Part shown: positions 1 through 64,000 of the stretch, piece after piece
How the letters are laid out: every line of letters begins with the position of its first letter
How positions within the stretch are numbered: the stretch's first letter is position 1
Assembly (NCBI RefSeq): GCF_018531495.1
Contig: NZ_JAHDTI010000005.1
Coordinates: 310,001-374,000 of the forward strand
Source of the DNA: Nonomuraea sediminis
GTDB lineage: Bacteria; Actinomycetota; Actinomycetes; Streptosporangiales; Streptosporangiaceae
DNA: 64,000 nt
Direction: 5' to 3'
The notes under the pieces: generated by a model
The model's input: only the letters and a program-made list of their open reading frames with translations
What the model was told of the DNA's origin: nothing
Databases searched by the model: none
Position numbers and translations under genes: made by a program

Positions 1-618
1 CGCCTGGACGGCCAGGCGCATCTGCTCGCGCGGGTCGGCGGGGAAGTCCCTGCCGGTCTGCTCGCGCACGACGCCCTTGTACGTCTCGACCAGGCCGCGC
101 AGCTCGGCGGCGGTCAGGTCGGTGTCCTGGCGGGAGCCCTTGAGCGCGTCGAGGGCCTCTTCGAACAGCTCGCCCTCGACACCCAGGACGGTCTTGCCGA
201 ACATCTGGATGAGCCTGCGGTAGGAGTCCCAGGCGAAGCGCTCGTTGCCGCCGGCCTGCTTGGCCAGGCCCTGGACGGACTCGTCGTTGAGCCCGATGTT
301 GAGGACGGTGTCCATCATGCCCGGCATGGAGAACTTGGCCCCCGAGCGGACGCTGACCAGCAGCGGGTCGTCGGCCTGGCCGAGTTTCCTGCCCATGCGC
401 TCCTCGAGCGCGGCCAGGTGCCCGGCGACCTCGGCCTCGAGGCCGTCAGGGACGGCACCCTCCGCCAGATAGTGACGACATGCCTCAGTGGTGATCGTGA
501 ACCCGGGAGGGACGGGAAGCCCAAGGTTGGTCATCTCGGCAAGGTTGGCTCCCTTGCCGCCGAGCAAGTCCTTGAGATTCCTGTTGCCCTCGGTGAAGTC
601 GTAAACGAACTTGGCCAC
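1..618 (-). CDS. ppdK: Pyruvate, phosphate dikinase, N-terminal part (cut by window edge)
   Basis: The 206 codons present begin VAKFVYDFTEG and contain the nucleotide-binding signature LLGGKGANLAEM near residue 20, followed by LPVPPGFTITTEA and the SVRSGAKFSMPGMMDT segment near residue 95. These are diagnostic of the ATP-grasp domain of PPDK, which interconverts ATP + phosphate + pyruvate and AMP + PPi + phosphoenolpyruvate in the cytoplasm. I chose the GTG at 618 because GGAG lies five bases ahead of it; the adjacent in-frame GTG at 621 is only two bases from that site. The phosphohistidine and PEP/pyruvate domains lie beyond the window. It is transcribed away from the cytochrome b gene. Confidence 0.95.
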   Translation of the reverse strand, partial: MAKFVYDFTEGNRNLKDLLGGKGANLAEMTNLGLPVPPGFTITTEACRHYLAEGAVPDGLEAEVAGHLAALEERMGRKLGQADDPLLVSVRSGAKFSMPGMMDTVLNIGLNDESVQGLAKQAGGNERFAWDSYRRLIQMFGKTVLGVEGELFEEALDALKGSRQDTDLTAAELRGLVETYKGVVREQTGRDFPADPREQMRLAVQA

Positions 619-757
619 CACAGCTCCAATCGACGCCTCTGACCCGGACTCTACAGGCGGTATTGATGATGAAACTGCACCCATCGGCTAACTCACCGTT
701 TCCCCAGGTGAACCACCTATAACCGGTCTAATCCAATTAAAATTCTGGTGAGAGGCG

Positions 758-789
758 AATTGGTTTATACCAATTGGTTTACACCAATT
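758..789. promoter_or_regulatory. Two overlapping palindromic operators
   Basis: Two palindromes AATTGGT-N4-ACCAATT (758-775 and 772-789) overlap by sharing AATT, in an AT-rich island of a GC-rich region. They lie between the divergent ppdK and cytochrome b genes, about 60 bases before the cytochrome b start. The TTGGT-N4-ACCAA core resembles GntR/FadR-type or MarR-type operators. No matching regulator gene is adjacent, so the binding protein is unknown. Confidence 0.5.
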
Positions 790-847
790 CTTGATATGCC
801 GGAAGTGGAGGTGCAGAATCGGATCATCACCCCCACGGGAGGCGCCG

Positions 848-2221
848 ATGGCCGCTCCTACCAAGCCGACGCGGCGGGAACGCCTGCTGGCCGGATCCGC
901 GCGAGCGGCGCAGGGCACCGTGCTCTACGTGGACGAGCGGCTCCCGGGAGTGGGCCGCTGGTTACGCCCCAACCTGCGCAAACTCTTCCCGAGCCACTGG
1001 TCGTTCCTGCTCGGCGAGTTCGCGCTGTACTCCTTCGCGCTGCTCGTGCTGACCGGGACGTTCCTGACGCTGTTCTACAAGGCAGCCCCCGACGCGGCCT
1101 ACGCCTCGGTCAGGGAGATCAGCCTCGAGGTGCGCGGCGGGTTGCTGCTGCGACAGCTGCACCACTGGTCGGCGACGATCTTCGTGCTGTCGATCGTGGC
1201 GCACCTGTTCCGCGTCTTCTTCACCGGCGCCTTCCGCAGGCCGCGCGAGCTGACCTGGATGCTGGGCGTGCTGCTGTTCACGCTGGCGCTGTTCGAGTCG
1301 TTCCTCGGGGTCTCGCTGCCGGCCGACCAGCTGGCCTTCTCCGGGCTGCGGGAGGCGCAGGGGCTGCTGCTGTCGATCCCGCTGGTGGGCTCCTACCTGT
1401 CGGCGTTCTTCTTCGGCGGCGAGTTCCCCGGGCAGGTGGTCGGGCGCCTGTTCGTCACGCACGTGCTGCTGGTGCCGGGCATCCTGCTGGCGGTCGCGCC
1501 GCTGCACGCCTTGGTCCTCACCTGGCGGCAGAAGCACACGGAGCGAAGGAGCTCGGGGGGAGAGCGAAGCGGTCGCGACCATCAGCACGAGCGCCGCATG
1601 CCGGACTCCTCGGAGTCGCAGGTGACGGGCGCACCGTTCTTCCCCTACTTCGCGATCAAGAACGGCGCGACGGCCATGTCCACCTTCGCGGCCATCGCGC
1701 TGCTGGCCACGTTCGTGACGGTCAATCCGGTGTGGGAGCACGGCCCCTACCGGCCGGGCGCGGTGCCGCCGTCGGCGCAGCCGTTCTGGTACTTCGGCGT
1801 GCTGGAGGGGGCGCTGCGGCTGGTGCCGCCCTGGGAGATCGTCGTGGGCGGGTACGTGCTGCAGGTCGGGCTCTGGATCCCGATGCTGGTGCTCGGCGGG
1901 TTCTTCACGGTGCTGCTGCTGTACCCGTTCCTGGAGCGGCGGGTGACCAGTGACGGCGGCTACCACCACCTGCTCGACCAGCCCCGCCAGGCGCCCGTGC
2001 GGACCGCGCTGGGCATCGCGGTCATCACGTTCTTCACCGTGGTGTGGGCGGCGACCTGGTTCTCGGAGATCCCCGGGGATCCGCATGCGCCTGCGCCGCC
2101 GCTGCTGGCACCCCATGATGTGTACGTGACGATCATCTGGTCCCTGCGCGCGGCGGCCTTCGTCTTACCGGCCGCCGCCTACGCCGCCACGCTCGCCTAC
2201 TGCCGGAGGCGTGCCCGGTGA
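848..2221 (+). CDS. Orphan cytochrome b (QcrB-like) membrane protein
   Basis: This 457-residue multi-span protein resembles the cytochrome b subunit of bc1 complexes, which oxidises menaquinol. Haem-ligand pairs are visible: H105/H106 with H119 (QLHHW...VAHLFRVF) and H205 with H220. The quinol-site motif normally PEWY reads PFWY (about residues 312-315), losing the conserved glutamate. A hydrophilic insert (about residues 230-258, rich in Arg, Ser, Asp, His) follows the fourth core helix. The ATG at 848 has GGGAGG five bases upstream. No Rieske or cytochrome c gene is adjacent, so it is probably a paralogue of the main complex. Its stop overlaps the next start (GTGA), suggesting co-translation with the downstream gene. 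Confidence 0.8.
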   Translation: MAAPTKPTRRERLLAGSARAAQGTVLYVDERLPGVGRWLRPNLRKLFPSHWSFLLGEFALYSFALLVLTGTFLTLFYKAAPDAAYASVREISLEVRGGLLLRQLHHWSATIFVLSIVAHLFRVFFTGAFRRPRELTWMLGVLLFTLALFESFLGVSLPADQLAFSGLREAQGLLLSIPLVGSYLSAFFFGGEFPGQVVGRLFVTHVLLVPGILLAVAPLHALVLTWRQKHTERRSSGGERSGRDHQHERRMPDSSESQVTGAPFFPYFAIKNGATAMSTFAAIALLATFVTVNPVWEHGPYRPGAVPPSAQPFWYFGVLEGALRLVPPWEIVVGGYVLQVGLWIPMLVLGGFFTVLLLYPFLERRVTSDGGYHHLLDQPRQAPVRTALGIAVITFFTVVWAATWFSEIPGDPHAPAPPLLAPHDVYVTIIWSLRAAAFVLPAAAYAATLAYCRRRAR

Positions 2222-3225
2222 CCGACTGGCACCCGCCCGACTCCGTCCCTCCCGACGACCCCCCACCCACAACCTGGCCCTCCCCCGCCCCCACGGAAGC
2301 CACCTGGAGCACCCCGAGTGCGGCCTGGTCCACCGCACCACCGGGGAGCGCTCCCCCGCCGGGGACCTTTCCACCGCCGGGGGTGGCCCCACCGCCGGGG
2401 ACCACCCTTTCGCCAGAGACTGCCCCTCCTGGCACGGTTCCGCCTTCACTGCCTTGGACCACCGCGACACCAGGGACGGTCCCGCCTCCATCGCCGTGGA
2501 CCACCGCGACACCAGGGACGGTCCCGCCATCACCGCCGTGGACCACCGCGACACCAGGGACGGTCCCGCCTCCATCGCCGTGGACCACCGCGACACCAGG
2601 GACGGTCCCGCCATCACCGCCGTGGACCACTCCGACGCCTGGGGCGGTCCCCGCGCACGGGTGGGGCGCTGTGCCTGGTGGGCCGGGTTCCGTGCCGCCG
2701 CGGCGGGGCCGGGCGGGGCTCGTCGTGGGAGTGGTCGTGTCCGTGGCCGTGCTGCTGGTGGCGGGGCTGTCGGTGCTGATGGTCAAGGCGGTCGAGCGCG
2801 TGGGCGCCATGCCGGACCCGGCCACCTCGGCTCCGCCGTACACCCCCTCGGAGGAGCCGTCGGGCGTGTATCTCGACGACCTGACGACCGGCGACTGCGC
2901 CAACGGGCTGTACCGCGACGAGGACACGATCACCGACGTCACGGTGGTCGTGTGCACCGGCCCGCACGAAGGGGAGTTCCTGGCCCGCGTCGTCCTGCCC
3001 AACGGCAGGTGGATGGGCGAGAGCGCCTCCGAGCGCATGACGGACTCTCTGTGCGAGAGGTACGCGGGCACCCTCATCCGCAGCGGCACCACCGCCGGCG
3101 AATCCGTGACCGCGCTCAACTTCTACCCCACCAAGGAGGGCTGGCCCGACGACCGCAGCGGCCTCTGCTTCGCCGTCCACAAACGCGACGACGGCACCAA
3201 ACTCGCCGCCCCCATCCGCCGCTGA
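2218..3225 (+). CDS. Septum-formation-domain membrane protein with proline-rich repeats
   Basis: A 335-residue protein with three parts. Residues 1-165 are Pro/Thr-rich and cytoplasmic, including about five tandem 14-residue repeats (TPGTVPPxxPWTTA, residues 70-141). One membrane helix follows (about 167-190). The exterior C-terminal domain contains LTTGDCANG, VVCTGPHEGEF and a further Cys, matching the septum formation (Septum_form) family of actinobacteria. The role of the family is poorly defined; it is linked to the cell envelope. The GTG start overlaps the cytochrome b stop. A related but lipid-anchored paralogue follows 45 bases downstream. Confidence 0.7.
   Translation: MTDWHPPDSVPPDDPPPTTWPSPAPTEATWSTPSAAWSTAPPGSAPPPGTFPPPGVAPPPGTTLSPETAPPGTVPPSLPWTTATPGTVPPPSPWTTATPGTVPPSPPWTTATPGTVPPPSPWTTATPGTVPPSPPWTTPTPGAVPAHGWGAVPGGPGSVPPRRGRAGLVVGVVVSVAVLLVAGLSVLMVKAVERVGAMPDPATSAPPYTPSEEPSGVYLDDLTTGDCANGLYRDEDTITDVTVVVCTGPHEGEFLARVVLPNGRWMGESASERMTDSLCERYAGTLIRSGTTAGESVTALNFYPTKEGWPDDRSGLCFAVHKRDDGTKLAAPIRR
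2425..2640 (+). repeat. 42-bp in-frame tandem repeats
   Basis: About five copies of a 42-bp unit encode TPGTVPPxxPWTTA. Alternate copies differ (PPPSPW or PPSPPW), giving an 84-bp higher-order period. Near identity between copies indicates recent expansion. They lengthen the proline-rich linker of the membrane protein. Confidence 0.85.
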
Positions 3226-3270
3226 CCCCCCGCGACACCTTCGTGATCAAGCCCTGCCATCCTCCACACC

Positions 3271-3765
3271 ATGCGTTCGCGAAGGACCTGGGCCGTCGCC
3301 ACAGCCGTGCTGACGACCTGCCTCACCACCGCCTGCACAGCCGGTACGGCCCAGCCGCCCCCCACGATCCCGTCCACCCCACCGTCCGCGGCCCCCGTGG
3401 CTTCGGTCCCGGCGAAACCGGGCGAGGAGCGCTGGTATCCAACCGATCTACGCCCAGGCGACTGCGTGAAATCCATCGCCGGTGACCAGTTGGTGACGCT
3501 GGTGCCGTGCGCCCGTCCGCACATCGCCGAGTTCGCCGCCGTGTACGTCCTCCCGGACGGCCCCTGGCCGGGCTACAACGAAGTCCAGCGCATGGCGGAG
3601 AACGGATGCCTACCCCGCGTCCACATCAAGGAGTCGCGACACGCGACAGTGGGCGTGAGCGAAATCCTCCCCTTCGAGACCACCTGGCCGCGCTCCCGAA
3701 CCGCCTACTGCCTGGCCGTCCCAGCCGCCGGCGGCACCATGCGCGGCCACGCCCTCGCATACTGA
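3271..3765 (+). CDS. Septum-formation-like lipoprotein
   Basis: A 164-residue protein with a lipoprotein signal peptide: RSRR, a hydrophobic stretch and the lipobox TTAC at about residues 19-22. After a short Pro-rich linker it carries LRPGDCVKS, TLVPCARPHIAEF and the later Cys residues of the domain seen at the end of the preceding gene. It is therefore probably a paralogue held on the outer face of the membrane by lipid instead of a helix. Function unknown. Start is the ATG directly before the signal peptide. Confidence 0.7.
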   Translation: MRSRRTWAVATAVLTTCLTTACTAGTAQPPPTIPSTPPSAAPVASVPAKPGEERWYPTDLRPGDCVKSIAGDQLVTLVPCARPHIAEFAAVYVLPDGPWPGYNEVQRMAENGCLPRVHIKESRHATVGVSEILPFETTWPRSRTAYCLAVPAAGGTMRGHALAY

Positions 3766-3863
3766 CCACTCCGAACATCCCCCTGCAGCCTCCCGCGTCA
3801 CCGGGTGGTCTCGGCGTATCCGTGGGGTCAGGCTAGGTTCGCCATCACGGTGACCGTGAGGTG

Positions 3864-3888
3864 GACCCTCACATGGGTACCGAGGGTC
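3864..3888. promoter_or_regulatory. Orphan MerR-type operator-like inverted repeat
   Basis: GACCCTC and GAGGGTC form perfect 7-bp arms around 11 bases, in the style of MerR-family promoters, followed by GTACTT as a possible -10 element. No gene starts downstream; the sequence runs into tandem repeats. It may be a relic of a lost gene. Confidence 0.35.
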
Positions 3889-3908
3889 GGCAGCGTACTT
3901 CAGTGGAA

Positions 3909-4078
3909 ACGGGTGAGCGCAGCGAACGCCTCGGACCAGGGCGGGCTCCAGCCGGGAAGAAATCCAGGTGGGCAACGGGTGGGACCCTAAAGCACGGGTG
4001 AGCGCAGCGAACGCCTCGCAGCAGGGCGGGCCCCAACGCGGAAGAAATCCAGGCGGGCAACGGGTGGGACCCTAAAGA
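3909..4078. repeat. Two 85-bp tandem direct repeats
   Basis: Copies at 3909-3993 and 3994-4078 both start ACGGGTGAGCGCAGCGAACG and end ACCCTAAAG, with a few substitutions. The start of a third copy (GCGAACGCCT) is seen at 4081-4090. The end of each copy supplies the left arm of the hairpin that follows. Confidence 0.85.
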
Positions 4079-4110
4079 ACGCGAACGCCTTGTCTTTGGG
4101 GTCCCACCCG
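4061..4110. terminator. Bidirectional terminator hairpin
   Basis: Arms 4061-4077 and 4094-4110 pair over 17 positions (CGGGTGGGACCCTAAAG with CTTTGGGGTCCCACCCG), with one mismatch that becomes a wobble pair in one RNA. The loop is 16 bases. It lies eight bases past the glyS stop, between convergent genes. Confidence 0.7.
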
Positions 4111-4117
4111 GGGTGGG

Positions 4118-5503
<1,386 letters not shown>

Positions 5504-5592
5504 GTTGGTTGGGTCTCTTTCCGGCTGGAGGTCGGCGAGGGCTAATGGATGAGATCCCAGCTTAGGGGACTCGCGGCGGCCCTCGCGCGCGA

Positions 5593-5883
5593 CTATTCCT
5601 CTTGTCCGGAAACGTAAACGTCCTCGAAGGCACTCGGCTCGTTGACCATGAGGATCATCAGCGGGTACATCACCATCCGCGCGGCCGAGAGTGCGCGCCG
5701 GTAGAAGCCCGCACCCTCCCACTCGCTGACCAGCGCCCACAGGTTGGGCTCGTCGACGGATCGGGCCAGCCTGCCGCGCCGGAAACCCGGTTCTCCGGCC
5801 AGCGTGTCGAGGATGACGTGGGCCTGCTTGATGAAGTCCTGCGACTGAGACTCTGGCACGGTGTAACGGATGACGGCGAGCAC
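5593..5883 (-). CDS. Small ABM-type (dimeric alpha-beta barrel) protein
   Basis: A 96-residue protein beginning [12 protein letters not shown] and containing [22 protein letters not shown] and [13 protein letters not shown], the pattern of antibiotic-biosynthesis-monooxygenase (ABM) domains. These small barrels oxidise or bind aromatic or haem-like ligands, but substrate cannot be told from sequence. It starts at GTG 5883 and lies between the hydrolase remnant and glyS on the same strand. Confidence 0.7.
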
Positions 5884-5893
5884 CCGCCCAAGC

Positions 5894-6346
5894 TTAGAGT
5901 GCCAGCAGCGCCGCCACCGGCGGACAGGTCAGGTAGGCCTTGGCGCGATGGAAGTCCAGAACGCCGATGCTGACCGGCTTCTCCTGCTCCACCCCGTCGA
6001 AGCGGGTCTCGAGCTGTTTGGGCACGGCCACGAGATCGCCTCTGTCGGCGACGTTCACCCACCTGCGGACGCCGGGCGGCCTGGCCCCCTTCCCGTCGAG
6101 CGGCGCCGGCCTGAGCCGGTCGAAGACCACCTGCCGGGCGCCGAGCGGGCTGCCCATCGTCACCAGCAGGTCCAGCTCGAGCGAGGGGTCGGCCCACAGC
6201 GCCTCGTAGGCGGCCACGCTGCCGAGCGAGTGGGCGACCACCACGCGCGTTCCGCTGCGCCGTACCTGCTGGGTGACGAGGTCGACCACCTCGTCGCGGA
6301 CGCCGTCGGAGTGGTAGGCGGCCACCTCGCGCACGAACCGGGTCAC
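5894..6346 (-). pseudogene. Alpha/beta hydrolase, apparently 5'-truncated
   Basis: The 150 codons encode the C-terminal half of an alpha/beta hydrolase. The nucleophile elbow VVVAHSLGSVAAYEAL falls only about 35 residues from the start, whereas full-length relatives have an N-terminal region with the oxyanion strand before it. Later parts (TMGSPLGARQVVFDRL, RRWVNVADRGDLVA) are well preserved. The reading frame upstream is closed by TGA and offers no earlier start than GTG 6346. The missing N-terminus makes an active enzyme unlikely; a shortened functional protein cannot be excluded. Confidence 0.55.
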
Positions 6347-6408
6347 GCTTCCTCGAGCGGGAGTCCGGCAGGCAGCGCACGCGGGTCCGCTTCTGGACCA
6401 AGCCCAGG

Positions 6409-6597
6409 GTGCGGACCTACGCGATCGCCGTCACCTTGTTGATCATGGTCACGCTGGGGGTGTGCGTGCTGGTGCTGGCCGATCTTGTGCCCGACAGCAC
6501 GGGGCTGCGGGTGGCGATCTGCGTGGCGGTGCTGGTCGCGCTCGCGACGCTGGCGACCAGGATCTGGGTAGACGTGGTCCTCGCGACCAGGGATTAG
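6409..6597 (+). CDS. Small two-helix membrane protein
   Basis: A 62-residue protein consisting of two hydrophobic helices (about residues 5-27 and 34-58) with a short loop. Family not recognised. The frame stays open upstream (RVRFWTKPRV), so the true start may be earlier than GTG 6409. Its promoter region overlaps the remnant hydrolase gene on the other strand. Confidence 0.5.
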   Translation: MRTYAIAVTLLIMVTLGVCVLVLADLVPDSTGLRVAICVAVLVALATLATRIWVDVVLATRD

Positions 6598-6607
6598 GCT
6601 CACGCCC

Positions 6608-6907
6608 GTGGCTCCACGTGAGAACTCCTTCCGCAAGGCCGTCGAGGCGCGCAGCGCGACGCCGATGGTTTACCTGTCCACGCAGCTGCCCCGCTGGGTG
6701 GTCCCGGTACTGCTGGTGATCCTGCTGCTGGCGGGACTGGCGGTCACCAACCCGCTCGGCGCGCTGGCCGTGCTGCCCGTGCTGGCGTTCGTGTGCTGGC
6801 TGGCCTACCTGTCGTGGCCGACCATCGGCGTCGGCGGCAGGATCCTGCGGATCGTGGTGATCGCCTTCCTGCTGGCGCTCATCGCCACCCGGCTCGGAGC
6901 GTTCTGA
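6608..6907 (+). CDS. Small membrane protein (DUF6703-like)
   Basis: A 99-residue protein with a charged N-terminus (PRENSFRKAVEARSATPM), then three hydrophobic segments beginning at about residues 29, 49 and 75. It resembles a small uncharacterised actinobacterial membrane family found beside zinc uptake genes. GTG 6608 follows the previous stop by ten bases, so the two small membrane proteins are likely co-transcribed. Confidence 0.6.
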   Translation: MAPRENSFRKAVEARSATPMVYLSTQLPRWVVPVLLVILLLAGLAVTNPLGALAVLPVLAFVCWLAYLSWPTIGVGGRILRIVVIAFLLALIATRLGAF

Positions 6908-6919
6908 ATTCGAGGATTT

Positions 6920-6934
6920 TGACAATCGTTTTCA
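6920..6934. promoter_or_regulatory. Zur box upstream of znuA
   Basis: TGACAATCGTTTTCA matches the actinobacterial Zur consensus TGAAAATGATTTTCA at 12 of 15 positions. It lies 24 bases before the znuA start, where zinc-bound Zur would block transcription. The regulator gene is the last of the same operon. Confidence 0.75.
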
Positions 6935-6957
6935 TTTTCTCCATACTCGGGGGTGTG

Positions 6958-7857
6958 ATGTCCAGAACGCCCCTTATCGGCATGGCGGCCGCGGCCCTCG
7001 CCCTCGTGACGACCACCGCGGCCTGCGGCTCCGGCGCCGCCGAGACCTCAGCGGGCGGACGACCCAACGTGGTCGCCGCCTTCTACCCGCTGCAGTGGCT
7101 CACCGAGCAGGTCGGGGGCTCGGACGTCAAGCTGTCCGTTCTCACCGCGCCGGGCGTCGAGCCGCACGATCTGGAGCTGGGCGCGCAGCAGGTGGCGATG
7201 CTGGACGCGGCGGCGCTGACCGTCTACGTCAAGGGCGTGCAGCCCGCCGTCGACGACGCGGTCGCCCAGTACGGCGCCGACAAGGGCTTCGACGCCGCCA
7301 CCGCGGTCAAGACGATCCCCCTGACGGACACGTCCGAGACCGCCGGCGTCAGCTACGACCCGCACGTCTGGCTCGATCCCTCGCGCATGGCCACGGTCGC
7401 CACCAAGCTGGGCGAGCGCCTGGCCACCGCCGACCCCGCGCACGCCCAGGCCTACAAGGACCGCGCCGCCAGGACGGCCGCGGCGCTCGGCGCCCTCGAC
7501 CAGGACTACGCCAAGGGCCTGGCCACCTGCCGGACCAAGACGCTGGTCACCAGCCACCAGGCGTTCGGCTACCTGGCCGACCGCTACCACCTCAAGCAGG
7601 TCGGCATCACGCTGGATCCCGAGCAGGAGCCCTCGCCCACCCGCATCCTCGAGGTCGCCAAGCTGGCCAAGGACGAGGGCGTCACCACGATCTTCACCGA
7701 GTCGCTGGTCAGCCCCAAGGTGGCCGAGGTGCTCGCCAACGAGGTCGGAGCCAAGACCCAGGTGCTCGACCCGCTGGAGAGCAAGCCCGACGGCGACTAC
7801 CTGTCGGCGATGCGCAAGAATCTGGAGTCCTTGAAGTCAGCACTGGGGTGTTCATGA
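6958..7857 (+). CDS. znuA: Zinc ABC transporter substrate-binding lipoprotein
   Basis: A 299-residue cluster A-I metal-binding protein. The signal peptide ends in the lipobox TAAC, anchoring it outside the membrane. Metal-site histidines are visible in GVEPHDLELG, YDPHVWLDP and TSHQAFGYL; the acidic ligand probably lies in the C-terminal lobe. It lacks the His-rich loop of some ZnuA proteins. It delivers zinc to ZnuB/ZnuC. Start is ATG 6958, giving a normal signal peptide. The stop overlaps the znuC start (ATGA). Confidence 0.92.
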   Translation: MSRTPLIGMAAAALALVTTTAACGSGAAETSAGGRPNVVAAFYPLQWLTEQVGGSDVKLSVLTAPGVEPHDLELGAQQVAMLDAAALTVYVKGVQPAVDDAVAQYGADKGFDAATAVKTIPLTDTSETAGVSYDPHVWLDPSRMATVATKLGERLATADPAHAQAYKDRAARTAAALGALDQDYAKGLATCRTKTLVTSHQAFGYLADRYHLKQVGITLDPEQEPSPTRILEVAKLAKDEGVTTIFTESLVSPKVAEVLANEVGAKTQVLDPLESKPDGDYLSAMRKNLESLKSALGCS

Positions 7858-8633
7858 CGGAGACCGCATTCCAGATGGTCGGCGGCCGGGTGACGCTGGA
7901 CGGCCGCGAGATCCTGCGCGGCATCGACCTGACGATCTGCCCCGGCGAGGTCGTCGCCGTCCTGGGGGCCAACGGCTCCGGCAAGTCCACGCTGGTGCGC
8001 GCCCTGCTCGGCCTCACCCCGCTCTCGGGCGGCAAGACCCTCCTGTACGGCAGGCCACCGGCGAAGTTCCGCGACTGGTGGCGCATCGGCTACGTGCCGC
8101 AGCGGCTCAACGTGGGCGGCGGCGTGCCCGCCACGGTCCGCGAGGTCGTGGCCTCAGGCCGGGTCGCCAGGCAGAAGCGGCTGCGCCGTACGAGCTCCGC
8201 GGACAGGACCGCGGTGACCGAGGCGCTCGAGGCCGTGGCGCTGTCGCACCGGGCCTCCGACCCGGTCCAGTCGCTGTCGGGCGGGCAGCAGCAGCGGGTG
8301 CTCATCGCCCGCGCGCTGGCGGGAGAGCCCGACACCTACGTCATGGACGAGCCCACCGCCGGCGTGGACTCCGAGTCGCAGCAGCTGCTGGCCGACACCC
8401 TGGCCACGCTGGTGCGCGACGGCAGGACCATCGTGCTGGTCGCGCACGAGCTCGGCCCGCTCGAGCCGCTGATCACCCGCGGCGTCGTGGTGCGCGACGG
8501 GCAGGTCGGCCACGACGGCAGGCCACCGCAACCGGAGGGCGACTGCGCCCGGCCGGGCCATCAGCACGTCCACCCGCACGCGGCAGGCGCTTCGGCGGGA
8601 CCGCTCAGGGGTTGGCAGGGGGAAGCGCCGTGA
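7854..8633 (+). CDS. znuC: Zinc ABC transporter ATP-binding protein
   Basis: A 259-residue ATPase with Walker A (GANGSGKST), Q-loop (VPQRLNVGG), signature LSGGQQQR, Walker B (YVMDEPT) and the switch histidine (VAHEL). The C-terminus is histidine-rich (HQHVHPHA), which may sense or store zinc. It powers zinc import through ZnuB. ATGA overlap with znuA and GTGA overlap with znuB show tight translational coupling. Confidence 0.93.
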   Translation: MTETAFQMVGGRVTLDGREILRGIDLTICPGEVVAVLGANGSGKSTLVRALLGLTPLSGGKTLLYGRPPAKFRDWWRIGYVPQRLNVGGGVPATVREVVASGRVARQKRLRRTSSADRTAVTEALEAVALSHRASDPVQSLSGGQQQRVLIARALAGEPDTYVMDEPTAGVDSESQQLLADTLATLVRDGRTIVLVAHELGPLEPLITRGVVVRDGQVGHDGRPPQPEGDCARPGHQHVHPHAAGASAGPLRGWQGEAP

Positions 8634-9502
8634 TCGAGCTGCTGCAGACCGACATCCTTCAGCGGGCGCTGATCGCCGCCGTGCTGATCGGGCTGTGCGC
8701 GCCGGCCGTAGGCACGTTCATCGTGCAGCGCAGGCTGGCGCTGCTCGGCGACGGCATCGGCCACATCGCGCTGACCGGCGTGGCGCTCGGCTTCCTGACC
8801 CAGACAGCGCCCGTGATCACCGCCGTGCTCGTCTCGGTGGCGGGCGCCATCGTCATCGAGCTGGTCAGGGCGCGCGGGCGCACCAGCGGCGACGTGGCGC
8901 TGGCCCTGCTGTTCTACGGCGGCATCGCCGGCGGCGTCATGCTCATGAGCATCTCGCCCGGCGGCAGCAGCACCAAGCTCAACTCCTACCTGTTCGGCGC
9001 GATCGCGCTGGTCTCCGAGCAGGACCTGTGGATCATCGGCGGGCTCGCCGTCGCGGTGATCGGGGTCGTGGTGGTCTTCGGCAGGGAGCTGTTCGTGCTC
9101 TGCCAGGACGAAGAGATGGCCAAGGCCAGCGGGCTGCCCGTGCGGATGCTCAGCATGGTCATCGCGGTGACCGCGGCGCTGACCGTCGTCATCGCCATGC
9201 GCGTGGTCGGGCTGCTGCTGGTCAGCGCGCTGATGGTGATCCCGGTGGCGACCAGCCAGCAGTTCACCCGCGGCTTCCGCTCCACGATGGCGCTGGCCAT
9301 GGTGTTCGGCGTGCTCGCCGCCGTGGGCGGGCTGCTCGGCTCGACGCTCTCCACCAGGGTGCCGCCCGGCGCCGCGATCGTTCTGGTGGCCCTGGCAGGC
9401 TTCGTGGCGGCCCTCGGTGTGGGTAGATTCGTACGGCGGGGCAGAACACGGGAACCGGCCGTAAGCCCGCGCCCCAGCATGCGGATGGAGGAGGTCACAT
9501 GA
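8630..9502 (+). CDS. znuB: Zinc ABC transporter permease
   Basis: A 290-residue ABC-3 family permease with about eight or nine hydrophobic helices. The family segment RRLALLGDGIGHIALTGVA follows the first helix, and the coupling region ELFVLCQDEEMAKASGLPV lies mid-protein. It forms the zinc channel with ZnuA and ZnuC. GTG 8630 is preceded by GGGGGAAG. The stop overlaps the start of a micro-ORF leading to zur. Confidence 0.92.
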   Translation: MIELLQTDILQRALIAAVLIGLCAPAVGTFIVQRRLALLGDGIGHIALTGVALGFLTQTAPVITAVLVSVAGAIVIELVRARGRTSGDVALALLFYGGIAGGVMLMSISPGGSSTKLNSYLFGAIALVSEQDLWIIGGLAVAVIGVVVVFGRELFVLCQDEEMAKASGLPVRMLSMVIAVTAALTVVIAMRVVGLLLVSALMVIPVATSQQFTRGFRSTMALAMVFGVLAAVGGLLGSTLSTRVPPGAAIVLVALAGFVAALGVGRFVRRGRTREPAVSPRPSMRMEEVT

Positions 9503-9555
9503 GCGAGCATTCAGCCGTGTTCACGCTCATGGGACCAGCGGAGGTGGTCATATGA
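9499..9555 (+). CDS. 18-residue coupled micro-ORF before zur
   Basis: ATG 9499 has a near-perfect ribosome site (GGAGGAGG, five bases away), overlaps the znuB stop as ATGA, and encodes MSEHSAVFTLMGPAEVVI. Its stop overlaps the zur ATG, again as ATGA. Ribosomes would pass znuB, this peptide and zur in sequence. It may be a coupling peptide tuning Zur output. No family recognised. Confidence 0.55.
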   Translation: MSEHSAVFTLMGPAEVVI

Positions 9556-9941
9556 GCGTGAGACGTGATGCCGTGCACGACACCCTCCGCCAGAGCGAGG
9601 GGTTCCGCAGCGCTCAGGACGTCTACGCCGAGATGCGCCAGCACGGCGCCAAGATCGGCCTGACCACCGTCTACCGGGCGCTGCAGGCGCTGGCCGACGG
9701 CGGCCAGGTCGACGTGCTGCGCACCGACGAGGGCGAGTCGGTCTACCGCGCCTGCGCCAGCGGCGACCATCACCACCACCTGGTGTGCCGGCGCTGCGGC
9801 CGCACCGTGGAGGTCGCAGGGCCCGCCGTCGAGCGCTGGGCCGACCTGGTCGGCAGCGAGCACGGCTTCACCGACATCACTCACACGGTCGAGGTCTTCG
9901 GCACCTGCGCCGGATGCGCACTCACGGAAACCGTTGCTTGA
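9552..9941 (+). CDS. zur: Fur-family zinc uptake regulator
   Basis: A 129-residue Fur-family repressor. The winged helix includes GLTTVYRALQALADGGQVD. The HHHHLVCRRCG segment gives regulatory ligands, and C79, C82, C119 and C122 form the structural zinc site (CRRC and CAGC). With zinc it should bind the box before znuA. Its last codons GCT-TGA lie in one arm of a 16-bp palindrome shared with the convergent TnpB gene. Confidence 0.9.
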   Translation: MSVRRDAVHDTLRQSEGFRSAQDVYAEMRQHGAKIGLTTVYRALQALADGGQVDVLRTDEGESVYRACASGDHHHHLVCRRCGRTVEVAGPAVERWADLVGSEHGFTDITHTVEVFGTCAGCALTETVA

Positions 9942-9971
9942 CGTGTGATCAATTCTGATCACACGTCAAGC
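9936..9971. terminator. Perfect 16-bp palindrome shared by zur and tnpB ends
   Basis: GCTTGACGTGTGATCA (9936-9951) and its exact complement (9956-9971) flank a 4-base loop. Each arm carries the terminal GCT-TGA codons of one convergent gene: zur on the plus strand, tnpB on the minus. It could be a bidirectional terminator and/or the right-end hairpin of an IS200/IS605-type element. Confidence 0.75.
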
Positions 9972-11312
9972 AGCCGTGACCTTACGGTCCGACGTTCCCC
10001 GCTTCCGGGGTTCCCGCTTCAGCGCCGACCGCTCACCGGGGGTGGGTCTTACATCGGCTCCACGGGCGTTTTGCGTCTCCCCGCAACTCTGGGCGACGTC
10101 GATCTTCGCCGCAAGGGCGGCGAGGTTGTGTGCGGCGTTCAGGTCCCGGTCCAGGGTCAGGCCGCACGTCTCACAGTGAAAGATCCGGACTCGCAGCGCC
10201 AGCTTGGCTTTCACCGCGCCGCAACCCGAACACGTCTTGGAGGAGGGAAACCATCGATCGGCCAGCACCAGGACGCCGCCGTTCCATGCCGTCTTGTAGA
10301 TGAGTTGACGCCGCAGTTCACCCATGCCCGCATCGGCGATCGACCGGGCCAGGCGACGGTTTCCGAGCATGCCGACCACGTTCAGATCCTCGGCCACCAC
10401 CGTCCCATAGGTGCGTACCAGTCGGATGGTGAACTGGTGCAGCCCATCACGGCGTTGCGCGGCAATGCGCGCATGTGTGCGGGCCAGCGCTGCTCGGGCC
10501 GTACGCCAGCGCTTGGAGGGCTCACGGTGGCCGCCCGCGGAGGTGCGCGGGCCTTGACGGCGAGCCAGCACCCTGCTCCGCCTACGCAGTGTGCGCATTG
10601 CCACCCGAAGATGCTGAGGGTTGGGGACGGTTTCGCCTGTGGACAGCACCGCTAGCGCCTTCACTCCCACATCCACCCCGACCACCGCGTCCGGCTTGGC
10701 GGGCACACGCTCAGCCCGCTCTACCTGGACGTTGAGGCTGACGTGCCACCGGCCGGCCTCGAAGACCGCCGCGGCGGCGAGGATGCGCCCGGTGCCGCGC
10801 TCGAGATGGCGGGCCAGTTTGCGGGTGGATTCGCACGTCTTGATCGTCCCGAGCCGTGGCAGCGTCACATGCCGCCGGTCAGGCTCCACCCGGATCACGC
10901 CGGTGGTGAACCTGCACGACGGCCGGGATCGGTGCCGGACCTTGAGCCGGGGAAACCCCACCCTCGTGCCCTTACGCGTGCCGTCACGAGAGGCCGACCA
11001 GTTGCGCAGTGCGGCCACCAGGTTGGCCAACCCGGTGTTGAACGCCTCCTTCGAACATTCGCCCCACCACGGTGCCACCTCAGCCTTGGCCCGATTCCAG
11101 CGGCGGCGCAGGCTGTAGAGGTTCCACGCCACGGCTGGCGTGAGCAACTCCTCAGCGATTCCGTAGGAACGCTCGGCCGCGCGCTGGCCAAGATTCGCCT
11201 TGACAAGGGCCAGGCCCCAGTTGAACGCGAACCGTGCGGCCCCGCAGTTCGACCGCAGCGCCCGCTCCTGGGCCTGCGTCGGGGCCAGCGCGTACCGGTA
11301 GGCCTGAATCAC
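9966..11312 (-). CDS. tnpB: TnpB RNA-guided nuclease
   Basis: A 448-residue TnpB. It starts MIQAYRYALAPT, typical for the family, and keeps all RuvC residues: D214 (VGVDVGVK), E308 (VVAEDLNV) and D390 (LDRDLNAAHNLA). A zinc ribbon has C361, C364, C380 and C383. It should cut DNA guided by an omega RNA normally made from the 3' end of the gene and the element's right end. The GTG start at 11312 follows GAGG. Being intact but without a transposase gene, it may be a solitary or domesticated copy. Confidence 0.9.
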   Translation of the reverse strand: MIQAYRYALAPTQAQERALRSNCGAARFAFNWGLALVKANLGQRAAERSYGIAEELLTPAVAWNLYSLRRRWNRAKAEVAPWWGECSKEAFNTGLANLVAALRNWSASRDGTRKGTRVGFPRLKVRHRSRPSCRFTTGVIRVEPDRRHVTLPRLGTIKTCESTRKLARHLERGTGRILAAAAVFEAGRWHVSLNVQVERAERVPAKPDAVVGVDVGVKALAVLSTGETVPNPQHLRVAMRTLRRRSRVLARRQGPRTSAGGHREPSKRWRTARAALARTHARIAAQRRDGLHQFTIRLVRTYGTVVAEDLNVVGMLGNRRLARSIADAGMGELRRQLIYKTAWNGGVLVLADRWFPSSKTCSGCGAVKAKLALRVRIFHCETCGLTLDRDLNAAHNLAALAAKIDVAQSCGETQNARGADVRPTPGERSALKREPRKRGTSDRKVTAA

Positions 11313-11652
11313 CGCCGCACCTCACTTTCAACCCCGTCTCGGGCGCGACCCCGACGTCCTCACATTCGAGGGCCGGTCCAGTCTCCTACGGACCAGCTTT
11401 CGAACTCTAGAGCGAGGAAGGACAAAGATTCCCCGGCAACCGCCGGACATATCCCACCATCACGCTCCGCTCATTGGTGGGTACCTCCATATCCAACCGA
11501 GCCCCAGCAGGCCCAGAACCCCCTGCGCCCGCATGGCGCACAAACACATCCGCATGATGCCGTTCGCCGACGAAAACCCGTACGACTGCTGGCCCCGGGC
11601 ACCCCGATGGAGAGATACGCTGACGCTAGAACCGGGTCCGACAGGAGTCAAC
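11313..11652. other. Intergenic region between tnpB and CGNR gene
   Basis: These 340 bases carry the probable left end of the TnpB element (stem 11375-11394) and the promoter of the CGNR gene. An open frame runs into that gene from 11533, but its 40 codons lack a ribosome site and look non-coding. Confidence 0.5.
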
Positions 11653-12201
11653 ATGCCGTTTGGCCATGACATGGCGTATTCGCTGGCCTCAGCAGTCGAG
11701 CTGGTCAACACCTCACCGGCGACCGGCGGCGAGGAGGGTCTGGCCGATCTGTCCGACCTGCAGGCATTCGTGGAATCCCAGCAGGTGAGCGGCGTGGCCG
11801 TGCTCACCACGCGAGACCTCGGGCAGGTGCGGATGATCCGCGACGCCTTCCACCGCGTCTTCACCGCGCCCGACCAGCCCACGGCCGTGCGCCTGCTCAA
11901 CGCGCTGCTCTCGGACACGCGCATCACGCCCCGCCTCACCGAGCACGACGGGCACCCGCTGCACGTGCACTACTTCGCGCCCGGCTCCACGCTGGCCGAG
12001 CACCTGGCCGCCGACTACGGGGTCGCGCTCGCGCACCTGCTGGTGGAGGGCGAGTGGGAGCGGCTGCGCACCTGCTCGGCGCCCGACTGCGACCGCGTGT
12101 TCGTCGACGAGTCCCGCAACAGGTCCCGCGTCTACTGCGACAGCCGCACCTGCGGCAACCGCATGCACGTCGCCGCCTACCGAGCCCGCCGACGGGGATA
12201 G
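11653..12201 (+). CDS. CGNR zinc-finger / ABATE-domain regulator
   Basis: A 182-residue protein with an N-terminal ABATE-like domain (SLASAVELVNT) and the C-terminal CGNR zinc finger: CSAPDCDRVFVDESRNRSRVYC is followed by CGNRMHVAAYRARR. Such proteins are putative stress-related transcription regulators. ATG 11653 follows CAGGAG by about six bases and gives the usual family N-terminus. It sits in the accessory block between the TnpB element and repeat-rich DNA. Confidence 0.82.
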   Translation: MPFGHDMAYSLASAVELVNTSPATGGEEGLADLSDLQAFVESQQVSGVAVLTTRDLGQVRMIRDAFHRVFTAPDQPTAVRLLNALLSDTRITPRLTEHDGHPLHVHYFAPGSTLAEHLAADYGVALAHLLVEGEWERLRTCSAPDCDRVFVDESRNRSRVYCDSRTCGNRMHVAAYRARRRG

Positions 12202-12230
12202 CTCTTTCAGGGTGCTTTCGGGCCTTTTGT

Positions 12231-12330
12231 TGTACGGCGAGGCCGCCGCCACCGGCCGCCCGCCGTACTACGGCTGAGGGCCCGCGCCCGGCGCTTCCGG
12301 CGAGTCGGTGCCGTTTGCCCGCCGCCACGG
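12231..12330 (-). repeat. Dispersed intergenic repeat, copy A
   Basis: Read on the minus strand it contains GACTCGCCGGAAGCGCCGGG, AGCCGTAGTACGGCGGGCGG and a final GCCGTAC. It matches copy B (12775-12865) and copy C (32137-32230) with scattered differences. Not coding. Confidence 0.75.
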
Positions 12331-12450
12331 CGCTTCGTCATCCAGGCACCACGGCCCCCCTCACCGCCGCACAGCGCGCCGGACCACCACCGCACTCCCT
12401 CCTCACCGCCCCCGGCGCGAAAACCCCGTACGCGAGCCCTGACGCCTCGG

Positions 12451-12645
12451 CACCCCCGATCCCGGCGCCCACGATCTCGGTGCCCCTGATCCCGGCGCTC
12501 ACGATCCCGGTGCCCCTGATCCCGGCGCTCACGATCTCGGTGCCCTCGGTCTCGGCGCTCACGATCTCGGTGCCCCTGATCCCGGCGCTCACGATCCCGG
12601 CACCCCCGATCCCGGCGCTCACGATCTCGGCGCTCACGGTCTTGG
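12451..12645. repeat. 30-bp minisatellite
   Basis: About six imperfect tandem units of 30 bp of the form ATCCCGGCGCTCACGATCTC followed by GGTGCCCCTG. No unique spacers separate the units, so it is not a CRISPR array. It lies between the inverted repeats A and B. Confidence 0.8.
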
Positions 12646-12774
12646 CGGTTCCGGGTGGCGCTTGCGGTCCCGAGGGGTTTCAGGCGCCGGGTCGGTGGGG
12701 TGTGGGTCGGCGAAGATCGGCGCCAGGTACGGCGCGAAGCCGTGGCCGGGCGCGCCACGAGAACCGAGCGCCGT

Positions 12775-12865
12775 GACGGCGAGTCAGCGGCGCCGACTCG
12801 CCGGAAGCGCCGGGCACAGGCCGCGAGCCGTAGTACGGCAGGCGGCCGGTGGCGGGGGCCCGCCG
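12775..12865 (+). repeat. Dispersed intergenic repeat, copy B
   Basis: Contains GACTCGCCGGAAGCGCCGGG, AGCCGTAGTACGGCAGGCGG and GCCGTAC in the order of copies A and C. It is inverted relative to copy A about 500 bp away. Confidence 0.75.
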
Positions 12866-12884
12866 TACACGAGAGGAAGAGCTC

Positions 12885-13430
12885 TCATCCAGAAGAGGAA
12901 GGCGGTCGGATCGCGTCGAGGAGGAGGGGGAGGTAGCGGGTGTGGTGGTCGGTGGCCAGGGCCATGATGACGAGGGCGGCCAGGTCGCGGGGTTCGAGGT
13001 CGGGGCGGACCTGGCCGAGGCGCTGGGCGGCCGTGAGGGCCTCGCCGAGCGGGGCGAGGAAGCGCAGGGCGATGTCGATGGTCAGGGCGTGCGACTCGCG
13101 GGCGGCGGCCAGCAGTGGGCGGTGGGTGGCCAGGGTCGCGACCGTGGCCGTCAGGGCCGTGCACAGCCCCTCCCAGGGATCGTCCGCCTGGCGGGCGGCC
13201 TGGGCCAGGGGCTCGATCTCCTCGGCGAAGTAGGTCTCGAAGGCCGCGCCGACGAGCGTGTCCCTGTCGCCGAAGCGCCGGTAGACGGTGGCGATGCCGA
13301 CCCCGGCGCGCCGCGCGACCTCCTCGAGCGACACCTCGGGCCCCTGCTCCCGCAGGGCCTCGATGGTCGCTCTGGCGATCCTGCCGCTGTTGCGCAGCGC
13401 GTCGGAACGGGTCGGCACGCCTAACCTCAC
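12885..13430 (-). CDS. TetR-family regulator next to P450
   Basis: A 181-residue TetR protein. The helix-turn-helix reads VSLEEVARRAGVGIATVYRRFGDRDTLV; the C-terminal part is helical and probably binds a small hydrophobic ligand. It is downstream of, and co-oriented with, the P450 gene, so the operator before the P450 gene probably controls both. GTG 13430 and the in-frame GTG 13418 are both possible starts. The region spans a 33-bp direct repeat. Confidence 0.85.
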   Translation of the reverse strand: MRLGVPTRSDALRNSGRIARATIEALREQGPEVSLEEVARRAGVGIATVYRRFGDRDTLVGAAFETYFAEEIEPLAQAARQADDPWEGLCTALTATVATLATHRPLLAAARESHALTIDIALRFLAPLGEALTAAQRLGQVRPDLEPRDLAALVIMALATDHHTRYLPLLLDAIRPPSSSG

Positions 13431-13468
13431 CAGGTGTCGGAACGGGTCGGTACGCCTGAACTCACCAG
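13401..13468. repeat. 33-bp direct repeat between P450 and TetR genes
   Basis: Copies at 13401-13433 and 13436-13468 both read GTCGGAACGGGTCGGNACGC and continue to TCACCAG, with three differences. One copy spans the TetR start; the other spans the end of the P450 gene. It looks like a local duplication that renewed the gene junction. Confidence 0.85.
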
Positions 13469-14658
13469 GCCGCCTCGAGCGAGGACAGGCCGAAGACGAC
13501 GGAGAAGGCGCGGAACTGCGGCTCGGGCCCCGCCAGGCGCAGCCCGGGAAAGCGCCGCAGCAGCGCGGGAAAGGCCGTCCGCATCTCCATGCGCGCGAGC
13601 GGCGCGCCCAGGCAGTGGTGGATGCCGTGGCCGAAGGCCAGGTGGCCGGGCGCGCCCCTGGCGATGTCGAGCCGCTCGGGGTGGTCGACGAAGGCGGGAT
13701 CCCGGTTGGCCGTCGGCAGCGCGCACAGCACCAGTTGCCCCTCGGGGATCGCCTGCCCGGCGATCTCCACGTCGGTGGTGGTGACCTTGGCCGTGCCCGA
13801 GTGGACGATGCTCAGCCAGCGCAGCAGCTCCTCCACCGCCGCCTCGACCAGCTCGGGCCGGTCGCGCAGCAACTGGAGCTGGTCGGGGTGACGCAGCAGG
13901 GCCAGCGTGCCGAGGCCGAGCATGTTCGAGGTGGTCTCGTGCCCGGCGATCAGCAGCAGGTTGCCGATGCCGACCAGCTCCATGGCCGACAGGTCGCCGC
14001 CGTGCTCGCGCACCAGCATGCCGAGCAGTTCCTCGCCGGGATCGGCCATGACGCGCTCGACCAGCTCGGCCATGTAGGCGCGCGACTCGCGCTGCGCGGC
14101 CATCCGCTGCTCGGGCGGCAGGCTCACGTTCAGCAGCGTGCCGGTCCTGCGCTGGAAGTCGCCCCTGTCCTCGTACGGCACGCCGAGCAGGTCGCAGATC
14201 ACCAGCGAAGGGATCGGCAGCGCGAAGGAGGAGACCAGGTCGGCGGGTGAGCCCGCCGCCTCCATGGCGTCGAGGTGCTCCTCGACGATCCGCGACACGA
14301 GCGGCTCCAGGCGCCGCATCCTGCGCAGCGTGAACTCCGGCGACAGGAACTTGCGCAGCCGGGTGTGCTCGGGCGGGTCGAAGGCCAGCAGGTTGCCCGC
14401 CCGCATCTCCTCCAGCTCCTGGTCGGTCATGTCCCTGGCGGTGGCCAGTTGGACCATGCGCTGGCGGGCGTTGCTGTAGGTGTCGTGGTCGCTGAGGACG
14501 GCTCGCACGTCGGCGTAGCGGGTGACCAGCCAGGCGTCGATGCCCCACGGGGTGGCGACCTTGCTGACGCCTTCATCCTCGCGGAGCCTGGAGAGTTCGG
14601 GGGCCGGGTCGAAGCCGGCCCTGGACATGTGCAGCGGTACTTGCGTTGACTCGCTCAC
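13462..14658 (-). CDS. Cytochrome P450 monooxygenase
   Basis: A 398-residue soluble bacterial P450. Landmarks: I-helix AGHETTSNM, K-helix EELLR and the haem-thiolate loop FGHGIHHCLGAPLAR at about residue 350. It inserts oxygen into an unknown substrate using a ferredoxin and reductase encoded elsewhere. The GTG at 14658 lies just downstream of a TetR-type operator. With its TetR partner it forms a small inducible unit placed between conserved genes uppS and zur. Confidence 0.93.
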   Translation of the reverse strand: MSESTQVPLHMSRAGFDPAPELSRLREDEGVSKVATPWGIDAWLVTRYADVRAVLSDHDTYSNARQRMVQLATARDMTDQELEEMRAGNLLAFDPPEHTRLRKFLSPEFTLRRMRRLEPLVSRIVEEHLDAMEAAGSPADLVSSFALPIPSLVICDLLGVPYEDRGDFQRRTGTLLNVSLPPEQRMAAQRESRAYMAELVERVMADPGEELLGMLVREHGGDLSAMELVGIGNLLLIAGHETTSNMLGLGTLALLRHPDQLQLLRDRPELVEAAVEELLRWLSIVHSGTAKVTTTDVEIAGQAIPEGQLVLCALPTANRDPAFVDHPERLDIARGAPGHLAFGHGIHHCLGAPLARMEMRTAFPALLRRFPGLRLAGPEPQFRAFSVVFGLSSLEAAW

Positions 14659-14663
14659 CCAGA

Positions 14664-14685
14664 AAACGATAGCAACCTATCGTTT
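14664..14685. promoter_or_regulatory. Perfect TetR-type operator before P450-tetR
   Basis: AAACGATAG-CAAC-CTATCGTTT is a perfect 22-bp palindrome starting six bases upstream of the P450 start codon. It overlaps the final codons of uppS, because CTA at 14677 is the uppS stop read on the other strand. It is the likely target of the adjacent TetR protein. Confidence 0.75.
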
Positions 14686-15465
14686 CGCGGGAAATACCTC
14701 GTTCGGCACCGCGCCGCCGTACCGCCTGTCGCGCTTGGCGAAGATCTCGCAGGCCTCCCACAGGTCGCGGCGGTCGAAGTCGGGCCACAGGCGGTCGAGG
14801 AAGACCATCTCGGCATAGGCCGACTGCCACAGCAGGAAGTTGGAGAAGCGCTGCTCGCCGGAGGAGCGCACGAACAGGTCGACGTCCGGGATCTCGGGCT
14901 CGTCCAGGTAGCGGCGGAAGGTCTTCTCGTTGACCTTGCCCGGCTTGACCCGCCCGGCGGCGATGTCCTGGGCCAGCTTGACGGCGGCGTCGACGATCTC
15001 GGACTGGCCGCCGTAGTTGACGCAGAACTGCAGGGTCAGCTTGCTGTTGCCGACGGTCATCCCCTCGGCCGTCTGCAGCTCGGAGATCACGCTCTTCCAC
15101 AGCCGGCCGGGCCTGCCCGCCCAGCGCACCCGCACGCCCATGGCGTTGAGCTCGTCGCGGCGGCGGCGGATGACGTCGCGGTTGAAGCCCATGAGGAAGC
15201 GGACCTCGTCGGGCGAGCGCTTCCAGTTCTCCGTGGAGAAGGCGTAGGCGCTCAGGTACGGGACGCCGAGCTCGAGCGCGCCCTCGATGACGTCGAACAG
15301 CGACGCCTCGCCCGCCTTGTGCCCCTCGGTGCGCGGCAGGCCGCGCTGCTTGGCCCAGCGGCCGTTGCCGTCCATGACGATCGCCACGTGCCTGGGCACC
15401 AGGTCACGCGGGATCGGCGGCGGCGTCGCGCCGGAGGGATGCGGTGAGGGGGGACGAACGTTCAC
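14677..15465 (-). CDS. uppS: Isoprenyl (undecaprenyl-type) diphosphate synthase
   Basis: A 262-residue cis-prenyltransferase that extends allylic diphosphates with isopentenyl units to make cell-wall lipid carriers. Signatures: [17 protein letters not shown] with the catalytic Asp, AFSTENWKR, and the substrate-binding [23 protein letters not shown] 15465 overlaps the recO stop (GTGA), so the two genes are coupled, as commonly seen in actinobacteria. Confidence 0.95.
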
Positions 15466-16196
15466 ACAGGTTCTCTCTCTACGTGACGGAGTGAGCGGAT
15501 GCCGTGTTCCAGGTGCCACTGCAGGTAGGCGGCCACCAGGCCGCTGCACTCGCTGCGGTGGCGGGGCTGCGAGGCGTCTGCCGTGGCCCAGTCGCCGCGC
15601 AGCAGCGCCGTCATCAGGCCGAGCGTCTCGGCCGCGGGCACCACGGACCCGGCGGGCTTGCACGCGCCGCACACCACGCCACCCGCGACGATGGCGAAAC
15701 CTCTGACCGCGGGCGCCTGGCACTTGGCGCACGCCTCGAGCGCGGGAGCGTAGCCCGCCACGGCCAGCGAGCGCAGGAAGTAGGCGTCGAGCACCAGCCT
15801 GGCCTCGTGCTCGCCGTCGGCCAGCGTGCGCAGCCCGCCCACCAGCAGCAGGAACTGCCGTAGCGCGGGCTCCTTCTCGCCGTGGGTGAGCCGGTCGGCG
15901 GTCTCCAGCATGGCGCTGCCCGAGGTGTAGCGCGGGTAGTCGGTCGCCAGGGCCTCGCCGTACGGCCTGATCGTCTCTGCCTGGGTGACGACGTCGAGGC
16001 TGCGGCCGACGTGGAGCTGCAGGTCGACGTGGGTGAAGGGTTCGAGCCGCGCCCCGAAGCGCGAGGTCGTGCGGCGCACGCCCTTGGCGACGGCCCGCAC
16101 CTTGCCCGTGCGCTTGGTCAGGACGGTGATGATCCGGTCCGCCTCGCCGAGCTTCTGCGTGCGCAGGACAACGCCTTCGTCACGGTAGAGACTCAC
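15462..16196 (-). CDS. recO: DNA repair protein RecO
   Basis: A 244-residue RecO, which loads RecA onto SSB-coated DNA with RecR. The OB-fold N-terminus reads [21 protein letters not shown]. The zinc finger is formed by CAKC and CGAC around residues 160-180. GTG 16196 gives the standard length. It is the first gene of the recO-uppS pair. Confidence 0.95.
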
Positions 16197-16314
16197 TTAC
16201 TCATCTTAGGGCCGCACAGGGGTGGAGCGACTTTGCGCAACCCTCACTAGACTTTGACGTCTGTCCCCGCATCACCCGTTGTTCAACCCCCCGCAACTGC
16301 CTCGAAAGGGAGTC

Positions 16315-17811
16315 ATGACCCGCGTGGTCCTGCTGGGCGCCTCGCCCGGCCCCGACACTCCGACCGGCTTGAGGCTGGCCGCACTGCCCGGTAATCCCAC
16401 GGTTGCCGAGCGGCTGCGCGGACAGCTCCTCTCCCTGGATCCGCAGCCCGTCACGATCGACCCCTCCGACGTGCCGGGCGCGCTGCGCGCACTGGCCGAG
16501 GTCGCCGAGTCCACAACGGACAACCTCTTCATCATCCCTGAGAACTCGGTCATCCACGACGAGCTGATCTACCAGATCACCAAGGCCAAGCGCGCCGCGC
16601 TTGCGCTCGTCGCCAAGGAGCCGAGACCCGAGGGCGAGGAGGCGCTGGAGGACAGCATCCCGATCGAGGAGGCCGACCCCGAGATCGGCCACGCCACCCT
16701 CGAAGGCCTGCCCGTGCGCGCCCGCGCGGGCAAGTCCAGGGTGGTCTCGGTCGGCACCGCCAACCACGCGGTCACCCGGCCCAACACCGCGCTGCTCGGC
16801 CCGCTGCACGTCGGCCAGCGCAACCTGCCGATCCTGGCCGAGACCTGCAGGGCGCTGGCCGAGATGAGCTTCGGCGCCGACGACGACTTCGTCCAGCTGG
16901 TGGTGTTCGGCCTGGTGCGCAATGGCGTGTCGGTCGGCATCCGCGGCCGCCGCGACCTGTTCTACCGCCGGGTCACCACCCAGGAGGAGGTCAACGAGGC
17001 CGGCGCCGAGATGTCCGGCATGGACGAGGACCGGGCCAGGCTCGACAACGCGGTCAAGGGCGCCGACGGCTTCTTCACCACGTACTTCGTCTCGACCTAC
17101 TCCCGCTTCATCGCCCGGTGGGCTGCCAGGCGCGGGCTGACGCCCAACCAGGTCACGCTGATCTCGATCGTGCTGGGCGTGCTGGCGGCCGCGAGCTTCG
17201 CCACCGGGCAGCGGCCGTTCATGGTGCTGGGCGGGCTGCTGATCTACTTCGCGTTCGTCTTCGACTGCGTCGACGGACAGGTCGCCCGCTACGCCAGGAA
17301 GTTCGGCGTGCTGGGGGCGTGGCTGGACGCCACGTTCGACCGCTTCAAGGAGTACGTGGTCTTCGCCGGGCTGGCGGTCGGCTGGGTGGTCTCCGGCAAC
17401 GGCGACGACATCTGGATCCTGGCGCTGGCCGCGATCTCGCTGCAGTCGGTCAGGCACCTGCTCGACTTCTCCTTCGGCATCTCCAACCGCCGCAAGCCGC
17501 CCGCGCTGCTGCCCACCCTCGCCCTCGACGCGCCCAGCGACAAGCCGCTGCGCAAGGCGCTGGAGAAGCGCAAGGTCGAGCGCAGCCAGGGCATCAGGGG
17601 CCTGCTGAAGATGTGGACCAAGGCCGGCCGCTTCCGCGCCGTCCACTGGGCCCGCAAGATGGTCGTGTTCCCCATCGGCGAGCGGTTCGCGGCCATCGCG
17701 ATCACCGCCGCCCTCTTCGACGCCCGCATCACCTTCCTCACGCTGGTGATCTGGGGTTCCGTCGCCGCCGCTTACACCCTCACCGGACGCGTCATGAGGT
17801 CACTCGCATGA
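16315..17811 (+). CDS. CDP-alcohol phosphatidyltransferase with N-terminal extension
   Basis: A 498-residue protein. Its second half carries the full CDP-alcohol motif at about residues 317-342: DCVDGQVAR, then G eight residues on, then D...D (GAWLDATFD), inside several membrane helices. This domain transfers a phospho-alcohol from a CDP donor. The N-terminal 250 residues resemble a sugar-phosphate nucleotidyltransferase-like or regulatory domain, as in inositol-lipid enzymes; I cannot assign it. ATG 16315 follows AAGGGAG. It is coupled to the next membrane protein by ATGA overlap. Confidence 0.8.
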   Translation: MTRVVLLGASPGPDTPTGLRLAALPGNPTVAERLRGQLLSLDPQPVTIDPSDVPGALRALAEVAESTTDNLFIIPENSVIHDELIYQITKAKRAALALVAKEPRPEGEEALEDSIPIEEADPEIGHATLEGLPVRARAGKSRVVSVGTANHAVTRPNTALLGPLHVGQRNLPILAETCRALAEMSFGADDDFVQLVVFGLVRNGVSVGIRGRRDLFYRRVTTQEEVNEAGAEMSGMDEDRARLDNAVKGADGFFTTYFVSTYSRFIARWAARRGLTPNQVTLISIVLGVLAAASFATGQRPFMVLGGLLIYFAFVFDCVDGQVARYARKFGVLGAWLDATFDRFKEYVVFAGLAVGWVVSGNGDDIWILALAAISLQSVRHLLDFSFGISNRRKPPALLPTLALDAPSDKPLRKALEKRKVERSQGIRGLLKMWTKAGRFRAVHWARKMVVFPIGERFAAIAITAALFDARITFLTLVIWGSVAAAYTLTGRVMRSLA

Positions 17812-18527
17812 TCACCCACCCGGCCAGCATCTCCACGCCCGCCCCCGACCCGGACGAGGAGCGCCGGCGCGTCCAGACGGCCAGGCTGCTCGCCTACCGC
17901 GACGACGGGCCGCTCGTGCACGCGCTCGGCCCCCGGCTCGGCAAGGGCCTGCCGCCCGTTCCCGCCACGCTCGTGGCTCTGATCGCGGTCATCGCCCTGC
18001 AGGTGTCCGGGGTGCTCAAGCCCGGGCCGATCCTGCTGCTCCCCGTGCTGATCGTGGTGCTGCTCGTGCTGCCCACCGCGCCCCGTGACCACCTGGGGCG
18101 CCTCGACTGGCTCACGCCCCCGTTGCTGCGCGGCACCGAGTTCCTGACGATCATCGTGGTGGGGCTCGCCTCCGACGCGCCCAAGTGGCTGCTGTTCGTC
18201 CTGGTCTACGTGGTCGGCTACCACACCTACGACACGGTCTACCGCACGCGGCAGAGCATCTGGCCGCCGGCCTGGGTGTTCCACGCCGGGCTCGGGTGGG
18301 AGCTGCGGCTGCTGATCATCGGGGTGGGGGCCGCGCTGGGGTGGCTCACGCCGGTGCTCGCCGTCCTGACCGCCTACCTGTTCGTGCTGTTCGCGGTCGA
18401 GAGCGTGAACAGCTGGGTGCGGCTCGACAAGGCCTCCGCTCAGGCAGGGGCCGACGCCGAGCAGGACCTGGAGGCCTCGCCGGAAGACGCCCAGGAGGCC
18501 GCCACCGGGGAGGCCGAGCGCGGCTGA
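17808..18527 (+). CDS. Multi-pass membrane protein partner of the phosphatidyltransferase
   Basis: A 239-residue protein with about five or six helices (about residues 48-65, 68-90, 105-125, 128-145, 165-205), a charged N-terminus and an acidic Ala/Glu-rich tail. It resembles the DUF5941 type found next to CDP-alcohol phosphotransferases in actinobacteria. The start overlaps the previous stop, so the proteins probably work together in the membrane. No catalytic motif seen. Confidence 0.6.
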   Translation: MITHPASISTPAPDPDEERRRVQTARLLAYRDDGPLVHALGPRLGKGLPPVPATLVALIAVIALQVSGVLKPGPILLLPVLIVVLLVLPTAPRDHLGRLDWLTPPLLRGTEFLTIIVVGLASDAPKWLLFVLVYVVGYHTYDTVYRTRQSIWPPAWVFHAGLGWELRLLIIGVGAALGWLTPVLAVLTAYLFVLFAVESVNSWVRLDKASAQAGADAEQDLEASPEDAQEAATGEAERG

Positions 18528-18601
18528 CCTCTCGTACGGCGGGCGGTGGGGACCGCCGGTCGCGCAGCGCCTTCAGGGGGAAGGCCGCTGACCCGCATCG
18601 A

Positions 18602-18632
18602 GGCCGGGCACCGTCACGGTGCCCGGCCTTTC
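18602..18632 (+). terminator. Rho-independent terminator
   Basis: GGCCGGGCACCG-TCA-CGGTGCCCGGCC is a perfect 12-bp stem with a 3-base loop followed by TTTC, 75 bases past the membrane-protein stop. Confidence 0.85.
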
Positions 18633-18723
18633 GCATGCCCGGGATCGACATGTCAGTAGATTTCGGGGATCGCGCGCTTAGGCTGGGATGCAGGCACGCT
18701 TCGGGTCTAGCCGGGAGACGCGG

Positions 18724-19440
18724 ATGGCGCTCTGGTCACGGCTGTTCACGCGGGGGACGAACGAACGGGACGCCGCGTATCGGCAGGGTGCGCGCGATGC
18801 CAGGCAGCACCCGTTAGGCGAGTTCACCGATCCCGAGTCACAACCCGCCTACGTCTCCGAGTTGCGGGCCCGTGCCCGGCGGCGCGTGGCCGAGATCGAC
18901 GGGGATCTCGTGGCCCGCCGTACCGCGCTGCTGGGTCAGGCCGCCGGGGCTCGCGAGACCATCCTGCGCGAACTGTCGCGGCCCGGTCTGGAGCCCGTCA
19001 ACGGCCATCAGCCACCCGCCGCGACGGCCGGCGAGGACGCGTTCATCTCGATCGCCGAGGCCCGCAGGCGGCGCGAGGAACGCAGGCGCCAGGACGTGCT
19101 GCGCGCGGCCGGCGACGCCGTCCAGCGGGCGCGCACGCGGATCGAGCAGCTCTCCCAGGAGTGGCAGAGCGCGCTGGCCGAGCGGGAGCACGCCGTGGCC
19201 GCCGCGCAGGCGGAGGCCGACGTCCTGATCGCCGCCTACCGCAGCGGGGTGATGAGCGCCCATCCGCGCAGGGAGGAGCTGCCCCCGCTGTGGAAGGGCG
19301 AGGTCGCCGCCACCGCGCAGCCGCCCACGCTGACCGAGGGCACGCAGGAGCTCGGCCGCATCCTCCAGGACGTCGAGCACCGCATCGAGCTCTGGCACCA
19401 CCAGGTACGGCCCGCCCTCCCCTCCCCGGAGGAGGCGTGA
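18724..19440 (+). CDS. Coiled-coil protein of unknown function
   Basis: A 238-residue, highly charged and mostly helical protein without membrane segments. Residues 45-85 and 120-180 are rich in Arg, Glu and Ala in heptad style (EARRRREERRRQDVLRAA). I chose ATG 18724 because GGGAG precedes it; ATG 18688 is possible. It is one base from the following lipoprotein gene (TGATG). No family recognised; it probably acts with the two neighbouring membrane-linked proteins. Confidence 0.65.
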   Translation: MALWSRLFTRGTNERDAAYRQGARDARQHPLGEFTDPESQPAYVSELRARARRRVAEIDGDLVARRTALLGQAAGARETILRELSRPGLEPVNGHQPPAATAGEDAFISIAEARRRREERRRQDVLRAAGDAVQRARTRIEQLSQEWQSALAEREHAVAAAQAEADVLIAAYRSGVMSAHPRREELPPLWKGEVAATAQPPTLTEGTQELGRILQDVEHRIELWHHQVRPALPSPEEA

Positions 19441-20144
19441 TGCGGGCGGGCGCGGCACTGGTGGCGTTACTGCTGGTCGTGGGCGGGCTGGCGGGGTGCG
19501 GGACCGAGGCGAAGGCCGTGTGCGGCGCCGTGGTGGACTCCACGTCGTACGCGGAGCCCGCGACCTCACGCCAGGACGTGACCTCGAAGCTGCCCGCCTT
19601 CGCGCAGGGCTGCGACTGGATCGCGTTCGCGGCCGTGACGGGGAGCTCGGAGAGCAGCGCGTGCCGCCAGGACCCGGTGGCCATCGCCGCGACCAAGCAG
19701 GAGAACCCCAACGACAACCCCGTGGTCGAGGACAGGATCCGCGCCCACCGCGTCACCGAGGTGCTGCCGAGGGCGGTCAAGCTGTTCGACTGCCCGGCCG
19801 AGGGCCAGGGCTCCGACGTGCTCGGCGCGCTGCGCTACGTGGCCAAGCAGCTGGCCGCCCAGCGCCTGCCGGACAGGGCCCACCAGCTGATCGTCTTCAG
19901 CGACCTGATCAACAACCGCGGCGAGCTGAACATCAACAAGCTCGACCTCGGCGATCGGGCGAGAGCCGCCAAGATCAAGGAGCTCAAGGACGCCCATCTG
20001 CTGCCCGACCTGACCGGCTACGCCGTCACCGTCCACGGCTTCCTGCGCAACAAGACCTCAGGCCCCGACCGCTTCCCGCTGCTCGAGAGCTTCTGGAAGG
20101 AGGCCTTCGAGGCGGCCGGGGCGACGTCCGCCGACCTGCTCTAG
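19440..20144 (+). CDS. Lipoprotein with vWA-like fold
   Basis: A 234-residue protein with a lipoprotein signal (GGLAGC). The middle contains HQLIVFSDLINNRGELN, which looks like a von Willebrand factor A strand-loop with a partial metal-site pattern, followed by the strand TGYAVTVHGFL. I infer a vWA-type binding domain outside the cell. GGAGGAGG precedes ATG 19440. Its TAG stop shares bases with the convergent gene's stop (CTAG). Confidence 0.55.
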   Translation: MRAGAALVALLLVVGGLAGCGTEAKAVCGAVVDSTSYAEPATSRQDVTSKLPAFAQGCDWIAFAAVTGSSESSACRQDPVAIAATKQENPNDNPVVEDRIRAHRVTEVLPRAVKLFDCPAEGQGSDVLGALRYVAKQLAAQRLPDRAHQLIVFSDLINNRGELNINKLDLGDRARAAKIKELKDAHLLPDLTGYAVTVHGFLRNKTSGPDRFPLLESFWKEAFEAAGATSADLL

Positions 20145-21307
20145 CGGACCGGCCTGCGGCGCGACACGATGCGCTCCGCCCAGCTGGCCGCCTCGGGATC
20201 CCGCAGCCCCTCCACGACCCCGCCGAGGTAGGCGGTGGACAGGCTCTCGAAGCCGCTGTCCAGCTGCCTGACCCGGCCGGCGTGGCGGCGCTCGGCGGCC
20301 TGGACGTACTGGGCCACGCTCTCGGCGTAGCCTGCGTCGCCCTGGTAGGCGGCCTGGGCGCGGGCGCACGTGGCCGCCTCGAAGTCCCGCTTGGCGCGCA
20401 GCTCGCGCAGGCGGCGGTCGTTGGGGTTGTGCATCCTGCGGCCCAGGTCGGCGGCGATCAGCGCGGTGGCCACCAGCAGCGCCAGCAGCAGGATCATGGT
20501 GGGCAGCTGCCCGACGCCGTCGGAGGTGGGGCCGATGTTCTGCCCGTCCACCACGAGTGGCTTGACCAGGGCGTCGCGCCGCAGCACTGCCACCGCCCCG
20601 ATCAGGCCGAGCCAGACCAGCGCGACGAACCCCAGCAGCCACCGGCCCCTGGCCGGGCTGCCCGCCTCCTGCCAGGCGCGGAACGCCCTGCCGTACATGT
20701 GCGGGGCGACCAGCATGATCAGGGCGGCGCCGGCGGCGAGCAGGGCGGTCATGGCGATGCTGTCACCCCAGTTGAGGATGACCTGGTACAGGATGGGCAC
20801 CTCGACGATCAGGAGCAGGACCAGCAGCAGCGCGGCCGGCAGCCAGCGGCGCACGACGGGCCAGCGGCTGCCCGACAGCGCGATCGAGCTGGGGCGGCCG
20901 TCGCCAGGGCGCCTACTGGGCTGCTCCAGCTCGGCCAGGTGGCGGCGGGTGTCGTCCAGGGCCTGGCGGGCCTCGGCGAAGGCGCGCTGCGACTCGGCCA
21001 GCCTGATCTTCTGCGACTCGAACTCGGCGCGGGCGCGCTGCTGCTCGCGTTCCGCGCAGTCCTCGACCTTGGCCAGCTCGGCCAGGCGTTCGTCCTCCAG
21101 TTCGTGGAAGCGCGGCACGCTGCCGGTCTCCAAGGTCAGCGTGTCGATCTGGCCCTCGGCGGCGTGGCCGCGGCCCAGCTCCCTTTCCGCCGCGCGACGC
21201 TGCTGCCAGTCGGGGAGGTGGTAGAGGTCGCCGTCGTAGGCGACCGCGGGGGCGATGCGGACGACCTCGTCCGCGGGTGCGTCCTGCTTCCGGCGAGCCA
21301 AGCGCAT
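20141..21307 (-). CDS. Membrane protein with N-terminal coiled coil
   Basis: A 388-residue protein. Residues 70-130 form a charged coiled coil ([20 protein letters not shown]). Four helices follow at about 155-180, 188-210, 225-247 and 270-292, then a soluble helical C-terminus. No family recognised. It converges on the lipoprotein gene with overlapping stops. With the coiled-coil protein and the lipoprotein it looks like an envelope-spanning set of unknown purpose. Confidence 0.65.
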
Positions 21308-21354
21308 CTGGCCTCCAACCCGGGATCTCCACGCTAATGCGGAACAATGGGCGA

Positions 21355-22299
21355 GTGAGCGAATTGCCGGTAATCGACATCGCGCCCCTCACGACCGCCG
21401 ACCCTGGGCGGGTGCCCGACGAGATCGAGGCCGCCTGCCGCGACAGCGGGTTCTTCTACGTGTCCGGGCACGGCGTCCCGCCGGAGCTCGTCGAACGCCT
21501 CGACACGGCCGCCCGGCGCTTCTTCGCCCTGCCCGAGGACGTCAAGAACGAGATCTCCATGGACCGCGGCGGGCGGGCCTGGCGCGGCTTCTTCCCCGTC
21601 GGCGGCGAGCTCACCTCCGGCAGGCCGGACCTGAAGGAGGGCCTCTACTTCGGCGCCGAGCTCCCGCCCTGCGACCTGCCGCTGCACGGCCCGAACCTCT
21701 TCCCCGAGCAGGTCCCCGCGCTGCGGGAGGCGGTGCTCGAATACCTGGACACCATGACGGGCGTCGCGCAGACCGTGATGTCGGGCATCGCGCTCAGCCT
21801 CGGCCTCGACAGGGACTACTTCCGCGACACCTGCACCGCCGACCCCACGATCCTGTTCCGGATCTTCCACTACCCGCCCTCGACACCCGACGCGGACTCC
21901 TGGGGCGTCGGCGAGCACACCGACTACGGCCTGCTCACGCTGCTCCTCCAGGACGACAACGCGGGCCTGCAGGTCCACACGCCCGGCGGCTGGGTCGAGG
22001 CCCCGCCGATCCCCGGCACGTTCGTCTGCAACATCGGCGACATGCTGGACAAGCTCACCGGCGGCGCCTACCGCTCGACGCCGCACCGCGTCCGCAACCT
22101 CAGCGGCCACGAGCGCCTCAGCTTCCCCTTCTTCTTCGACCCCGGCTGGGACAGCGAGGTACCCCCGCTGCCCTACACCCCCGGCACCCGCCCCCGCTGG
22201 GACGGCCAGGACCTGCGCGCCTTCACCGGCCCCTACGGCGCCTACCTGCTGAGCAAGGTGTCCAAGGTCTTCCCTGCCCTCAGCGACGACGTGCTCTGA
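21355..22299 (+). CDS. 2-oxoglutarate/Fe(II) dioxygenase, isopenicillin-N-synthase-like
   Basis: A 314-residue oxygenase. The N-terminal DIOX_N region reads [20 protein letters not shown] and [15 protein letters not shown]. The iron triad is visible as HxD in [11 protein letters not shown] and His in YRSTPHRV, with Arg near [10 protein letters not shown] for 2-oxoglutarate. The substrate is unknown; such enzymes hydroxylate or desaturate small molecules. GTG 21355 matches the family start; ATG 21337 is an alternative. It diverges from the membrane-protein gene. Confidence 0.88.
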
Positions 22300-22344
22300 A
22301 CTCGGTAGGGCACCGAGGGTGACGGAGTCGGTATACCTGTCTCT

Positions 22345-22815
22345 GTGGAACTGGACAGGCTTGACCGTGACATCATCGGGGCGCTCGTCGAGGATGCGCG
22401 GACGACATATGCCGACATCGGCCATCAGGTGGGGCTGAGCGCGTCGGCCGTGAAGCGGCGCGTCGACCGGCTCAGGGAGGCCGGCGCGATCACGGGTTTC
22501 AGCGCCCGGGTGGCCCCGCAGGCGCTCGGCTGGACCACCGAGGCCTACGTCGAGCTGTTCTGCCAGGGCAAGACCAAACCCTCCGACATCGGGCTGGCCG
22601 TGGCCAAGTTTCCCGAGGTCGTCGGGGCCGCCACGATCACCGGCGAGGCGGACGCGCTGCTGCACATCCGGGCAACCGACGTGCGACATGTGGAGCGGGT
22701 CATCGAGCGTCTGGCGGCCGAATCGTTCGTGGTCAGGACCAAAAGCGTGATCGTCCTGTCTCGCCTGGTCGACGAGGTGATCCCGGTGCGCAACGGATCG
22801 CATGTGCAGGGCTGA
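22345..22815 (+). CDS. Lrp/AsnC-family regulator
   Basis: A 156-residue regulator: N-terminal HTH (LDRDIIGALVEDARTTYADIG, VGLSASAVKRRVDRL) and a C-terminal RAM ligand domain (TITGEADALLHIRATD). It lies just upstream of ddaH and rocD, so it probably controls arginine/ornithine catabolism in response to an amino acid. GTG start. Confidence 0.9.
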   Translation: MELDRLDRDIIGALVEDARTTYADIGHQVGLSASAVKRRVDRLREAGAITGFSARVAPQALGWTTEAYVELFCQGKTKPSDIGLAVAKFPEVVGAATITGEADALLHIRATDVRHVERVIERLAAESFVVRTKSVIVLSRLVDEVIPVRNGSHVQG

Positions 22816-22861
22816 GATTCGCAACAGACCCGCGCGAACACGCAATGTCGCGGTCTTGGCC

Positions 22862-22875
22862 TGCATATTCATGCA
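22862..22875. promoter_or_regulatory. ARG-box-like palindrome before ddaH
   Basis: TGCAT-ATTC-ATGCA has the architecture of an arginine-repressor half-operator (TGAAT-N4-ATTCA in enterobacteria) with TGCAT arms as reported for Streptomyces ARG boxes. It lies 51 bases before ddaH. The local Lrp protein is an alternative binder. Confidence 0.4.
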
Positions 22876-22925
22876 TTCTTAGGCTGTCTCCGTCCCTCAA
22901 CGACCCCCGTATGACGGAGCCCTGC

Positions 22926-23723
22926 ATGCCCAAACACTTCCTCATGTGCCGCCCGGAGCACTTCACGGTCGAGTACGCCATCAATCCGTGGATGGACCCC
23001 GAGGCCGGTGCCGATCGCGAGGTCGCGATCCGGCAGTGGGAGGTGCTGAAGTCGGCCTACGAGAGCCTCGGTCACAAGGTCAGCCTGATCGACCCGATCG
23101 AGGGCCTGCCCGACATGGTCTTCGCCGCCAACGGCGCGCTGGTCGTCGGCGGCCGCGTGTACGGCGCGCGGTTCGCCTTCCCCGAGCGCGCCGCCGAGGG
23201 CCCCGCCTACCTGCGCTGGTTCACCGACCGCGGCTACCAGGCCCAGGCCGCCGAGCACGTCAACGAGGGCGAGGGCGACTTCCTGACCCTGGACGAGTTC
23301 GTGCTGGCGGGCACCGGGTTCCGGACGGACCTGGTCGCCCACAACGAGGCGCAGGAGTACCTCGGACGGCCGGTAATCTCAATGCGGCTGGTCGACCCGC
23401 GTTTCTACCACCTCGACACTGCGCTGTTCCCGCTTGACGGGCACAACGTCGCCTACTACCCGGGAGCCTTCTCCGAGGGCAGCCGCCGGGTGCTCGAGTC
23501 GCTGTTCCCGGACGCCGTGATCGCGAGCGAGGCGGACGCGGCCGTGCTGGGGCTGAACGCGGTCAGCGACGGGCGCAACGTCGTCATCAACGCCGAGGCC
23601 ACCGAGCTCCAGCTGGAGCTCAAGCGCCGAGGCTACGACGTGATCCCCGTCGACCTGTCGGAGCTGCGTAAAGCGGGCGGCGGGCCGAAGTGCTGCACAC
23701 TGGAGATCAGGGGGGAAATCTAA
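22926..23723 (+). CDS. Dimethylarginine/arginine hydrolase family protein (DDAH-like)
   Basis: A 265-residue member of the guanidino-group hydrolase (amidinotransferase) superfamily. Visible: EYAINPWMD, LPDMVFAANGALV, the catalytic His in RFYHLDTALFPL and the nucleophile Cys in GPKCCTLEIR. It should release citrulline or ornithine-type products from arginine derivatives. The immediate downstream ornithine aminotransferase suggests feeding of that pathway. ATG 22926 follows GGAG; ATG 22911 is an alternative. A second, different dimethylargininase is encoded at 51178-51924. Confidence 0.8.
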   Translation: MPKHFLMCRPEHFTVEYAINPWMDPEAGADREVAIRQWEVLKSAYESLGHKVSLIDPIEGLPDMVFAANGALVVGGRVYGARFAFPERAAEGPAYLRWFTDRGYQAQAAEHVNEGEGDFLTLDEFVLAGTGFRTDLVAHNEAQEYLGRPVISMRLVDPRFYHLDTALFPLDGHNVAYYPGAFSEGSRRVLESLFPDAVIASEADAAVLGLNAVSDGRNVVINAEATELQLELKRRGYDVIPVDLSELRKAGGGPKCCTLEIRGEI

Positions 23724-24932
23724 ATGACTACCAGCTCAGAGCTGATCGAGATCAGCGAGCGCCGAAGCGCGCACAACTACCACCCGCTTCCCGTGGTGAT
23801 CCACGAGGCTCACGGCGCCTGGGTCACGGACGTCGAGGGCAAGCGCTACCTGGACTTCCTGTCCGGATACTCGAGCCTGAACTTCGGCCACGGCAACCCG
23901 AAGATCATCGAGGCGGCCCAGGAGCAGCTCAGGAACCTGACGCTGACCAGCCGCGCTTTCTACCACGACCAGTTCGCGCAGTTCTGCGCCGGGCTCGGCG
24001 ACCTGACGGGCAAGGACATGATCCTGCCCATGAACACCGGCGCCGAGGCCGTCGAGACCGCGATCAAGGTGTCCCGCAAGTGGGGCTACCAGGTCAAGGG
24101 CGTGGCACCGGAGCAGGCCAACATCATCGTGATGGAGGACAACTTCCACGGCCGCACCACCACGATCATCAGCTTCTCCACCGACCCCGACGCGCACGAC
24201 GAGTTCGGCCCCTACACGCCCGGCTTCAAGATCGTGAAGTACGGCTCCGCCGAGGCGATCCGCGAGGCCATCGACGCCAACACGGTCGCGGTCCTGGTCG
24301 AGCCCATCCAGGGCGAGGCAGGCGTGCTGGTGCCGCCGGACGGCTACCTGACCCAGGTGCGCGAGCTGTGCACCGAGAACAACGTCCTCATGATCGCCGA
24401 CGAGATCCAGTCGGGCCTCGGCAGGACCGGCAAGACCTTCGCCGTCGAGCACGAGGGCGTCGTCCCCGACATCTACATCCTGGGCAAGGCCCTCGGCGGC
24501 GGCGTCGTGCCGGTGTCGGCCATCGCCGCGAACGAGGACGTGCTCGGTGTCATCAAGCCGGGCCAGCACGGCTCGACGTTCGGCGGCAACCCGCTGGCCT
24601 GCGCGGTCGCCAACGCCGTGATCGAGATCCTCAACACCGGCGAGTTCCAGGCCAGGGCCACCCACCTCGGCGAGATCATGCACGCCAAGCTGCGCGAGCT
24701 CATCGGCCACGGCGTCGTGGCGGTGCGCGGGCGCGGCCTGTGGGCGGGCGTCGACATCGACCCGTCGGTGGCCACCGGCCGCGAGGTGTCCAAGCGCCTG
24801 ATGGAGCGCGGGGTGCTGGCCAAGGACACGCACGGCTCGACGATCAGGCTCGCGCCGCCGATCGTCATCTCCGAGGAGGACCTGCTGTCGGCCCTCGACC
24901 AGCTGGCCGAGGTCATCGCCTCGATGCGCTAG
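23724..24932 (+). CDS. rocD: Ornithine--oxo-acid transaminase
   Basis: A 402-residue class III PLP aminotransferase that converts ornithine to glutamate semialdehyde. It shows FLSGYSSLNFGHGNP, NTGAEAVETAIKVSRKWGY, the Asp of LMIADEIQSGLGRTG and the PLP lysine in YILGKALGGG. It starts directly after the ddaH stop; the pair is likely one transcript. Its product feeds proline/glutamate metabolism. Confidence 0.93.
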   Translation: MTTSSELIEISERRSAHNYHPLPVVIHEAHGAWVTDVEGKRYLDFLSGYSSLNFGHGNPKIIEAAQEQLRNLTLTSRAFYHDQFAQFCAGLGDLTGKDMILPMNTGAEAVETAIKVSRKWGYQVKGVAPEQANIIVMEDNFHGRTTTIISFSTDPDAHDEFGPYTPGFKIVKYGSAEAIREAIDANTVAVLVEPIQGEAGVLVPPDGYLTQVRELCTENNVLMIADEIQSGLGRTGKTFAVEHEGVVPDIYILGKALGGGVVPVSAIAANEDVLGVIKPGQHGSTFGGNPLACAVANAVIEILNTGEFQARATHLGEIMHAKLRELIGHGVVAVRGRGLWAGVDIDPSVATGREVSKRLMERGVLAKDTHGSTIRLAPPIVISEEDLLSALDQLAEVIASMR

Positions 24933-24944
24933 CGGTTCTCCACA

Positions 24945-24984
24945 CATGAGTACGGCTCCCGCCGCGGCGGGAGCCGTACTCATG
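24945..24984. terminator. 40-bp perfect palindrome, bidirectional terminator
   Basis: Each 20-base half (CATGAGTACGGCTCCCGCCG) is the exact complement of the other. It lies 12 bases past rocD and 17 bases before the convergent gene's stop. Confidence 0.8.
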
Positions 24985-25001
24985 TACGACACCGGCGGTC
25001 G

Positions 25002-26246
25002 CTAGCTCGGCGAGTCCGTGGGGGACTCGCTCTTGGGGGCATCGGCCGTCGTGGTGGGATCGCCGAGCGGATCGTCACTCGTCGGGGGCTCCGTCGCGGA
25101 CGTGGGCTTCGCCTCGAGGGTCGCCGACGCCGTCGACTCATCCAGGGGACTCGACGATTCGGTCGGAAGGGCCGAGTCGGACGGCGTCGGGATCGGGGTG
25201 GGCGCCACGGCGTCCCGCGCGTCGCAGCTGTTGTCCGCCTGCAGCCCCTCCACCTGCGGCAGCTGGTCCACCACCGTGATTGACAGCTGCGCGGTCAGCG
25301 CCATCACGCTGCCGACCGGCGCCTTGGCCAGGCCCGCGTCCACGACCGTGGCCCGCTCGCCCATGAGCAGGTGGCTTTCGGGGTCGAAGATGATCTGCTC
25401 GAGCTGCCCGCGGAGCACCCGGCCGAGCGCCACGCCCTTGCGGCCGGCCGAGTCCTCCACCCCGTCGGCCTCCTGCACGCCGGGGATCGTCTTGAGCGCC
25501 TCGAAGTAGGCCTCACGCTGCGCCTGGGGCATGTAGGTCTCGTTGAGCAGTTCGGTGGCGCTCCCCCAGGCCAGATCGTCGGCCGAGACGCCCTTGTTCT
25601 TCGCGTCGACGTGCTGGTAGAAGCGGGCGCGCAGCTGCGCGGGGTCGGTGGGCAGGGTGCTGAGGTAGGCGTAGTCGCGCCGCTGGTCGCCCAAGCGCTG
25701 CGGGCAGGCCGCGAGGGTGCTCCACCAGGGCTTGTCGTCCTTGCCCTCCGCCAGCGCGTCCTTGGGCAGCTGCTCCCCCGGCCACGGCTTGGCGGGCAGC
25801 CCCTGGATCATGAGCAGGCCGTTCTTGCTGCCGTCCACCGACTGCCAGATCTTGCGGTGCGTCCGGTAGAGCCAGTGGCTGGAAGCCCCGTTCTTCCCCA
25901 TCGACTCCGAGGTGTACATGGTGTCCGACTCGACCAGGATGTACTGGCCGGGCTGCGGATTCAGGTCACCGGGGAGGCCGGACGGCACCACCGAGGCCAC
26001 GGCCGCCGGTGAGGCCACCCCGCCTTCCTGCCGGCCCGACAGTGCCACGGCCACGCCCCCGACCAGGGTGACGGTCACCCCGAAGGCGGCCGCCGCCTGC
26101 CAGCCCAGACGCGGAAAGCGGAAGGTTCGGCCGCGCCCCCCGCGCGCCTCCTCGAGCAGCCGGTCGCGCGCCCTGTCACGAGCCTGGCTCGGGTACGGCG
26201 GGGCCGCGGGACGGCCATGGGCGAAGATCTGGATCTCGTCATCCAT
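25002..26246 (-). CDS. CU044_5270-family membrane protein
   Basis: A 414-residue protein with a cytoplasmic N-terminus (residues 1-48), a single helix (about 49-69), an external domain beginning near QPGQYILVESDTMY, and a disordered Ser/Thr/Pro/Asp-rich tail of about 70 residues. It matches the CU044_5270 family, which is typically encoded with ECF sigma factors. The start overlaps the sigma gene stop by eight bases. It is probably an anti-sigma or sensor partner, but this is inferred from position. Confidence 0.72.
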   Translation of the reverse strand: MDDEIQIFAHGRPAAPPYPSQARDRARDRLLEEARGGRGRTFRFPRLGWQAAAAFGVTVTLVGGVAVALSGRQEGGVASPAAVASVVPSGLPGDLNPQPGQYILVESDTMYTSESMGKNGASSHWLYRTHRKIWQSVDGSKNGLLMIQGLPAKPWPGEQLPKDALAEGKDDKPWWSTLAACPQRLGDQRRDYAYLSTLPTDPAQLRARFYQHVDAKNKGVSADDLAWGSATELLNETYMPQAQREAYFEALKTIPGVQEADGVEDSAGRKGVALGRVLRGQLEQIIFDPESHLLMGERATVVDAGLAKAPVGSVMALTAQLSITVVDQLPQVEGLQADNSCDARDAVAPTPIPTPSDSALPTESSSPLDESTASATLEAKPTSATEPPTSDDPLGDPTTTADAPKSESPTDSPS

Positions 26247-26838
26247 GCTGGGGCTCCTCTGCTGCGAAGGGGTCGATGCCGCCGAGGGCCCTGCGCGCTT
26301 TGACGCGGAGCCGGTGCAGCCGGGACCGGACGGTGCCGACGGGGACGCCGAGGGCCACCGCCGCGTCCTCGTAGGTGAGGTCGGCCCAGGCGACCAGGAG
26401 CAGCAGGTCGCGCTCGGCCGCGCTGAGCCGGCCGAGTGCCTTGGCCAGCCGCGGCTGCAACTGCTCGGCCGTGACGCGGTCGGCGCTGCGGTCGTCGAAC
26501 CCGCCCGGCCGCTCGGGGCTCACCTTCGCCATGGCCTGGGTGCGCCGGCGCTCGGCTCTGCGGTGCTGCGCGATGACCTTCGTGGCTATGCCGTACAGCC
26601 AGGGCCTGGCGTCGGGCCAGGCGCGGTCGTAGCGCGAGCGCGCGCGGAAGGCGACGAGGAACACCTCGCCCGTCACGTCGTCGGCGAGCTCGGGGCCGAG
26701 TCGCCTGGCGGCGTAACGGAAGATCTCATCGGCGTGCCGGTCGAACAGCGCGGCGAAGCTCTCGGGCTCGTCCAGCGACTGCCCGATGAGCACCGAGTCG
26801 TCCAGCGTCTCTGATAGCACCTGCCGGTCCTCTCTCAT
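26239..26838 (-). CDS. ECF-type RNA polymerase sigma factor
   Basis: A 199-residue sigma-70 family protein with region 2 (FAALFDRHADEIFRYAARRLG, ARPWLYGIATKVI) and region 4 (LSAAERDLLLLVAWADLTYEDAAVALGVPVGTVRSRLHRLR). It lacks the extra domains of primary sigma factors. ATG 26838 gives the correct length. An ECF-like promoter lies upstream, suggesting self-activation; the next gene is its probable membrane regulator. Confidence 0.9.
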   Translation of the reverse strand: MREDRQVLSETLDDSVLIGQSLDEPESFAALFDRHADEIFRYAARRLGPELADDVTGEVFLVAFRARSRYDRAWPDARPWLYGIATKVIAQHRRAERRRTQAMAKVSPERPGGFDDRSADRVTAEQLQPRLAKALGRLSAAERDLLLLVAWADLTYEDAAVALGVPVGTVRSRLHRLRVKARRALGGIDPFAAEEPQHG

Positions 26839-26855
26839 GCGGTCACCCTGTTCTT

Positions 26856-26880
26856 GACCGCACGCCGGAACCCGGTTCCC
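26856..26880 (-). promoter_or_regulatory. Possible ECF autoregulatory promoter
   Basis: On the minus strand GGAACC (26879-26874) is followed after 15 bases by GTC (26858-26856), the usual -35/-10 arrangement of ECF promoters, 18 bases ahead of the sigma gene. Confidence 0.35.
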
Positions 26881-26885
26881 ACCAA

Positions 26886-28415
26886 TTAGAGCCGCGCGGA
26901 CCCGAGCGGCCGCAGCCGGTCGCCGGTGGAGCTGTGCCAGGTCACCTCGTCGGGGAGCGTGAGCGTGGCCAGCGCGTTCTGGAACCAGGGCCCGTCGGTG
27001 AGCCGCCACCGGATGGGCGGCCTGGGCAGGCCGGCGGCCCTGGCCAGCAGGCCGCCGATGGCGGCGGCCAGAGCGACCTGACTGACCACGTTGACCAGGC
27101 GCAGCACGAGGCTGAGCGGGTTGCGGATCGGCGAGCAGACGGCCTGCCGGATGTTGCGCGATCTGGCCAGGTAGGAGAAGTGCACGTCGCCGGACAGGAT
27201 CACCACCGGCCTGCCGGTCTTGATCAGCAGCCTGGCCAGGTCGTCGAACGAGCGGCGGAAGGCCGCCCAGTGCTCCAGGTCGATGGCCTGGCGGAACCTC
27301 TCCGACCAGCGCGCCACGAGCCTGCCCCAGGCCCCGTCGCACAGCGCCTCGTTCCAGTTCTGGAGGTGGTGCACGCCCTCCGGCAGCAGGAACGGGATCG
27401 ACGAGCCGATCACCAGCCGCTCGGCGGGGGCGGTGACCTGCTCGCGCAGCCAGTCCCACTCCCCCGGGTCGAGCATGCGCCGGTCGCCGGGGGTGAGCTG
27501 CCTGGAGCACCGGGTGTCGATCATGATCAGCCGGGTGCCGCCGAGGTCGCGGGCGTAGCTCCACCGGGTGCTCGCGGGCTCGGCGTCGGCCCGGTCGGCG
27601 AACTCGTCGAGCGCGGCAGAGTCGCCCTCGCGGAGCCTGGCCAGCAGCGGGTCGGCCGCCCGCTCGGCCGGGGACAGGTTGCCCACGTGCTGGTAGATCC
27701 AGTACGCCCCGAGCCCCGACACCACCCGGCGGTGCCACCACGGGGTCGCGGCCATCTGCTCGCGCCAGGTCTTGGAGGTGTTCCAGTCGTCGCGCACGTC
27801 GTGGTCGTCGAAGATCATCGCGGTCGACACCGTGGACAGCAGCCACCGGATGTCGGGCTCGCTCCAGGCGCGCCGGTAGAGCTCGGCGTACTCCTCGAAG
27901 TCCGCGATCTCGCCGGTGGGCTCGGTGGAGCGGCGTGCCCGGATGAACTCCAGCATGTCGGCTGAGGGGTTGTCGGCGTAGACCTGGTCGCCGAGCATGA
28001 TCAGCAGGTCGGGCCGCTCGTCCAGTTCCTTCAGCCGCCGGGCGAAGCTGCGCAGCACGTCCTCGCCGTGGGTGCGGACGTGGGAGGGGTCGTTCGGGAC
28101 GCTGGTGCGGCAGGAGCCGAACATGATCCGCTCGGGCCCGCCGGGCGGCAGGAGCCGGATCCGGCTGGGCGGCGCGCCGTCCAGCGGCCAGACCTGCTCG
28201 CCGTCCAGCAGCACCCGGTAGGAGTCGACGTCACCGTCCAGCTCGGTGAGGTCGACGAGCGCGTAGTGGTGCCCGTGCACCGTGAAGGTCCGGTCGTCGT
28301 AGGCCCGGCCGCCCGCCTCCACGGTCACGGTGCCGGGCATGGCCGTCTCCACCCAGATGGACGCGCTGGTGGAGTCCACGTAGCGGAGCATCGGCCCGAC
28401 CAAAAGCGCCTGCAT
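26886..28415 (-). CDS. PhoD-like metallophosphatase
   Basis: A 509-residue alkaline phosphatase D family protein without signal peptide. Metal-site motifs: FGSCRTSVPND, LLIMLGDQVYADNP, MIFDDHDVRDDWN and VVILSGDVHFSYLA. It has an N-terminal beta domain (residues 1-100) as in PhoD-like enzymes, which cleave phosphodiesters. It probably acts in the cytoplasm on an unknown substrate. ATG 28415 follows GGGGGTG. It lies upstream of the sigma factor on the same strand. Confidence 0.85.
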   Translation of the reverse strand: MQALLVGPMLRYVDSTSASIWVETAMPGTVTVEAGGRAYDDRTFTVHGHHYALVDLTELDGDVDSYRVLLDGEQVWPLDGAPPSRIRLLPPGGPERIMFGSCRTSVPNDPSHVRTHGEDVLRSFARRLKELDERPDLLIMLGDQVYADNPSADMLEFIRARRSTEPTGEIADFEEYAELYRRAWSEPDIRWLLSTVSTAMIFDDHDVRDDWNTSKTWREQMAATPWWHRRVVSGLGAYWIYQHVGNLSPAERAADPLLARLREGDSAALDEFADRADAEPASTRWSYARDLGGTRLIMIDTRCSRQLTPGDRRMLDPGEWDWLREQVTAPAERLVIGSSIPFLLPEGVHHLQNWNEALCDGAWGRLVARWSERFRQAIDLEHWAAFRRSFDDLARLLIKTGRPVVILSGDVHFSYLARSRNIRQAVCSPIRNPLSLVLRLVNVVSQVALAAAIGGLLARAAGLPRPPIRWRLTDGPWFQNALATLTLPDEVTWHSSTGDRLRPLGSARL

Positions 28416-28554
28416 CGCACCCCCGATGTGACAGATCGGCACACTACAGATCTCCAGCCTGCCAGAGTGGTGCGTTCCCAGCACGCCGATGAGCGGCTTG
28501 GATTTATGGACAACAGGATCTCCTCGGCAACGCTTTAGGATGATCCAGAAAAGA

Positions 28555-28601
28555 ACGCCCAATTGGGTTAGGCAATGGCGCCTCTCCCGCCTTTTGGGCG
28601 T
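28555..28601 (+). promoter_or_regulatory. Inverted repeat in the gdh 5' region
   Basis: ACGCCCAA (28555-28562) pairs with TTGGGCGT (28594-28601) across 31 bases, just before the ribosome site AGGAGGAA of glutamate dehydrogenase. It could form a leader-RNA structure; no riboswitch class recognised. Confidence 0.3.
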
Positions 28602-28624
28602 CCATAACAGGAGGAATCTCTCCC

Positions 28625-29893
<1,269 letters not shown>

Positions 29894-29969
29894 TCGCTAC
29901 TTAAGTAGCCCCCCTGGCCCGTCCATGGTCCGATGCCGGACCGTGGGCGGGCCTGCGATCGTTGGGCGC

Positions 29970-30158
29970 ATGAGACAGATCATCGGTGTGTTCGTCGCCA
30001 TCCAGGGCCTGCTCGGCTTCGTCGGAGGCACGTTCTCCGACGGCCCGTGGGGGCTGCTCCACCGCTGGGTCGACATCCCCTCCTGGGCGTACCTCGGACT
30101 CGTCCTGGCGGGGGCCGTCCTGGTGATCTGGGGCGAGCACGCCAAGGACAACGCCTAG
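29970..30158 (+). CDS. Small two-helix membrane protein
   Basis: A 62-residue protein with helices at about residues 3-20 and 36-55. Family not recognised. ATG 29970 starts at MRQIIGVFVAIQGL. Its TAG stop shares bases with the stop of the convergent permease gene (CTAG). Confidence 0.5.
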   Translation: MRQIIGVFVAIQGLLGFVGGTFSDGPWGLLHRWVDIPSWAYLGLVLAGAVLVIWGEHAKDNA

Positions 30159-31549
30159 CGCCGGCGCGGCTTGAGCACGAAGTACAGCAGGCCGGCCAGC
30201 ACCAGCGCCACGACGACGCCGATGTTGGCCTTGCCGAACGTCCCGTGCTTCATCGCGTCGCTCATCAGGAAACCGACCACCTTGGCGATGTTCGGGTCGG
30301 TCGAGGTGATCAGCCCGAGGCCCACGAACGAGGCCACGACCAGCGAGATCAGTCCCGCCCAGTTGACGGCGGGAGCCCCGGCCCGCAGCAGGCGCTCGTC
30401 GTAGAAGCGGCCGCCGTCGCGCTGGCGCCACATGTCGACCAGGAAGATCGCCACCCAGGCGGCCATCGCCACCCCGATGATCGCCAGGAAGGCCTGGAAG
30501 GTGCCGAAGAAGCTGTCGGAGACGAACAGCAGGTAGTACCCGCCGAGCACCATGAGCACCCCGTCGACCAGCACCGCGTAGTGCCGGCGGATCGGCACGC
30601 CGAGCGCCAGCATGGACAGCCCCGACGAGTAGATGTCCATGATCGCCCCGGCCAGGAACCCGCCGATCGCCGTCAGCAGGTACGGCAGCAGGAACCAGGT
30701 CGGCAACGCACCGGCCAGCGCGCCCACCGGGTCGATCGACGCCTCCCCCGCCAGCTTCGGATCGCCCCCGGCCAGCAACACGCCGAACACCAGCAGCACC
30801 ATCGGCGGCAGCGCCCCGCCCAGCGTCGTCCACAGCGCCACGGAGCCCGGCTTGGAGTCGGCGGGCAGGTAGCGGGAGTAGTCCGCACCGCAGTTCACCC
30901 AGCCGAGCCCGAGCAGCGTCATCGCGAAGATGATCCCGCCCACCCAGGCCCCGGCGCCGCCCGTGCTCGACAGGCTGGTGCCCAGCTTCGGCGCCATCAG
31001 CACCATGTAGACGACGGTCAGCACCACGAACGCGTACGTCAGGTACCGCTGCACCACCATGATCATCGCGTGCCCGAACACCCCGACCGCGATCACGACC
31101 AGCGCCGCCACCGCGAAGCACGCCGCGGTCGCCACCGTCGGGTTCAGCCCCGGCGCCAGCCGCCCCAGGATCGCCGCCCCGCCCTGCGCCGACAGCGTGA
31201 CCAGCACGGTCTCCCACCCGACGTTCGAGACATAGGACAGTACGGCCGGCAGCTTGTTGCCCTGGTAGCCGAACGCCGCCCTGCCCAGCGTCATCGTGGG
31301 CACGCCCGACCGGGTGCCTGCCACGGCCACCAGCCCGACCAGCCCGAACGACAGCAGGTAGCCCACCGCCCCGGTGATGATGGCGGGGAACACGCCCAGC
31401 CCGAGACCCACGATGTACACGCCGAAGGCGACCCCGAACAGCGACAGGTTGGAGCCCGCCCACGGCCAGAACAGGTCTCTCGGCCTGCCGTGCCGCTCCT
31501 CGAGGGTGACCGCGTTGATGCCGTTCTGCTCCACGGCCATGGTGTCCAT
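30155..31549 (-). CDS. NCS1-family permease (cytosine/purine or related)
   Basis: A 464-residue, roughly 12-helix transporter. The N-terminal RDLFWPWAGSNLSLFGVAFG and the mid-protein LGLGWVNCGADYSRYLPAD are NCS1 (purine-cytosine permease) signatures. It probably imports a nucleobase, hydantoin or related nitrogen compound by cation symport. ATG 31549 is used; ATG 31540 is an alternative. It diverges from the luciferase-like pseudogene, whose original product may have used the same compound. Confidence 0.88.
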   Translation of the reverse strand: MDTMAVEQNGINAVTLEERHGRPRDLFWPWAGSNLSLFGVAFGVYIVGLGLGVFPAIITGAVGYLLSFGLVGLVAVAGTRSGVPTMTLGRAAFGYQGNKLPAVLSYVSNVGWETVLVTLSAQGGAAILGRLAPGLNPTVATAACFAVAALVVIAVGVFGHAMIMVVQRYLTYAFVVLTVVYMVLMAPKLGTSLSSTGGAGAWVGGIIFAMTLLGLGWVNCGADYSRYLPADSKPGSVALWTTLGGALPPMVLLVFGVLLAGGDPKLAGEASIDPVGALAGALPTWFLLPYLLTAIGGFLAGAIMDIYSSGLSMLALGVPIRRHYAVLVDGVLMVLGGYYLLFVSDSFFGTFQAFLAIIGVAMAAWVAIFLVDMWRQRDGGRFYDERLLRAGAPAVNWAGLISLVVASFVGLGLITSTDPNIAKVVGFLMSDAMKHGTFGKANIGVVVALVLAGLLYFVLKPRRR

Positions 31550-31633
31550 GATCGGACGGTACACCCAGGGGGTTACCCGAATCATCACCGGATGGGCGAT
31601 GTGTTCCCTTCGTCGCGAGCGGAAGGTGAGGGC

Positions 31634-32070
31634 ATGAAACTCAGCCTGAACCTCACCGATTTCTCCTACCCTCCGGGCACCCTCGCCCAGCGGCTGACCA
31701 AGGTCGTCGAGGCGGCCGACGAGGCGGGGATCGACACCGTCTGGGTCGGCGACCACCTGATCATGGTGGCGCCCGGCGGCTCGATCGACGACCCGATGCT
31801 GGAGGCCTACACCACGCTCGGCTACCTGGCGGCCCGCACGCGGCAGGTCCGGCTGGGCTGGAGGTCCTCACCCGGCACTGCGAAGCCGTCGGCCGCCCCT
31901 ACGACGCCGTCGAGAAGACGGTCAGCGCCCGCCTCGAGGATTCCGCCGACGCCCTCGCGCACAAGCTGGACGACTTCCACGACCTGGGCATCGACCACAC
32001 GATCCTCATCACCGAGGGCCCCTGGACCCCCGACCGCATCGCCTCCCTCGCCCTGCTCACCAAGTCCTGA
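31634..32070 (+). pseudogene. Luciferase-like F420-type oxidoreductase with internal deletion
   Basis: The first 75 codons (MKLSLNLTDFSYPPG... to RTRQVRLG) are the N-terminus of a LLM-class F420-dependent oxidoreductase. At about 31857 the sequence jumps, in another frame, to the family's C-terminus (VLTRHCEAVGRPYDAVEK ... ITEGPWTPDRIASLALL), ending at TGA 32070. About 150 central residues are missing and the two parts are out of frame, so the gene is dead. A GGTGAG site still precedes the ATG. Confidence 0.85.
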
Positions 32071-32136
32071 CCTGCCGACGCTCGTCCTCGGCTCGCTGGG
32101 GTCGGTAACCCGCATGCCACGGCTGGATGGCGTCGT

Positions 32137-32230
32137 TACGGCGGGCCAGCGTCATCGACTCGCCGCGAGCGCCGCGCGCGGGCCCTCGGCCGGAGTACGG
32201 CGGGCGGACGGTGGGGCGGCTTGCCGTACG
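32137..32230 (+). repeat. Dispersed intergenic repeat, copy C
   Basis: Contains GACTCGCCGCGAGCGCCGCG, GGAGTACGGCGGGCGGACGG and GCCGTAC in the order seen in copies A and B about 20 kb away. Located between the pseudogene and the VOC gene. Confidence 0.7.
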
Positions 32231-32237
32231 GAACAGA

Positions 32238-32609
32238 TCACGCGTACGGGGCGGTGATGACCTCCATGTTGTGGCCGTTCGGGTCGTCGAAGTAGACGCC
32301 GCGGCCGCCGAAGAGGTGGTTGATCTCGCCGGGCTTGGTGTGGCCCGGGTCGGCCCAGTAGCGCAGGTCGCGCTCGCGGATGCGCTCGAAGATCTCGTCG
32401 AACTCCTGCTCGGTGACGATGAAGCAGTAGTGGATCGGCTGGAAGCCGTCCGACTCCATGTAGTCGAGCGTCACCCCGTTGCTGGTCTCGAGCGGGGTGA
32501 ACGGCCCCCAGTCCTTGCCCACTTCGAGCCCGAGGATCTCGCCGAGGAACTCGGCCGAGGCGCGCTTGTCGCGGGACGGCACGATCGTGTGGTTCAGGTC
32601 GACAGCCAT
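32238..32609 (-). CDS. VOC (glyoxalase/bleomycin-resistance) family protein
   Basis: A 123-residue vicinal-oxygen-chelate protein. Candidate metal ligands lie in LNHTIVPSRDKRAS, IHYCFIVTEQE and the C-terminal DPNGHNMEVIT. It may isomerise, cleave or sequester a small molecule. It overlaps the end of the upstream MBL gene by 16 bases, so the two are one operon. Confidence 0.83.
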   Translation of the reverse strand: MAVDLNHTIVPSRDKRASAEFLGEILGLEVGKDWGPFTPLETSNGVTLDYMESDGFQPIHYCFIVTEQEFDEIFERIRERDLRYWADPGHTKPGEINHLFGGRGVYFDDPNGHNMEVITAPYA

Positions 32610-33601
32610 GTCTCCACGGTATGTCCGGCGGTGTAGACACGGTAGGTGGCCAGGACGTTGAGCCGGTGCAGGTCACGGCAGAGCGCGAGCATGCCCTGCT
32701 GGGCCCGCTCTCCGTAGCCGGACAGCGCGGCGGCCAGGCGGGGGTCGAGGCCCTGCTCCCACGGGTCGGTGGTGACGACCTCCTCGAGCGGCTTGCCCGC
32801 CTCGACGGCCGCCGCGACCTCCTCGTGCAGGCGCTCCAGGTAGCCGACGAGGGCGTCGATGGCGGCGTGGCCGTCGCCCATCGAGCCGTGGCCGGGAACG
32901 ATCGTGTCCAGGTCGGGCAGCGTCCGCCGCATCGCGCGCAGCGAGTCCAGGTACGGCAGCGGGCCGCCCTGCAGCAGCATGTGCGCGGTGCCGGCGTGGC
33001 ACACGAAGTTGCCCGTCCAGGCGGTACGCGTGTCGGGGACGTAGACGACCGTGTCGCCCGGGCCGTTGCCGGGACCGAAGTGCCACAGCTGGACCTGCCT
33101 GCCGCCCAGGTCAAGCTCGGCGTAGGAGTCGAAGACCAGGTCGGGCGTGCGCCAGGTGGTGATCCGGTCGAACATGGCCTCGTCGCCGTACATGTTGCCC
33201 GCCCTGACCTGCTTCTCGTAGGCGAGGTCGGCCATGTTCTCCTTGTTGGCGCGCGAGGTGACGATCACCACGTCGTCGGGGAACTGGGCGTTTCCGAAGG
33301 TGTGGTCGCCGTGGTAGGTCGTGTTGGCCAGGTAGCGCACGGGGCTGGTGGTCAGCTCGCCGGCCAGCTTCTGGAGCTCGCGGGAGACCTCCGGCGTGAT
33401 GCCCGCGTCGACCACCAGCGCGGCGCGGCTGCCGGCGATGAGCCCGTTGTTGTCCTTGGGCGGGATGTTGGCCATCAGCGCGTAGACGCCGTCGGCGAAG
33501 GCGTGCGGCAGGTGGCGCAGGCCGGTGGGTGACAGGTTCGGACCGCCGTATCCGTCGGGACGCTCGGCGATCTCGCGGTCGGGAATGTGTGACATCGGCA
33601 T
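32594..33601 (-). CDS. Metallo-beta-lactamase-fold hydrolase
   Basis: A 335-residue MBL-fold protein. The zinc motif reads TTYHGDHTFGN where the usual form is HxHxDH, so the first histidine is replaced by Thr. Other ligands are seen (VCHAGTAHM, IVPGHGSMGDG, and a late His). Substrate unknown. Starts ATG 33601 or 33595. It is divergent from a TetR gene and shares a likely operator with it. Confidence 0.82.
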   Translation of the reverse strand: MPMSHIPDREIAERPDGYGGPNLSPTGLRHLPHAFADGVYALMANIPPKDNNGLIAGSRAALVVDAGITPEVSRELQKLAGELTTSPVRYLANTTYHGDHTFGNAQFPDDVVIVTSRANKENMADLAYEKQVRAGNMYGDEAMFDRITTWRTPDLVFDSYAELDLGGRQVQLWHFGPGNGPGDTVVYVPDTRTAWTGNFVCHAGTAHMLLQGGPLPYLDSLRAMRRTLPDLDTIVPGHGSMGDGHAAIDALVGYLERLHEEVAAAVEAGKPLEEVVTTDPWEQGLDPRLAAALSGYGERAQQGMLALCRDLHRLNVLATYRVYTAGHTVETWLST

Positions 33602-33610
33602 GCCTGTAAA

Positions 33611-33632
33611 AATAATCGAACGATCGCTTATT
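33611..33632. promoter_or_regulatory. TetR-type operator between MBL and tetR genes
   Basis: AATAATCGA-ACGA-TCGCTTATT is a 22-bp palindrome with one mismatched pair, in an AT-rich gap between the divergent genes. Likely bound by the adjacent TetR protein. Confidence 0.65.
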
Positions 33633-33658
33633 TATCAGGCCCATGATTGAATGGCCTC

Positions 33659-34270
33659 GTGAGCACGACGATCGGGCGCCGGCCAGGCCGCCCGCCCAAG
33701 GCGGAGGCCGGGGACACCAAGACGGCCCTGGTGGACGCCGCACTGAGGCTGTTCGCCCAGCGCGGCTACGCGGGGACCTCCATCAGGGCCATCGCCCGCG
33801 AGGTCGGCCTGAGCGAGAGCGTCCTGTACGCCCACTTCGACGGCAAGCAGGCGATCTACGAGGCCGCCATGGAACTGGCCGGACCCCAGGTGGCGACGGT
33901 CGCGATCTCCTCGACGCCCGCGGATCCGGCGGAGTTCGTCGAGTCGTTCGCCGCCCAGGTGCTGGAAGCGTGGGACACGCCCCGGGCCCGCCAGGTCATG
34001 AGCCTGGTGGCCCGTGACGGCCTCATCCACGACCCCATGCTCGCCGCCGGCATCGAGCAGGCCCTCCGCCACCTCGCCGAGGTCTTCGCCTCCTGGGACC
34101 TCGACCCGTCGCTCGGCTCATCCGACGACCTGGCCTACGCCCTCCTGGCGCCGATCGCCCATGCCCGCCTCCTGTGGCTCCACGACAGCGCCACCCCCGA
34201 ACAACGCGAAACCGCCCGCCACCGCATCACCCACCACGCCGCCCACTTCGCCCAAACCCTCATCCGCTGA
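33659..34270 (+). CDS. TetR-family regulator of the MBL-VOC operon
   Basis: A 203-residue TetR protein. After the basic N-terminus GRRPGRPPK the HTH reads TSIRAIAREVGLSESVLYAHFDGKQAIYE. GTG 33659 fits better than the TTG at 33647. It faces the MBL gene across a palindrome and probably represses both directions. Confidence 0.87.
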   Translation: MSTTIGRRPGRPPKAEAGDTKTALVDAALRLFAQRGYAGTSIRAIAREVGLSESVLYAHFDGKQAIYEAAMELAGPQVATVAISSTPADPAEFVESFAAQVLEAWDTPRARQVMSLVARDGLIHDPMLAAGIEQALRHLAEVFASWDLDPSLGSSDDLAYALLAPIAHARLLWLHDSATPEQRETARHRITHHAAHFAQTLIR

Positions 34271-34288
34271 GCGGTGTGGCGGGGGCTA

Positions 34289-35404
34289 TCAGTAGCTCCA
34301 GGACGCCTCCGTGAACGACTTCAGCGCGGTCTCGTCCACGGTGATGCCCAGGCCGGGCCGGTCGGGCACGGTAATGCGGTCGACCGCGTACCATGACCCG
34401 GCATCGCCGATGTCGGCGGCGGTCAGCAGGGGGCCGCCCATCTCGGCGTTGCGGATGTTGGCGAGCGCGATGGCCAGGTGGAGCCCGGCGGCGGAGGCGA
34501 TCGACGACTCGACCATCGTGCCGACCATGGCGCCGATCCCGGCCGCCTCGGCGATCGCGTTGAGCTTCACCCCGGGCAGCAGCCCGCCGCACTTCATGAG
34601 CTTGATGTTGACCATGTCCGCGGCTCGCAGCCCGGCGATCCGAAGCAGGTCCCTGGCGGTGTGGCAGCCCTCGTCCACCATGATCGTCGCCCCGGTGGCG
34701 TGCCGTACGTCTGCCAGACCCTCCAGGTCCCACGCGGCCACCGGCTGCTCGAAGTAGAGCGCGCGGTACGGCTCGCAGGCGCGGATCGCGGCGATGGCCC
34801 GACCCGCGCTCTGCCAGCCCTGGTTGACGTCGACCTTGATGCCCGTCTCCGGACCGACCGCTTCGCGCACGGCCGCGACCCGGCGGGCGTCGAGCAGCGG
34901 ATCAGAGCCGACTTTGATCTTGACGGTGCGGAACCCTGCAGCCACGTGGGCGGCGGCGTCCTCGGCCATCTGCCCGGGCTCCCGCATGGACACCACCCGC
35001 GAGATGGCCAGATGGTCCTTGGTGCGGCCGCCGAGCAGCGCCCACACCGGCAGCCCGGCGATCCGGGCGGTGAGGTCGTGCAGCGCGATGTCGAAGGCGG
35101 CCTTGGCGGTGGGCACGCCGGTGACCCTGGCGTCCATCTCCCGGTGCGCGGACTCCAGATCCCTCGCGTCGTGGCCGATGAAGACCGGCGCAAGATCACG
35201 CACCGTGGCGGTCGTCGAGGCGTAGCTCTCGCCCGTGACGAAGGCATCCGGGGTCGCCTCCCCCCAGCCTTGCGCCCCTTCGGCCGTGCGCACCCGGACA
35301 AGCACCGTCGGGACGTCGGGAAACGTCCCGTAGGAGATGACAAACGGCTCCCGGAGCGGCAGGCGGACGGCGAAGACGTCGACGGCCGAAATGCGGTATG
35401 TCAC
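34289..35404 (-). CDS. Dipeptide epimerase / muconate-lactonizing-like enzyme
   Basis: A 371-residue enolase-superfamily protein. Barrel catalytic features: KxK (TVKIKVGSD), metal ligands in KVDVNQGW, YFEQPVAAW and MVDEGCHTA, and the opposing lysine in VNIKLMKCGG. This arrangement is that of dipeptide epimerases and cycloisomerases. It is divergent from a peptide-handling operon, so a dipeptide epimerase role is the better inference. Transcription of both probably starts in the shared 118-bp gap. Confidence 0.8.
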   Translation of the reverse strand: MTYRISAVDVFAVRLPLREPFVISYGTFPDVPTVLVRVRTAEGAQGWGEATPDAFVTGESYASTTATVRDLAPVFIGHDARDLESAHREMDARVTGVPTAKAAFDIALHDLTARIAGLPVWALLGGRTKDHLAISRVVSMREPGQMAEDAAAHVAAGFRTVKIKVGSDPLLDARRVAAVREAVGPETGIKVDVNQGWQSAGRAIAAIRACEPYRALYFEQPVAAWDLEGLADVRHATGATIMVDEGCHTARDLLRIAGLRAADMVNIKLMKCGGLLPGVKLNAIAEAAGIGAMVGTMVESSIASAAGLHLAIALANIRNAEMGGPLLTAADIGDAGSWYAVDRITVPDRPGLGITVDETALKSFTEASWSY

Positions 35405-35432
35405 GGCCTATGCCTCCAAATATCTCGTTATT

Positions 35433-35491
35433 GTTACATACAGTAATGTTTCATTCATTACATCTTGGCATGATCGGGCGAAAAATGTAAC
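35433..35491. promoter_or_regulatory. AT-rich divergent operator region of the peptide operon
   Basis: Contains GTAATG-N7-CATTAC (35443-35461) and a wider inverted pair GTTACAT (35433-35439) / ATGTAAC (35485-35491), plus TTTCATTCATTAC. Such AT-rich palindromes fit RpiR-type regulators; the RpiR gene ends this operon. Confidence 0.5.
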
Positions 35492-35522
35492 GTCTGCTCA
35501 ACCTCTTCTGAAAGGTTCGTCC

Positions 35523-36458
35523 ATGCTCGCCAAGAAGGCCCAGATAGTCACCTTCGCCGCCGTGGCGCTGCTGGCCGCGGCCTGCAGCACCGCCACCCCC
35601 GCGCCCGCGGCGGCCCCCAAGACGACGCAGATCGCCGGAACCGAGGTCAAGGCCGACCCCGCGCTCACCGCGTTACTGCCCGAGAAGATCAAGACCGCGG
35701 GCAAGGTCCGGGTGGCCGTCGACCCGCCGTACCCGCCGTTCATGATGTTCGTGACCGAGGGCGGTAGCGAGATGACCGGCCTCGACTACGACCTCGGCCA
35801 GGCCATCGCGGCGCGGCTCGGCACCACCTTCGAGTGGGGCAAGCAGGCATGGGACGGCATCATCCCCGCGGTCCAGGCCGGCAAGTTCGACATCATCTTG
35901 TCGACGATGACCGACAACAGGGAGCGCCAGAAGGTGCTCAGCTTCGTGGACTACTCCAAGTCGGGCACTGGCGTCCTGATCGCCAAGGGCAACCCGGAGG
36001 GCATCAAGACCTTCACCGACTTGTGCGGGAAGAAGATCTCGGTGGAGGCGGCCACCAACCAGGTCAAGGCCGTGGAGAAGCGGCAGCACCTGTGCACCGA
36101 GGCGGGCAAGCAGCCGGTCGTCCTGGAGAAGTACAAGAAGGACGCCGACGGGCAGCTCGCGCTCAAGTCCGGCAAGGTCAGCGGCCACCTGATGACCAAG
36201 CCCGCCGCGATCTACCTGGCCTCGACCGCCGACGGGGGCAACGCCTTCGAGGTCGTCGACGACGCGGCCGAGCTGGGCGGCTACGACGCCTCGCCGAACG
36301 GCATCGCCGTACTGAAGGACGACCAGACGCTCGTCACGGCCATCCAGAAGGCCCTGCAGTCCCTGATGGACGACGGCACCTACGCCAAGATCCTCGCAAA
36401 GTACGGCGCGGCCTCCATCGCCATCGACAAGGCCACGGTCAATGCCGCCATCGACTGA
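35523..36458 (+). CDS. Amino-acid-type ABC substrate-binding lipoprotein
   Basis: A 311-residue family 3 solute-binding protein. The signal peptide ends LLAAAC. The start of the domain is KVRVAVDPPYPPFMMF, followed by GLDYDLGQAIAARLG and DIILSTMTDNRERQKVLSFVDYSKSG. It should capture amino acids or small peptides outside the cell for the permease and ATPase encoded next. ATG 35523 follows AAAGG. Confidence 0.92.
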   Translation: MLAKKAQIVTFAAVALLAAACSTATPAPAAAPKTTQIAGTEVKADPALTALLPEKIKTAGKVRVAVDPPYPPFMMFVTEGGSEMTGLDYDLGQAIAARLGTTFEWGKQAWDGIIPAVQAGKFDIILSTMTDNRERQKVLSFVDYSKSGTGVLIAKGNPEGIKTFTDLCGKKISVEAATNQVKAVEKRQHLCTEAGKQPVVLEKYKKDADGQLALKSGKVSGHLMTKPAAIYLASTADGGNAFEVVDDAAELGGYDASPNGIAVLKDDQTLVTAIQKALQSLMDDGTYAKILAKYGAASIAIDKATVNAAID

Positions 36459-37284
36459 CGTCAGGATCCGGCCGGTACGTCACCACGGCAGGCTGGTCGC
36501 GGCGGCGCTCGCCGCGTTCTTCCTGGCCGGCCTGCTGTGGTCGCTGGCCCGCAACCCCAACATCCACTGGGCCGTCGTCGGCAAGTACCTGCTCAAGGAC
36601 CTCACCCTGCAGGGCGTCGGCGTCACCGTCTACCTGGCGGCCATCTCGATGGTCATCGGCCTGGCAGGGGGCGTCGTGGTGGCCGTCATGCGGCTGTCGC
36701 GCAACCCGGTGCTGTCCAGTCTGGCCTGGCTGTTCATCTGGATCTTCCGTGGCACCCCGGTGCTCGTGCAGATCATCTTCTGGGGGTTCCTCGGCGCCTT
36801 CTACAAGCAGATCTCGATCGGCATCCCGTTCACCGACCTCACCTTCTGGTCGGCCGACACCAACTCCCTGGTCACCCCCATGGTCGCGGCGCTGCTCGCG
36901 CTGGGGCTGAATGAGATGGCCTACTCGGCGGAGATCATCCGGGCCGGGATCCTCTCGGTCGACGAGGGCCAGTACGAGGCCGCGCACTCGCTCGGCATGA
37001 CGCCGGGGCAGACGCTGCGCCGGATCATCCTGCCGCAGGCGATGCGGATGATCATCCCGCCGATGGGCAGCGAGACGATCATGATGCTGAAGACCACCGC
37101 GCTGGTCTCGGTCATCGCCGGCTCCGACCTGCTGACGAACCTCCAGCAGGTCTACGCCCAGAACTTCGAGGTCATCCCGCTGCTGATCGTCGCGAGCATC
37201 TGGTATCTCGCCATGACCTCGCTGTTGTCGATCCCGCAGTACTACCTGGAACGCCGTTACGGAAAGGGCAGGTCGCGGACGTGA
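36442..37284 (+). CDS. Amino-acid-type ABC permease
   Basis: A 280-residue HisM-type permease with about five or six helices. The EAA loop coupling to the ATPase reads [22 protein letters not shown], and [10 protein letters not shown] is the usual family segment. It overlaps the binding-protein gene by 17 bases and the ATPase gene by GTGA. Confidence 0.93.
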
Positions 37285-38045
37285 ACCACCCGCTCGTCAT
37301 GGCCGAGGGCGTGCGCAAGAGCTTCGGCAAGCTGGAGGTGCTCAAGGGCATCAGCCTGACGGTCGAGCGCGGCCAGGTCATGTGCCTGCTCGGGCCCAGC
37401 GGTTCCGGCAAGAGCACGTTCCTGCGCTGCATCAACCACCTGGAGAAGATCGACGCCGGCCGGCTGGCCGTGGACGGCGAGTTCGTCGGCTACGCCACGC
37501 ACCGCGACGGCCTGCGCGAGCTGCGGGAGCGCGAGATCGCCAGGAAACGCGCCGACATCGGCATGGTCTTCCAGCGTTTCAACCTGTTCCCGCACCTCAC
37601 CGTCCTGGAGAACGTGATCGAGGCCCCTGTGCGCGTACGGCGTGAACCGAAGGACCAGGCCATCGCGGTCGCCCGCGAGCTCCTGGACCGCGTCGGCGTC
37701 GGCGACAAGGCGGCCGGCTATCCGGCCATGCTGTCCGGCGGACAGCAGCAGCGGGTGGCCATCGCCCGCGCCCTGGCCATGCGGCCCAAGCTGATGCTGT
37801 TCGACGAGCCGACCTCGGCGCTCGACCCCGAACTCGTCGGCGAGGTCCTCGACGTCATGCGCGACCTGGCGGCCGACGGCATGACGATGATCGTCGTCAC
37901 GCACGAGATCGGGTTCGCGCGCGAGGTCGCCGACGTGGCCGTCTTCATGGACGGCGGCGTCGTGGTCGAGTCCGGCGACCCGCGCCAGGTCCTCACCGAT
38001 CCGGCCCAGGAGCGCACCCGGGCGTTCCTGTCCAAGGTCCTGTGA
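37281..38045 (+). CDS. Amino-acid-type ABC ATP-binding protein
   Basis: A 254-residue ATPase: Walker A (GPSGSGKST), Q-loop ([14 protein letters not shown]), signature LSGGQQQR, Walker B ([15 protein letters not shown]) and switch His (VVTHEIGF). It energises the importer. Stop overlaps the peptidase start. Confidence 0.95.
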
Positions 38046-39157
38046 TGCTCGAACGCTTTCTGAGCGACCTGGAACACCTGGTCAACATCGACTCGGGCTC
38101 GTGGAACGCCGCCGGGGTCAACCGGGTCGGCGACTTCGCCGCCGCGCGGCTCGTCGAGCTCGGTTTCGCCGTGGAACGCGTTGCCGTGCCGCCTGTGGAC
38201 GGGGTGCCGCTCGGCGACGTCGTGGTCGGCCGGCGGCCGGGGCAGGGGCCCCGGATTCTGCTGCTGGCTCACCTGGACACCGTTTTCGACGACGGTACGG
38301 CAGCGGCCAGGCCGTTCACCGTACGCGATGGCATCGCCCACGGGCCCGGGGTATGCGACGACAAGGCGGGGCTGGCCGCCGGGCTCGCCGCGGTCGACGC
38401 GCTGGACGCGGACGCCGACCTCGTCTTCTGCTGCACTCCGGACGAGGAACTCGGCGCGCCAGGCAGCCACCCCGTCCTCGCGGAACTGGCCGCCGAGGCC
38501 GACTACGCGCTCTGCCTGGAATGCGCACGTGAGGACGGGTCGCTGGTCAAGGCACGCAAGGGCGGCGCCGACGTCCGGGTGACCATCACCGGACGGGCCG
38601 CGCACGCGGGCATCGAACCCGAGCGCGGTGCCAACGCGGCACTCGCGGCCGCCCACCTCGTCATCGCCCTCCAGTCACTCAACGACCCGGCCGCGGGGAC
38701 CACGGTCAACGTCGGCGTCGTACGGGCCGGGTCGCGGCCCAACGTCGTCTGCCCCGAGGCCGTCCTCGAGGTCGACGTGCGCGCGGTCACGACCGACCGG
38801 CTCACCCGCGTCCTGGACGACATCGACGCCCTCGTCGCGACCACCCACGTCGAGGGCACCAGCGCGACCGGACACCGGCACGGCGTTTGCCCGCCCATGG
38901 AACCCAGCGAGGACCTGGCCGCGGTGGCCGTCGGCCTGGCCGCCGCGCGGGGGCTCGACGTCGCCGCCGTCGCGACCGCGGGGATCGCCGACGCCAACCT
39001 CGTCTCCGCTCTCGGCGTGCCCACGCTCGACGGGCTCGGGCCGGTCGGGGGCGCCGACCACAGCCCCGCCGAATGGCTCGACCTGGCCAGCGTCACCCCC
39101 CGCGTCACCCTGCTCGCGGAACTCATCACCCATCTGGCGACAAAGGAACTCCCATGA
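38045..39157 (+). CDS. M20-family metallopeptidase
   Basis: A 370-residue di-zinc peptidase of the ArgE/CPG2 type. Ligands: His in LLLAHLDTVF, Asp in GPGVCDDKAG, the catalytic Glu pair in CTPDEELGAPGS, an acidic ligand in LCLECARED, and His in GGADHSPAEW. A dimerisation domain lies between (AAHAGIEPERGANA). No signal peptide, so it should hydrolyse imported peptides or acyl-amino acids in the cytoplasm. It is coupled to the ATPase before it and the cyanophycinase-like gene after it. Confidence 0.88.
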   Translation: MLERFLSDLEHLVNIDSGSWNAAGVNRVGDFAAARLVELGFAVERVAVPPVDGVPLGDVVVGRRPGQGPRILLLAHLDTVFDDGTAAARPFTVRDGIAHGPGVCDDKAGLAAGLAAVDALDADADLVFCCTPDEELGAPGSHPVLAELAAEADYALCLECAREDGSLVKARKGGADVRVTITGRAAHAGIEPERGANAALAAAHLVIALQSLNDPAAGTTVNVGVVRAGSRPNVVCPEAVLEVDVRAVTTDRLTRVLDDIDALVATTHVEGTSATGHRHGVCPPMEPSEDLAAVAVGLAAARGLDVAAVATAGIADANLVSALGVPTLDGLGPVGGADHSPAEWLDLASVTPRVTLLAELITHLATKELP

Positions 39158-40317
39158 AAAGAGCACTGGCGTTACTGGTCGGGGCCTTCGTGCTGCTGGC
39201 CGCCCCCGCTCCGGTGACCGCCGCTGTGGCGGCCCCCAAGCGGATCACCGCGACGCCCGGCACTCTCGTCCTCATCGGCGGGGCCAACAGCGACCCGGAC
39301 ATCTTCGCCGAGGTCGTACGGCTCGCCGGCGGCGCGAACGCGAAGATCGGCGTGCTGAGCACGTCGTCGGCCATACCGAACTCCTCGGCCAAGGACGCCA
39401 TCAAGGACCTCAAGGCCGCGGGCGCGGCCGATGCCGTGTGGATCCCGGTCACCGAGAAGAAGACGGGCAGCGGCGACGACCCGGCCAACGTGGCACTGGC
39501 GCAGGGCATGACCGGGTTCTACTTCACCGGCGGCGACCAGATCCGCTACGTCAACGTCATGATCCACTCCGACGGCACAGACGGCGCGGTCCTGGCGGCC
39601 ATCCGGGCCAAGTTCCAGGCCGGAGCCCCGCTCGCGGGCACCAGCGCCGGCATGCAGATCATGTCGGGCCCCGACATGATCACAGGTGGTGACAGCTACC
39701 GCGGCATCCGCGACGGCGCGGTGGTCGGCTGGTACCCGACCGACGAGCAGCTCGGCTACCTGCCCGCCGGCGGCTTCGGCTTCGTCACCTCCGGGCTGGT
39801 GGACACGCACTTCGGCGCGCGCTCCCGGCACGGACGCTCGATCAGGCTCGCCGCCGACACCGGCCACGACCGCGTCTACGGCGTCGACGAGAACACCGCG
39901 CTGGAGATCTCCGGCACCGGCCAGATGACGGTCATCGGCCAGAACGGCGTCAGCGTCCTGGACCTGGCGCCCGCGACCGTCGGCACCGTCGGCGGGCGCT
40001 GGTCGATCAGCGGTGTGCGCTGGGATTACCTGAAGGCCGGCGATGCCTACAACCCGGCGACCCGCACGGTCATCCCCGGTCACGCCCCGGTCGCGCCGGC
40101 CGACAAGGCCGCCGCCGCGCCCTCGGCCGACATCTTCGGCGCGGGCGCGCTCGTCGCCTCCGCCGTCGACCTGGCCGGATCCGGACGCAGCACGAGCACC
40201 ACCGGCGACTCGGCGGAGACCGGCCCGCAGTTCACCGTCGAGTTGTCGAAGCTTTCCGGCTTCGTCAACTACGGCGGCTCGTTCACCGGACTGGCGTTCG
40301 CCGTCCACGTCAAGTAG
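39154..40317 (+). CDS. Exported cyanophycinase-like S51 peptidase
   Basis: A 387-residue protein with an N-terminal signal peptide ending near VTAAVAA. Family marks of cyanophycinase: LVLIGGANSDPD, GFYFTGGDQIRYVN, the nucleophile loop AGTSAGMQIMSG, and LVDTHFGARSRHGRSIRLA. These enzymes release beta-Asp-Arg dipeptides from cyanophycin. About 120 extra residues at the C-terminus form a beta-rich extension. Being exported, it should work outside the cell, supplying the importer encoded upstream. ATGA overlap with the M20 gene. Confidence 0.85.
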   Translation: MKRALALLVGAFVLLAAPAPVTAAVAAPKRITATPGTLVLIGGANSDPDIFAEVVRLAGGANAKIGVLSTSSAIPNSSAKDAIKDLKAAGAADAVWIPVTEKKTGSGDDPANVALAQGMTGFYFTGGDQIRYVNVMIHSDGTDGAVLAAIRAKFQAGAPLAGTSAGMQIMSGPDMITGGDSYRGIRDGAVVGWYPTDEQLGYLPAGGFGFVTSGLVDTHFGARSRHGRSIRLAADTGHDRVYGVDENTALEISGTGQMTVIGQNGVSVLDLAPATVGTVGGRWSISGVRWDYLKAGDAYNPATRTVIPGHAPVAPADKAAAAPSADIFGAGALVASAVDLAGSGRSTSTTGDSAETGPQFTVELSKLSGFVNYGGSFTGLAFAVHVK

Positions 40318-40379
40318 GGATGATCTGGGTATCGCCCAGCCCGGGCGGTACCCACCTTGCGCAGGGGGAGCAAACAACC

Positions 40380-41219
40380 ATGGCAGTCGCCGACCAGATC
40401 AGGGAACGGATGGGCGAATGCGGCCCCGCCGAGCGCCGGGTAGCCAGGGCCCTGCTCGCCCGCTACCCGGCGGCAGGGCTCGAAACCGTCGCCCAACTGG
40501 CCAAGGCCGCCGAGGTGTCGGCGCCCACGGTCATCAGGTTCGTCCAGCGGCTCGGCTTCCGCGGCCACCCCGAGTTCCAGAAGGTGCTGCTGGAGGAGAT
40601 CGAAACCCCGGCCTCCTCGCCCCTTCCCCTCTACGACACCACGGGCCTGGCGGGAACCCAGCCCACCACCCACGCCCTGATCGACCGCAGCGCGGAGATC
40701 TTCGGCGCCGGGATCAGGGACAGCCTGGCCGCGCTGCCGCCGGACGACCTCCAGCGCGCCATCGACCTGGTCGCTGACCCGCGCCGCCGCGTCCTGCTGA
40801 CCGGTGGCCGGATGTCGGGCATGCTCGCCCGCTACCTCGCCACCCATCTGGCGCAGTTCCGCGACGAGATCCTGCCCATCCCCGAACCGCTGCTGGAGCG
40901 CTCGGCCACGCTCGCCTCGCTGTCCAGACGCGACACCGTGGTCGTCTTCGACTTCCAGCGCTACGACCCGCCGCTGCTCGACCTGGGCCGCTACGCGCGC
41001 GGGCGCGGGGCCAAGCTCGTGCTGTTCACTGACGCCCGGCTCTCCCCCGTGGCGACCATGGCCGACAGCGTGCTGCCGAGCTCGCAGTACGAATCGCTCG
41101 TCCCCGCCCTGGCAATCGTCGAGACCATGATCGCCGGAGTCCTCGCGGCCCTCGGCGAGGCCGCGCGCCAGCATGTCCTCGACTGCGACACCGCTGCCCA
41201 CGAGACGGGGCTGTACTGA
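40380..41219 (+). CDS. RpiR-family regulator with SIS domain
   Basis: A 279-residue regulator: an N-terminal HTH_6 domain (RMGECGPAERRVARALLARYP, AAEVSAPTVIRFVQRLGFRGHPEF) and a C-terminal SIS domain (VLLTGGRMSGMLARYLATHL) that usually binds phosphosugars or related ligands. Located at the end of the peptide operon, it probably controls the divergent promoter. GGGGGAG precedes ATG 40380. Confidence 0.88.
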   Translation: MAVADQIRERMGECGPAERRVARALLARYPAAGLETVAQLAKAAEVSAPTVIRFVQRLGFRGHPEFQKVLLEEIETPASSPLPLYDTTGLAGTQPTTHALIDRSAEIFGAGIRDSLAALPPDDLQRAIDLVADPRRRVLLTGGRMSGMLARYLATHLAQFRDEILPIPEPLLERSATLASLSRRDTVVVFDFQRYDPPLLDLGRYARGRGAKLVLFTDARLSPVATMADSVLPSSQYESLVPALAIVETMIAGVLAALGEAARQHVLDCDTAAHETGLY

Positions 41220-41240
41220 TCAGCCCTTGGGATCGATCCT

Positions 41241-41669
41241 CTAGTCGAGGGACTGGACGAGGGATTCCAGGGCGCGCATGAGTTGTTCGGTGCGCTCGGT
41301 GCCGAAGGCCTGTTCGATGTGGCGGTGGTGGTCGGCGATGGCGCCTTCGACGCGGGCCAGCAGGTCGTGCCCGCGGTCGGAGACGAAGACCGCCACCCGC
41401 CGACGGTCGCCGCCCGAGGGCCCGCGGTAGACCAGGGCCCGGTCGATCAACCGGTCGACCGCCTTGGTCAGCGTCGGGTGCGGCATCAGCACGGCCGCCG
41501 CCAGCTCACCCATCGAGTGCCCACGCCCGTCGGCCAGCGCGCGCAGGATCCGCCACTGCTCCACGGTCACGTCCTCGCCCGCCAGCGCCGCCGCCAGCCC
41601 CCTGTTGACGCTCCGCTCGGCCCGGCTGAGCAGGTACGCCAGCGAGGATCCGAGCCCGGTCACGGTCAT
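41241..41669 (-). CDS. MarR-family regulator
   Basis: A 142-residue winged-helix protein: VEQWRILRALADGRGHSMGELAAAVLMPHPTLTKAVDRLIDRALVYR and GGDRRRVAVFVSDRGHDLLARV. ATG 41669 has GGAGGG at the right distance. It is preceded by a coupled micro-ORF and lies divergent from the amide-sensor gene, which it may regulate. Confidence 0.88.
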   Translation of the reverse strand: MTVTGLGSSLAYLLSRAERSVNRGLAAALAGEDVTVEQWRILRALADGRGHSMGELAAAVLMPHPTLTKAVDRLIDRALVYRGPSGGDRRRVAVFVSDRGHDLLARVEGAIADHHRHIEQAFGTERTEQLMRALESLVQSLD

Positions 41670-41719
41670 GAGCCCTCCTTCGCCGGTCCCATGTCGATGA
41701 CCTCGACAAGCTCGGTCAT
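41666..41719 (-). CDS. 17-residue coupled micro-ORF before marR
   Basis: ATG 41719 follows AAGGACC and encodes MTELVEVIDMGPAKEGS. Its stop overlaps the marR ATG as ATGA, and its last codons contain the marR ribosome site. It resembles in layout, and in the MGPA residues, the micro-ORF before zur. Possibly a coupling leader. Confidence 0.45.
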   Translation of the reverse strand: MTELVEVIDMGPAKEGS

Positions 41720-41763
41720 GTGAGGTCCTTTCGAGCGGGTCTGTCTCGGAGGATACTCGTCGC

Positions 41764-42843
41764 GTGGCGCCGATCGTCGATCCCCTCGAGGCGCGCCTCC
41801 TTCCGTCGGACGCGCTCAGGATCGGTCTCGTCGTGCCCGTCTCGGGGGTGCTCGGGCTGGTCGGGCCGTGCGCGATCAACTGCGCGGTGCTCGCGGCCGA
41901 GGAGATCAACGCGGCGGGCGGGATCCTCGGCAGGCCGGTCGAGCTGGTGCTCATCGACGGCGGTCGCGACAAGGCGGAGGTCGCCGCCGAAATATCGGGA
42001 CTTATCGCGATCAAGGCGGTCGATGCCTTGGCCGGGACCCACGCCAGCGACACGCGCGTGGCCATCGTCGACGCGATGGGGGGCCGGGTGCCGTTCGTCT
42101 ACGCCCCGCCGTACGAGGGTGGCGGCCGCGCGCCCGGCGTCTACTTCCTCGGCGAGACGCCCGCCAGGCAGCTGGAGCCCGGCATCGAGTGGCTGGTCAC
42201 GCATCACCGCGCGCGCCGCTGGTTCCTGCTGGGCAACGACTACGTCTGGCCGCGCCTGGTCAACGCCGCCGCCCGCCGCCTGCTGCACGAGCGCGGCGCC
42301 GTCGTGGTGGGCGAGCGTTTCGTCAGGTACGGCCAGGCCGCCCGGTGGGTGGACCGCGTGGCCGAGGCGAGACCCGACGCGATCCTGCTCACGCTGATCG
42401 GCAGCGACCTGGTGGCCTTCAACCGCGCCTACGCCGCCGCCGGTCTGGGCGCGGCCAGGCTGTGCGGCGCGCTGGAGGAGCACGGGCTGCTCGGCATCGG
42501 CGGCGACGGTACCGGCGAGCTGTACGCGTCGATGGGGTACTTCCGCGACCTGGCCACCGATGCCAGCCTGGCCTTCGCCGAGCGGTACACCGCCCGCTTC
42601 GGCCCGCAGGCGCCCCTGCTCAACGCGCACGGCCACGGCTGCTACGAGGCGGTGACCATGCTGGCCGCGCTCGCGGGCAGGGCGGGGACGCTCGCCGTAC
42701 CGGCCGTGGACGCAGTCGCGGACGGGACGACGATCACCAGCGCGCGCGGGCCGCTGACGCTGGTGGATCGGCAGGTCAGGCAGCGGGTGCACCTGGGCAG
42801 GGCGGACGGCATCGAATTCTTTCTAGAGAAACCTTTTCAGTAG
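41764..42843 (+). CDS. AmiC-like periplasmic-binding-fold amide sensor
   Basis: A 359-residue type 1 periplasmic-binding protein of the urea/amide (Peripla_BP_6) group: LRIGLVVPVSGVLGLVGP, AAEEINAAGGILGRPVELVLIDGG and VVGERFVRYGQ. It has no signal peptide, so it should be cytoplasmic, like AmiC, which senses amides and regulates an amidase operon. The following permease and formamidase genes support this. No AmiR-type antiterminator is seen. Confidence 0.78.
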   Translation: MAPIVDPLEARLLPSDALRIGLVVPVSGVLGLVGPCAINCAVLAAEEINAAGGILGRPVELVLIDGGRDKAEVAAEISGLIAIKAVDALAGTHASDTRVAIVDAMGGRVPFVYAPPYEGGGRAPGVYFLGETPARQLEPGIEWLVTHHRARRWFLLGNDYVWPRLVNAAARRLLHERGAVVVGERFVRYGQAARWVDRVAEARPDAILLTLIGSDLVAFNRAYAAAGLGAARLCGALEEHGLLGIGGDGTGELYASMGYFRDLATDASLAFAERYTARFGPQAPLLNAHGHGCYEAVTMLAALAGRAGTLAVPAVDAVADGTTITSARGPLTLVDRQVRQRVHLGRADGIEFFLEKPFQ

Positions 42844-42869
42844 AAAGCTTTAGCCTTAAGGTGCAGGCC

Positions 42870-44246
42870 ATGACCTCCATCGAGCAGTTCGGCTACCGCC
42901 AGGAGCTCCAGCGATCGCTGAGCTTCGCCGATCTGATGATCTACGGCCTCATCTTCATGGTGCCGATCGCCCCCTTCGGCATCTTCGGCACCGTCTTCGC
43001 CGGCTCCGGCGGGATGGTGGCGCTCGCGTACATCATCGGCCTTGTCGCGATGGCGTTCTCCGGGCTGTCCTACGCGCAGATGGCTCGGGCGTTCCCGATG
43101 GCCGGATCCGTCTACACCTATGCCGGGCGCGGGATCGCGGCGCCCGTCGGGTTCCTGGCGGGGTGGATGATCCTGCTCGACTACGTGCTGGTGCCCTCGC
43201 TGCTGTACCTGGTGGCGGGCACCGCGATGCACTCCTTCATCGGGGCAGTCCCGGTGTGGGCGTGGATCGCGGCCTTCGTCGTGCTGAACACGGTGGTCAA
43301 CTACCTGGGCATCGAGATGACGGCCAGGGTCAACCGCGTCATGCTGGTCGCCGAGTTAGTGGTGCTGGCCATCTTCCTGGTGATCGGGGCCATCGCGCTG
43401 GCGCAGGGCAAGGCTACGGCGGGCGGGCTCAGCCCGCTCTACGACTCCTCGACGTTCTCCTGGGGGCTGGTGCTGACGGCCGCCTCGGTCGCCGTGCTGT
43501 CGTTCCTGGGCTTCGACGGCATCTCGACGCTGGCCGAGGAGAACCGCGAGGACGCCAGGCGCCTGGGCAGGTCCATGGTCGCCGCGCTCTCGCTGGCCGC
43601 GGTGCTGTTCGTGGTGCAGACCTGGGTCGCGGCGCTGCTGGTGCCCAACAGGGCCGACCTGCTGGCGCCCAAACCCAAGTCCGGCGTGCTGGACAACGCG
43701 TTCTACGACCTGTCGTCCTACGCGGGCGGTCCCTGGCTTGCCATCCTGACCGCCGTTGCCACGGCCATCGCCTGGGGATTCGCCAACTCGCTCGTCGCCC
43801 AGGCCGCCACCTCCCGCTTGCTGTTCGCGATGGCCCGCGACCGGCAGCTGCCCTCGTTCCTGGCTCGCGTCCACCCCACTCGCAAGGTGCCGATCAACGC
43901 GACGTTCGCGGTGGCCGTCCTGTCACTGGCCATCGGCGTCGGGATGAGCCTCTACGATCAAGGCATCCCGTTCCTCAGCTCGATGGTCAACTTCGGTGCC
44001 ATGACCGCCTTCCTGCTACTGCACGTCTCGGTGGTGGTCCACTACGTCGTACGGCAGCGCAGCCGCGATTGGGTGAACCACCTGCTCGTCCCCTTGATCG
44101 GATTCGCGGTGCTGATCCTCGTCGTGATCAACGCCCAGGTGAACGCGCAGACCCTCGGCTTCGTCTGGATGGGCCTGGGTATCGTCGCGATCGCCGTCCT
44201 GTACGCCATGGGCCGCCGGCCCGCCCTGCCTTCGGAGGTTTCGTGA
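42870..44246 (+). CDS. APC-family amino acid/amide permease
   Basis: A 458-residue, about 12-helix transporter. N-terminal QRSLSFADLMIYGLIFMVPIAP and AFSGLSYAQMARAFPMAGSVYTYAGRG match the APC superfamily; AVLSFLGFDGISTLAEE is the conserved unwound-helix segment. It probably imports an amide or amino acid for the downstream formamidase. AAGGTG precedes ATG 42870; GTGA overlap with the next gene. Confidence 0.9.
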   Translation: MTSIEQFGYRQELQRSLSFADLMIYGLIFMVPIAPFGIFGTVFAGSGGMVALAYIIGLVAMAFSGLSYAQMARAFPMAGSVYTYAGRGIAAPVGFLAGWMILLDYVLVPSLLYLVAGTAMHSFIGAVPVWAWIAAFVVLNTVVNYLGIEMTARVNRVMLVAELVVLAIFLVIGAIALAQGKATAGGLSPLYDSSTFSWGLVLTAASVAVLSFLGFDGISTLAEENREDARRLGRSMVAALSLAAVLFVVQTWVAALLVPNRADLLAPKPKSGVLDNAFYDLSSYAGGPWLAILTAVATAIAWGFANSLVAQAATSRLLFAMARDRQLPSFLARVHPTRKVPINATFAVAVLSLAIGVGMSLYDQGIPFLSSMVNFGAMTAFLLLHVSVVVHYVVRQRSRDWVNHLLVPLIGFAVLILVVINAQVNAQTLGFVWMGLGIVAIAVLYAMGRRPALPSEVS

Positions 44247-45253
44247 ACGTCGTGTCCTACCGCCCCTCGCCCGACGAGCTCAGCTACACCTTCGGCGGGC
44301 GCGCCCCGGTGGGCAAGGTACGGCCGGGCACGATCATCGAGCTGTACACCGAGGACTGCTTCGGCGGGCGCGTCCAGTCGGTCGACGACCTGCCCTCACA
44401 GGTCTGCGAGTTCCCCTACCTGAACCCGGTCACCGGCCCCTTCCACGTGGAGGGCGCCGAGCCGGGCGACACGCTGGCCCTGCACTTCGTCTCGATCACC
44501 CCGGCCCGCGACTGGGCGATGTCCAGCACGTTCCCGCTGTTCGGGGCGCTGACCGGCACCCACACCACCGCGACGCTGCAGCCGGCCCTGGAGGAGCGGG
44601 TCTGGCGCTACGACCTCGACCTGGCCCGCAACGTGGCGATCTACCAGGCGCGCAACAGCGACTTCAGCGTGGAGCTCCCCCTCGACCCGATGCACGGCAC
44701 GGTCGGCGTGGCGCCCGCCGCCAACGAGGCGCGCATGACGATCACCCCGGACGCGCACGGCGGCAACATGGACACCCCAGAACTGCGCGCGGGCGTCACC
44801 CTCTACCTCGGCGTGAACGTCGAGGGCGGCCTGTTCGCCATCGGCGACGGGCACGGCCGCCAGGGCGAGGGCGAGGTCTGCGGCACCGCGATCGAGGCCG
44901 CGATGAACACGGTCGTCGCGGTCGAGCTGATCAAGGGCGTGGCGACGCCGTGGCCGCGCCTGGAGGACGACCGGCACCTCATGTCCACCGGATCGGCCAG
45001 GCCGCTCGAGGACGCCTACCGCATCAGCCAGCACGACCTGGTCACCTGGTCGGCCTCGCTGACCGGGCTGGACGAGCTGGACGCCTACCAGCTCATCAGC
45101 CAGGCGGGCCAGGCCCCGGTCGGCAATGTGTGCGACACGAACTACACCATGGTCGCGAAAGTAGCCAAGTCCTACCTGAACTCCGCGGAGGTGTACGAAG
45201 GCGCGCACGCCAGGCTGCGCGAGCTCGCCACCCAGTACCGCTCGACCCGCTGA
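44243..45253 (+). CDS. Acetamidase/formamidase family protein
   Basis: A 336-residue FmdA/AmdA hydrolase. Family marks: TIIELYTEDCFGG, VTGPFHVEGAEPGDTL, HGTVGVAPAANE, HGGNMDTPEL and AIGDGHGRQGEGEVCGTAIE. It releases ammonium from short amides. Preceded by GGAGG and coupled to the permease gene. With the AmiC-like sensor it forms an amide-utilisation unit. Confidence 0.92.
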   Translation: MNVVSYRPSPDELSYTFGGRAPVGKVRPGTIIELYTEDCFGGRVQSVDDLPSQVCEFPYLNPVTGPFHVEGAEPGDTLALHFVSITPARDWAMSSTFPLFGALTGTHTTATLQPALEERVWRYDLDLARNVAIYQARNSDFSVELPLDPMHGTVGVAPAANEARMTITPDAHGGNMDTPELRAGVTLYLGVNVEGGLFAIGDGHGRQGEGEVCGTAIEAAMNTVVAVELIKGVATPWPRLEDDRHLMSTGSARPLEDAYRISQHDLVTWSASLTGLDELDAYQLISQAGQAPVGNVCDTNYTMVAKVAKSYLNSAEVYEGAHARLRELATQYRSTR

Positions 45254-45348
45254 GAGGGCCGGCCGCAGGGGCGCCGATCGTCCAGACTCGGGAAAATCTC
45301 TGGTGTCGCAGGTCAGGGCATTGATCATTTTCGTTCTAGGGTTGAGGC

Positions 45349-46146
45349 GTGCTCAGGCTGATGCTGTCCCTGGCCCTGACCTCCTCACCCGACCTTGCCG
45401 TGCCGCCGGTGCAATCGGTGCAATCGGTGCCGCACACGATGGTGCTGACGCCCGGCGGCGACCGGCTCGGCTACGTTCGCGTCCCGCATCCCTACACCGG
45501 CACCCGGCGGCTCACCGGCGTCCTGGTCGGCCGCGTGGCCGGCACCAGCCGGATCGACCAGTGCGTCGGCACCGTGCTGCACGGCGGCCTGGTCCTGACC
45601 GCGGCCCACTGCCTGTTCCAGGACGGGCGGATGCTCCGTGACCTGGAGTTCGTGCCCGGGTTCGAGAACGGCAGGGCCGCGCTGGGACGCTGGCCCGCCG
45701 TGCACGCGTGGGTCCCGCGGCAGTGGCAGCGCAGGACGTACACGCCGCGGCTGCTGCCGTACGACGTGGGCCTGGTCGCGGTCGGAAAGCCGGGGCGCAC
45801 GCTGGAGTCGGTCACGGGGCCGGGACTGCGGCCGCTGCTCACCGGGCCGCGGGCCACGCCGCGCCGCCTCGAGCTGCTCGGCTACCCGGCCGGGCGCCGC
45901 TACCCGGGCACGGAGCAGTTCCGCTGCGTCGCCGACGCGAGCCAGGTGCGCCCGGGCGTGCTCGTCACCCGCAACTGCCAGGCGCCCGCAGGCAGCAGCG
46001 GCAGCCCCGCCCTGTACGGCGACGCGGTGGTCGGCGTGGTCTCCGCCTCGAGCCCGCTGAGCGACCCGGCCGGCTTCACGGTCCTGACCCGCCTCGGCCG
46101 GCCGTTCCGCCGCCTGCTCGCCCGCGCCAACCACCCGGCGGCCTGA
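45349..46146 (+). CDS. Secreted trypsin-like serine protease
   Basis: A 265-residue chymotrypsin-fold protein. Triad: His in LVLTAAHCLF, Asp in LLPYDVGLVAV and Ser in APAGSSGSPALYG. The N-terminal 16 residues form a weak signal peptide (MLRLMLSLALTSSP). It resembles extracellular glutamyl endopeptidase-like or V8-like proteases. Cys residues near positions 64, 83, 187 and 203 could make two disulphides. Stands alone. Confidence 0.82.
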   Translation: MLRLMLSLALTSSPDLAVPPVQSVQSVPHTMVLTPGGDRLGYVRVPHPYTGTRRLTGVLVGRVAGTSRIDQCVGTVLHGGLVLTAAHCLFQDGRMLRDLEFVPGFENGRAALGRWPAVHAWVPRQWQRRTYTPRLLPYDVGLVAVGKPGRTLESVTGPGLRPLLTGPRATPRRLELLGYPAGRRYPGTEQFRCVADASQVRPGVLVTRNCQAPAGSSGSPALYGDAVVGVVSASSPLSDPAGFTVLTRLGRPFRRLLARANHPAA

Positions 46147-46186
46147 ACCCTCGCATCCCAGCCGCCCGATGGCCTGGCAAATCAGC

Positions 46187-47077
46187 TCAGCTGGTGGCGT
46201 CGGCGACCACGGCCTCGCAGATGGCGTGGGATTCCAGGGCGTCGGCGGCGGACAGGATGCGGCCCTGGCGTACCGCCGCCAGGAAGGCCAGGCTGATCTG
46301 CTCGATCCCGCGCTGGCGGGCCACCGGCACCCAGTCGGGCCGCCGGGTGAGGATCTCGCCGCCCGCATAGTCGACCACGTCGCCCAGGTTGACCACCCGG
46401 CGCTTGACGCCCGAGCCCATCACCTCGCACGACTCCTCGCTGGCCCCGCTCGCCCGGTTCATCACGCCGATCGCGGTGAACCCGTCGCCCGACAGCTCGA
46501 GCACCAGGTGCTCGACGAGGCCTGCCCGGGTGCGCGTGCGGATCGTGGTGTCGGTGACCGTGCCGGGGACGAGGAAGCGCAGCGTGTCGACCACGTGGAT
46601 GAAGTCGTCGAAGATCGCCCGCCGCGGATCGTCGGGGAAGTTCTCACGGTTCTTCTCCATCAGCACGAGGCTGCGCGGCAGCTCGGCCAGCCCGGCGTAG
46701 CCGGGCGCGTGGCGCCGGTTGAAGCCCACCATCAGCGACAACCGGGCCGACTCCGCCTGCCGTACCAGCCGCTCGGCGTCGGCCAGGTTGTCGGCCAGCG
46801 GCTTGTCGACGTAGACGTGGACCCCCGCCTCGAGCAGCCGCCCGACGATCTCCGGATGCGCGCCCGTGGCCGCGTGCACGAACGCGGCCTCCACCCCGGC
46901 CTTGATCACGTCGTCCACAGCCGTGAACCGCCCGGAGACGCGGTAGGCGTCTCCCAGGCGGTCCAGGGTGTCGGGGTTACGGGTGCACAGGTGGAGGTCC
47001 AGGCCGGGCTGCGCGGACAGCACGGGAAGGTAGGCCTTCTCCGCGATGTCCCCCAGCCCGATCAGCGCAATCTTCAT
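46187..47077 (-). CDS. Gfo/Idh/MocA-family oxidoreductase
   Basis: A 296-residue NAD(P)-dependent dehydrogenase: Rossmann start MKIALIGLGDIAEKAYLP, then EAGVHVYVDKPLADNL with the catalytic Lys. Substrate is probably a sugar or cyclitol. ATGA overlap with the upstream epimerase gene, placing it third in a TetR-controlled operon. Confidence 0.9.
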   Translation of the reverse strand: MKIALIGLGDIAEKAYLPVLSAQPGLDLHLCTRNPDTLDRLGDAYRVSGRFTAVDDVIKAGVEAAFVHAATGAHPEIVGRLLEAGVHVYVDKPLADNLADAERLVRQAESARLSLMVGFNRRHAPGYAGLAELPRSLVLMEKNRENFPDDPRRAIFDDFIHVVDTLRFLVPGTVTDTTIRTRTRAGLVEHLVLELSGDGFTAIGVMNRASGASEESCEVMGSGVKRRVVNLGDVVDYAGGEILTRRPDWVPVARQRGIEQISLAFLAAVRQGRILSAADALESHAICEAVVADATS

Positions 47078-47985
47078 CCGGCAAGCGTAGCCTTCAGCGC
47101 CACGTCGATCGGGGTGGGCGACATGCCGAAGGTCTGCTGGAAGGCGGAGGAGTCGAGCTCGTAGGGCGCGACGAACTGGTAGCGCGTGTGCTTCAGCTCG
47201 CGGATCATCGGGCTGAACAGGCCCGCGACCTGAGCGAGCGGCCAGGGCAGCTGCACCATCTTCGGGGCGGGCCTGCCGAGGATGGCCGCCATCCGCTCTC
47301 CCACCTCGCGGAAGGTGAGCATCTCCGCCGTCGGCACGTGCCAGGGCCTGCCCCAGGCCCGCTCGTCCGTGGCGGCGATGATCAGGGCGTCGGCCACGTC
47401 GGGCAGGTACGTCCAGCTGTGCGGGATGTCGGCGGGCCAGATGAGCTGGATCGTCTTGCCGGCCTTCAGCGCCGGCACGAACCGCTCGCCCAGGTAGGAC
47501 TGGTCGCTGGCGCCCGGGCCGAAGTAGTCCGAGCCGCGCACCTCGACCGTCCGCACCCGGCCCGCCTGGTGCGCCGCGAGCGCGTCCTGCCAGATCTTGG
47601 CCCGCACCTGGGCCTTGGGGCTGGTGGAGGCGAGCGGCAGGTCCTCGGTCATGGGTCCGGTGACCGGGCCGTACGGGTAGAGGTTGCCCAGGATGACCAG
47701 CACGGCCCCGGTGTCCTCCGCGGCCCCGAGGAAGGAGGCGGCCATCGGCGGCCAGTCGGTGAGCCAGCGGTGGTAGCGCGGGTTGACGCAGTTGTAGAGG
47801 GCGTCCGCGCCCTTGGCGATCTCGGTCAGCCGGGCCTGGTCGGCGACGTCGGCGGCGACCTTGGTGGCGCCGGCCGGGCCGCTGCCCGAGCGGGTGACGA
47901 CGGTGACCTCGTGCCCCTGCTGGAGGAGCTTGGTGGCCAGGTGGGAGCCGACCTGGCCGGATCCGACGACGATGTGCTTTCCCAT
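47074..47985 (-). CDS. Extended SDR / NAD-dependent epimerase-like protein
   Basis: A 303-residue protein. Start MGKHIVVGSGQVGSHLATKLL is a Rossmann GxGxxG site; the usual YxxxK appears altered, with Tyr in NLYPYGPVTGP. It resembles nucleoside-diphosphate-sugar epimerases and atypical SDR reductases. It lies between the YrdB-like and Gfo/Idh genes. Confidence 0.85.
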   Translation of the reverse strand: MGKHIVVGSGQVGSHLATKLLQQGHEVTVVTRSGSGPAGATKVAADVADQARLTEIAKGADALYNCVNPRYHRWLTDWPPMAASFLGAAEDTGAVLVILGNLYPYGPVTGPMTEDLPLASTSPKAQVRAKIWQDALAAHQAGRVRTVEVRGSDYFGPGASDQSYLGERFVPALKAGKTIQLIWPADIPHSWTYLPDVADALIIAATDERAWGRPWHVPTAEMLTFREVGERMAAILGRPAPKMVQLPWPLAQVAGLFSPMIRELKHTRYQFVAPYELDSSAFQQTFGMSPTPIDVALKATLAG

Positions 47986-47987
47986 GA

Positions 47988-48341
47988 TCAGACCTGCTTC
48001 CAGACGAGGCGAAGGACAGCGTTGACGGCGAAGACGGCCGCGAAGATCAGAGCCGGGGTGAGCGAGATGGAGGCGTAGAGCGCCAGCGCGCCGCTGCCGA
48101 ACCAGGCGATCTCGAACAGCGCCCTGACGATCCCGGTGAGCGGGTAGGTGGCGTTCTCGCCGCCGCCGGCGGCGAACAGACCCCACAGCACCGCGAGCAG
48201 CGCGGGAGCGCCGATCCCGGCGACGATCTTGATCACCCAGTTGGAGCTGACGGTGAAGCCCCAGTAGCCCGCCGAGATGAGCACGCCCAGCTCGAGAAAG
48301 AACATCAGGATCGCGTTGGCGCCCTTGATCGTGGCAAGCAT
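47988..48341 (-). CDS. YrdB-like (DUF2568) membrane protein
   Basis: A 117-residue four-helix membrane protein starting MLATIKGANAILMFFLELG with VLWGLFAA and AFAVNAVLR-like segments typical of DUF2568. Function unknown. It is the first gene of the operon facing the TetR regulator. Confidence 0.75.
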   Translation of the reverse strand: MLATIKGANAILMFFLELGVLISAGYWGFTVSSNWVIKIVAGIGAPALLAVLWGLFAAGGGENATYPLTGIVRALFEIAWFGSGALALYASISLTPALIFAAVFAVNAVLRLVWKQV

Positions 48342-48378
48342 CCCGACCTCCGCGGTTTTGTGTCTGCCGTTCCCTTAC

Positions 48379-48447
48379 GAGAGCAATGCTCTCTCAAGAG
48401 AGCGGCACTCGTCAAGAGCAGTGCTCTCGTTTTCTCGCAGTGCTCTG
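48379..48447. promoter_or_regulatory. Repeated AGAGCA-N-TGCTCT operators
   Basis: Two 13-15 bp palindromes, GAGAGCAATGCTCTC (48379-48393) and AGAGCAGTGCTCT (48415-48427), and a third half site CAGTGCTCT (48438-48446), lie between divergent genes. They are probable TetR targets controlling both directions. Confidence 0.75.
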
Positions 48448-48461
48448 GTAGCGTGGTGTGT

Positions 48462-49160
48462 ATGACTGCTAGCCGTACAGCACGTGAACGTGTCAGGGCG
48501 GAGCTGACGAAGGAGATCGCCGACATCGCGAGAAGGCAGCTGGCGACGGATGGTGCCGGAGGGCTGTCACTGCGGGCGGTGGCCAGGGAGATGGGCATGG
48601 TCTCCTCGGCAATCTACCGATACTTCCCGTCACGGGATGACCTGCTCACCGCGTTGATCATCGACGGGTACAACGCGCTCGGGGAGGCGGTCGAGCAGGC
48701 GGACGCGGCCTGCGCACGCGAGGACTACCTGGGCAGGTGGCTGGCGATCTGCCACGGGGCCCGCGACTGGGCGGTGGCGCACCCGCACGAGTACGCCCTG
48801 CTGTACGGCTCGCCGGTGCCCGGATACCAGGCGCCGCAGGACACGGTCCCCGCGGCCCTGCGCGACACGGTCGTCATGGGCGCCCTGGTGTCGCAGGCCT
48901 ACGACGCGGGGGTGCTCCTGCCCGTGCCCGACTCGCCCTCCACGCCCGCGGCGCTGTCGGAGGATGCCGCCGCGGTCCGCGCGATCATCCCCGGCGTGCC
49001 GGACGAGGTGATCTTCCGCTCCATCGCGGCCTGGACGGGCATGTTCGGCTGGCTCAGCTTCGAGCTGTTCGGCCAGTTCAACAACACGATCAACGACCTG
49101 AGAGGGTCCTTCGACCACACCATGCGCCTCAACGCACGCCAGCTCGGCCTGCCCGCCTAG
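48462..49160 (+). CDS. TetR-family regulator (WHG-type C-terminus)
   Basis: A 232-residue regulator: ARERVRAELTKEIADIARRQL, the HTH LSLRAVAREMGMVSSAIYRYFPSRDDLL, and a C-terminal domain with IAAWTGMFGWLSFELFGQ. ATG 48462 avoids a long non-conserved leader. It faces the YrdB/epimerase/oxidoreductase operon across repeated operators. Confidence 0.9.
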   Translation: MTASRTARERVRAELTKEIADIARRQLATDGAGGLSLRAVAREMGMVSSAIYRYFPSRDDLLTALIIDGYNALGEAVEQADAACAREDYLGRWLAICHGARDWAVAHPHEYALLYGSPVPGYQAPQDTVPAALRDTVVMGALVSQAYDAGVLLPVPDSPSTPAALSEDAAAVRAIIPGVPDEVIFRSIAAWTGMFGWLSFELFGQFNNTINDLRGSFDHTMRLNARQLGLPA

Positions 49161-49243
49161 GGCGGAAAGCCTCCCCAGGCGGCCCACAGAGCGCGCGTAA
49201 CGGCGGGTCGCCTCATCATCGGAGGAGCGTCTCCCTGGACGGG

Positions 49244-49268
49244 GCCCAGCCACCTGCGGCGGCTGGGC
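49244..49268. terminator. Hairpin between tetR and leuA ends
   Basis: GCCCAGCC (49244-49251) pairs with GGCTGGGC (49261-49268) across nine bases, in the gap between convergent genes; probable bidirectional terminator. Confidence 0.55.
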
Positions 49269-49298
49269 TCTCCCTGGCTTGCCGTAAAAGATCAGCTG

Positions 49299-51086
<1,788 letters not shown>

Positions 51087-51134
51087 TCAGTGGCCCCCGC
51101 CGCGGCGGCTAAGAAGCAGCAGCCCGCGCAGCAT
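51087..51134 (-). CDS. Leucine leader peptide of leuA
   Basis: A 15-codon frame encodes MLRGLLLLSRRGGGH, with four consecutive leucine codons (CTG CTG CTT CTT) and a fifth earlier. Ribosome stalling at these codons under leucine shortage would alter the downstream hairpins. AAGG lies just before the ATG. Confidence 0.75.
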   Translation of the reverse strand: MLRGLLLLSRRGGGH

Positions 51135-51177
51135 GCCTTGCAGGTTACCAGACGTCTCGCGGCGGCCTGTCAAGCTC

Positions 51178-51924
51178 TCACATGCTGAGAAGCACCGACA
51201 GGCAGGTGACGCAGCCCTCCAGCTTCTCGAACTCCGAGATGTCCACGCTCGTCACGTGGTATCCGCGCTCTCCCAGCAGGGCGGCGGTGCGCGGCGCGGA
51301 GGCGGCCATCAGGAGCCGGTCGCCGCCCAGCAGCACCACGTGCGCGCCCGGCTCCTCCGGCGGCACCAGCATGCCGGGCAGGCTCACGTGCGCGTCCAGC
51401 CCGATGAGCGTGCCGTCGGGCAGCGCGGTCACGGCGGACTTCAGGTGCAGCACGCCGTCCAGGTCGACGGGCACGACCCGCCGCTCGGGCAGCAGCGCGG
51501 CCAGTTGGGCGATGCCCTTGTCGTTGGTCCTGGCCGAGCGCCCCACGTACACGGTCTGGCCGACCTGCAGCACGTCGCCGCCGTCGAGCGTGCCCGGCTG
51601 GGCGATCCTGACCGTCTTCAGCCCCAGCTCCCGGATGGCCGCCGCGACGGACTCCACCTCCGGCTGCCGCTCGGCCGCCCCAGGTCTGGCCAGTACGGCC
51701 AGCCGCCCCGAGACCACCACGGTGTCCTCCACGAACACGCCGTCGGGAAGGTCGTCGGCGGGATCGGCGTACACGACGTGCCAGCCGGTCTCCCGCAGGG
51801 CCTCCACGTAGGCGGCGTGCTGGTGTGCGGCGAGCTCGGCGTCGACCGGCTCGCGCGCGATATTGGTGACGATTCCCTCGGCGATCCGGGGGCCTGGCTT
51901 TCTTACCAGCGCGATACCAGACAT
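51178..51924 (-). CDS. ddaH: Dimethylargininase
   Basis: A 248-residue DDAH: IALVRKPGPRIAEGIVT, ADPADDLPDGVFVEDTVVV, QPGTLDGGDVLQVG and the C-terminal nucleophile region EGCVTCLSVLL. It hydrolyses dimethylarginine (and similar) to citrulline and an amine. Sequence differs clearly from the DDAH-like protein next to rocD. It diverges from the DUF2630 gene. Confidence 0.88.
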   Translation of the reverse strand: MSGIALVRKPGPRIAEGIVTNIAREPVDAELAAHQHAAYVEALRETGWHVVYADPADDLPDGVFVEDTVVVSGRLAVLARPGAAERQPEVESVAAAIRELGLKTVRIAQPGTLDGGDVLQVGQTVYVGRSARTNDKGIAQLAALLPERRVVPVDLDGVLHLKSAVTALPDGTLIGLDAHVSLPGMLVPPEEPGAHVVLLGGDRLLMAASAPRTAALLGERGYHVTSVDISEFEKLEGCVTCLSVLLSM

Positions 51925-51962
51925 AGGGCGCTTTCTATCACGTCGTCGGTAGAGTCTCGGGC

Positions 51963-52208
51963 ATGCAGGACAACGAGATTCTCACCAGGATCAACGACCT
52001 GGTCTCCGAAGAGCACGAGCTGCGCGGAAAGCTGGCGTCGGGCGAGGTCACCACGGACGAGGAGAACGCCCGCGTCAAGGAGCTCGAGGTCGCCCTCGAC
52101 CAGTGCTGGGATCTGCTCAGGCAGCGCCGCGCCCGCCGCAGCGTGGGCGAGGACCCTGACAGCGCCGCCGCCCGGCCGGTCAGCGAGGTCGAGAACTACC
52201 AGCAATAA
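51963..52208 (+). CDS. DUF2630 family protein
   Basis: An 81-residue, charged helical protein: NDLVSEEHELRGKLASGEV, ELEVALDQCWDLLRQRRARR. This exact pattern defines DUF2630, a conserved small actinobacterial protein of unknown function. It probably forms a two-helix hairpin. Confidence 0.88.
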   Translation: MQDNEILTRINDLVSEEHELRGKLASGEVTTDEENARVKELEVALDQCWDLLRQRRARRSVGEDPDSAAARPVSEVENYQQ

Positions 52209-52230
52209 TTCGGTGGCACGGGGAACGGCC

Positions 52231-53223
52231 ATGCGCTTGCCTGAAGGCATGCGGATCCACCCCATCGACTTCGACAGCCCGGCCGACCTCATGGCCGGGC
52301 TGTTCGACGCCTTCACCGAGGCACACGCCGAGATCCCCGGCCCGCCGGAGACCGAGCAGCACCTGACCTACGCGCTCAGGAACCCCGAGCCCGGCGCCCG
52401 CCTGGAGGGATACGCGTGGGTCGACGGAGGTCGCGTGGTGGCCGCCTACGCGCAGTCCTTCGTCCAGCGCGACAACCCACATTTGACCTGGCTTTACCCG
52501 TTCTTCGTGCGGCCCGACCGGCGGCGCGAGGGGCTGGGCACGCTGATGCTCGACCACGTCAAGGAACGGGCTCGCGCCGACGGGCGGACCATGGTGCTCA
52601 CCGAGGCGCCCGTCACCGGCACCGGTTCGGCCTTCGGGCACGCCCGCGACTTCAAGGTCGCCGTCGTGGAGGCGCGCCGCGTGCTCGACCTGGGCAGGGC
52701 CGACTGGGAAGAGCTGCAGCGGCTGATGCCCGAGGCCGACAGCTACCGGATCGAGCTGTCGGAGGGGCCCGCCGGTCCCGAGCTGCTCGAGGACCTGGCC
52801 GCGCTGATGTACGGCATGAACGACGCCCCGCACGCCGAGGGTATCGAGGCCTCCACGTTCGACGCCGACCTGCTGCGCGAGCGGGAGGAGTCCATCGTGC
52901 CCCGCGGGAGCCACTGCTACACGGCCGTCGCCCGGCGGATCTCCGACGGCGCCCCGGCCGGCTACACGCGCATCCACGTCGACACCGACCGGAGCATCGG
53001 CTGGGGCAAGCAGGCCGACACCACCGTGCTGCGCGACCACCGCGGCCACCGGCTGGGCCTGATGCTCAAGCTGGCCAACCTGTTCCACTTCCGCGACCGG
53101 GAGCCCGCGGCCGAGCGCATCATCACCTGGAACGCCACCTCCAACGCACACATGCTGGCGATCAACGAGGCGATGGGCTTCGAGCTGCTGGACGAATGGA
53201 ACGAATGGCAGCTGACGATCTAA
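52231..53223 (+). CDS. Double GNAT-domain acetyltransferase
   Basis: A 330-residue protein with two acetyltransferase-type domains. The first (to about residue 160) contains FFVRPDRRREGLGTLML with the acetyl-CoA loop; the second contains TVLRDHRGHRLGLMLKLANL and TSNAHMLAINEAMGFELLDEW. Substrate unknown. ATG 52231 follows GGGGAA. It precedes the kinase gene by 11 bases, so they may share a transcript. Confidence 0.85.
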   Translation: MRLPEGMRIHPIDFDSPADLMAGLFDAFTEAHAEIPGPPETEQHLTYALRNPEPGARLEGYAWVDGGRVVAAYAQSFVQRDNPHLTWLYPFFVRPDRRREGLGTLMLDHVKERARADGRTMVLTEAPVTGTGSAFGHARDFKVAVVEARRVLDLGRADWEELQRLMPEADSYRIELSEGPAGPELLEDLAALMYGMNDAPHAEGIEASTFDADLLREREESIVPRGSHCYTAVARRISDGAPAGYTRIHVDTDRSIGWGKQADTTVLRDHRGHRLGLMLKLANLFHFRDREPAAERIITWNATSNAHMLAINEAMGFELLDEWNEWQLTI

Positions 53224-53234
53224 CCTGATCACCT

Positions 53235-55289
53235 ATGACCCCCGAAGCGTTACGGGACACGGATCCGCGGCAGGTCGGCCCGTACACGCTGCTCGGGCGG
53301 CTCGGCCAGGGCGGCATGGGCATCGTCTACCTGGGCAGGGCGGCCGACGGCACCAAGGTGGCCGTGAAGCTGATCCACGCCCGGATGGACGCCGACCCGG
53401 GCTTCCGGCGCCGTTTCGCCAGGGAGGTGGCGGCCGCCCGGCGGGTGGCCCGCTTCTGCACCGCGCCCGTGCTCGACGCCGACGTGCGGGGCGACCCGCC
53501 CTACCTGGTGACCGAGTTCGTCGAGGGTCCAAGCCTGGACCAGGCCGTCTCGGCGTCGGGCCCGCTGCGCGGCTCGGCGCTCGACGGCCTGGCGGCGGCC
53601 ACGGCCACCGCGCTGCGGGCCATCCACGGCGCGGGCGTGGTCCACCGCGACCTCAAGCCGTCCAACGTGCTGCTGTCGCAGGTGGGCCCGAAGGTCATCG
53701 ACTTCGGCATCGCCCACGTGGAGGGCGGCGAGCTCAGCAGCGCGATCGTGGGCACGCCCGCCTACATGTCGCCCGAGCAGGTCAGCGGCGGCCCGATCGG
53801 CCCCGCCTCGGACATCTTCTCCTGGGGCTGCGTGCTGGCCTTCGCTGCCGGCGGCCACTCCCCCTTCGAGGGCGGCTCGGTGCCCGACATCCTCATGCGG
53901 ATCGTCACCGCGGAGCCGGACCTGTCCGGCCTCGCCCCGCCGCTGCGCGACCTGGCCGCCGCCGCGCTGGCCAAGGACGCGGCCGCCCGGCCCACGGCCG
54001 ACGACCTGCTCACCTCGCTGAGCGCCGCGGGCACACCGCTCCCCTACTCCGGAACGGCAAGCCCTCCCGAACCCCCGACCGCGACCAGCCCTCAGCAGGC
54101 CGCCGACGGGCCGCTCGAGCCCCCCGGCGGCCGCACCGTCCCACCACCCGCGAACAGGCGGCTCCTGATCGGAGCGGCGGCAGCCGTACTGGCTGTCGCG
54201 GCCGCCGCGACCGCCGTGGCCCTCACCAGGGACGGCGTCACGGCGGCGAAGGTGAAGAGCACAGCCACGACCACGACCGAGCCCGCCACGGCGCGGGCGG
54301 GCGGCAACCCGCTGCGGGCCGAGCAGGTGACGCTGTTCGCGCCGCCCGAGCCGGGCGCCAGCTGGCAGGCGGGCAGGTGGGACAAGGACCGCCCGCAGGA
54401 CGCCGCGCTCATGCGGAAGGTGGCGGCCGTGCCGTACGGGATCTGGCTCACCGACCCGGACGTGCGGGCGAAGGTGGCCGCGACGATCGAGCAGGCCGCG
54501 GGCCGGGTCCCGGTGTTCGTGGCCGACCACCTGCCGGGCGCCGACTGCCTGCCGCGCGGCGCGAAGGACCGGGCCGGGTACGAGCAGTGGATCGAGGCCC
54601 TGGGCCGCCAGATCGGCGACGCCAAGGCCGTGGTGATCCTCGAGCCGGACAGCCTGGCCAAGGTTCCCGGCACCAAGGACTGCACGATGCCGGGCACCGA
54701 GCAGGAACGCCTCCAGACGCTCGCCAAGGCCGTCGACATGCTCAAGCGCCACCCCAACACGGCCGTCTACCTCGACGCCGCCGTCAAGGACTGGCCCGAC
54801 GTGCCGACCATGACCAGGCGCCTGCTCGGCGCGGGCATCGCCAGGGCGGACGGCTTCTCCCTCAACGTCAACGGTTTCAACAGGACCGACGCGCTGGTCG
54901 CGCACGGCAGGCAGCTGGCCACCTGCCTCGCCCTGGCCAACCAGACCTGCACGGGTACCGTCGACCCCGGCAGGCTCCCGCACTTCGTCGTCGACACCTC
55001 CCGCAACGGCCAGGGCGGCTGGAAACCGCCGTCGACGTACACCGACCCGCAGACCTGGTGCAACCCGCCGGGCCGCGGCATCGGCGCGCCCCCCACCACG
55101 AAGACCGGCGACGAACTGGTCGACGCCTACCTGTGGATCAACCGGGCGGGCACCTCCAACGGCCACTGCAGGCGCGGCACCACCGGCGACAAGGACCCCG
55201 AACGCGGGGTCGTCGCGCCGCCCGCGGGCACCTGGTGGGGCGATCTCGCGCTGGAGCGGGCGAAGCTGGCGGACCCGCCGTTGCGCTGA
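53235..55289 (+). CDS. Transmembrane Ser/Thr kinase fused to GH6 cellulase-like domain
   Basis: A 684-residue fusion. Residues 17-270 are a Hanks-type kinase: GQGGMGIVYLG, VAVKLIH, VVHRDLKPSNVLL, IDFGIAHV and GTPAYMSPEQ. A Pro-rich linker and one helix (about 308-330) follow. Residues 357-684, outside the cell, match glycosyl hydrolase family 6: FVADHLPGADC, VVILEPDSLAKV with the proton-donor Asp, AVYLDAAVKDW, LNVNGFN, FVVDTSRNGQGGW, WCNPPGRGIG and DAYLWINRAGTSNG. Key acidic residues appear kept. I infer a receptor kinase that binds or cuts a beta-glucan outside and signals inside. Confidence 0.9.
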   Translation: MTPEALRDTDPRQVGPYTLLGRLGQGGMGIVYLGRAADGTKVAVKLIHARMDADPGFRRRFAREVAAARRVARFCTAPVLDADVRGDPPYLVTEFVEGPSLDQAVSASGPLRGSALDGLAAATATALRAIHGAGVVHRDLKPSNVLLSQVGPKVIDFGIAHVEGGELSSAIVGTPAYMSPEQVSGGPIGPASDIFSWGCVLAFAAGGHSPFEGGSVPDILMRIVTAEPDLSGLAPPLRDLAAAALAKDAAARPTADDLLTSLSAAGTPLPYSGTASPPEPPTATSPQQAADGPLEPPGGRTVPPPANRRLLIGAAAAVLAVAAAATAVALTRDGVTAAKVKSTATTTTEPATARAGGNPLRAEQVTLFAPPEPGASWQAGRWDKDRPQDAALMRKVAAVPYGIWLTDPDVRAKVAATIEQAAGRVPVFVADHLPGADCLPRGAKDRAGYEQWIEALGRQIGDAKAVVILEPDSLAKVPGTKDCTMPGTEQERLQTLAKAVDMLKRHPNTAVYLDAAVKDWPDVPTMTRRLLGAGIARADGFSLNVNGFNRTDALVAHGRQLATCLALANQTCTGTVDPGRLPHFVVDTSRNGQGGWKPPSTYTDPQTWCNPPGRGIGAPPTTKTGDELVDAYLWINRAGTSNGHCRRGTTGDKDPERGVVAPPAGTWWGDLALERAKLADPPLR

Positions 55290-55385
55290 TGTTAAGCGCA
55301 CGTTAGATCTGGGCTAACAACCCTTGTCGGAACAACCTTCTGCGGAGAGGCTCTGGCCACGTAATCCCCCCGCAGGAGGTATCCC

Positions 55386-56687
55386 GTGAGCAAACCCCGT
55401 ACGCCGTGGAAGGCGGTGATCGGCGGCTCCATCGGCAACCTGGTCGAGTGGTACGACTGGTTCGTCTACACCAGCTTCGCCGTTTACTTCGCCGCCGCGT
55501 TCTTCCCGCAGGGCGACGCGACGGCGCAGCTGCTCAACACCGCGGCCATCTTCGCTGTGGGCTTCTTCATGCGCCCGGTGGGCGGCTGGCTGCTCGGCCG
55601 CTTCGCCGACAGGAAGGGCCGCAAGGCGGCGCTGACGCTGACGGTGACGCTGATGTCGGGCAGCGCGCTGCTCATCGCGATCGCGCCGACGTACAAGACG
55701 GCGGGCGCCTTCGGCGCGCTCGTCCTGGTGGTGGCCCGCCTGCTGCAGGGCCTGTCGGTCGGCGGCGAGTACGCGGCCAGCGCCACCTACCTCACCGAGG
55801 CCACGCCGCAGGGCAAGCGCGGCTTCGCCTCGAGCTTCCAGTACGTGTCGATGACCGCGGGCCAGCTCGTCGGCCTCGGCCTGCAGATCATCCTGCAGAA
55901 CACGATGTCGAAGGAGGCGCTCAACTCCTACGGCTGGCGCATCCCGTTCATCGTCGGCGCGCTCGCCGCTGCGGTCGTGTTCTACCTGCGGCGCAGCCTG
56001 CTGGAGACCGAGGCGCACGACGAGGAGGCCAAGCACCACCAGGAGCGCGGCACGATCAAGCAGCTGTGGGCGCACAGGAAGGAGGCCCTGCTGGTCATCG
56101 CGCTGACGATGGGCGGCACGGTCGCCTACTACACCTACACCACCTACCTGACCAAGTACCTGGTGATCACGGCGCACCTGGAGAAGGAGACGGCAGCGCT
56201 GGTCAGCTTCTGCGCGCTGTTCATCTTCGCGCTGCTGCAGCCGGTGGCGGGCGCGCTGTCGGACCGGATCGGGCGCAGGCCACTGCTGATCACCTTCGGC
56301 ATCGGGTCGATGCTCGGCACGGTGCCACTGATGACCGCGCTGGGCAGTGCCAGCTCATTCAGGGGCGCGCTGGTCCTGTCGCTGATCGCGCTGGTCATCG
56401 TCACCGGCTACACCTCGATCAACGCGGTGGTCAAGGCCGAGCTGTTCCCCACCCACGTGCGGGCGCTCGGGGTGGCGCTGCCGTACGCGATCGCCAACGC
56501 CCTGTTCGGCGGTACGGCCGAGTACGTGGCCCTGTGGTTCAAGAGCATGAAGATGGAGTCCGGCTTCTTCTGGTACGTCTCGGCGCTCGCCGCGATCTCG
56601 CTGGTGGTCTACCTGACCATGCGCGAGACCCGCGACGCCGCGCTGACCAGGTCCGAGCGGGAGGAATCGGTCCCGGTCTCCGCCTAA
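55386..56687 (+). CDS. MHS-family MFS transporter (dicarboxylate/oxo-acid type)
   Basis: A 433-residue 12-helix transporter of the metabolite:H+ symporter family: WKAVIGGSIGNLVEWYDWFVY, GRFADRKGRKAAL, LQGLSVGGEYAASATYLTE and DRIGRRPLL. The match is to 2-oxoglutarate or citrate/proline symporters. AGGAGGT precedes GTG 55386. The two-component genes follow after ten bases and probably control it. Confidence 0.9.
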   Translation: MSKPRTPWKAVIGGSIGNLVEWYDWFVYTSFAVYFAAAFFPQGDATAQLLNTAAIFAVGFFMRPVGGWLLGRFADRKGRKAALTLTVTLMSGSALLIAIAPTYKTAGAFGALVLVVARLLQGLSVGGEYAASATYLTEATPQGKRGFASSFQYVSMTAGQLVGLGLQIILQNTMSKEALNSYGWRIPFIVGALAAAVVFYLRRSLLETEAHDEEAKHHQERGTIKQLWAHRKEALLVIALTMGGTVAYYTYTTYLTKYLVITAHLEKETAALVSFCALFIFALLQPVAGALSDRIGRRPLLITFGIGSMLGTVPLMTALGSASSFRGALVLSLIALVIVTGYTSINAVVKAELFPTHVRALGVALPYAIANALFGGTAEYVALWFKSMKMESGFFWYVSALAAISLVVYLTMRETRDAALTRSEREESVPVSA

Positions 56688-56697
56688 CCTGAGCGAC

Positions 56698-57363
56698 ATG
56701 CGAGTACTCCTGGTCGAGGACGACGATCGGCTCGCCGCAGCGCTCACCACGGCCCTCGCGCGCCACGGCCACCAGGTCACGCGCGCGGGGCTGGCCGTCG
56801 ACGCCCTCCGCCTGGCGGGGGGCGTCGACTTCGTCCTGCTGGACCTGGGGCTGCCCGACATGGACGGGCTGGACGTGCTGCGCAGGCTGCGCCGCAGCTC
56901 CGCCGTACCGCTGATCGTGGTGACGGCGCGCATCGACGAGCGCGACGTGCTGCGCGGGCTGCGCTCGGGGGCCGACGACTACCTGGTCAAGCCGTTCCGC
57001 ACGGCCGAACTGATGGCCAGGATGGAGGCGGTGCTGCGGCGCGGCACGCGGCCGATGCCGGTGCGCGACCACGTGGTCAGCGTCGGCGACGTCCGCATCG
57101 ACCTGGAGGGCAGGCAGGTCTCGGTCGCCGGCGAGGCGGTGACGCTGACCCGGCGCGAGTTCGACGTGCTGGCGATGCTGGCGCGCGAGCCCGGCGTGGT
57201 CCGCAGCCGCGAGGAGATCCTGGACGAGGTCTGGGGCGACCCGCTGCTGTCGGCCTCCCGCTCGCTGGACGTGCACGTGGCGGGCCTGCGCTCCAAGACA
57301 GGCCGGCCCGGGCTGGTGGAGACGCTGCGCGGCACCGGCTACCGGCTGGGGTCGACGGCGTGA
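56698..57363 (+). CDS. OmpR-family response regulator
   Basis: A 221-residue protein: receiver domain with VEDDD acidic pocket, phospho-Asp in VLLDLGLPDMDG and the Lys of DYLVKPF, then a winged-helix DNA-binding domain (LTRREFDVLAMLAREPGVV, SLDVHVAGLRSKTG). GTGA overlap with the histidine kinase gene. Confidence 0.95.
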   Translation: MRVLLVEDDDRLAAALTTALARHGHQVTRAGLAVDALRLAGGVDFVLLDLGLPDMDGLDVLRRLRRSSAVPLIVVTARIDERDVLRGLRSGADDYLVKPFRTAELMARMEAVLRRGTRPMPVRDHVVSVGDVRIDLEGRQVSVAGEAVTLTRREFDVLAMLAREPGVVRSREEILDEVWGDPLLSASRSLDVHVAGLRSKTGRPGLVETLRGTGYRLGSTA

Positions 57364-58682
57364 ACTCGCGCCTGGTGGTCACGTTCACCACGCTGATCGT
57401 CTTCCTGATCGCGGCGCTGGCGGTGCCGCTCGGCCTGGCCTACGCCTCCCACCGCACCAACCGGCTGCTGCTCGACCGCCGCGCCGACGCCACCCGCTTC
57501 GCCGAGCTGGCCGACCAGGCCGCCCGCGACGACGACCACACGGCCCTGATCGCCGAGCTCGACCGCTACGCCGACCTGTACGGCGCGGCGGTACGCATCC
57601 GTGACCGCGACGGGAAGCTCATCGCGACCGCCGGCCGCTTCGACGCCGACGAGCGGGAGTCCACCCGGCTGGCGCTGTCGGGCCAGACCACCGAGGACCT
57701 GCCCACGGTCAGCCCGTTCGGCCCGGCGACCGTGCTGCTCGCCGAGCCGGCGGGCCGCGACGCCCAACTGTCGGGCGTGGTGCTGATCCAGGCGCCCACC
57801 ACGCAGGCCAGGCGCGACGTGTCGCTGATGTGGGGCGCGCTGGCGGTTGGCGCGCTGGTGGCGCTGGCCTACTCGGTGCTGGCCGCCCGCCGGCTGGCCC
57901 GCTGGATCATGCGGCCGGTCACCGAGCTCGACCGCACCACCCGCGCCATCGCCGAGGGCCATCTGGACGCCCGCGCCAGCCCGGGAGTCGGCCCGTCGGA
58001 GCTGCAGCGCCTGGAGGAGCGCTTCAACGCGATGGCCGACGCGGTCTCGGCCGCGATGGAACGCCAGCGGGCCTTCGTCGCCGACGCCTCCCACGAGCTG
58101 CGCACCCCGCTGACCGTGCTGTCACTGCGGCTGGAGAACCTGGAGCCGCATCTGAAGGCCGAGGGGACGGCCGAGTTCGAGGAGGCGATGGCCGAGCTGG
58201 ACCGGCTCGCGCTGCTGGTGGAGGACCTGCTGGCGCTGGCCAGGGTGGAGGCGGGCACCGAGGACAAGCAGGTCGAGCTGGCCGCCAGGGTGGCGGTCTG
58301 GCGCGAGGTCTACGCCGCCAAGGGCATCACCCTGCGCACCGACATCCCCGAGGCGTCCCAGGCGCCCGACGCGGTGGCCAGGATCGCCGACATCGCCCTG
58401 GACAACGCCCAGAAGTTCGTCCCCGAGGGCGGCACCGTGACCGCCTCCTACGACGGCGCGGTGCTGCGGGTGGCCGACGACGGGCCCGGGCTGAGCGAGG
58501 AGGAGCGGGGCGAGGCGCTGAGCCGCTTCTGGCGTTCCGGCTCGCACGCCAACGTGCCGGGCAGCGGGCTGGGACTGGCCATCGCGGCCGAGCTGGCCCG
58601 CTCGTGCGGTGCCACGCTCTCGCTGCTGCCCGCCGTACCCCGGGGGCTGGTGGTGGAGGTACGGCCGGCCGCTCAGCCGTAG
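57360..58682 (+). CDS. Sensor histidine kinase
   Basis: A 440-residue kinase: first helix at about residues 5-27, an external sensor part (28-155), second helix (about 157-180), HAMP, the phosphoacceptor SHELRTPLTVLSLRLENL, and an ATPase domain with DNAQKFV, DDGPGLSE and GSGLGLAIAAEL. It partners the regulator before it. Its 3' end overlaps the convergent TAXI gene by ten bases. Confidence 0.93.
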   Translation: MNSRLVVTFTTLIVFLIAALAVPLGLAYASHRTNRLLLDRRADATRFAELADQAARDDDHTALIAELDRYADLYGAAVRIRDRDGKLIATAGRFDADERESTRLALSGQTTEDLPTVSPFGPATVLLAEPAGRDAQLSGVVLIQAPTTQARRDVSLMWGALAVGALVALAYSVLAARRLARWIMRPVTELDRTTRAIAEGHLDARASPGVGPSELQRLEERFNAMADAVSAAMERQRAFVADASHELRTPLTVLSLRLENLEPHLKAEGTAEFEEAMAELDRLALLVEDLLALARVEAGTEDKQVELAARVAVWREVYAAKGITLRTDIPEASQAPDAVARIADIALDNAQKFVPEGGTVTASYDGAVLRVADDGPGLSEEERGEALSRFWRSGSHANVPGSGLGLAIAAELARSCGATLSLLPAVPRGLVVEVRPAAQP

Positions 58683-59581
58683 ACCGAGCGGTAGTAGCGG
58701 GCGGCGCCCGGGTGGAGCGGCACGACGCCGGTGCCGATGGCGTAGCGCCTGTCCAGGCGGCCGCCGGGCGCGGTGGGGGCCTGGAGGCGGTCGCGGGCGC
58801 GGAAGAGGGTCTCGGTCACCGTGTAGGCCACGTCGTCGGGCAGCGAGCCGCGGCACATCAGGTAGCTGGGGGTGCCCACGGTGGGCACGGGCTTGGCCCC
58901 GCCGTACACGCCGGCGGGGAAGGTGGCGTGCTCGTAGACGGGGCCGTAGGCGCGGCGCAGCACGGGCACGAACTGCTCGAGCGGGACCAGGCGGATGTCG
59001 TCGAGCTTGGCGAGCGCGGGCGTGGGCACGCCGCCCGACCAGAAGAACGCGGCCAGGTCGCCCTCGCGCAGCGCCTTGATCGACTCGTCCAGCCCGAGCT
59101 TGGTGGTCGAGGCCGGCACCTTGAGCCCGGCGGCGGCCAGGATCCGCGCGGCGGTCACCGCGGTGCCCGAGCCGTCGGCGCCGATCGAGACCTGCCTGGC
59201 CGCCAGGTCCTGCGGGGTCTTGACCAGGGAGTCCTCGGCCACGACCAGGTGGACGTAGTTCATGTACATCCTGGCCAGCGCCATGACCGGCTGGTGGCGC
59301 ACGCGCACGGCGTCGTCGGCGCTGTCGGCCAGCGCGAACCCCAGGTCGGCCCGCCCGTCGGTGAGCATCGTCAGGTTCTGCACGCTGGCGGCGGTCTTGA
59401 TCACGGTGACCTTGAACCCGTCACGCCGCAGCTCGGGCGCGAACCGGTCGCCCAGCATCTCGTACGGGCCGCCCGACGAGCCCGTGGCCAGCCGCAGCGG
59501 CGGCAGCTCCCCCGCCGACGCCGAGCAGCCGGCGACCGCCAGCGCGGCCCCGGCCAGGAACCCACGGCGCGTCAGGGACAT
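58673..59581 (-). CDS. TAXI-family solute-binding lipoprotein
   Basis: A 302-residue protein with a twin-arginine/lipoprotein signal (LTRRGFLAGA, then VAGC). LRLATGSSGGPYEMLGDRFAPEL and GRADLGFALADSADDAV match TAXI (TRAP-associated) binding proteins. No TRAP membrane subunit is nearby. It adjoins a two-component system, so it may present a carboxylate ligand to the sensor kinase. Confidence 0.87.
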   Translation of the reverse strand: MSLTRRGFLAGAALAVAGCSASAGELPPLRLATGSSGGPYEMLGDRFAPELRRDGFKVTVIKTAASVQNLTMLTDGRADLGFALADSADDAVRVRHQPVMALARMYMNYVHLVVAEDSLVKTPQDLAARQVSIGADGSGTAVTAARILAAAGLKVPASTTKLGLDESIKALREGDLAAFFWSGGVPTPALAKLDDIRLVPLEQFVPVLRRAYGPVYEHATFPAGVYGGAKPVPTVGTPSYLMCRGSLPDDVAYTVTETLFRARDRLQAPTAPGGRLDRRYAIGTGVVPLHPGAARYYRSVYG

Positions 59582-59613
59582 GTCTTCACCGTATCCGCAG
59601 CAGCCGAAGTGGC

Positions 59614-60342
59614 ATGCTGGACAACGTGGCCGAAACGGATGTGCTCCTGCGTATCGCTCCCGAGCTCATGATGTTCCTGCCCGGCGCCCGGCGTACCGAG
59701 TGGCAGCAGGTCGCCCCCGACGGCACCTCGACGCTCGGCCATCTGGTGGAGTCGCTCGGCATCCCGCTGACCGAGGTCGGCCCGATGACCGTCGACGGGG
59801 TCGGCGTGGGCCCTGGCCTCCACCCGCGGCCCGGCCAGGTCGTGGAGGTGCACGCGGTGCCGCGGCCGCAGCCGATGGGGCACCGCTTCCTGCTCGACGT
59901 GCACCTGGGGACGCTGGCGCGGCGGCTGCGGCTGCTCGGCATCGACGCCGCCTACCACAACGACATGGACGACCCTTCGCTGGTGGTGCAGGCCAACGCC
60001 GAGCGGCGGGTGCTGCTGACGCAGGACCGCGGGCTGCTGCGGCGCCGCGCGCTGTGGCTGGGCGCCTACGTGCGCGGCAGCCGGGCGCCCGACCAGCTGC
60101 GCGACCTGCTCGAGCGCTTCGCGCCGTCGCTGCGCCCGTGGACGCGGTGCACGTCATGCAACGGCGAGCTCGACACGGTGGCCAAGCGCGAGATCGAGCC
60201 GATGCTGGAGGCGGGCACGCGGCGCAGCTACGACGTCTACGGCCAGTGCCGCGACTGCGGCAAGGTGTACTGGCACGGCGCGCACAGCGGCCACCTGGAG
60301 GAGATCGTCACCCAGGCGAAGAACTGGGTGAGCACAGGTTGA
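59614..60342 (+). CDS. Mut7-C RNAse-domain protein with ubiquitin-like N-terminus
   Basis: A 242-residue protein. Residues 1-85 resemble a ThiS/ubiquitin-like fold (LGHLVESLGIPLTEVGP). Residues 90-242 are a Mut7-C domain with PIN-type acids (FLLDVHLGTLARRLRLLGID, LLTQDRGLLRRRAL) and a zinc ribbon (CTSC and CRDC). Probable RNA nuclease. ATG 59614 or GTG 59626. Confidence 0.85.
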   Translation: MLDNVAETDVLLRIAPELMMFLPGARRTEWQQVAPDGTSTLGHLVESLGIPLTEVGPMTVDGVGVGPGLHPRPGQVVEVHAVPRPQPMGHRFLLDVHLGTLARRLRLLGIDAAYHNDMDDPSLVVQANAERRVLLTQDRGLLRRRALWLGAYVRGSRAPDQLRDLLERFAPSLRPWTRCTSCNGELDTVAKREIEPMLEAGTRRSYDVYGQCRDCGKVYWHGAHSGHLEEIVTQAKNWVSTG

Positions 60343-60408
60343 ATCATCGGCAGGTGATTCTGACATTCTGCACTCAGCGATCTTTTCCCCCTTTGTGAGG
60401 TTGTCTTC

Positions 60409-62988
60409 GTGGAGTTCCGCATCATGGGCCCGCTCCAGGTGCGCGACGGCGAGCAGGACCGCACGCCGACCGCGCCCAAGCACCGGGACCTGCTGGCCGT
60501 GTTCGTGCTGAACGCGCGGCGGCCACTCACCCCGGGCAGGCTGCGGCAGCTGCTGTGGCCCAGGGAAGGCGGCGACCGCTCCGACTCGCTGGTCCGCGGC
60601 TACGTGGGCCAGCTGCGCCAGCTGCTCGGCAAGGACGTCATCACGACCGTCTCCGGCAGCTACACGTTGGCCATCGAGGACGACCAGCTCGACGTCAACC
60701 GCTTCCGCTCCCTGGTCGAGCGTGGCGCCCACGACGAGGCGCTGGCCCTGTGGCGCGGGCCGGCGCTGGAGGACCTGGACCCCGAGGGCGAGCGGTGGAC
60801 CGAGACCCCGCGGCTGCGCGCCGAACTGGAGGAGCTGCGCGTGCTGGCGCTCGAGCGCCGGGTGCAGCGCGACCTGGACGCCGGTCGCCACCGCGAGCTG
60901 CTGGCCGAGCTGCGGCGCCTGATCGAGCAGCACCCGTTCTGGCAGCGCTTCCGCGGCCAGTACATGCTCGCCCTCTACCGGAGCGGCAGGCGGGTGGAGG
61001 CGCTGGACGCCTACCAGGCGCTGCGCGACCAGCTCGACGACGGGCACGCCATCGAACCCGACCCCGAGCTGCAGCTGCTCTACCACCGGATGCTGCACGA
61101 CGACGTCTCGCTGCACGTCTCGGCGGGCCCGCCGATCCTGCTGCCCCGCGACGTGGCCGACTTCTCCGGCCGGGACGACCTGCTCGAGCGGGTGATCGGC
61201 GACGAGGTCGTGGTGCACGGCGCGGCCGGGGTCGGCAAGTCGGCGCTGGCCGTGCACGCCGCCTGGCTGCACCGCGAGCGCTTCCCCGACGGCATCCTCT
61301 ACGCCGACCTGCGCGAGACCAGCGGGCCCGCGGCCGTGCTCGAGGACTTCCTGCGCTGGCTCGGCTGCCCCGCCCAGGCCATCCCCGTGGGGCTGGAGCA
61401 GCGCGAGCGCCTCTTCCGTACCTACGCGGCCAACCGGCGGCTGCTGGTGCTGCTGGACAACGCCTCCAACGAGGCGCAGGTGCGGCCGCTGCTGACCGCG
61501 TGCCCGACGGTCGTCACCAGCCGTTCTCCGCTCGGCGGGCTGGCCGGGGCGAGCCGGGTGCCGGTCGGGGTCCTCGACTCCTCGGCGGCCGCCGAACTCC
61601 TCGGCAAGATCATCGGCCCCAATCAAGGCGACTTTTCCCCACTTATCAGGATCTGCGGGAGTTTACCGATCGCGCTGCGGATCGCCGGGTCGCGGCTGGC
61701 GGCCCGTCCAGGATGGACCGTCGACTACCTGGTCGACCTGCTGGAGGACGAGCACGGGCGGCTCGCGGCGCTGCACGCCGGCGACCAGACCGTGCACAGC
61801 GTGTTCGCCGTGGGCTACGAGGGCCTGTCGGAGCAGGCCCGGCAGACGCTGCGCCGCCTGGGCGCCGTCTCCGCGCCCGACCTCGGCAAGTGGGTGGCCA
61901 CCGCCTTCGGCGGCGGCGCCGAGGAGCTGGTCGAGGCGGGCCTGCTGGAGACCCACATGATCGACGTGGCCGGGCAGGTGCGCTACCGCCTGCACGTGCT
62001 CACCCGCCTCTACGCCCGCGAGCTGCTCGGCGAGCAGGCCGTGCCCGCGACCCTGACCATGCTGGCCACGGTGGCCAGGTCGGGGGTGGCGGCGGCGCGG
62101 CTCATGCCCAAGCCCGGCCCCGGCGGCACCGTGGTGGAGACCAGGGAGATCCGGCAGTCGGTCGAGTGGCTGCTGGCCGAGCGGGCGTTCCTGGTCGGGC
62201 TCGTCTGCGACCTGGGCAGGGCAGGGCTGGACGAGGAGTGCGCCCTGCTGTCCCACATGCTGGTGCCCTTCCTCGAGCGCTACCGCTTCCTCGACGACTG
62301 GCGGCAGATCTGCGGCCCCGCGCTCGAGGCCGCCGCCCGGGTGGGCGACAACCAGGTCCGGGCGCTCGCGCTGCGCGACGAGGGCGACCTCTACCGGGCT
62401 CAGCGCCGCTGGGAATTGGCCCACGACCGGCTCAGGCAGTCGCTGGCCATGTCACTGGCCGACGGGCGTCCCCGTGCCGCCGCCCAGACCCGGCGCCGCC
62501 TCGGCCAGGTGCAACTGGAGCAGGGACGGCTGGAGGAGGCCGAGCGCACGCTGGCCACCTGCCTGGCCGACGACGCCGCGGAGGGCCACGAGGACGCAGG
62601 GACGCTGCACGCGCTCGGCCTGCTGCTGCACCGCGCCGGCCGCCTCGGCGAGGCCGTCGAGCGGCTCACCACCGCCGCCAAGCACCTCGCCGACGCCGGC
62701 GACCGCCACCGCCACGCCGACGTCCTGCTCGACCTGGCCGCGGTACGGCTGGCCCAGGGTGAGCCCGCCGACTCACGCCAGGCCGCCCAGACGGCCCGCG
62801 GCATCGCGATCCGCCTCGGCGACCGCCTCATCGGCGCCCGCGCCCTCATGGCCCTCGCAGCGGTGAACCTCGCGGAAGGCGACCCCCGCACCGCCCGCGA
62901 CCTGGCGGCCGAAGCGGTCAAATCCTTCGCCGACCTCGGCGACGAGGACGGCGTAGCCCGCGCCAGAACCCTGATGTCCCGAACCTGA
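60409..62988 (+). CDS. AfsR/SARP-family transcription regulator
   Basis: An 859-residue regulator: N-terminal winged helix ([21 protein letters not shown]), a BTAD domain ([19 protein letters not shown] to residue 230), an NB-ARC ATPase ([38 protein letters not shown]) and C-terminal TPR repeats (about 640-855). Such proteins switch on secondary metabolism or stress genes. GTG 60409. The next operon is urease; any link is only positional. Confidence 0.9.
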
Positions 62989-63054
62989 AGCTCCGAAACG
63001 CGGGCGACATCGGGGGGCAACACCAGGGAAACCGAGGATGCTTATCGTCCGGCC

Positions 63055-63357
63055 ATGCGGCTAACCCCACACGAGCAGGAGCGGCTGCTCATCCACGTCG
63101 CCGCCGGGGTGGCGCGCGACCGGCGGGCCAGGGGGCTGCGGCTCAACCATCCCGAGGCCACGGCCATCATCGCCTCGTTCCTGATGGAGGGGGCCAGGGA
63201 CGGGCACACCGTGGCCGAGCTGATGGAGGCCGGGCGGTCCGTGCTCGGCCGGGACGACGTCATGGAAGGCGTGCCGGAGATGCTGGACACCGTCCAGGTC
63301 GAGGCCACGTTCCCGGACGGCACGAAGCTGGTGACCGTACACAGGCCCATCCCGTGA
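63055..63357 (+). CDS. ureA: Urease subunit gamma
   Basis: A 100-residue protein: [62 protein letters not shown]. It forms part of the nickel enzyme that splits urea to ammonia and carbamate. GTGA overlap with ureB. Confidence 0.97.
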
Positions 63358-63665
63358 TCCCCGGGGAGTACGTGTTCGCCCCTGATCCCGTCGAGCTGAA
63401 CCCGGGCAGGCCCAGGGTCGTGCTGCGGGTCGTGAACACGGCCGACCGGCCCGTGCAGGTCGGGTCGCACTACCACTTCGCCGCCGTGAACCCCGGGCTG
63501 AGGTTCGACAGGGAGGCCGCCTGGGGGATGCGGCTCGACGTGCCCGCGGGCACCGCGGTCAGGTTCGAGCCCGGCGTCGAGCGCGAGGTGAGTCTGGTGC
63601 CGCTGGCGGGCGACCGCGTCGTGCCCGGCCTGCGCCCCGAATGGGCGGGGCCGCTGGATGGCTGA
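63354..63665 (+). CDS. ureB: Urease subunit beta
   Basis: A 103-residue protein: [39 protein letters not shown] and [17 protein letters not shown] are the beta-subunit signature. GTG 63354. It overlaps ureC by eight bases. Confidence 0.97.
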
Positions 63666-64000
63666 GCTCTCCCGCGCCCGCTACGCCGCCCTCTACGGGC
63701 CCACCACCGGCGACCGGATCAGGCTCGCCGACACCGACCTGTTCATCGAGATCACCGAGGACAGGGCGATGGGACCGGCCGGCGCGGGCGACGAGGCCGT
63801 CTTCGGCGGCGGCAAGGTCATCCGCGAGTCCATGGGCCAGAGCCTGGCCACCCGCGCCCAGGGTGCGCCCGACCTGGTCATCACCGGGGTGGTGATCCTC
63901 GACCACTGGGGCGTGATCAAGGCCGACGTGGCCGTCACCGGCGGCCGGATCACCGGCATCGGCAAGGCCGGCAACCCGGACACGATGTCCCACGTCGACA
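63658..64000 (+). CDS. ureC: Urease subunit alpha, N-terminal part (cut by window edge)
   Basis: The first 114 codons: [64 protein letters not shown]. They match the alpha subunit's N-terminal region; the nickel-binding and catalytic parts lie outside the window. Confidence 0.96.

Follow-up and report, generated by a model that had tools for sequence, protein, structure and literature searches.

The window (the whole stretch of 64,000 nucleotides of Nonomuraea sediminis DNA that was analysed) carries a gene whose one reading frame joins a Hanks-type kinase domain, a membrane helix and a domain of glycoside hydrolase family 6 (GH6). The frame starts with ATG and has no internal stop, and the coordinates of its parts and of the two flanking genes are summarized in Table 1. 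The Pfam search for PF00069 and PF01341 that the preliminary description had proposed found both domains far above the curated cut-offs (for PF01341, 175.6 bits against 27), and a 19-residue hydropathy scan gave a single hydrophobic stretch (peak 2.39, with no other segment above 1.6), so that the architecture given there was borne out. The glycine loop (GQGGMG, residues 24-29), the lysine (VAVK, 42-45) and the HRD (HRDLKPSN, 137-144), DFG (156-158) and APE-type (GTPAYMSPE) motifs are all present, in agreement with the earlier view that the kinase is complete, and on these motifs the domain would be classed as a Hanks-type Ser/Thr kinase.

Table 1. Genes, domains and selected residues at the kinase-GH6 locus (positions in the window; residue places in T. 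fusca Cel6A numbering)
Feature	Position	Strand	Basis
GNAT acetyltransferase, just upstream	52231..53223 (start by eye)	+	Pfam on 52291-53220
Kinase / membrane helix / putative pseudo-GH6 protein, whole gene, 684 aa	53235..55289	+	ORF
Hanks-type kinase domain, residues 17-260	53283..54014	+	Pfam PF00069, E 2.4e-39
Pro-rich variable linker, residues 261-307	54015..54155	+	mean identity to relatives 0.25, lowest of the protein
Single predicted membrane helix, residues about 308-330	54156..54224	+	hydropathy scan
GH6 domain (Pfam), residues 386-649	54390..55181	+	PF01341, E 2.8e-51; model GH6 fold reaches residue 684
D431, Y73 place, changed	54525..54527	+	alignment and mapping
D437, D79 place, kept	54543..54545	+	alignment and mapping
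D472 of EPDSL, catalytic acid D117 place, kept	54648..54650	+	codon GAC; alignment and mapping
W608, W231 place, kept	55056..55058	+	alignment and mapping; W231 in 62/62 fused
N636, T640, N642, K259, E263 and D265 places, all changed	55140..55160	+	alignment and mapping
MFS transporter, downstream	55386..56687	+	Pfam

The linker is followed by the only predicted helix, and from this helix together with the conserved cysteines the kinase would be cytoplasmic and the GH6 domain extracellular. GC at the third codon position was 0.93-1.00 in the six 100-codon blocks printed; this evenness means that a compositional sign of a join is absent. A 683-aa ORF on the opposite strand is, in our judgement, a common product of high-GC genes, and repeats were unremarkable. 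No PASTA family was detected in the window protein by the Pfam scan (E<=0.001). Among NCBIfam models, PknB_PASTA_kin reached 173 bits against a cut-off of 450 and the AfsK equivalog 256.5 bits against 1300, and none of the 42 aligned members gave an NCBIfam model for the GH6 ectodomain.

The GNAT gene lies directly upstream of the kinase gene in 18 of the 24 Nonomuraea clade-A loci, with gaps of 14-64 nt by our own ORF calls; in the other loci it was detected by tblastn (L079), was unseen (two cut loci) or was not beside the kinase (L061, L063 and L068). The MFS gene is likewise directly downstream in 18 of the 24, and the usual clade-A order is LeuA, DDAH, a small protein, GNAT, kinase-GH6, MFS, response regulator and histidine kinase. 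The leuA and GNAT genes are also upstream in Microtetraspora (L099 and L117). The GNAT gene thus accompanies the kinase gene in both genera, and its identity (49-58%, versus 82-94% for leuA and MFS) indicates a faster divergence. The conserved order suggests descent in place and does not name a pathway, and we regard GNAT and MFS as context, with no partnership implied. No conserved carbohydrate gene was present next to the kinase in the loci examined, and an operon with carbohydrate genes, which we had considered, was not found in them. CslA and GlxA are the actinobacterial surface-glucan machinery. A search with PF09118, made for a link to this machinery, gave no match in the N. sediminis genome and equally none in 14 control genomes, so that the negative carries no weight.

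The fold of the ectodomain (residues 340-684) was predicted with AlphaFold2 from an alignment of 42 ectodomains, with the window sequence first and 41 of the 76 named loci (see below) picked for spread. The model had a mean pLDDT of 92.9 and a pTM of 0.90. Its top Foldseek match was M. tuberculosis Cel6 (1up0, E 5.2e-26), with which VIA-align gave Z 36.9 and an rmsd of 2.1 over 284 residues; Z was up to 34.5 with T. fusca Cel6A. All of the 50 matches listed by each program could be classed, some of them from the title, as GH6 proteins or as epitope scaffolds derived from a GH6 protein. The structural check against Cel6 proposed earlier therefore agreed with the assignment, and the C-terminal domain, which might have failed to match GH6, belongs to it by both sequence family (PF01341) and predicted fold.

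Relatives were collected by a scan of named genomes, in which the window sequence as a single query found none and the ectodomain alignment as query found 334, the best 80 of which represent 76 loci. Within these best 80, the loci are from Nonomuraea, Planobispora, Planomonospora, Microbispora, Sphaerimonospora, Microtetraspora, Planotetraspora, Sphaerisporangium and Rhizohabitans, plus Actinomadura and Streptomyces. A kinase motif is in frame with GH6 in 58 of the 76 loci, and all five kinase motifs are intact in each of the 58. The other 18 comprise two loci cut by a contig end (L059 and L078), one with a frameshift (L100) and 15 free GH6 genes. The window gene, the 58 in-frame fusions, L059, L078 and L100 make up a set of 62 fused ectodomains, all of which, as drawn from the best 80 of 334 relatives, are from Streptosporangiaceae. 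Single loci depart from the common architecture. In L100 (Microbispora sp. H13382, about 2586-4696) kinase and GH6 are in different frames, by a frameshift that may be real or due to sequencing. L068 (Nonomuraea sp. MG754425) has a 560-aa frame with no clear membrane helix between kinase and GH6, by deletion or assembly fault. A helix scan left three of the 58 in-frame proteins without a clear helix; on reading, L123 has one and L068 seemingly none. Some genomes have two or more copies, and in L098, L105 and L106 a second GH6-fused kinase lies in tandem or nearby, suggesting local family expansion.

In broader samples, the ectodomain alignment matched 37 of the 54 genomes of the genus (E<=1e-30) and 71 of the 298 genomes of the family sample (E<=1e-60); by bit score, a division of our own made on the ectodomain match, 57 of the 71 would be fused-type (12 of 68 genera) and 14 free-type (two genera). 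In the class sample (394 genomes), matches above 300 bits were only from Streptosporangiaceae among the score-ordered matches listed. A motif check covered 26 of the 30 class-sample loci (L135, L136, L142 and L144 escaped the motif pattern): eight are fused and 18, from other lineages, have no kinase motif, with at least three of these 18 frames extending past the stretch examined. EPD is kept in all 18. One record of the plasmid collection, from Nonomuraea gerenzanensis and bare of feature annotation, has a full-length ortholog with EPG replacing EPD. The N. sediminis genome itself (a 12.1-Mb assembly in 43 contigs) has two PF01341 places, the window gene and L002, a GH6 protein of signal-peptide type (by eye) with six of the eight active-site residues described below (N at 159 and D at 263). 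PF00069 matches the same genome at 78 places (E<=1e-20), and several of the kinases there have very long, extracellular-looking C-terminal parts.

To compare the active sites, we aligned the 62 fused domains with the 15 free GH6 domains (the unfused members of the same best 80 of 334 relatives), T. fusca Cel6A, M. tuberculosis Cel6 and L002, and scored eight residues in T. fusca Cel6A numbering (Y73, R78, D79, D117, H159, K259, E263 and D265). According to the portions of PMC6091422 on which we draw, D175 of the T. reesei enzyme is the base, acting through a water wire, and D221 the acid; K395, E399 and D401 make contact with the sugars at -1 and -2; Y169 is regarded as vital to the distortion of the -1 ring; and the substrate interacts with W135, W269 and W367. 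The transfer of these residues to T. fusca numbering is our own, except for D175/D79. The window protein keeps two of the eight residues, D79 and D117, and has D431, A436, V517, N636, T640 and N642 at Y73, R78, H159, K259, E263 and D265. The preliminary description had stated that EPDSL and other motifs are kept; this holds for D472 of EPDSL, D437, D514, three tryptophans (W404, W520 and W608) and the four GH6 cysteines, but not for these six residues, and the window copy does not have the complete active site of a GH6 enzyme.

The erosion extends over the fused set. Among the 62 sequences, D79 is retained in 40, R78 in 25, D265 in nine, Y73 and E263 in four each, H159 in one and K259 in none; the catalytic acid D117 is gone in 60, the exceptions being the window and L093. 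No fused sequence keeps more than three of the eight residues. D79 and D117 occur together only in the window and D117 and D265 together only in L093, which is without the D79 aspartate. In the free set, 14 of the 15 domains have all eight residues and one has six. At these eight sites, entropy reaches 2.18 bits in the fused domains, whose domain mean is 1.34, and 0.09 in the free domains, whose mean is 0.73; that is, the former active site of the fused genes is more variable than the rest of the domain. Because T. reesei D175A has 2-3% of the activity left (PMC6091422, in the portion used here), loss of a single residue is no proof of inactivity, and the argument for a dead enzyme is based on the many losses and the lack of constraint at these sites. 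Elsewhere in the domain, D156 and W231 are kept in all 62 fused sequences, as are the four GH6 cysteines, and W162 is W in 53 and Tyr in nine. W41, the -2 platform, is still W in 30 sequences but R in 24, N in seven and D in one, and its loss in 32 of 62 weakens the reading of the domain as glucan-binding. An extra cysteine pair (C564 and C572) is conserved in the fused and free sets alike.

At the position of D472, the 58 in-frame relatives have the codons AAC (23), GGC (12), AGC (10) and TCC (seven), and TCG, GCG, CAG, GAG, GAC and AAG once each. The GAC of the window is one base from Asn AAC and Gly GGC, the codons of 35 of the 58 relatives, and we therefore read its EPDSL as more probably due to drift or late reversion than to catalysis having been maintained.

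In a tree of the ectodomains built without eleven active-site and cleft columns, a single branch (SH-aLRT 99) separates the 62 fused ectodomains from all other rows, and their neighbours are secreted GH6 proteins of Actinomadura and Streptomyces, with signal-peptide-like starts by eye. The tree program gave a long-branch warning for the outgroup rows (T. fusca, M. tuberculosis and L002) and for L082, L128 and L132. Three changes are needed at D117 on this tree, a number that fits one loss and two regains, though several losses may also have occurred. In the kinase tree, 59 fused kinase domains are inside a group of 65 rows (support 99), the remaining six being three more GH6-fused copies, the frameshifted L100, and L220 (from the N. 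sediminis genome) and L029 (from a relative), which are kinases with a different ectodomain. Since L220 and L029 are inside the supported group, the kinase tree alone does not show a single fusion. L220 (C36:325999-329000, 235-1785) has a possibly jelly-roll-like ectodomain, for which the one match was a weak one to 3keto-disac_hyd (E 0.038, below the cut-off), and its placement hints at ectodomain swapping.

Kinase and GH6 distances were correlated (r 0.84, 1653 pairs), with a median GH6/kinase ratio of 1.35. The kinase had a dN/dS of 0.09-0.38 in 12 close pairs, against 0.15-0.90 in GH6 and 0.15-1.50 in the linker. The GH6 value was below 1 in all 12, so the ectodomain is constrained, though less than the kinase; the two highest GH6 values (0.90 and 0.66) rest on low dS (0.11 and 0.17).

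From these results we consider it fairly probable that the window gene encodes a transmembrane Hanks-type receptor kinase with an exapted, catalytically degenerate GH6 ectodomain, probably one that binds beta-1,4-glucan or cello-oligosaccharide. The GH6 fold has been retained and the cutting chemistry probably lost. The ligand is probably a glycan, and the ancestry of the domain and its retained stacking residues point to beta-1,4-glucan or cello-oligosaccharide as the most likely one. A wider scenario for the fused family we put forward tentatively, at a little below an even chance: a former secreted cellulase, fused to a kinase long ago in Streptosporangiaceae, would now serve in receptor kinases that read foreign or own-surface beta-1,4-glucan through a dead site, with ectodomains diverging faster than the kinases. 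The fusion itself, with a later loss of catalysis and retention of the domain as a receptor ectodomain, belongs to our preferred reading. Ancestry and stacking residues suggest that a ligand, either a cellulose-derived sugar from outside or a surface glucan made by the cell itself, may enter the GH6 cleft and stay uncut. By analogy with receptor kinases in general, its binding would shift the arrangement of the ectodomain or receptor, and the rearranged receptor would switch the intracellular kinase.

A dead enzyme might instead have taken another ligand, such as a cell-wall fragment, an antibiotic or a peptide, or have become a protein-binding or dimerisation module. We regard this as unlikely on balance but as a serious alternative, for the -1 site is altered in all fused copies, W41 has become R, N or D in about half of them, the ectodomain outpaces the kinase in divergence, dN/dS reaches its highest value in one pair (of low dS), and glycan genes are absent nearby. 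The invariance of W231 and D156 and the restriction of W162 to W or Y are what would be expected if sugar stacking matters, and they argue against it, although these residues could also serve the fold. The preliminary description had seen a catalytic-type cellulase as the sensor, coupling recognition or cleavage of beta-glucan directly to phosphorylation. Recognition is still plausible; in an active receptor-cellulase, cleavage or release of the product would be the signal. D437 and D472, at the places of the base and acid proposed for GH6, are both in place in the window copy, which may hold residual activity on that account. An active receptor-cellulase is nevertheless improbable even for this copy, given its six further changes; the acid is absent in 60 of the 62 fused sequences, and the sole other copy with D117, L093, is without the D79 aspartate. 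The claim of a catalytic sensor is not supported, in view of the active-site losses across the fused family.

That a frameshift or faulty assembly merged two genes, the artefact against which the preliminary description had warned, can be given practically no weight. The assembly is rated at 7.4% contamination and odd single loci exist (the frameshifted L100 and the short L068), but the one-frame architecture recurs in 58 named loci among the best 80 of 334 relatives, the fused ectodomains fall on a single tree branch, the codon composition is even and the gene order is conserved; we consider such a join ruled out.

For most bacterial receptor kinases of the Hanks type no ligand is known, and the ancestry of this ectodomain provides a short list of candidates. 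The fused domains and their free sisters allow a before-and-after study of an enzyme turning into a receptor, and a fold retained over many genera with its active site eroded would illustrate the birth of a bacterial pseudoenzyme. If the receptor senses cellulose, it would link the development of Nonomuraea, or its production of antibiotics, to signals from plant biomass or cell-surface glucan.

We found no GH6 receptor kinase, nor any bacterial receptor kinase with a glycosidase fold, in the open-access papers searched, in line with the earlier remark that its author was aware of no characterised example; the one paper among them combining kinase, GH6 and Nonomuraea deals with CBM13. The kinase half resembles AfsK/PknB-type kinases, with partial model matches and PknB among the best solved structures, but their scores fall well short of the equivalog cut-offs and the window protein is without PASTA or another known sensor (Pfam). 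The nearest unfused relatives, the secreted Actinomadura and Streptomyces GH6 proteins (a subset of L101-L132), share its C-terminal extension and cysteines; they differ in a signal-peptide-like start (by eye), the lack of a kinase and, in 14 of the 15, a full active site. An enzyme-derived extracellular sensor is also found in BlaR1/MecR1, which, as proposed for the window protein, took its sensor from an enzyme and unlike it has a beta-lactamase fold and a protease output. In plants, CHRK1 reportedly lacks the catalytic glutamate. Receptor-like kinases of the plant GH18 type, CHRK1 among them, have a chitinase-related extracellular domain (PMC5485988, PMC4707873), termed predicted-enzymatic in the section of PMC5485988 used here; they are similar to the window protein in joining a receptor kinase to a glycosidase-related ectodomain, and different in being GH18 and from plants. 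RsgI6 of Clostridium thermocellum, as described in the passages of PMC4711584 that we cite, is likewise a membrane regulator with an extracellular module of a glycoside hydrolase family; this module has very low activity and binds xylan and cellulose. It belongs to GH10, with an anti-sigma output and in Firmicutes, whereas the window protein combines GH6 with a kinase. The sensor with a glycosidase fold is thus a known concept, of which the GH6 and bacterial receptor-kinase versions were those missing from the open-access papers searched, and the window protein, which by layout and residues is a membrane regulator whose ectodomain has a glycosidase fold and an apparently lost active site, would join these systems as a pseudo-glycosidase receptor.
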